Virus record (IMG/VR): IMGVR_UViG_3300046321_000416
Coordinates: 1 to 20,922 of that record
Source: a virus
Strand: one strand, 5' to 3'
DNA: 20,922 nucleotides
Shown piece by piece: positions 1-20,922 of this stretch. Position numbers and translations under genes: made by a program. The notes beneath the pieces are model-generated. The model worked only from the letters and a program-made list of their open reading frames with translations. It was not told the DNA's origin and ran no database searches. Each line of letters opens with the position of its first letter. Within the stretch, counting starts at the first letter, position 1.

Positions 1-1
1 C

Positions 2-169
2 AATTCTTTTTATTTTAGACCTATTAAAAATCCTAAAATAAAAATCAGAGTATCTGATCATGTGTCAAAATTTGTTCCAGATGTGAATATTAATATAGTA
101 TTCACCCATAACACTATTCTTCCTCATATAAATGAGGAAATTCGAAAACTAAAAAAATTGGCGGTGTAA
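2..169 (+). CDS. C-terminal end of an unknown protein (5' truncated by window)
   Basis: An open frame enters from the left edge and ends at TAA 167-169, giving about 55 residues with a basic end (IRKLKKLAV). I do not recognise the family. The stop codon lies inside the first ten bases of the downstream tRNA-Met gene, so the mRNA end and the tRNA 5' acceptor strand share DNA. Processing of that tRNA would cut the mRNA at or before its own stop codon. The frame is supported only by being open to the edge and by the tight abutment typical of this genome. Confidence 0.55.
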   Translation, partial: NSFYFRPIKNPKIKIRVSDHVSKFVPDVNINIVFTHNTILPHINEEIRKLKKLAV

Positions 170-234
170 CATAGTGGTTAATGTGGTGCTCTCATAAGGC
201 ACAAATCAGAATTCGATTTTCTGCTCCGCCACCA
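160..234 (+). tRNA. tRNA-Met or tRNA-Ile2 (anticodon CAT)
   Basis: A complete cloverleaf can be drawn. Acceptor GGCGGTG pairs with CTCCGCC with one T-T mismatch at 6-67. The D stem is ACAT/ATGT, the anticodon stem GTGCT/GGCAC, the loop CTCATAA with anticodon CAT, and the T stem CAGAA/TTCTG with loop TTCGATT. The discriminator is A and CCA is encoded. Position 1-72 is paired, so it is an elongator type, not an initiator. Loop CTCATAA fits both Met and a lysidine-modified Ile2 tRNA, and I cannot separate these from sequence alone. Confidence 0.9.
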
Positions 235-260
235 TTATAATTATGATAAATAAGATTAAT

Positions 261-297
261 ACCAGATAGGGAAAATGGTAATCCGCAGGTCTCCAAA
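261..297 (+). pseudogene. Orphan 5' half of a tRNA-Trp
   Basis: The bases fit the 5' half of a tRNA exactly to the end of the anticodon loop: acceptor ACCAGAT, AG, D stem GGA/TCC around loop AAATGGTAA, G26, anticodon strand CAGGT and loop CTCCAAA (anticodon CCA). What follows does not supply a matching anticodon strand, T arm or acceptor. A 15-base match (CGCAGGTCTCCAAAA) recurs at 1149-1163 in the complete tRNA-Trp. The likely origin is insertion of the homing endonuclease gene at the anticodon, which left the old 5' half stranded on its upstream side. Confidence 0.6.
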
Positions 298-328
298 AAC
301 CGAAGACTAGGGTTCAAATTTAATTTTT

Positions 329-336
329 CATAAATA
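329..336 (+). promoter_or_regulatory. Late-promoter-like CATAAATA upstream of the HNH gene
   Basis: CATAAATA differs by one base from the T4 late promoter core TATAAATA, and the same octamer occurs at three other non-coding or gene-boundary sites here (2903, 6276, 19502). If it sits at -13 to -6 as in T4, transcription would start near 342, inside the left arm of the ribosome-site hairpin that follows. Promoter activity is inferred. Confidence 0.4.
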
Positions 337-358
337 CTCCGAACAATGCTTTTGGAGT
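336..358 (+). promoter_or_regulatory. Hairpin sequestering the ribosome-binding site of the HNH gene
   Basis: ACTCCGAA (336-343) pairs with TTTGGAGT (351-358) as 8 bp with one G-T pair around loop CAATGCT. The right arm contains the GGAG Shine-Dalgarno sequence four bases before the ATG at 362. Readthrough transcripts would hide the ribosome site. A transcript starting near 342 would lack most of the left arm and expose it. T4 homing endonuclease genes such as I-TevI are known to be controlled in this way. Confidence 0.55.
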
Positions 359-361
359 CTA

Positions 362-1168
362 ATGAATTATAATTTAATATATCAGAAAATTATAAATAAT
401 CGTCAAACAAATCCGTTAGAAAATGGTCTATATGGAGAAAAACATCACATATTACCAAAGTCTTTGGGAGGAACAAATAAAAAGATTAATATAGTAAAAC
501 TTTCTGCAAGAGAGCATTTCATATGTCACTATCTGTTAATGAAAATGCAAAAACCTTATACCCCTGCTTGGTACAAAATGACCCAAGAATTTTTTATGAT
601 GGGTTCTTATAAAAATGAAAAAAGGTATGTAAATTCTAGATTATATTCGTTCCAGAAAGAAAAATTTTCTGAAACAGCTAAACATAGAATTAAAACAAAC
701 AGCCCTACTACAAATAAAAAATGGGTGTATAATGTGATTAACGGAAATTCTTTTTTGATATCCAAATTTTCTGATATTCCTAAAAATTGTGCTCGTGGAA
801 AACATAAAAAAGTAAAGAAAAATAAAGAAAAATCGTGTAAAACTTGCGGTCAAGCAAAAAATCATCTACATTTTGATGTATGTAATTTGCATTTAACTTT
901 GAGATCCTTAGAAAATACTTTTAATGTAGATTTACACATAGGAACACCTGGTGTTAAACATAAATATGAAGAATTTAAAAAATTATTAATTTATAAATAT
1001 AATAATGGAATGAGTATTGAGAACATTAAATCCGAGTACAAAATCTCTTCAAACGAAAGATTGCGTTGTATTTTTAGAAAAATAGGAATAAAACGAAAAT
1101 CTCTTTCGGTTGCAGTTAGTAATTATCACAATAGTTTAATTGGCAAAACGCAGGTCTCCAAAACCTGA
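362..1168 (+). CDS. HNH homing endonuclease whose 3' end encodes half of a tRNA-Trp
   Basis: This 268-residue protein has an N-terminal HNH nuclease core: the HH pair at residues 28-29 (EKHHILPKSLGG), then NIVKLSAREHFICHYLL with a second histidine cluster at 52-56. A CxxC...C/H cluster near residues 157-177 may be a zinc finger for DNA recognition. The C-terminal part is lysine-rich and likely binds DNA. The start is the ATG 4 bases after GGAG. Its last 14 codons and its stop lie inside the tRNA-Trp gene at 1125-1199. A 15-base direct repeat links the orphan tRNA half upstream with this tRNA. The layout suggests a mobile gene that targets the tRNA-Trp anticodon and carries a replacement 5' half, so that the tRNA survives insertion. 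Early translation is probably blocked by the 336-358 hairpin. The family is clear; the target site is inferred. Confidence 0.85.
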   Translation: MNYNLIYQKIINNRQTNPLENGLYGEKHHILPKSLGGTNKKINIVKLSAREHFICHYLLMKMQKPYTPAWYKMTQEFFMMGSYKNEKRYVNSRLYSFQKEKFSETAKHRIKTNSPTTNKKWVYNVINGNSFLISKFSDIPKNCARGKHKKVKKNKEKSCKTCGQAKNHLHFDVCNLHLTLRSLENTFNVDLHIGTPGVKHKYEEFKKLLIYKYNNGMSIENIKSEYKISSNERLRCIFRKIGIKRKSLSVAVSNYHNSLIGKTQVSKT

Positions 1169-1199
1169 ATTTTCAGATCGTGGCTGAATTGTGGTGCCA
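1125..1199 (+). tRNA. tRNA-Trp (anticodon CCA), 5' half overlapping the HNH gene
   Basis: A full cloverleaf is present. Acceptor ATCACAA pairs with TTGTGGT (one T-G wobble). The D stem is GTTT/AAAC with GG in the loop, the anticodon stem CAGGT/ACCTG, the loop CTCCAAA, and the T stem TTCAG/CTGAA with loop ATCGTGG. Discriminator G and CCA are encoded. Bases 1125-1168 are also the last codons and stop of the upstream endonuclease gene. The alternative 5' half at 261 (ACCAGAT) would pair with the same 3' strand at only five of seven positions, so the half inside the endonuclease gene is the working partner now. Confidence 0.9.
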
Positions 1200-1245
1200 A
1201 AATTTGTTATGTTATTTTTAAAAATTTATACAAGGATACAAAGAT

Positions 1246-2280
1246 ATGAAAACACATGTAGCTATAGTACGAGATCATTCTGCCTCAATGGGACATCTTG
1301 CAAACAAAGCATTACAAGATTACAACAAAACATTAGACGCCATTAAAAACACTTCGGGTGTTGAAACCTACTTATCAGTCATTAATTGTGCTGGAAATAA
1401 TTCAGCTTTGGCTCGAGTCGTTTCATCAAACGAAAGAATCTCAATTGCCCAGCCTCTTCAAAGATATGATACATCCGGCGGTGGGACGCCGCTTTATGAT
1501 GCTGTTGGGGGCGCTATTTCTACTCTTGAAAAGGGAGGAATGGGCGAAACAATTTATCAAAGAAAAGATTTGATTAAAACGGAAGATACTGATGCTTATT
1601 TGATCATGGTTATTACTGACGGTCAAGAAAATGCATCCTTTGTTTGGAACAAGCAACGTCTGGCAAATAAGATTAATGAACTTGATAAAACAGGAAGATG
1701 GACTATTGTTTTTCGTGTTCCCAAAGGTTGCTCAAGAGTTATTCAGCAAATGGGTATTCCTGCTCATAACATTATGGAATGGGATCAAAACGAACAGGCA
1801 TTAGAACAGGCAACTGTGCAGAATGTTTCTGCAGTTGAAACTTATTTTAATGAAAGATCAAAAGGCGTTACAAGGTCAACTTCATTCTATGCAGACCTTG
1901 CAAATTTGTCGAATAGTGATTTGTCGAAAGTGGTTGACACCACTGATAGATTTGATGTCTATTGGGTTTCGAATAAACATCATAGATATGAAATTAGACC
2001 TTACTTTGAAGATGTTTTGAAAAGATCATATGATAAAGGAAGAGCATATTATCAATTAAATAAACCTGAGAAAGTGCAACATCATAAAGACATTGCAATT
2101 CGTGATAAAACCTCAGGTAAGATTTACGAAGGATATAATGCAAAATCTTTATTGGGATTACCTCAATACGAAGATTTTAAATTGAAGCCCGGGGATATGG
2201 GACAATATGATTTGTTTGTGCAATCAACATCTATTAATAGAAAAATAGAAGAAAACACTTGCATATTGTATAAAAGATAA
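1246..2280 (+). CDS. VWA-domain (MIDAS) protein
   Basis: The 344-residue protein opens with a von Willebrand factor A domain. The metal-site motif reads DHSAS at residues 10-14 (DxSxS). It is followed by the threonine motif in GGTPLYDA near 79-86 and the aspartate motif VITDGQEN near 122-129. Such domains bind Mg2+ and mediate protein-protein contacts, often in chaperone or stress complexes. The C-terminal 150 residues (from about 195) match no domain I know and have no membrane segment. The start ATG is preceded by AAGGAT. No partner AAA+ ATPase is visible next to it, so the role is open. VWA proteins of this kind occur in T4-like phages. Confidence 0.75.
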   Translation: MKTHVAIVRDHSASMGHLANKALQDYNKTLDAIKNTSGVETYLSVINCAGNNSALARVVSSNERISIAQPLQRYDTSGGGTPLYDAVGGAISTLEKGGMGETIYQRKDLIKTEDTDAYLIMVITDGQENASFVWNKQRLANKINELDKTGRWTIVFRVPKGCSRVIQQMGIPAHNIMEWDQNEQALEQATVQNVSAVETYFNERSKGVTRSTSFYADLANLSNSDLSKVVDTTDRFDVYWVSNKHHRYEIRPYFEDVLKRSYDKGRAYYQLNKPEKVQHHKDIAIRDKTSGKIYEGYNAKSLLGLPQYEDFKLKPGDMGQYDLFVQSTSINRKIEENTCILYKR

Positions 2281-2299
2281 TATAAAGAATATAAGTTTT

Positions 2300-2356
2300 G
2301 GGTTCCGTTCAGCAAACAAAAATTTCAGATTTGGTTTTGAAAAACAAAGTGAACCC
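2300..2356 (+). ncRNA. Structured RNA element, tRNA-cluster scaffold copy 1
   Basis: GGGTTC (2300-2305) pairs with GAACCC (2351-2356) and encloses an inner hairpin TTTCA/TGAAA. The 5' part contains TTCAGCA, then AAATTTCAG, a pattern also found in the elements at 2366-2417 and in the flank of the permuted tRNA (TTCCGCA, AAATTTCGG). The 3' helix strand is followed by GTT in all three. At 57 bases with no T arm it is not a normal tRNA. The function is unknown. Confidence 0.4.
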
Positions 2357-2365
2357 GTTTATTTT

Positions 2366-2417
2366 AGGATGTCTACAGCATTAAATTTCAGCCATATTGA
2401 AACGAAAAGCACATCCT
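2366..2417 (+). ncRNA. Structured RNA element, tRNA-cluster scaffold copy 2
   Basis: AGGATGT (2366-2372) pairs with ACATCCT (2411-2417), 7 perfect pairs. Inside is a hairpin TTTCA/TGAAA with loop GCCATAT that resembles an anticodon arm, though it has C rather than T before CAT. The segment TACAGCA, then AAATTTCAG, aligns with copy 1 and with the permuted tRNA flank. The outer helix differs between copies at positions that stay paired. It ends 7 bases before tRNA-Val, so it could be processed with the tRNA transcript. The function is unknown. Confidence 0.4.
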
Positions 2418-2424
2418 GTTTAAT

Positions 2425-2500
2425 GCTTCTTGGGCCAGATGAGACGGCAATAGTCTTACATCCTATGATTGACACGGTTTGATTCCGTGAAGAAGCACCA
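2425..2500 (+). tRNA. tRNA-Val (anticodon TAC)
   Basis: Acceptor GCTTCTT/AAGAAGC is perfect. The D stem is GCC/GGC, and the T stem CACGG/CCGTG has loop TTTGATT. Discriminator A and CCA are encoded. The anticodon arm is weaker: ATAG pairs with CTAT, with a T-C mismatch closing loop CTTACAT (anticodon TAC). The mismatch and the odd D loop lower certainty about the anticodon, not about it being a tRNA. Confidence 0.8.
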
Positions 2501-2537
2501 ATTAAAGTATTATTTTTGTTAGAGGATTTAAAAAATT

Positions 2538-2732
2538 ATGACAAAACATGTTAGAATTGAAAATGCTGATACGTCAAACTATAAAGTTTGTGTTGAAGTT
2601 TGAAATAAGGATTGGGAGGATCCTGATGACAGATCAAAGGATGTTTTGGAAAAAACAATTGAATTGAATCATCCAACTGCCATGGCAACAGAATATCTTA
2701 CTACAAGATATTTCATTGTTAAAGAAAAGTGA
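2538..2732 (+). CDS. Small conserved phage protein with an in-frame TGA
   Basis: From ATG 2538, after AGAGGA, the frame reads MTKHVRIENADTSNYKVCVEV, meets TGA at 2601-2603, and continues NKDWEDPDD...LNHPTAMATEYLTT...FIVKEK to TGA 2730-2732. That is 65 codons in all, with coherent sequence on both sides of the stop. Proteins of this type that I recall from cyanophage-like myoviruses have tryptophan at or near that position (VQVW), so the TGA replaces a likely Trp codon. It may be a disabling mutation, a sequencing error, or a site read through by a Trp tRNA. TGA is a normal stop in neighbouring genes, so a genome-wide code change is not supported. The final stop directly abuts tRNA-Thr. Confidence 0.5.
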
Positions 2733-2806
2733 GCTATCATAGTATAAAGGTATTACAATGCTTTGGTAAGGCATAAACAACGGATCGTTACCGTTTGATA
2801 GCACCA
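2733..2806 (+). tRNA. tRNA-Thr (anticodon GGT)
   Basis: Acceptor GCTATCA/TGATAGC is perfect. The D stem is GTA/TAC with GG in the loop, the anticodon stem ATGCT/GGCAT with loop TTGGTAA (anticodon GGT), the variable loop AAAC, and the T stem AACGG/CCGTT. Discriminator A and CCA are encoded. It begins on the base after the stop codon of the small gene before it. Confidence 0.9.
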
Positions 2807-2823
2807 TTATTTAAAAATATTAT

Positions 2824-2900
2824 GCTCTCGTAGCCCAACGGTAGAGGCACCGGATTTAGAATCCGCAAAGTGTTGAGTTCGAATCTCACCGGGAGCACCA
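2824..2900 (+). tRNA. tRNA with Leu anticodon (TAG) on a class I body
   Basis: Acceptor GCTCTCG/CGGGAGC has one T-G pair. The D stem is GCC/GGC, the anticodon arm CCGGA/TCCGC has a mismatch at 27-43 and loop TTTAGAA, and the T arm TTGAG/CTCAC with loop TTCGAAT has one mismatch. Discriminator A and CCA are encoded. The variable region is only about 6 bases, whereas bacterial Leu tRNAs are class II with a long arm. The anticodon call is firm; the amino acid is less so. Confidence 0.85.
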
Positions 2901-2902
2901 AA

Positions 2903-2910
2903 CATAAATA
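2903..2910 (+). promoter_or_regulatory. Late-promoter-like CATAAATA in the tRNA cluster
   Basis: The octamer lies three bases after tRNA-Leu and runs directly into an 18-base inverted repeat (ATAATGAC, AG, GTCATTAT; 2910-2927). It could drive the structured RNA and tRNAs downstream. The evidence is motif similarity only. Confidence 0.3.
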
Positions 2911-2954
2911 TAATGACAGGTCATTATATGGAAAAGTAAATTTATAATAGAACT

Positions 2955-3095
2955 CGTCTGGAGTGAGTGTCGGCATTTAAATTGTACATAAAAATTTGCC
3001 TAAGACATGTGATTATCTGTTGTGAAACACAGAAATAGCTGCGGTGCGGAATCACGTAAACCGCCTGACAATTTAGTAATTGTCATAGCCAGACG
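2955..3095 (+). ncRNA. Structured RNA with predicted pseudoknot, unassigned
   Basis: About 140 bases with no convincing frame fold into a closed domain. CGTCTGG (2955-2961) pairs with CCAGACG (3089-3095). Inside, in order, are a hairpin at 2972-3000 (GGC/GCC plus AAATT/AATTT), a helix GTGATT (3009-3014)/AATCAC (3050-3055) that contains hairpin TCTGT/ACAGA (3016-3033), and a perfect hairpin TGACAATT/AATTGTCA (3066-3085). GCGGT (3041-3045) can pair with ACCGC (3060-3064) across the second helix, making an H-type pseudoknot. I match this to no known riboswitch or ribozyme. T4 also carries stable non-tRNA RNAs in its tRNA cluster, which is the nearest precedent. Confidence 0.45.
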
Positions 3096-3109
3096 TTAAA
3101 TTTTATATT

Positions 3110-3196
3110 GCTGGATTGGCTGAATGGTTGAAAGCAACGGTTTTGTAAGCCGTCTGAGAAATCACGTTGCAAGTTCGAATCTTGTGTCCAGCACCA
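3110..3196 (+). tRNA. Class II tRNA with Thr anticodon (TGT)
   Basis: Acceptor GCTGGAT/GTCCAGC is complete with one wobble. The D arm is GCT/AGC with a large loop, the anticodon stem ACGGT/GCCGT has loop TTTGTAA (anticodon TGT), and the T stem GCAAG/CTTGT has loop TTCGAAT. Discriminator A and CCA are encoded. The variable region is 15 bases with a small TGA/TCA stem, and the D region (TGGCTGAATGGTTGAAAGC) resembles Ser tRNAs. Yet G1-C72, C2-G71, G35 and U36 are the known Thr identity elements. Charging with Thr is the better guess; Ser is the alternative. Confidence 0.85.
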
Positions 3197-3201
3197 TTTT
3201 A

Positions 3202-3313
3202 AGGATCAGTTCCGCAAAATTTCGGTCTGTAAAACCAGGGGTCGTTGGTTCGAATCCAACAATTGCAGAAATGTAATTTAGCTCAGTTGGATAGAGCACT
3301 TAAAAATGATCCT
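3202..3313 (+). ncRNA. Flanking scaffold enclosing the permuted tRNA
   Basis: AGGATCA (3202-3208) pairs with TGATCCT (3307-3313) and brackets the permuted tRNA. Between the left arm and the tRNA lie GTTCCGCA and AAATTTC; between the tRNA and the right arm lies TAAAAA. In the folded RNA this helix leaves the tRNA between positions 28 and 29 of the anticodon stem, the place where a processing enzyme would have to cut and rejoin. It is the third copy of the scaffold seen at 2300-2356 and 2366-2417. Confidence 0.55.
3224..3300 (+). tRNA. Circularly permuted tRNA-Tyr (anticodon GTA)
   Basis: The halves are in reverse order. Bases 3224-3267 are positions 29-72: GGT, loop CTGTAAA, ACCAG, variable GGGTC, T stem GTTGG/CCAAC with loop TTCGAAT, and acceptor AATTGCA. 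After GAAA (3268-3271), bases 3272-3300 are positions 1-28: acceptor TGTAATT, TA, D stem GCTC/GAGC with loop AGTTGGATA, A26 and CT. TGTAATT pairs with AATTGCA at all seven positions (one wobble). CT joined to GGT makes CTGGT, which pairs perfectly with ACCAG. Every tRNA element is present once the halves are rejoined. CCA is not encoded, and the acceptor ends are linked by a GNRA-type tetraloop. Maturation would need cutting at the tetraloop and joining of 28 to 29. The body is class I, although bacterial Tyr tRNAs are normally class II. Confidence 0.8.
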
Positions 3314-3335
3314 GTTGTAAAATAAAGGAGACTTT

Positions 3336-3575
3336 ATGAAAACAAGAAGTGAAAGAAGGCATCAACATAAAAGAATGTTGAAAAAAACTTTAGAATTTGT
3401 TAAAAATATTTGGGGAAGAAATTTTTCAAAAGAGACACTCGATGAAATTGTAAAAACACATGCTGAAACAAGAGCGATGTGCTCTTGTTGGATGTGCGGA
3501 AATCCACGCAGACATCAAAAAGACAAATTGACAATTCAGGAAAAAAGAGCTAAAGATAATGAGAAATTTGATTGA
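3336..3575 (+). CDS. Small CxxC-motif phage protein
   Basis: This 79-residue basic protein carries CSCWMCGNPRR near residues 49-59, a C-x-C-x2-C cluster that could bind zinc, followed by a charged tail (LTIQEKRAKDNEK). Short proteins with this CWMCGNPR signature are, from memory, common in T4-like and jumbo phages and have no known function. It has a strong AAAGGAG site seven bases before the ATG, the first good ribosome site after the tRNA cluster, so it probably opens the next set of genes. Its end overlaps the next gene by 17 bases. Confidence 0.75.
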   Translation: MKTRSERRHQHKRMLKKTLEFVKNIWGRNFSKETLDEIVKTHAETRAMCSCWMCGNPRRHQKDKLTIQEKRAKDNEKFD

Positions 3576-3747
3576 ATATCCTATCACAAAATATGAAGTT
3601 ATGTCTCTTCTCAAAAAGAAACTCCAAAGAAAATCAAAAAATCAAGGTGTAGGTGATATTAATCCTTATATTGCAAGTAGGATTGTAGAGTTTTTTGATA
3701 TTGCAAATGATAATCAGATCAAGCATTTCTTTGACCCAACAAAATGA
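3559..3747 (+). CDS. Small conserved hypothetical phage protein
   Basis: This 62-residue protein reads MRNLIEYPITKYEVMSLLKKKL, then GVGDINPYIASRIVEFF. The pattern of a short helix followed by a GIGDINP-like turn resembles small phage proteins of unknown function. No catalytic motif or membrane segment is visible. It overlaps the preceding gene by 17 bases and has no strong ribosome site, so translation is probably coupled. A 51-base gap with a T-run follows, without a convincing terminator hairpin. Confidence 0.65.
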   Translation: MRNLIEYPITKYEVMSLLKKKLQRKSKNQGVGDINPYIASRIVEFFDIANDNQIKHFFDPTK

Positions 3748-3798
3748 ATTTAAAAAAATATTTGGTATGTCGCTTTTTTTAGAAGAAGGAATTTTATT

Positions 3799-4041
3799 AT
3801 GAAAGTACATGAGATGATCAAGCTTTTAGGTACACTTGATCCAGAGGGTGAAGTCATTATGTCTTCAGATGCAGAAGGAAATAGCTACATCCCTTTATCG
3901 GGGTGGGATATAGGGTATTATAACAAAAACTCTCTAGATTGGTACTCTGAAAGTTGGAGTATGGATGATTGTGATATGGATGAGGAAGAATACGCAGAGC
4001 TATGCAAAAATTCTTTATCGATTTGTTTATTTCCGAGGTGA
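3799..4041 (+). CDS. Conserved hypothetical acidic phage protein
   Basis: This 80-residue protein opens MKVHEMIKLLGTLDPEGEVIMSSDAEGNSYIPLS, typical of a small phage family in which a helix (xELIxxLxxLDPxAEV) precedes a beta strand. The C-terminal half is strongly acidic (MDDCDMDEEEYAEL). No function is known to me. AGAAGGAA before the ATG supports the start. It is followed after 12 bases by the next gene, so the two are probably cotranscribed. Confidence 0.7.
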   Translation: MKVHEMIKLLGTLDPEGEVIMSSDAEGNSYIPLSGWDIGYYNKNSLDWYSESWSMDDCDMDEEEYAELCKNSLSICLFPR

Positions 4042-4053
4042 GGAGTTTTTAGT

Positions 4054-4338
4054 ATGAAAGTAGAATTTACATTATGTATCTATTCCTTGGTTTCAGGAAT
4101 GTATCCAAAAACAGAGCTGTATGATAAAACTCGAAAAATGATAGAAAAAGTTTTTGATATTGATTTACGCATGGTTACTGATCATCGTACTTTTACTATT
4201 ACATGTTCTGCAGAAGCATTTGTAAGATTTCAAATTGAAAGAGAGAAACTAGGTTTGATGGGGCGCTGGAAAGAATTGAAAGTCAAAATTGTAAAAGAAG
4301 AATCTCCTATAACTCTGAAATTCATTTCAAAATTATGA
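4054..4338 (+). CDS. Hypothetical protein
   Basis: This is a 94-residue protein of mixed alpha/beta character with no motif that I recognise. The GAGGAG site and ATG are well placed, and the stop overlaps the start of the macro-like gene by four bases (ATGA). That makes it very likely a real gene in the same transcript. Confidence 0.6.
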   Translation: MKVEFTLCIYSLVSGMYPKTELYDKTRKMIEKVFDIDLRMVTDHRTFTITCSAEAFVRFQIEREKLGLMGRWKELKVKIVKEESPITLKFISKL

Positions 4339-4700
4339 AAAAAATTTTTGTTTTTGGATCAAATCTTGCGGGTATCCACGGTGCGGGCAGTGCATTGGAA
4401 GCAAGAAAAAAACATGGTGCGATTTTAGGACAAGGAATTGGGCGCCAAGGGAACTCTTATGCCATTCCTACAAAGGATGAAAAACTCAAAACCCTTTCTT
4501 TAGAAAAAATTCAAGAATATGTTAAAAACTTTTTGTATTATGCTGAAAATAATTACGAAGAAGATTTTTATGTGGTTGCAATAGGATGTGGTCTAGCAGG
4601 CTGGACCCCAAGAGACATTGCGCCGTTGTTTTTAAACAAACCTAACAATGTAGAATTATGTAATGAATTTGAGGAGATATTGAATGATGAATTTTTTTAA
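4335..4700 (+). CDS. Macro-domain-like protein (phage A1S_2505-type)
   Basis: The 121-residue protein has the signature of the phage macro-like family: IFVFGSNLAGIHGAGSAL at residues 4-21, GQGIGRQGNSYAIPTKD near 33-49, and VVAIGCGLAGWTPRDIAPLF near 81-100. Macro domains bind ADP-ribose and its derivatives, and some hydrolyse ADP-ribose-1''-phosphate or remove ADP-ribose from proteins. The glycine-rich loops that would hold the diphosphate and distal ribose are present. Its position shortly before two NAD-synthesis genes suggests a role in ADP-ribose turnover or in resisting NAD-consuming defences; this is inference. It overlaps its neighbours on both sides, which suggests coupling. Confidence 0.8.
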   Translation: MKKIFVFGSNLAGIHGAGSALEARKKHGAILGQGIGRQGNSYAIPTKDEKLKTLSLEKIQEYVKNFLYYAENNYEEDFYVVAIGCGLAGWTPRDIAPLFLNKPNNVELCNEFEEILNDEFF

Positions 4701-5118
4701 TGAAGAAAAATATATACAAGTAAAATTTAACACTACACGAAAAACTTCTCGAGAAATCGTTTTAGCATGTGAAACTTTATCTAGGCAAAATGGTAAAACT
4801 ACTTTATTGATTGATAGTTTAATTCCAGGAGAAGATACACATGTAATTGTGCATTCATGGTCTTTTGGTCGTGAATTTATTAAATTAGTGAGAGAGAGAC
4901 GCCCAAATCTCAATTTTAATAGAATAAAAATTGTTCAATGGAATGGAGAAAAATTAAGTGATTTGTTGGAAAAATTTAAAGGAACAAGAAACCAAAAAGT
5001 GTTAATTGACAATGCTGTTATAGATTTGATTACACAACAATCAATTAACAAAATTTATAATGTATTGCGGGAATATAAGGTTATCACTAAAACAGAAACT
5101 AAAGAAGTAGAGATTTGA
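4684..5118 (+). CDS. Hypothetical protein with degenerate P-loop
   Basis: The 144-residue protein contains SRQNGKTTLLIDSL near residues 33-46, resembling a shortened Walker A (NGKTT), and KVLIDNAVIDLI near 105-116, which could be a Walker B strand ending in D. The spacing fits a small P-loop NTPase fold of the kind seen in several phage hypothetical proteins with NGRTT motifs. The upstream glycines of a classical P-loop are missing, so nucleotide binding is uncertain. GAGGAGAT precedes the ATG-ATG start, and the gene overlaps the macro-like gene by 17 bases. Confidence 0.6.
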   Translation: MMNFFNEEKYIQVKFNTTRKTSREIVLACETLSRQNGKTTLLIDSLIPGEDTHVIVHSWSFGREFIKLVRERRPNLNFNRIKIVQWNGEKLSDLLEKFKGTRNQKVLIDNAVIDLITQQSINKIYNVLREYKVITKTETKEVEI

Positions 5119-5384
5119 TGACTAAAACTAAAATTTGGATGCATTCATTAGAACATTCTGAAAATGGTTTAAAAGCCGTTAAATTAAATAAAACTTCATT
5201 GGGAGTTTTTCTTTATCATGCATTAAAATGTGGATCAGAGATAGGAGATGTGTGGCCTTTCAATTCTAATTATGATTCGAGTTGGGTTGGGATTACAATA
5301 AAAATTGATCCCGATAAAATACCTGAGTTTGAAAAAAATTCAGGTTATGGTCTCAAACAACCACCTATTATTAAATTGAATTAA
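5118..5384 (+). CDS. Hypothetical protein
   Basis: The 88-residue protein starts MTKTKIWMHSLEHSENGLKAVKL. A TTG three bases upstream is possible, but the ATG overlapping the previous stop (TGATG) is the natural start. No known motif, signal peptide or membrane segment is visible. Aromatic and polar residues are frequent (WPFNSNYDSSWVG). It lies one base before the cytidylyltransferase gene. Confidence 0.6.
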   Translation: MTKTKIWMHSLEHSENGLKAVKLNKTSLGVFLYHALKCGSEIGDVWPFNSNYDSSWVGITIKIDPDKIPEFEKNSGYGLKQPPIIKLN

Positions 5385-5385
5385 C

Positions 5386-5823
5386 ATGAAAAAAATTGGA
5401 TTTACAGCAAGTGCGTTTGATTTATTTCATGCCGGACATGTTGAGATGTTAGAAGAAGCTAAAAAACACTGTGATTGGTTGATAGTAGGGCTGCATTCTG
5501 ACCCTAATATTGATAGACCTACAAAAAATAAACCCATTCAGTCCTTAATTGAGAGGCAATTGCAAGTTAGGGCATGTAAATATGTGGATGAAATCATAGT
5601 ATATGATACAGAAAATGATTTGCAAATACTGCTTGACATTTTGCCAATAGATGTTAGATTTGTAGGAGAAGAATACAAAGGCAAAGATTTTACTGGCGGA
5701 CCCTCTTCAAATATAGGTAGTTATTATATCCATTATAATCGGAGAAATCATAAATTCAGTAGCACTGAATTAAAAGAAAGAATCAAAAATGATAATCAAA
5801 CAAATGGATATGGGGTTAGTTAG
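5386..5823 (+). CDS. Cytidylyltransferase, glycerol-3-phosphate type (TagD-like)
   Basis: The 145-residue protein has the nucleotidyltransferase HxGH motif at FHAGH (residues 14-18), the conserved GLHSDP region near 36-41, and SSTELKER near 124-131, which matches the ISSTxxK signature that contacts the nucleotide. TagD-type enzymes couple CTP with glycerol-3-phosphate to make CDP-glycerol. The fold also includes NMN and pantetheine adenylyltransferases, so the substrate is not certain. The length is close to the usual 130-145. It could feed a surface-polymer or DNA-modification pathway, or take part in nucleotide metabolism with the NMN adenylyltransferase gene two genes downstream. It overlaps the next gene by 35 bases. 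Confidence 0.8.
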   Translation: MKKIGFTASAFDLFHAGHVEMLEEAKKHCDWLIVGLHSDPNIDRPTKNKPIQSLIERQLQVRACKYVDEIIVYDTENDLQILLDILPIDVRFVGEEYKGKDFTGGPSSNIGSYYIHYNRRNHKFSSTELKERIKNDNQTNGYGVS

Positions 5824-6280
5824 AGATTTAATTTTAAAAGCCCCGAATAAGGCTCGTTTTTATATTGGTTCAGACTCTGAAAGATTTAAAAAACAAGGTG
5901 TCTGGCATGCTCGATATACTACAGTTGTGGTTATGCATATGGGTGGATTGGGTAATAGAGTTTTTGGACATGTTGAAGACGAAAGAGATTATGACCAAGT
6001 AAAAAATCGTCCTAAAATGCGGTTGATGAATGAAATTATCAAAACTGCTAATATGTATTTAAATCTTGCTGATGTCTTAGACGAAAGAATTGTTGAAATT
6101 CATTTGGATATTTCAGAAAATAAGAAAAATGGTTCTTCTTGTGTTGCTCAAGAAGCAATAGGTTATATTCAAGGTATGTGTAATATTGTCCCGATGACCA
6201 AACCTAATTCTTGGGCGGCCTCATTTGCCGCAGATAGATATGATACCATTGACCGTGAGGCAAGAAAAGTTGCCTCATAA
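5789..6280 (+). CDS. YkuK-like RNase H fold protein (DUF458)
   Basis: The 163-residue protein carries FYIGSDSERF near residues 24-33, an acidic strand EIHLDISENKKNGSS near 103-117, and EAIGYIQGMCNIVPMTKPNSWAASFAADR near 122-150. This layout matches the YkuK/DUF458 family, predicted to have an RNase H-like fold with acidic residues on the first and middle strands. Nuclease activity has not been firmly shown for the family as far as I know. The chosen ATG overlaps the upstream gene by 35 bases; later ATGs at 5804 and 5810 are possible but lack ribosome sites. A late-promoter-like octamer spans the stop codon. Confidence 0.75.
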   Translation: MIIKQMDMGLVRDLILKAPNKARFYIGSDSERFKKQGVWHARYTTVVVMHMGGLGNRVFGHVEDERDYDQVKNRPKMRLMNEIIKTANMYLNLADVLDERIVEIHLDISENKKNGSSCVAQEAIGYIQGMCNIVPMTKPNSWAASFAADRYDTIDREARKVAS

Positions 6281-6283
6281 ATA
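6276..6283 (+). promoter_or_regulatory. Late-promoter-like CATAAATA before the NAD genes
   Basis: The octamer covers the stop codon of the YkuK-like gene and lies 46 bases before the NMN adenylyltransferase start. It would allow separate late expression of the NAD pair. NAD genes might be expected early, so this site is more doubtful than the one at 19502. Confidence 0.3.
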
Positions 6284-6329
6284 AATATGATCAGGATAGA
6301 CTGATTTAACATTAATAGTAGGAGTTACT

Positions 6330-7394
6330 ATGCAAGATCTTGTAGTATATGTTGGAAGATTTCAACCGTTTCATCGTGGGCATTTGTCTGTTATTATCAA
6401 AGCTTTTCAGGTTTCTAAACGTGTTTTGGTTTTAGTTGGTTCGGCAAACGAACCACGTTCTTTGAGAAATCCTTTTACTTTTGATGAAAGAAAAGACATG
6501 ATATTGTCATGTCTAAATGATGAACAAAGGAGCGTTATTGATATTCAGGGCTTAGAAAATTCACTTTATAATGATGATTTATGGGTGACCAATGTTCAAT
6601 CATGTGTTGCCGCTGCATATGAACATTTCTTCGAAGGTTGGAAGGGGCTAGCAGATACTAAAGCTTTAGTATCTTTGATTGGGCATTCAAAAGATAATTC
6701 CTCCTTTTATTTAAAATTGTTTCCTCAATGGGGTTCTATTGAGGTTCCAAACTTCTTTGATATTTCTTCAACAGAAATTCGTAAAGGTTTGTTTAAAAAA
6801 TATGAAATGGGTGTTAACCCATTTCCAGGCAACAAACATCTGAAAGATTATGTTCCTGATTCTGTTGCCGATGCTGTTTCAAACTATTTCATCAAAACAA
6901 AAGAATACAAATCTCTTGTTGAAGAAAACGAATTTATCACAAACTACAAAAAGCAATGGGAAAATTCTCCTTATCCTCCAACATTTGTTACCGTTGATGC
7001 TGTTGTTACTCAATCAGGTCATATTTTGTTGATTAAACGTAAAAGCGAACCCGGTAAAGGTTTGTGGGCGTTGCCAGGAGGTTTCATTGGAAAAGATGAA
7101 AAAATTGTTGATTCTATGATTCGTGAGTTGAGAGAAGAAACGAAGATTAAAATTCCCGCTCCAGTATTAAAAGGAAGTATTGTAAAGTCTTCAGTATTTG
7201 ATGATCCAAACAGGTCTATGAGAGGAAGAACAATCACGCATGCTTATCATATAGCACTTCCGCATAACACTGAATTGCCTTATGTTAAAGGTTCAGATGA
7301 TGCTGATAAGGCAAAGTGGTGGCCACTTTCTGAGGTAAAGCGCGAGATGATGTATGAGGATCATCTAGATATTATTTTAAATATGGTAGTGTAA
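6330..7394 (+). CDS. nadM: Bifunctional NMN adenylyltransferase / Nudix hydrolase
   Basis: The 354-residue protein has two domains. Residues 1-190 form a NadM-type NMN adenylyltransferase: GRFQPFHRGH (9-18) with the HxGH motif, NPFTFDERKDMI near 48-59, and ISSTEIRK near 147-154. From about 205 a Nudix domain follows, with Nudix box GGFIGKDEKIVDSMIRELREET at about 250-271 holding the REXXEE core. The first domain makes NAD from NMN and ATP. The Nudix domain of related NadM fusions hydrolyses ADP-ribose or its derivatives. AGGAG seven bases before the ATG supports the start. Together with nicotinamide phosphoribosyltransferase downstream it gives a two-step route to NAD. Similar pairs occur in many T4-like phages (KVP40-type NatV). 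Confidence 0.93.
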   Translation: MQDLVVYVGRFQPFHRGHLSVIIKAFQVSKRVLVLVGSANEPRSLRNPFTFDERKDMILSCLNDEQRSVIDIQGLENSLYNDDLWVTNVQSCVAAAYEHFFEGWKGLADTKALVSLIGHSKDNSSFYLKLFPQWGSIEVPNFFDISSTEIRKGLFKKYEMGVNPFPGNKHLKDYVPDSVADAVSNYFIKTKEYKSLVEENEFITNYKKQWENSPYPPTFVTVDAVVTQSGHILLIKRKSEPGKGLWALPGGFIGKDEKIVDSMIRELREETKIKIPAPVLKGSIVKSSVFDDPNRSMRGRTITHAYHIALPHNTELPYVKGSDDADKAKWWPLSEVKREMMYEDHLDIILNMVV

Positions 7395-7472
7395 ATGTAT
7401 GAAACTATTAAAACATTTACAAAATTTAAACGATAGACGTTTATTCAATAATCGATAAAGGAGATTTATCAC

Positions 7473-8888
7473 ATGCACAATCTTATTTTAAACACCGACT
7501 CCTACAAAGCAAGCCATTGGGTGCAATATCCCCCAAAAACAGAATATGTGTATTCATATATTGAATCACGGGGTGGTGTATTTGACCGCACAGTGTTTTT
7601 TGGTTTGCAGATGTTTATTAAACAATATCTTCTTAAACCTATTACACGAGAAAATATTGATGAAGCTGAAGATATTTTTACGAAGCACGGAGAACCCTTC
7701 AATCGTGAAGGATGGGAGCATATTTTATACAATCACCGCGGGTATCTGCCTTTGATTATTAGGGCTGTTCCCGAGGGTTTTGTGGTGAATAATCATAACG
7801 TTTTAGCTACGATTGAAAATACTGATCCAAAATGTTATTGGTTGACTTCATATATGGAATCAGCAATTTTGCGAGCAATTTGGTATCCTTCAACTGTTGC
7901 TACATTGTCTTGGCATTGCAAAAAATTAATCAAAGAATATATTAATAAAACTTCCGACAACCCAGAACAAATTGATTTTAAATTACATGATTTTGGATCT
8001 CGGGGGGTTTCCTCATATGAATCTGCTGGTATTGGTGGTTTGGCTCACTTAACGAACTTCAAAGGCACGGACACTGTCTCCGCCTTGAAATATGCTAGGG
8101 AATTTTATGGTTCTGATATGGCGGCATTCTCTATTCCCGCGGCAGAACACAGCACAATCACTTCCTGGGGGAAAGAATTTGAAAAGGAGGCATATAACAA
8201 CATGCTATCACATTTTCTTTCTAAAGGAAAGATGGTTGCTGTTGTGTCTGATAGTTATGATCTGTGGAATGCTGTTGACAATATTTGGGGAAAAGATCTT
8301 ATTGATATTGTCAAAAACTCAGGAGGTACTTTAATTGTCCGTCCCGACTCAGGTGATCCTTTGGTTGTACCTATTCAGACAATTATAAGATTGTCAAAAA
8401 CTTTTGGCTTTACAATTAACTCAAAAGGTTATAGAGTTCTACATGATTCAGTAAGGGTCATTCAAGGCGATGGCATCACATATGAGTCTCTACCAATTAT
8501 TCTTAAAAATCTAGAAATGGCAGGTTTCGCCATAGACAATTTAACCTTTGGCATGGGAGGCGGATTGTTGCAGCAATGTAATAGAGATACCTTGAAATTT
8601 GCAATGAAAACCTCTAATGTAACTATTGATGGTGTTGATAAAGAAGTGTTTAAAGACCCAATCACTGATTCTGGTAAAAAATCAAAATCTGGCAAATTTT
8701 CATTAATTAGTCAAGGTAATAAAAACTTCGAAACTTTGAAAGTTTTTAATCATTGGGAAAATTGGTTGCATACAGCATACAAACATTATGGGCCTGGCAT
8801 TCCCGAGGTTAGAATTAACTCTTTGGAAGATGTTCGAAATAACACACAATATTTTTTAGGGATGGCGATTAATGATGGAGACAAATAA
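7473..8888 (+). CDS. nadV: Nicotinamide phosphoribosyltransferase
   Basis: The 471-residue protein is a full-length NAMPT, which makes NMN from nicotinamide and PRPP. It keeps the family landmarks: LNTDSYKASHW at the N-terminus, HDFGSRGVSS near 168-177, FKGTDTVSA with the substrate aspartate, PAAEHSTITSWG with the catalytic histidine (His247 in the human enzyme), VVSDSYD, IVRPDSGDPL with the ring-binding Arg/Asp, VIQGDGI, GMGGGLLQ and KSKSGKFSL. The length matches bacterial and phage homologues. AAAGGAG lies 8-9 bases before the ATG. It is spaced 78 bases from the adenylyltransferase gene and probably shares its transcript. The product keeps the host NAD pool up during infection. Confidence 0.96.
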   Translation: MHNLILNTDSYKASHWVQYPPKTEYVYSYIESRGGVFDRTVFFGLQMFIKQYLLKPITRENIDEAEDIFTKHGEPFNREGWEHILYNHRGYLPLIIRAVPEGFVVNNHNVLATIENTDPKCYWLTSYMESAILRAIWYPSTVATLSWHCKKLIKEYINKTSDNPEQIDFKLHDFGSRGVSSYESAGIGGLAHLTNFKGTDTVSALKYAREFYGSDMAAFSIPAAEHSTITSWGKEFEKEAYNNMLSHFLSKGKMVAVVSDSYDLWNAVDNIWGKDLIDIVKNSGGTLIVRPDSGDPLVVPIQTIIRLSKTFGFTINSKGYRVLHDSVRVIQGDGITYESLPIILKNLEMAGFAIDNLTFGMGGGLLQQCNRDTLKFAMKTSNVTIDGVDKEVFKDPITDSGKKSKSGKFSLISQGNKNFETLKVFNHWENWLHTAYKHYGPGIPEVRINSLEDVRNNTQYFLGMAINDGDK

Positions 8889-9072
8889 AAAGAAAAAACT
8901 TGATGTTGAGGCACATTGGCCAAATGAGCTTGCAAAATTGCAAGCTTGGTTGACAGGTTTCAAAATGGGTCGTAGAAGCAATATTCCTGATGGCAGTTTT
9001 CCTCTAGATTTTATTCCGGGAGAAGAAGTTGTTCGACAAATTAGAGTTGCCATATCAGATTTAAAAAAATAA
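8872..9072 (+). CDS. Conserved hypothetical phage protein
   Basis: This 66-residue protein reads METNKKKKLDVEAHWPNELAKLQAWLTGFKMGR and ends in a helical stretch (GEEVVRQIRVAISDLKK). Small phage proteins with a WPNELAKLQAWLxGFxxG core are familiar to me from T4-like phages but have no assigned function. It overlaps the end of the NAMPT gene by 17 bases, which suggests translational coupling. There are two adjacent ATGs; either may be used. Confidence 0.65.
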   Translation: MMETNKKKKLDVEAHWPNELAKLQAWLTGFKMGRRSNIPDGSFPLDFIPGEEVVRQIRVAISDLKK

Positions 9073-9084
9073 AGGAAATATTAT

Positions 9085-9339
9085 ATGTTGTTTCAAAAAG
9101 TAGAAGATTGTCAAACAATTTTGTTTTCAGGCGGTGTTTATAGGCAGACAGACGTGTATGTTCGTCAAGTCAAAGATGAACAAAATTTATATGCAAAATA
9201 TGGAGGAGGTTATGTAAGACTTCTTTCTGCTAATGGCACATCTCATCCAAAAATTACTTGGCAATATATTGAAGAGCCTATTGGAAAGAAGTTAGATTTT
9301 TCACAACGTTTCGGACGTCCTCGGTTTGTACCTCTTTAA
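9085..9339 (+). CDS. Conserved hypothetical phage protein, beta-rich
   Basis: This 84-residue protein is predicted to be mainly beta strands (VYVRQVKDEQNLYAKYGGGYVRLLSANGTSHPKITWQYIE). The YAKYGGGFVRLxxxGxTSHPxxxW pattern recurs, from memory, in small T4-like phage proteins of unknown role. AAAGGAAA precedes the ATG at a good distance. No cysteine cluster or membrane segment is present. It is followed by a 22-base gap and the RNA ligase gene. Confidence 0.65.
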   Translation: MLFQKVEDCQTILFSGGVYRQTDVYVRQVKDEQNLYAKYGGGYVRLLSANGTSHPKITWQYIEEPIGKKLDFSQRFGRPRFVPL

Positions 9340-9361
9340 ATAGAAATAAGGAAAATACATT

Positions 9362-10438
9362 ATGTCTGAAAGAAAACTTGTAACTATTCGTAAAATTTCT
9401 GAAATTAAACCTATTCCAGATGCAGATGCAATTGAAATTGCAATCGTTGATGGTTGGCAATGTGTTGTAAAGAAAAACACATTCAAAGTAGGAGATTTTG
9501 CGTTTTATTTTGAAATTGATTCTTTCCTCCCAACAGATCGTGAAGAGTTTTCCTTTCTTAAACCTGCAAACGGCAAAAAAACTGTTTACAATGGAATTGA
9601 AGGCCATAGATTGCGCACCATTAAATTGCGCAAGCAATTGAGTCAAGGTTTATTGATTCCAGCTGAAAATCATTTGCCGCTTGAAGGCAAATCAGACAAA
9701 ACAATTGACTCCGAAGATTTGAATATTGATTACAGTATAGATTTTGGGGTACAAAAATGGGAAGCTCCTATTCCTGCGCAACTTGCAGGTTCTGTTAAAT
9801 CTACTTTTCCCTCTTATATCATACCTAAAACTGATCAGGAAAGAATACAAAATATTATTGGTGATGTGTATGAAGAAGTAATGCAAGTTAACACAAAGTT
9901 CGAAGTGACCCTTAAACTTGATGGTTCTTCTATGACTGTTTATTCGTACAATGATGTTATCGGTGTTTGTTCTCGAAATATGGAACTCGTTGAGAATGAA
10001 GATAACACTTTTTGGAAAACTGCAAAATCTTCTGGTTCTATTGAATGGTTAAAAAGACAAGGTCATAATTATGCAATTCAAGGGGAGCTTATGGGGCCTG
10101 GTATTCAAGGCAATTCGGAAAATCTAAAAGAACATCAATTTTTTGTATATGATATTTATGATATTGACGAAAAAAGATACTTAACTTCTACAGAAAGATT
10201 GTCTATTTGGCCCTTTGACCACGTTCCTGTATATTCTACAATGAAGTTGTTTCAAGGCACTTTTAATGAAGACAAATCAACTTCATCAAAAAAATATTTA
10301 CTGGAATATCTTCTTGATCTTGCTGTCGGGTCCTCTTTGAATTCATCGGTGCGAGAAGGTTTAGTGTTCAAATCAACCTTCAATCCCAGCTTTAGTTTTA
10401 AAGTCATTTCTAACGAATTTTTATTAAAGGAAAAATAA
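9362..10438 (+). CDS. RNA ligase, Rnl5/DraRnl-like
   Basis: The 358-residue protein is a covalent nucleotidyltransferase. Motif I is KLDGSS with lysine at residue 185, the site of AMP attachment. QGELMGPGIQGN near 239-250 fits motifs III/IIIa, EGLVFKST near 337-344 motif IV, and SFKVIS near 349-354 motif V. The N-terminal 150 residues (VTIRKISEIKPIPDADAIEIAIVDGWQ) resemble the OB-fold domain that precedes the ligase domain in Deinococcus-type Rnl5 ligases. Those enzymes seal 3'-OH/5'-phosphate nicks in RNA duplexes. A phage could use it to repair tRNAs cut by host defences, or here perhaps to join the permuted tRNA-Tyr; the second idea is speculation. The stop overlaps the next start (TAATG). 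Confidence 0.85.
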   Translation: MSERKLVTIRKISEIKPIPDADAIEIAIVDGWQCVVKKNTFKVGDFAFYFEIDSFLPTDREEFSFLKPANGKKTVYNGIEGHRLRTIKLRKQLSQGLLIPAENHLPLEGKSDKTIDSEDLNIDYSIDFGVQKWEAPIPAQLAGSVKSTFPSYIIPKTDQERIQNIIGDVYEEVMQVNTKFEVTLKLDGSSMTVYSYNDVIGVCSRNMELVENEDNTFWKTAKSSGSIEWLKRQGHNYAIQGELMGPGIQGNSENLKEHQFFVYDIYDIDEKRYLTSTERLSIWPFDHVPVYSTMKLFQGTFNEDKSTSSKKYLLEYLLDLAVGSSLNSSVREGLVFKSTFNPSFSFKVISNEFLLKEK

Positions 10439-10941
10439 TGAATATATTACTAATTGTTGCAATTTTGTTTGTGTCTATAGCAACTTTGATTTATAATGAA
10501 AATACAAAAGACACTCCATTAATATTTATTCCCCTTATGTCATTTACTGCAATTATGGGGATTTCAATATATTATGGAGTGATTGAAATATCAATCATTA
10601 ACTTTATTTATGCTGCCTTATTATATTTAATTGTAGGTATTATTTACAGCACCTATAGATGGTATAGGTTTTTAGTTTTAGCAAAAACATCATTCAAAAA
10701 TACAAAAATAGGAGAATGGTACAATACTAAATATTTTAGTACTGGAGGAAAGGCAAGTACTGAAGATAAAATTTTAGATTTTAGACCAGTAGCCACTTAT
10801 CATCGAGAAATAATAACCTCATGGATTTTCCTGTGGCCGCTTTCTATGTTTTGGTACGCGACCGAAAATTTATTCAAAGGTGTATATAATCTTGTAAAAG
10901 GTGCTTTTGATTCAATTTCTAATAAGGTGTTCACAGATTGA
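10438..10941 (+). CDS. Multi-span membrane protein of unknown function
   Basis: The 167-residue protein has three hydrophobic segments in its first 85 residues (about 1-18, 28-48 and 51-71) and a fourth near 122-140, so three or four transmembrane helices. Between them is a polar stretch (residues 85-120) with WYNTKYFSTGGKASTEDK. It matches no holin or antiholin signature that I can identify, although lysis or membrane remodelling is possible. It starts within the stop of the RNA ligase gene and ends within the reading region of the L,D-transpeptidase gene, so it appears to be the first member of an envelope-related set. Confidence 0.65.
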   Translation: MNILLIVAILFVSIATLIYNENTKDTPLIFIPLMSFTAIMGISIYYGVIEISIINFIYAALLYLIVGIIYSTYRWYRFLVLAKTSFKNTKIGEWYNTKYFSTGGKASTEDKILDFRPVATYHREIITSWIFLWPLSMFWYATENLFKGVYNLVKGAFDSISNKVFTD

Positions 10942-10943
10942 TT

Positions 10944-11360
10944 ATGAAAAGATTGATTATATGTCTGTGTATTTTATTCGCAATGAGCTCAAATTCATTT
11001 GCTGATAAGATACAGGTTTTTGTGGATAAATCTAATCAAAACATGTATGTAGTTGCGGGTGATGTGAAATACAAATGGAAAGTTTCTACTGGCAGAAAAG
11101 GTTTTTCAACACCTATAGGAACTTTTAAACCAATTAGAAGACATGTTAAATATTTCTCAAAGAGATATGACAATGCTCCTATGCCACATTCGATCTTTTT
11201 TTATAAAGGATATGCAATTCATGCAACATCTGATATTAAAAGATTGGGAAATGTCGCTTCCCATGGATGTATTCGTTTACATCCTACACATGCAAAAATA
11301 TTCTTTGATCTTGTAGAACCTTATAATAATAATTCAATAACAATTAATATAGTGGAGTAA
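10944..11360 (+). CDS. Secreted L,D-transpeptidase (YkuD domain)
   Basis: The 138-residue protein begins with a signal peptide (MKRLIICLCILFAMSSNSFA) with a likely cut after SFA. The rest is a compact YkuD domain: IQVFVDKSNQNMYVV, TPIGTF near 59-64, HSIFFYKGYAIHAT with the conserved histidine, and SHGCIRL with catalytic cysteine 109. YkuD enzymes form or exchange 3-3 cross-links in peptidoglycan, or attach lipoproteins or D-amino acids. ATG 10944 is preferred over TTG 10938 because it gives a proper signal peptide. A phage-borne copy is unusual. It may alter the wall to exclude rivals, stabilise the cell, or work with a lysis pathway. It is followed after three bases by the next small gene. 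Confidence 0.9.
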   Translation: MKRLIICLCILFAMSSNSFADKIQVFVDKSNQNMYVVAGDVKYKWKVSTGRKGFSTPIGTFKPIRRHVKYFSKRYDNAPMPHSIFFYKGYAIHATSDIKRLGNVASHGCIRLHPTHAKIFFDLVEPYNNNSITINIVE

Positions 11361-11363
11361 ATT

Positions 11364-11564
11364 ATGGATATTTTTAATAAAATTGCAGATACTGCAAAAA
11401 ATTTAATTGTGGATGTTGCCGAAGCATCTGGAGGAGTTGCTAATAACATAATCTCTGTATCTAAAAGTGTTTCATCTGCTGCTATCACTGTAACAAATGA
11501 TGTAGTTCAAGCATCTTCAAAAGCAGTTCAAACCTTCACTGAAGAGTTAAAGAAAGATGACTAA
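11364..11564 (+). CDS. Short amphipathic helical protein
   Basis: The 66-residue protein is almost free of helix breakers and rich in Ala, Val, Ser, Asn and Lys in a repeating pattern (ADTAKNLIVDVAEASGGVANNIISVSKSVSSAAITVTNDVVQASSKAVQTFTEEL). The spacing suggests a long amphipathic helix that could lie on a membrane or coil with partners, similar in feel to apolipoprotein- or phasin-like proteins. I assign no function. GTGGAG lies just before the start, and it overlaps the HtrA-like gene by 8 bases. Its place between two envelope proteins suggests the same compartment. Confidence 0.6.
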   Translation: MDIFNKIADTAKNLIVDVAEASGGVANNIISVSKSVSSAAITVTNDVVQASSKAVQTFTEELKKDD

Positions 11565-12531
11565 TCAGGCATTTTTCAAGATGAATAAAAATTACTTTAT
11601 ATGGGTATTTACTCTATTTGTTTTAGCAATCTTTATTCTATTTCAACTGACTTCTTTTAAAGGAGTAAAATTTGCAGAAAACGGTGTAGTGTATGTATCA
11701 AATGACATTACTGGCGGTCACGGAACTGGATTTTTGATAGATGAAAATCTTTTTTTAACAAATCAACATGTGGTTGCTGGAGCAAAAGAAGGCAGAGTTA
11801 TAACAAAGAATAACCTTGAATACAAATTCACAATAAAACTTCAAAGTGTCGATGGTGACTTTGCGTTACTTCAAATTGAGAAGTCTCAATGGGAAAGATT
11901 TAAAAAAGAAAACAAATATGTGGTTTTCGATACTGAAACTCAAATTAATGATTTAGATGAGGTTTTTACTATAGGACATCCTATGGGATTATTGTATAGT
12001 TTTTCAAAGGGAATTGTATCTTCCTCAAAAAGAATGACCTCTAATAGAAGATTTTTAATTGAGGTTGATGCTAATATTTTTCCTGGCAATTCTGGAGGAC
12101 CTTTGCTAAACTCTTCTGGAGAGGTTGTGGGAATGGCTCAATTAATGAAACCTGTTACTATTTCTTCTAACATGCCTCCTTTTAATGAAATAATAAATAC
12201 TATAGGTTTTGCTTTACCTATTACTATAACATTGAAAGAAATTGACGATTATAAAAAATATAATCAAATTCGAAAAGCTAAAATGGGTGTTTTGTTAAAA
12301 GAAAACGCAGTTATTGCTGAAATTGCTAAAAATTCTGTATCAGAAAAATCAGGATTTAAAATCAATGATAGATTTTTGTATGTTGACAATACAAAAATAG
12401 AAAACATACCAGATTTGTTATATAAATTTCAAACAATGAATTTTGAAACACCTGCAACGTTTACGGTAAAAAGAGATAAACAAATTATTACATTAATGAT
12501 AAAGAAATTTGACTATGACGCAGCACAATGA
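11557..12531 (+). CDS. Membrane-anchored HtrA/DegS-like serine protease with PDZ domain
   Basis: The 324-residue protein has one N-terminal membrane anchor (about residues 13-33) and a trypsin-fold protease domain with an intact triad: His71 in TNQHVVAG, Asp101 in DGDFALLQI, and Ser179 in GNSGGPL. From about residue 240 a single PDZ domain follows (MGVLLKENAVIAEIAKNSVSEKSGFKINDRFLYVDNTKIENIPDLL). The architecture is that of DegS or other HtrA proteases, which act in the periplasm on misfolded or regulatory substrates. HtrA-like proteases are uncommon in phages. It may cleave a host envelope sensor or mature a secreted phage protein. An alternative start at 11581 would shorten the cytoplasmic tail by eight residues. 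Confidence 0.9.
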   Translation: MTNQAFFKMNKNYFIWVFTLFVLAIFILFQLTSFKGVKFAENGVVYVSNDITGGHGTGFLIDENLFLTNQHVVAGAKEGRVITKNNLEYKFTIKLQSVDGDFALLQIEKSQWERFKKENKYVVFDTETQINDLDEVFTIGHPMGLLYSFSKGIVSSSKRMTSNRRFLIEVDANIFPGNSGGPLLNSSGEVVGMAQLMKPVTISSNMPPFNEIINTIGFALPITITLKEIDDYKKYNQIRKAKMGVLLKENAVIAEIAKNSVSEKSGFKINDRFLYVDNTKIENIPDLLYKFQTMNFETPATFTVKRDKQIITLMIKKFDYDAAQ

Positions 12532-13021
12532 TCATGAATTTTTAAAAAGAAGACAAGTAGGAGATAAAGGTGAATCTTTTGCTTTAGGGTATTTGTTTGG
12601 AAAATATGCAGAACTTGGTTATGATGTTAAAAATGTTCAGCATTATTTTGGTGAAGGGGTGTATCGTTGGCAAGATAAAAGATTACCAGATTTTTTATTA
12701 ACACCAAAAGAGGGTGTTCCTGTATTAGTTGAAGTTAAGTGCAAACAAGGGTTTAATGAATATTTAAACATTACCTGCTCGCATATCAAAGATTATATGT
12801 GGGTTGCGAATGAGAAAAAATTTGATCTTTTTATCTTGTTTTTTTGCATGAGTGATTGTACAATATATATATTAAGAAAAGAACAAATGAAAAAATATGC
12901 AAGCATAGGTTATCCGATAAATAATCCTAAAGATTCATATTTTTTGTATTCAAAGGAAAATCTTGAAAAAATAGATTTGACATTACCATCATCATTGTTT
13001 AATAGTGAAATATTAAACTGA
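12515..13021 (+). CDS. PD-(D/E)XK nuclease-like protein
   Basis: The 168-residue protein shows the elements of the restriction-endonuclease-like fold: an N-terminal helix with a conserved glutamate (GDKGESFALGYLF), then RLPDFLLTPKEGVPVLVEVKCKQG, where PD and ExK supply the metal ligands and catalytic lysine. Related phage proteins include Holliday junction resolvases and small repair nucleases, and I cannot choose among them. ATG 12515 is preferred to TTG 12509; both overlap the end of the protease gene. It ends five bases before the initiator-type tRNA and precedes the replication module, so a role in recombination or replication is plausible. Confidence 0.7.
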   Translation: MTQHNDHEFLKRRQVGDKGESFALGYLFGKYAELGYDVKNVQHYFGEGVYRWQDKRLPDFLLTPKEGVPVLVEVKCKQGFNEYLNITCSHIKDYMWVANEKKFDLFILFFCMSDCTIYILRKEQMKKYASIGYPINNPKDSYFLYSKENLEKIDLTLPSSLFNSEILN

Positions 13022-13025
13022 TTGA

Positions 13026-13098
13026 AGCGGGGTAGAGAAGCAGTCATCTCGTCTGGCTCATTACCAGAAGATCGAAGGTGCAAATCCTTCCCCCGCAA
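13026..13098 (+). tRNA. Initiator-type tRNA-Met (anticodon CAT)
   Basis: Acceptor AGCGGGG pairs with CCCCGCA at 2-71 to 7-66 while positions 1 and 72 (A, A) are unpaired, the hallmark of bacterial initiators. The D stem is GAGA/TCTC, the anticodon stem TCTGG/CCAGA with loop CTCATTA, and the T stem GAAGG/CCTTC. The three stacked G-C pairs that initiators carry next to the anticodon loop are only partly kept (GG/CC plus T-A). Discriminator A is followed by CA, so CCA is not fully encoded. It lies apart from the main cluster, right before the polymerase gene. Confidence 0.85.
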
Positions 13099-13103
13099 CA
13101 TTG

Positions 13104-13152
13104 AAACTCTCATTGTTTATATAACCTATATGGGTCTAAACAATGAGAGTTT
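13104..13152 (+). other. Perfect 15-bp RNA hairpin upstream of the polymerase gene
   Basis: AAACTCTCATTGTTT (13104-13118) is perfectly complementary to 13138-13152, with a 19-base loop that can form a small inner ACC/GGT stem. There is no T-run after it, so a classical terminator is unlikely. It could stop or process the upstream transcript, protect the 5' end of the polymerase mRNA, or separate tRNA processing from the mRNA. It ends 32 bases before the polymerase ATG. Confidence 0.6.
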
Positions 13153-13184
13153 CCTAACAACTTGACACAAATTATGGAAAACAT

Positions 13185-15698
13185 ATGAATTTTTTTACAA
13201 ATTTCTCTTTAATGGGTAACAATCTTTTAATTCGAGGTGTTGAAAATTCGGTAAGGTTTGCAAAAAAAATACCTTGTAAACCTTACCTTTTTCTTCCTTC
13301 ACAAGATGTGTCTGCTTTATATCAAACTATACATGACAAAAAAGTAGAAAAAATAAATTTTGATTCTCCTCGAGAGGCAAGAGACTTCATCAAGACATAT
13401 GAAGATGTTGCGGGTTATGAAATATATGGATCAGATAAATTTCAATATGTTCAAATAAATGATATGTATAAGGGTGCAGTTGAATATGATCCGACATTAA
13501 TCAATGTCATTTATATGGATATCGAGGTTGCTTCTGATGCAGGTTTTCCTGATATACAGAAAGCAGACAAGGAAGTTACTGCAATTACACTTCGAAAAAA
13601 TGATGAATATGTAGTTTTTGGTTGTAAAGATTTTATTTTCCCTAACGAAAAAATTAAATACTTTAAATGTAAAGATGAAAGCACATTACTAACAAGTTTT
13701 CTTAAAATATGGAACACTAAGCAATGGTCGCCCGATGTTATCACAGGATGGTATATTGAGTTTTTTGATATACCGTACTTGGTACATAGAATAAGAAATG
13801 TGTTGGGGGAAGAAGTCGCAAAAACATTGTCTCCATGGGGAGTTCTTGAAGAATCAAAAATCTTTACTAAGGGCCGAGAACAACAATCCTTTACCCCTTT
13901 AGGTATTGCAGTGTTGGACTACATCAGCTTATATGACAAATTTACATATGAAAAGCGTGAGTCTAAAAAATTGGATTATATCGCCAAGGTTGAATTGGGT
14001 AAAGAAAAATTGGATTATTCCGAATATGGTTCTTTGCTGGAATTATATAAAAACAATTTTCAAAAATTCATTGAATATAATATTAGGGACGTCGATTTAG
14101 TTTTTGAACTCAACGAAAAATTGAGATTGATTGAACTTGTTTTTGCACAAGCATATGATGCAAAAGTGAATTATAGAGATGTGTTCGGTACAGTTAAACC
14201 ATGGGAAATTATTATCCACAATTATCTTTTAGATCAGAGAAGAGTTGTGCCCCAATTCAAATTCAAGCCTGTGACTCATACTATTGCTGGAGGTTTTGTG
14301 AAAGAACCCGTTCCTGGATCTTATGATTGGGTTGTTTCTTTTGACTTGACTTCACTATATCCATCCTTAATTATGCAATATAACATATCGCCAGATACTA
14401 TTGTTGATACCTATGAAGTCACGGAAGATATTGAAATTGTTGATAGATTTCTTAACAAATCAATTGACATTCCTGAAAACTTGTCTCTTGCTGCTAATAT
14501 GACTACATATCGTAAAGACAAGGAAGGGTTCCTCCCTGCTCTTATGTCAAAGGTTTTTGAGGACAGAAAAAAATACAAAAATCAAATGATAGAAGCAAAA
14601 CAAAAACTTGTTATTGCAAAAAAAGAAAACAAAGACGAAGATGTATTAATACTTAAAAAAGAAATATCTCGTCTCGATAATTTACAAATGGCAAAAAAGA
14701 TTCAATTGAACTCACTTTATGGTGCAACTTCAAATCAATATTTCTTGTTTTTCGATACAAAGTATGCGGAAGCGATTACCTTTTCTGGTCAATTATCTGC
14801 TCGTTGGATTGCGAAGTCCTTAAATATTTATTTCAACAATATTTTGAAAACAAATGAACTTGATTATGTCATTGCTATTGACACGGATAGTGTGTATTTG
14901 AATTTTGGTTCTTTTGTCAATAAAGTATGTAAAAACAAAACAAATATCGAAATAGTAAAAATCTTAGACAAATTTTGTAAAGAAAAAATAGATCCTTTTC
15001 TTGCTCAAGAATATGAAAAGCTTTTCTCATACATGAATGCATTTCAAAATAAAATGCATATGAAAAGAGAAGCGATAGCATCTCGCGGTGTTTGGACAGC
15101 AAAGAAAAGATACATTTTAAATGTGTATGACAACGAAGGTGTTTTATATGATAAACCTGAACTTAAAATAACCGGCATTGAGGCAATCAGATCTTCAACC
15201 CCTGAATTTATGAGAGATTTAATTAAAGAAACAATTTCTTACGCAATGAATTCCTCAGAGCAAGAAATGCAAGACATGGTTGCTGAAAAAAAGAAAAAGT
15301 TTTACAATTCGCCTTTTGATGTTGTTTCTTTTCCTCGAGGAGTGAACGGTTTAGATTTATATTCAGATTCATCTACAATATATAAGAAGGCAACACCCAT
15401 TCATGTGAGGGGTTCTTTATTATATAATTATTATTTAAAAGAAAATGCTCTCGGTGATAAATACACACCCATATATGAAGGTGACAAGATTAAGTTTGTT
15501 TATTTGAAAAAACCTAATTCAATAAAGGAAAATGTTATAGCGGCTCCCGAAGGTGTGTTGCCAAAGGAATTTAAACTTGACGGCTTCATAGATTATGATG
15601 TACAATGGGAAAAGTCCTTTGAGGAACCCATTGCTAACATTTTGCAACATATGGGTTGGAAGACGGAAAAAAATTATTCTTTAGAGGAGTTCTTTTAA
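13185..15698 (+). CDS. 43: Family B DNA polymerase (T4 gp43-like)
   Basis: The 837-residue replicative polymerase has intact proofreading and synthesis motifs. Exo I is YMDIEVAS near residue 110, Exo II GWYIEFFDIPYL near 192, and Exo III YNIRDVDLVFELN near 297. Motif A is DLTSLYPSLIMQYNISP near 387, motif B KKIQLNSLYGATSN near 507, and motif C AIDTDSVYL with aspartates near 566 and 568. The length is a little under T4 gp43 and close to marine T4-like phages. The C-terminus ends with a short acidic/aromatic tail (YSLEEFF) suitable for binding a sliding clamp. The ribosome site is weak (ATGGAAAA), and a strong hairpin lies upstream. Its stop overlaps the next start. Confidence 0.96.
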   Translation: MNFFTNFSLMGNNLLIRGVENSVRFAKKIPCKPYLFLPSQDVSALYQTIHDKKVEKINFDSPREARDFIKTYEDVAGYEIYGSDKFQYVQINDMYKGAVEYDPTLINVIYMDIEVASDAGFPDIQKADKEVTAITLRKNDEYVVFGCKDFIFPNEKIKYFKCKDESTLLTSFLKIWNTKQWSPDVITGWYIEFFDIPYLVHRIRNVLGEEVAKTLSPWGVLEESKIFTKGREQQSFTPLGIAVLDYISLYDKFTYEKRESKKLDYIAKVELGKEKLDYSEYGSLLELYKNNFQKFIEYNIRDVDLVFELNEKLRLIELVFAQAYDAKVNYRDVFGTVKPWEIIIHNYLLDQRRVVPQFKFKPVTHTIAGGFVKEPVPGSYDWVVSFDLTSLYPSLIMQYNISPDTIVDTYEVTEDIEIVDRFLNKSIDIPENLSLAANMTTYRKDKEGFLPALMSKVFEDRKKYKNQMIEAKQKLVIAKKENKDEDVLILKKEISRLDNLQMAKKIQLNSLYGATSNQYFLFFDTKYAEAITFSGQLSARWIAKSLNIYFNNILKTNELDYVIAIDTDSVYLNFGSFVNKVCKNKTNIEIVKILDKFCKEKIDPFLAQEYEKLFSYMNAFQNKMHMKREAIASRGVWTAKKRYILNVYDNEGVLYDKPELKITGIEAIRSSTPEFMRDLIKETISYAMNSSEQEMQDMVAEKKKKFYNSPFDVVSFPRGVNGLDLYSDSSTIYKKATPIHVRGSLLYNYYLKENALGDKYTPIYEGDKIKFVYLKKPNSIKENVIAAPEGVLPKEFKLDGFIDYDVQWEKSFEEPIANILQHMGWKTEKNYSLEEFF

Positions 15699-15859
15699 TG
15701 AAAACTGATGATATTCCCAAAAAATGGGATGAAATAAAATGGCCTGATCCTTATACTCTGGATCCTAAATGTATTAAGTGCGGTATTAGTATTAAAAAAC
15801 TAACTGGTTATGTCTGCGCTTCTCCGAACTGCCCCACCTTTCTTCAAACAACCTGCTAA
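15698..15859 (+). CDS. Small zinc-ribbon protein
   Basis: The 53-residue protein reads MKTDDIPKKWDEIKWPDPYTLDPKCIKCG, then YVCASPNCPTFLQTTC. CxxC and CxxxxC pairs form a probable zinc ribbon. Small proteins with WPDPYTLDPKCxKCG next to the polymerase gene are, as I recall, a mark of cyanophage-like T4 relatives. GAGGAG inside the end of the polymerase gene serves as ribosome site, and ATG overlaps the polymerase stop (TAATG). Its own stop lies within a perfect 25-base inverted repeat that also holds the next start. Confidence 0.75.
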   Translation: MKTDDIPKKWDEIKWPDPYTLDPKCIKCGISIKKLTGYVCASPNCPTFLQTTC

Positions 15860-15874
15860 TGACATTAGCAGGTT
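15850..15874 (+). promoter_or_regulatory. Perfect 25-base inverted repeat over a stop/start overlap
   Basis: AACCTGCTAATG (15850-15861) and CATTAGCAGGTT (15863-15874) are exact reverse complements around one base. The TAA of the zinc-ribbon gene and the ATG of the next gene (TAATG) lie at the apex. The start would be buried unless a ribosome finishing the upstream gene melts the hairpin, a design for strict translational coupling. TATAAAT at 15874-15880 just after it is close to the late promoter core. Confidence 0.6.
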
Positions 15875-16275
15875 ATAAATCTTGCCCTGGTTGCAGCTCA
15901 AGTGGTTATGATTCACCTGATTATTATTGTGAGGGTGGAACCAACTGCAGAAAAGAAGGCAATGACAAAGAATTCAACCTTAAAAAGAAAAAGAATAGAA
16001 TGAACTACGATAACGATTTTGGATTTTCTCTAGTAGACGAAGATGAAATTAAGCAACAAGAGACAGCATTAGTTGCTGAAAAAGAAAAGGTAATTCAAGG
16101 AAAAATTGTGTTGCTAGATTCAACACAGGAAAAGCTTGATGGGCTTGTTAAAATGATAATGCCTTTATTAGATAATCTTGCAAAAAATCCTGAGAAAACA
16201 CATATACTATGGCCCAATAGGGTAGATAAAATAAAAGAATTCAAAGAAAAAATATTAACATACGTAGGAAAATAA
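15859..16275 (+). CDS. Cysteine-rich head fused to a conserved phage protein
   Basis: The 138-residue frame seems to join two parts. Residues 1-40 are cysteine-rich (CPGCSSS, YYCEGGTNCRK), like another small zinc protein. From the internal ATG at 16000 comes MNYDNDFGFSLVDEDE, a coiled stretch, and LVKMIMPLLDNLAKNPEKTHILWPNRVDKI, which resembles a small protein found before uvsX in T4-like marine phages. The internal ATG follows only an A/G-rich run (AAAAGAAAAAGA), so both a fusion and two nested products are possible. The function is unknown. It abuts uvsX directly. Confidence 0.7.
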   Translation: MTLAGYKSCPGCSSSGYDSPDYYCEGGTNCRKEGNDKEFNLKKKKNRMNYDNDFGFSLVDEDEIKQQETALVAEKEKVIQGKIVLLDSTQEKLDGLVKMIMPLLDNLAKNPEKTHILWPNRVDKIKEFKEKILTYVGK

Positions 16276-17307
16276 ATGAGTATCAAAGATCGCCTTATAA
16301 AAAATTCAACAGTATCATTAACACAGTCATTAGACACAAGTGATCTTTTTAGCAAGAAGGATATGTATCCAACAAAGGTTCCTATTATCAATGCCGCATT
16401 GTCTGCAGAGTTAGATGGTGGTTTATCTCCTGGCATTTTAGTAGTTGCAGGCCCTTCGAAACATTTCAAAACCGGGTTCTCTCTGTTGCTCGCAAAAGCA
16501 TTCTTGGACGCAAATCCTGAAGGAATTTTGTTGTTTTATGATTCTGAGTTTGGTTCACCGAATGAATATTTTAACAGTCACGATATAGATTTGTCTAGAG
16601 TAGTTCATACCCCTATTACTAATATTGAAGAATTCAAATTTGATATTATGAAGCAATTGGGGGAGATTACAAAAAAAGATAAGGTCATGATTTTGATTGA
16701 CTCTATTGGCAATCTTGCATCTAAGAAAGAAGTGGATGATGCTTTGGACGGAAAGTCCGTTGCTGATATGACAAGAGCTAAAGCTTTGAAGTCACTTGGT
16801 CGTATGATTACCTCACACCTGTTTCTCAAAAACATTCCATTGGTTGCAATTAACCATACGTATAAAGAGATAGGACTTTATCCAAAAGATATTGTTTCTG
16901 GCGGTACAGGTTTCATGTACTCTGCAAATGATGTTTGGATTTTGGGTAGACAACAAGACAAAGATGGCACCGAACTTGAAGGATACCATTTCATTATCAA
17001 TATTGAGAAATCAAGATACATAATTGAAAAATCAAAATTTCCTGTCACAGTTTCCTTTGATGGTGGAATTCAAAAATGGTCGGGTCTTTTAGAATTAGCG
17101 TTGGAAGGAAATTATATCGCAAAACCTAAAAACGGTTGGTATGCAGTTGTTGATAGGACAACAGGTGAATTAAAAGAACCGAATATGAGAGAAAAGGACA
17201 TTAACAGCAACAATATGGTGTGGTTAGATATTATAGCAAACACTGATTTTTCTGATTTTGTCCGAAACAAATACAAACTATCTACTGCGAAAATGATACA
17301 AGAATGA
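16276..17307 (+). CDS. uvsX: UvsX-type RecA-like recombinase
   Basis: The 343-residue strand-exchange protein has Walker A as GPSKHFKT (59-66, lysine 65), a Walker B strand VMILIDSIGNL near 136-146, and an LVAINHTY segment like the RecA glutamine-switch region. The N-terminal part (TDLF-like DTSDLFSKKDMYPTKVPIINAALSAELDGGL) is typical of UvsX. It coats single-stranded DNA and pairs it with homologous duplex during recombination-dependent replication and repair. It stands between the polymerase and helicase genes as in related phages, and its stop overlaps the helicase start by four bases (ATGA). Confidence 0.94.
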   Translation: MSIKDRLIKNSTVSLTQSLDTSDLFSKKDMYPTKVPIINAALSAELDGGLSPGILVVAGPSKHFKTGFSLLLAKAFLDANPEGILLFYDSEFGSPNEYFNSHDIDLSRVVHTPITNIEEFKFDIMKQLGEITKKDKVMILIDSIGNLASKKEVDDALDGKSVADMTRAKALKSLGRMITSHLFLKNIPLVAINHTYKEIGLYPKDIVSGGTGFMYSANDVWILGRQQDKDGTELEGYHFIINIEKSRYIIEKSKFPVTVSFDGGIQKWSGLLELALEGNYIAKPKNGWYAVVDRTTGELKEPNMREKDINSNNMVWLDIIANTDFSDFVRNKYKLSTAKMIQE

Positions 17308-18674
17308 GAATTGAAAATCAGATTTTAAATAATCTAATTTATAATGAAGAATTCACAAGAAAAAGTTTACCGTTTATTAAGATTGAATATTTTAAGGAAA
17401 GTCAGCATAGAATAATATTCAATCTTGTTGATGATTTTATTAAAAAATACAATAAGATGCCATCAAAAGAATCTTTGTTGATTGACCTTGAGAATAAAAA
17501 TTCTCTGAATGAAGAAGATTATAAAAAGACAAAGGAGTTTGTTGAAGTATCTTCTAAGGTTGAGGTTGAATTTCAATGGTTGCTTGATAAGACAGAAAAG
17601 TTTTGTCAAGATCAGGCAATTATGTTGGCCTTAAGAGAAAGCATAAAGATTGTTGATGATAAAAATAGTGAGATAAAGGGTTCAATTCCCAAAATTTTAT
17701 CCGATGCTTTGGCTGTTTCTTTTGATTCTTCTGTTGGTCATGATTTTCTGTTAGATGCTGAATCAAGATTTGATTTTTATCACAAAAGAGAAAAACGAGT
17801 ACCATTCTCTCATTTGAAATATATGAACTTAATTACTGGGGGAGGAACTCCAGCAAAAACCATCAACGTAATTCTTGGGGGTACGAATGTTGGAAAAAGT
17901 TTGATTATGTGTGACTTTGCCGCGGACAATCTTGCTAATGGGTTCAATGTTTTATATATCACATTAGAGCTTTCAGAGGAAAGAGTTGCGGAAAGAATAG
18001 ATGCTAACCTATTGAATATACCTTTAGATGAAATGATGTCCATTCCTAAAGATGTTTATCAAAAGAAAATGGGGAAGCTTCAAGAGAAAACTAAAGGTAG
18101 ATTGTTTGTTAAAGAGTACCCCACCGCTCAAGCAGGAACTTCTCATTTTAGACATTTATTGAATGAATTAAAAATCAAGAAGGGGTTCATTCCTGATATT
18201 ATTTATATTGATTATCTGAATATTTGTCTTTCATCAAGAATTAAAATGAGTGCAAATGCAAATTCATATACATACATGAAAGCTGTTGCCGAAGAATTGA
18301 GAGGGCTTGCTGTTGAGTTTCAGATTCCTATTTGGACAGCGACACAAGTAACTAGAGGGGGTTTTGGAGATTCTGATATTGAACTAACTGACATATCAGA
18401 ATCATTCGGAGTTGCGGCGACAGCCGATTTTGTTCTTGCATGTATCTCAAGTGAAGAATTACAAGAACAAAATTTATATCTTTTTAAACAATTAAAATCT
18501 AGATATGGTGATCCAAGTAAATTTCGTAAATTTATGGTAGGTGTAGATAAAGCAAAAATGCGATTATATGATGTAGAAAAGGAAGTGGAAACAAAACCAC
18601 AAGAAACAGTTCAAGATATTAATAAAAAGTTTTTTTCAGGCCCCAACACATCTAAATTTAAGGAGTTTAAATAA
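17304..18674 (+). CDS. 41: Replicative DNA helicase (T4 gp41/DnaB family)
   Basis: The 456-residue hexameric helicase has Walker A GGTNVGKS at 192-199 (lysine 198), an LYITLELSEERVAERIDANLL segment typical of DnaB, Walker B IIYIDYLNI near 304-312, and WTATQVTRGGFGDSD with the sensor glutamine, followed by the arginine-finger region KSRYGDPSKFRKF. The N-terminal 170 residues match the gp41 collar domain that contacts primase. It unwinds the parental duplex at the fork with the polymerase encoded upstream. No primase (gp61) gene is visible in the window. The stop overlaps the next start. Confidence 0.95.
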   Translation: MRIENQILNNLIYNEEFTRKSLPFIKIEYFKESQHRIIFNLVDDFIKKYNKMPSKESLLIDLENKNSLNEEDYKKTKEFVEVSSKVEVEFQWLLDKTEKFCQDQAIMLALRESIKIVDDKNSEIKGSIPKILSDALAVSFDSSVGHDFLLDAESRFDFYHKREKRVPFSHLKYMNLITGGGTPAKTINVILGGTNVGKSLIMCDFAADNLANGFNVLYITLELSEERVAERIDANLLNIPLDEMMSIPKDVYQKKMGKLQEKTKGRLFVKEYPTAQAGTSHFRHLLNELKIKKGFIPDIIYIDYLNICLSSRIKMSANANSYTYMKAVAEELRGLAVEFQIPIWTATQVTRGGFGDSDIELTDISESFGVAATADFVLACISSEELQEQNLYLFKQLKSRYGDPSKFRKFMVGVDKAKMRLYDVEKEVETKPQETVQDINKKFFSGPNTSKFKEFK

Positions 18675-18859
18675 TGTACACATTAAAGCAAAAAATGGAC
18701 ACATTCTCTATAATAGAAGAAAAACATAATGAAAAATCAATAATTATATCGTCAAAGGACAGAGACAAGATGAGAAATCTGTATAAAAATATGAAACGAG
18801 GTGGCGGTTTTTCGGGTTGGACTCCTAATTTTATGTGCGAGGCTGTAAATGTACGATAA
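18674..18859 (+). CDS. Small conserved phage protein
   Basis: The 61-residue protein has a helical start and a distinctive end, RNLYKNMKRGGGFSGWTPNFMCEA. Proteins ending in this GGGFxGxTPxF pattern occur, from memory, next to gp41 in T4-like marine phages; none has a known role to me. It overlaps the helicase stop by one base and the methyltransferase gene by 11 bases. Confidence 0.65.
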   Translation: MYTLKQKMDTFSIIEEKHNEKSIIISSKDRDKMRNLYKNMKRGGGFSGWTPNFMCEAVNVR

Positions 18860-19490
18860 AAAAATTATTGTAAAACATGATACTGTTGATGGTATAGGTC
18901 CTTGGATTTGGCCTAAGAATGATGGCGGTCCTGATGGAGGCGCATGGGGCGGACCAAAAAATGATTGGGAAACTTCTCACAAATTTAAATATTTGAAATA
19001 CCTCAAAGATCGCAAAACTGTTATTACTGCAGGTGCAAATTGTGGTATGTATGCTAGGTTGTATTCGACCTTATTCGACACCGTCTGGGCATTTGAACCC
19101 GATCCGTTGAATTTCTTCTGTCTTGTGAACAATTGTCAACAAGACAACGTCATAAAAATGCAAGCGGGTTTGGGTAATTCCCCTGGCACTATTTCAATAA
19201 GACACAATTCTCCTACCAATATGGGAATGCACACTGTTGTTGAAGGTGGAAAAATTCCTCTTATAACCATTGATTCTTTAAGCATGGATTCGTGTTCTTT
19301 AATTCAATTGGATGTTGAAGGTTATGAATTGAATGTTATTGCGGGCGCTGAAAACACGATTAAAAAATTTAAACCAGTAATTATAGGTGAGAGAACAGGA
19401 AGTTCTCAGATAATTTCTGAATTTATGGCAGATTTAGGGTATAAAATTGCAGATCAATCAGTTTCCGACACTATTTGGACGCCTGTTTAA
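18849..19490 (+). CDS. FkbM-family methyltransferase
   Basis: The 213-residue protein has a SAM-dependent methyltransferase fold of the FkbM type: TVITAGANCGMYARLYS near 58-74 as the SAM loop, VWAFEPDPLNFFCL near 79-92 with the ribose-binding acid, IPLITIDSL near 138-146, and LIQLDVEGYELNVIAGAENTIKKFKPVIIGE near 153-183. FkbM enzymes methylate sugar or antibiotic hydroxyls. Phage copies are thought to modify surface glycans or other host molecules, but their targets are rarely known. The N-terminal 45 residues are glycine/tryptophan rich (GPWIWPKNDGGPDGGAWGGP). It ends the replication-side transcript before a late-promoter-like motif. Confidence 0.85.
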   Translation: MYDKKIIVKHDTVDGIGPWIWPKNDGGPDGGAWGGPKNDWETSHKFKYLKYLKDRKTVITAGANCGMYARLYSTLFDTVWAFEPDPLNFFCLVNNCQQDNVIKMQAGLGNSPGTISIRHNSPTNMGMHTVVEGGKIPLITIDSLSMDSCSLIQLDVEGYELNVIAGAENTIKKFKPVIIGERTGSSQIISEFMADLGYKIADQSVSDTIWTPV

Positions 19491-19501
19491 AAACATTTTT
19501 T

Positions 19502-19509
19502 CATAAATA
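19502..19509 (+). promoter_or_regulatory. Late-promoter-like CATAAATA before the structural genes
   Basis: In the 56-base gap between the methyltransferase gene and two apparently structural genes, CATAAATA follows a T-run (ATTTTTTCATAAATATT), the same context as at 329. The distance to the next ATG is 37 bases, with TAAGGAAAA as ribosome site. This is the best-placed of the four copies. Confidence 0.5.
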
Positions 19510-19546
19510 TTACACAATGTAACGGATAAGTCTAAGGAAAACTCCG

Positions 19547-19909
19547 ATGAAAAACAATAAAATAGATACCGACCCTCAGTTAAAACTTGTCATAGACAAC
19601 GATGATTCAAAAATATCATCGACTTATAAGCAGATCAAATGTGTGACTGCTAAAAAGAGACGTAATGTTAAAGAGTCTCTTATTCAAAAATCCATCAAAT
19701 CAAACACCAACTTGAGTGTTATTGTCGAGGTATTTTCTCGCGGCATATCCTCCTGGGAACCCAATTCAAAACACGATAGAATCCAGCACGGGTTCAATCG
19801 TGTTAACTCATTCATAAATAATGGAAAAGCTATGGAATTAGATAAAGATCTGCTCGTGAAAGAAAATGAAACAAAACCTATCAATTCATTAATGGATGTA
19901 AAAAAATGA
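19547..19909 (+). CDS. Conserved phage protein, probably virion-associated
   Basis: The 120-residue protein has a basic N-terminal half (IKCVTAKKRRNVKESLIQKSIKSN) and a C-terminal motif FSRGISSWEPNSKHDRIQHGFNRVNSFINNGKAMELDKDLL. A W..G...W...........G..RVNSFI.GGKA..DKDL pattern is known to me from T4-like phages near head genes, without a firm function. It probably belongs to the late transcript starting near 19510, with the next gene overlapping its stop (ATGA). Confidence 0.65.
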   Translation: MKNNKIDTDPQLKLVIDNDDSKISSTYKQIKCVTAKKRRNVKESLIQKSIKSNTNLSVIVEVFSRGISSWEPNSKHDRIQHGFNRVNSFINNGKAMELDKDLLVKENETKPINSLMDVKK

Positions 19910-20922
19910 CAATTAAAAAAACTTCAACTATTAAACCCCAAACAATGAGTGCAGTTCAAAATCGAGATGTTGATGAAATTCAAAAGAAAATTATCGATGA
20001 AGCGCAGTTTGTTATTGTACAAAAAGGCGGTTTAAAAAAGCGTGTTAGAAACCAACCTGAACTGTTAGCTAAAATTAAAGCTGATGGATGGAACGTGATA
20101 CAGACCATTAATGAAGTTTCCTCTGAAAAATTAAAAAAATACATATCAAAGGCAACTGATTCGCAGGCAGAATTAAATAAAAAATCTGGATCTGACAGAC
20201 CAAGCGCGATTAAGCATTTGCATAAAGCAATGAACAGACAAGACTTCCAGGACAAGGCTTCTGCAAAATTGAAAGCAAGAGGAGAAAAGGCCCCTCATAT
20301 TTTTTCACAAGAAAGAAAAGATGCTATGTCTGTTTCACAGAATGCTGGTGCATACGAAAAAACACCTCACGGAGAGAATTTTAAAAATAAGGCAAAAACT
20401 GCAATGGATAAACTTCATAAACAAATGAAAGAAGAGACAATCAACGAATTGTCTAAAAAAACATTGGGTTCATACGTTCAACACGCAGCCTTAAATATGG
20501 CGCACAAAGCAAAAGATTCTGCTGTCTATGGCGAAAGAGAAAAACAATTTAAATCATCTGAAATGCAGGATTATGCTAAAGACCGAAAAGAAAAGGCAGA
20601 AAAGAAAATGTCAAAAAGATATGCTGGTATTGATGTTGCAGTGAAAAAATTAACCAAAGAAGAATTGTTGGGTATGTCTGTGGATGATGCAAAAGAACTT
20701 ATCGAAAATGTTCTTAATGCAAGAAAAACATATGTGCAAGAAGAAGCATCACCTCATATCATGATCCAGTTAAGAAAAACTGTTGACAAAAAAGTTGAGC
20801 ACAAAGTTAAATTTAAAGATGGTGCAACACATAAAGTGTCTTTAGGTCATGCCGAGGCAATTATGAGAAAACATGATGCATTGAAAAAGCCCTCTGATAA
20901 ACTTGCTTTTGTAAATAAAGTT
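19906..20922 (+). CDS. Probable structural protein, partial at the 3' end
   Basis: The frame stays open from ATG 19906 to the right edge, 339 codons with no stop. The sequence is very rich in Lys, Ala, Glu and His and mostly helical. It contains INELSKKTLGSYVQHAALNMAHKA near 183-206, a segment shared by several T4-like phage structural or head-core proteins, and later a KFKDGATHKVSLGHAEAIMRKHDAL stretch. The first 60 residues contain a VIVQKGGLKKRVRNQPELLAKIKADGW module. The high charge fits a scaffold or internal head protein, but I cannot name it. Confidence 0.65.
   Translation, partial: MTIKKTSTIKPQTMSAVQNRDVDEIQKKIIDEAQFVIVQKGGLKKRVRNQPELLAKIKADGWNVIQTINEVSSEKLKKYISKATDSQAELNKKSGSDRPSAIKHLHKAMNRQDFQDKASAKLKARGEKAPHIFSQERKDAMSVSQNAGAYEKTPHGENFKNKAKTAMDKLHKQMKEETINELSKKTLGSYVQHAALNMAHKAKDSAVYGEREKQFKSSEMQDYAKDRKEKAEKKMSKRYAGIDVAVKKLTKEELLGMSVDDAKELIENVLNARKTYVQEEASPHIMIQLRKTVDKKVEHKVKFKDGATHKVSLGHAEAIMRKHDALKKPSDKLAFVNKV

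What the first reader, a model, noticed from the sequence alone, without database searches (positions are those of the whole stretch)
3202..3313. Circularly permuted tRNA-Tyr gene in a phage, with GAAA-capped acceptor stem
The 3' half (positions 29-72) precedes the 5' half (1-28). All stems pair after rejoining: seven acceptor pairs, a four-pair D stem, an anticodon stem CTGGT/ACCAG made from both halves, and a five-pair T stem. Acceptor ends are joined by GAAA, and a 7-bp flanking helix leaves the anticodon stem at 28/29. Permuted tRNAs are established in some algae and archaea, where a bulge-helix-bulge site is cut and joined through a circular intermediate. I know of no characterised phage case. 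The break in the anticodon stem and the tetraloop differ from known examples, so this may be a new processing route or an RNA that uses a tRNA fold for another purpose.
Basis: partly seen in the sequence, partly recalled or inferred. Interest (0 to 1): 0.92.

Follow-up and report, generated by a model that had tools for sequence, protein, structure and literature searches.

The report
Phage tRNA-mimic RNA, Y-RNA-like family
The "scrambled tRNA gene" is real, but it is best read as one member of a large, apparently uncatalogued family of tRNA look-alike RNAs, carried by phages and bacteria beside a little-studied relative (DUF2828) of the Ro60 protein, rather than as a working tRNA.

Summary
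Window 3202-3316 holds a complete permuted tRNA cloverleaf, 28 of 28 pairs standard, with the acceptor closed by GAAA and a 7-bp flanking helix. A covariance model built from 16 other viral elements, window excluded, finds it at 99.1 bits (E 1e-24); ordinary tRNA pairs score about 26-41.

It is probably not a permuted tRNA gene. Its core matches Rfam YrlA (Y RNA, E 6e-7, below the gathering score). Database scans gave about 97 relatives sharing a scaffold, helix-CAGCAA-tRNA mimic-helix-CUNGU, with strong covariation (745 double-sided changes; shuffles 217). Unlike classical phage Y RNAs, which sit by Ro60 (TROVE) genes, these track another protein: DUF2828 occurs in 35 of 51 viral records against 2 of 46 controls, TROVE in 1 of 50. 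All 34 element-DUF2828 pairs in phage loci are on one strand. DUF2828 is a divergent Ro60: its predicted fold's best PDB matches are Ro autoantigens.

So this looks like a new Y-RNA-like class: a DUF2828-linked scaffold displaying a tRNA mimic, here with an intact anticodon arm (GUA). Binding to DUF2828, and a role in RNA quality control, repair or decoying tRNA nucleases, are inferred. The 20.9-kb fragment itself contains no DUF2828 gene.

The parts
3202..3208 (+). 5' strand of scaffold helix (AGGATCA)
   Evidence: pairs 7/7 with 3307-3313; the outer five pairs of this helix are 98.4% paired with covariation in 76 elements, the inner three 72.9%
3212..3217 (+). conserved scaffold motif CCGCAA (family consensus CAGCAA)
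   Evidence: CCGCAA variants also occur in L099 and L126, whose loci encode DUF2828
3224..3236 (+). anticodon hairpin GGT-CTGTAAA-ACC (tRNA positions 29-41; U33, anticodon GUA)
   Evidence: helix 91.5% paired with covariation; the same hairpin GGTCTGTAAAACC occurs in a DUF2828-adjacent unit of a Chloroflexi MAG, L329
3237..3238 (+). positions 42-43 (AG), pairing with 3299-3300
   Evidence: 99.3% paired, covarying
3239..3243 (+). variable loop GGGTC, 5 nt (class I)
3244..3260 (+). T arm GTTGG-TTCGAAT-CCAAC
3261..3278 (+). acceptor hairpin AATTGCA-GAAA-TGTAATT (ends closed by a GNRA tetraloop, no CCA)
   Evidence: 7/7 pairs; helix 98.3% paired, all 7 pairs covarying
3281..3297 (+). D arm GCTC-AGTTGGATA-GAGC
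3299..3300 (+). positions 27-28 (CT)
   Evidence: pairs with 3237-3238
3307..3316 (+). 3' strand of scaffold helix and tail (TGATCCT-GTT; family CT-N-GT)
9362..10438 (+). RNA ligase with PHA02142 OB-fold domain (context gene)
   Evidence: Pfam PF21189 and PF09414; 6 of 7 relatives found in fetched loci lie 0.2-5 kb from a DUF2828 gene; in phage GAP32 the ligase gene directly precedes it
1246..2280 (+). protein with an N-terminal DHSASM motif, read as von Willebrand A-like (context gene; no Pfam match)
   Evidence: sequence; its two other relatives, L288 and L129, both lie in DUF2828 loci

Best explanation
The element is a small non-coding RNA of about 115 nt belonging to a family of Y-RNA-like tRNA mimics. 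Its two ends form a scaffold (short helix, CAGCAA-type motif, CUNGU tail). From this hangs a closed, permuted tRNA cloverleaf, with the acceptor sealed by GAAA and an anticodon arm kept at a three-way junction. Shown by computation: the structure, its conservation and covariation, the scaffold, the genetic linkage of the family to DUF2828, and the Ro60-like fold of DUF2828. Inferred: the scaffold is the binding site of the DUF2828 protein, as the Y RNA stem is for Ro60, and the mimic is the effector end. That end would tether or gate an RNA-processing enzyme, or present tRNA features to RNA-repair enzymes or tRNA nucleases, as part of an RNA quality-control or repair particle used by the phage in infection. 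RNA ligase genes lie near several phage DUF2828 genes and RtcB beside several bacterial ones. It is not expected to become a translating tRNA.
For: Independent covariance model hit, 99.1 bits, E 1.1e-24. Covariation in 76 elements: 95.7% of cells paired, covariation score 0.846 against 0.201 in shuffles and at most 0.149 with slid partners. YrlA match 3236-3303, E 6e-7. DUF2828 in 35/51 class-B records against 2/46 controls (Fisher 1e-11); TROVE in 1/50 against 13/20 in the first pattern set. Bacterial class-B units lie next to DUF2828 genes on the same strand in Treponema, Akkermansia, Clostridia and others, and the 20 such genomes searched have no TROVE. All 34 phage element-DUF2828 pairs are on the same strand, most within 1 kb. 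The DUF2828 model (pLDDT 84.8) matches Ro autoantigen 1yvr best, E 4e-8, and the top ten hits are all Ro60 or TROVE; hhalign against TROVE gives 97.8% probability. RtcB within 0.5 kb of DUF2828 in three loci from Treponema genomes; RNA ligase within 0.2-5 kb in six phage loci. Near relatives of the window scaffold (L126, L129, L094) lie in DUF2828 loci.
Against: The window fragment has no detectable DUF2828, so the partner in this phage is predicted, not seen. No expression or binding data exist. CAGCAA frequency in the family is partly selected for, since one of the three viral scans and the genome scan used that motif; members were also found without it. The covariation alignment was fitted to the structure. 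The minimum-energy fold of the single sequence differs. 16 class-B records, the window's own among them, lack a DUF2828 match, including some above 60 kb. KVP40 and Aeh1 encode DUF2828 but showed no scaffold unit in the 20 kb examined.
Confidence: 0.85

Rival explanations
1. A true circularly permuted tRNA-Tyr gene, cut and joined at 28/29 into a functional tRNA by a new route.
For: Complete anticodon arm with U33 and purine 37; 51 of 52 full hairpins in the family have U33 (the score slightly favoured T there). 16 of 67 relatives with acceptor loops of 5 nt or more start with N-CCA, against about 1 expected, as if some kept or descended from a CCA end.
Against: In the window the acceptor ends are fused by GAAA with no CCA. 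Linker lengths on both sides vary between relatives (roughly 4-20 and 2-28 nt) and the break lies at 28/29, 29/30 or in the loop, so there is no fixed splice site or bulge-helix-bulge. GUA with a 5-nt variable loop does not fit bacterial tRNA-Tyr (own knowledge). Other units of the same scaffold carry only a T arm or other short payloads that could never be tRNAs.
Confidence: 0.06
2. A classical YrlA-type Y RNA binding a true Ro60 (TROVE) protein encoded elsewhere in the phage or by the host.
For: Rfam YrlA match; the same permuted architecture in TROVE-linked phage Y RNAs, many of which also have an anticodon-like hairpin.
Against: Below the YrlA gathering score (37 against 69). GNCGNA-type sequence in the 5' flank: 24/59 TROVE-linked elements, 0/97 class B. 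TROVE in 1/50 class-B viral records and 0/20 class-B bacterial genomes. The window scaffold is of the class-B type.
Confidence: 0.06
3. A chance or decayed junction of two neighbouring tRNA genes (3' half of one, 5' half of the next), without function.
For: It lies in a tRNA gene cluster; a tandem duplication would place T arm, acceptor, spacer, acceptor and D arm in this order and could explain N-CCA loops in relatives.
Against: The two halves match each other in the acceptor (7/7) and at 27-28/42-43, and a scaffold helix encloses them. 99.1 bits against about 26-41 for ordinary tRNA pairs. Covariation and DUF2828 linkage of the family. Tandem junctions remain a plausible evolutionary source.
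Confidence: 0.02

Closest known systems
YrlA / bacterial Y RNA (Rfam RF02553) with Rsr/Ro60
   Same: Permuted tRNA-like module (T arm, acceptor hairpin, D arm) on a basal stem formed by both RNA ends; association with a helical-repeat-plus-vWA protein; RtcB neighbourhood in some bacteria.
   Different: Family partner is DUF2828, not TROVE; scaffold motif CAGCAA/CUNGU instead of the Ro-type motif; a complete anticodon arm is present, whereas YrlA is described as mimicking D, T and acceptor arms (PMC8394870); below the Rfam gathering score.
Phage Y RNAs next to TROVE genes (class A of this report)
   Same: Same permuted cloverleaf with closed acceptor; most have a 2-3 bp anticodon-like hairpin.
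   Different: Different scaffold and different partner gene; the two sets are nearly exclusive (class B 25 DUF2828 and 2 TROVE of 80 loci; other permuted elements 1 and 39 of 72).
Circularly permuted tRNA genes of algae and archaea
   Same: 3' half before 5' half; all cloverleaf stems restored on rejoining.
   Different: No bulge-helix-bulge, no CCA or spacer at the acceptor end in the window, variable linkers, and a conserved flanking scaffold tied to a protein gene.
tmRNA (including two-piece permuted tmRNA)
   Same: tRNA-like RNA that is not a tRNA; permuted forms exist (own knowledge).
   Different: Complete anticodon and D arms, about 115 nt, no tag reading frame; ARAGORN and Rfam report no tmRNA here.

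Membership tests
YrlA Y RNA (RF02553) | Reaches the family's gathering score | tested here: not met
   37 bits against 69
YrlA Y RNA (RF02553) | tRNA-like module with T, acceptor and D arms in permuted order | tested here: met
   cmscan alignment 3236-3303, E 6e-7
YrlA Y RNA (RF02553) | Ro-binding-type motif (GNCGNA) in the basal stem | tested here: not met
   absent from the window element; 0/97 class B, 24/59 TROVE-linked elements; the motif itself is recalled from the literature
YrlA Y RNA (RF02553) | Ro60/Rsr (TROVE) gene in the same genome or locus | tested here: not met
   none in the 20.9-kb fragment (inconclusive alone); 1/50 class-B viral records, 0/20 class-B bacterial genomes
YrlA Y RNA (RF02553) | Binds Rsr and PNPase | not testable with these tools
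   needs biochemistry
DUF2828-linked tRNA-mimic RNA (class B, this report) | Full-length match to a covariance model built without it | tested here: met
   99.1 bits, E 1.1e-24, positions 1-117 of 117
DUF2828-linked tRNA-mimic RNA (class B, this report) | Scaffold helix, C(A/C)GCAA motif, CUNGU tail | tested here: met
   AGGATCA..CCGCAA..TGATCCTGTT
DUF2828-linked tRNA-mimic RNA (class B, this report) | DUF2828 gene in the same genome | tested here: inconclusive
   not in the 20.9-kb fragment; relatives of two window genes flank DUF2828 in other phages
Circularly permuted tRNA gene | 3' half precedes 5' half and all stems re-form | tested here: met
   28/28 pairs
Circularly permuted tRNA gene | Bulge-helix-bulge or other fixed junction for excision and joining | tested here: not met
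   linker lengths and break point vary among relatives
Circularly permuted tRNA gene | Acceptor end that can mature (discriminator plus CCA or trimmed spacer) | tested here: not met
   GAAA tetraloop in the window; N-CCA only in 16 of 67 relatives with longer loops
Circularly permuted tRNA gene | Mature, joined tRNA present in cells | not testable with these tools
   needs RNA sequencing

The most novel reading that the evidence does not exclude
Phages and bacteria with DUF2828 carry arrays of RNAs in which one protein-binding scaffold displays a library of tRNA parts: whole permuted mimics with different anticodons, T arms, and possibly anticodon stem-loops alone. Together they may act as decoys, sensors or repair platforms against enzymes that cut tRNAs, for example host anticodon nucleases triggered by infection.
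Probability: 0.3. Interest if true: 0.92.

Novelty: new variant of a known kind. Interest (0 to 1): 0.82.

Why it matters
Ro60 and Y RNA are a conserved but poorly understood RNA quality-control pair. A second, separate pair, DUF2828 with its own tRNA-mimic RNA, in jumbo and other phages and in Treponema, Akkermansia and Clostridia, would be a major extension of this system. It would give a function lead to DUF2828, for which the library searched held no bacterial or phage paper, and make concrete why a phage needs tRNA mimics. Because tRNA finders and Rfam pass over these RNAs, they are probably unannotated in many genomes, including well-studied ones such as Cronobacter phage GAP32. The anticodon arm, not described for YrlA in the review read, points to the anticodon end as a part that matters, which is where many defence nucleases cut (own knowledge).

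Tried and rejected
T4 stable RNAs C and D as relatives: rejected, T arm at the 3' end of RNA C and no permuted order. The window vWA-like protein as the RNA's partner or as a Ro60: no Pfam match; a direct search for its relatives in viral contigs found none; only indirect linkage. BLAST with the element alone finds mostly ordinary tRNA pairs. The 79-aa downstream protein as a conserved neighbour: its relatives' loci showed no credible family member. Two control phages with DUF2828 (G090, G091): no credible unit found. KVP40, Aeh1 and nt-1 encode DUF2828; weak model hits there (37-46 bits) are in or near the range of ordinary tRNA pairs and I do not claim them. The model R1 alone does not separate class B from class A (class A 59-91 bits), so class was assigned by scaffold motif and gene linkage. 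Papers naming DUF2828: four, judged plant studies from titles and abstracts, not opened.

Full report
1. What is there. All 28 pairs are standard; 20,000 shuffles of the same bases reached at most 21. ARAGORN finds six ordinary tRNAs in the window and not this element. Rfam's YrlA model (bacterial Y RNA) matches 3236-3303 at 37 bits, E 6e-7, below its gathering score of 69. This was the first sign that the arrangement is a tRNA mimic. YrlA is described as a basal stem that tethers Rsr/Ro60 plus a domain resembling the D, T and acceptor arms of tRNA (PMC8394870).

2. Relatives. A pattern scan of viral contigs for T arm, ten bases, GAAA, seven bases and D arm returned 20 contigs, most with true permuted modules; 13 of the 20 encode a TROVE (Ro60) protein. 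They fall into two main classes. Class A resembles known Y RNAs. Class B, 97 elements with a scaffold helix found (the window counted, through L001), has helix, CAGCAA, linker, anticodon hairpin, T arm, acceptor hairpin, D arm, linker, helix, CUNGU. Linker lengths vary and the break lies at 28/29, 29/30 or within the anticodon loop. The window element belongs to class B, with CCGCAA in place of CAGCAA; the same variant is seen in L099 and L126.

3. Independent test. A covariance model made from 16 class-B elements without the window hits the window once, full length, at 99.1 bits, E 1.1e-24. Ordinary tRNA gene pairs score about 26-41 bits (T4's 27-28) and class-A Y RNAs 59-91. On 76 matches, 95.7% of pair cells are standard, with 745 double-sided changes (shuffles 217) and a covariation score of 0.846 (shuffles 0.201; slid partners at most 0.149). 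Every helix except the D stem, which is invariant, shows double-sided changes. The alignment was fitted to the structure, so these numbers lean towards it; the slid controls and the model test limit that concern.

4. Partner gene. A genome-collection scan for the class-B pattern gave 32 loci, most with class-B units, in Treponema, Akkermansia, Clostridia, Bacilli and others. Those examined sit next to a 500-590 aa protein that matches Pfam DUF2828 and DUF7788 with a vWA motif, on the same strand; of the loci with a detected unit nearly all encode it within the stretch held, at most 8 kb. The 20 class-B genomes tested have no TROVE. In viral records with class B (the window's own included), DUF2828 is found in 35 of 51, against 2 of 46 controls and none of the class-A records among them (Fisher 1e-11); TROVE is found in 1 of 50. 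Within fetched loci, 80 class-B loci hold 25 DUF2828 and 2 TROVE, while 72 other permuted loci hold 1 and 39. All 34 element-DUF2828 pairs in phage loci lie on the same strand, most within 1 kb.

5. What DUF2828 is. An AlphaFold model of the T. zioleckii protein (pLDDT 84.8) has its ten best PDB matches all in Ro60 or TROVE structures, best 1yvr at E 4e-8; TM-scores are moderate, about 0.4-0.5. Profile comparison with TROVE gives 97.8% probability over the vWA part. DUF2828 therefore looks like a distant Ro60 relative. RtcB lies within 0.5 kb of it in three Treponema loci; relatives of the window's RNA ligase lie within 0.2-5 kb of it in six phage loci. In GAP32 the ligase gene directly precedes it. 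Both outside relatives of the window's vWA-like protein are also in DUF2828 loci. This supports, but does not show, that the window's phage encodes DUF2828 outside the 20.9 kb held. The window's DNA polymerase is about 48% identical to those of marine and cyanobacterial T4-like phages.

6. The payload. Class-B and class-A mimics nearly all pair 27-28 with 42-43 (91 of 96 and 58 of 59). 52 of 96 class-B elements have a full 3-bp hairpin with a 7-nt loop, and 51 of those have U33; random sequence gives two junction pairs plus a 3-bp hairpin in 8% of trials under the same search. Many loops end U36-A37-A38, like tRNAs for A-starting codons. The window's GUA hairpin recurs letter for letter in a Chloroflexi MAG unit, L329. 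Acceptor loops are often stable tetraloops; 16 of 67 longer loops begin N-CCA, consistent with an origin from tandemly duplicated tRNA genes (inference). Scaffold units with other payloads exist: a T arm alone in several Treponema loci, and short or class-II-like payloads in GAP32, CBB and BF, where control motifs of the same letters gave no unit. Some short payloads look like anticodon stem-loops by eye; I did not test this systematically.

7. Mechanism. Best supported: a Y-RNA-like particle in which DUF2828 binds the scaffold and the mimic is the effector end. By analogy with the Rsr-YrlA-PNPase machine (PMC8394870) it may tether or gate an RNA-processing enzyme. The RNA-ligase and RtcB neighbourhoods suggest RNA repair. 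The anticodon arm suggests competition with, or sensing of, tRNA-cutting nucleases, an idea already raised for YrlA in Salmonella (PMC7790460). Binding and function are inferences. A functional permuted tRNA is unlikely here for the reasons given under the rivals.

8. Novelty. Rfam 15 has no family that captures the window element at its threshold; the literature library returned four papers naming DUF2828, which read as plant studies from titles and abstracts, and no report of permuted tRNA mimics linked to it in the searches made. Key Y RNA papers were not held, so prior mention cannot be excluded. I rate it a new variant of a known kind.

Noticed in passing
window 2950-3100: Intergenic stretch between two tRNA genes that folds as one long closed structure (CGTCTGG near 2955 pairing with CCAGACG near 3090; -43.0 kcal/mol for 168 nt). 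No Rfam match. Possibly another structured RNA.
   Followed up: partly
window 3110-3196 and 2824-2900: A tRNA with Thr anticodon UGU that carries a long variable region, and a tRNA with Leu anticodon UAG that appears to lack one; the reverse of the usual pattern. Relatives of the first are annotated tRNA-Thr in Salmonella and Escherichia phages.
   Followed up: no
window 5386-8888: Nucleotide metabolism genes: a cytidylyltransferase-like gene, a fused cytidylyltransferase-like/NUDIX gene, and a gene that looks like nicotinamide phosphoribosyltransferase, suggesting NAD+ salvage of the kind that can counter NAD-depleting defences (function from sequence and own knowledge).
   Followed up: no
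window 362-1168: ORF with an HNH-like EKHHILPKSLGG motif, possibly a free-standing homing endonuclease in the tRNA region; no Pfam match at threshold.
   Followed up: no
L314, L305, L318, L328, L332, L335 (Treponema genomes and MAGs): A 55-nt unit, AAGATTY-AAACAGCAA...T arm...GAATCTT-GTTTG, next to DUF2828: the same scaffold holding only a T arm.
   Followed up: partly
L392, L393, L394 (phages GAP32, CBB, BF): Several scaffold units each in the 20-kb tRNA regions of these jumbo phages, with differing payloads.
   Followed up: partly
L002, L005-L009, L013, L014, L018, L020, L021 and others: Phage Y RNAs beside TROVE genes often also carry an anticodon-like hairpin, which the review read here does not mention for YrlA.
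   Followed up: partly
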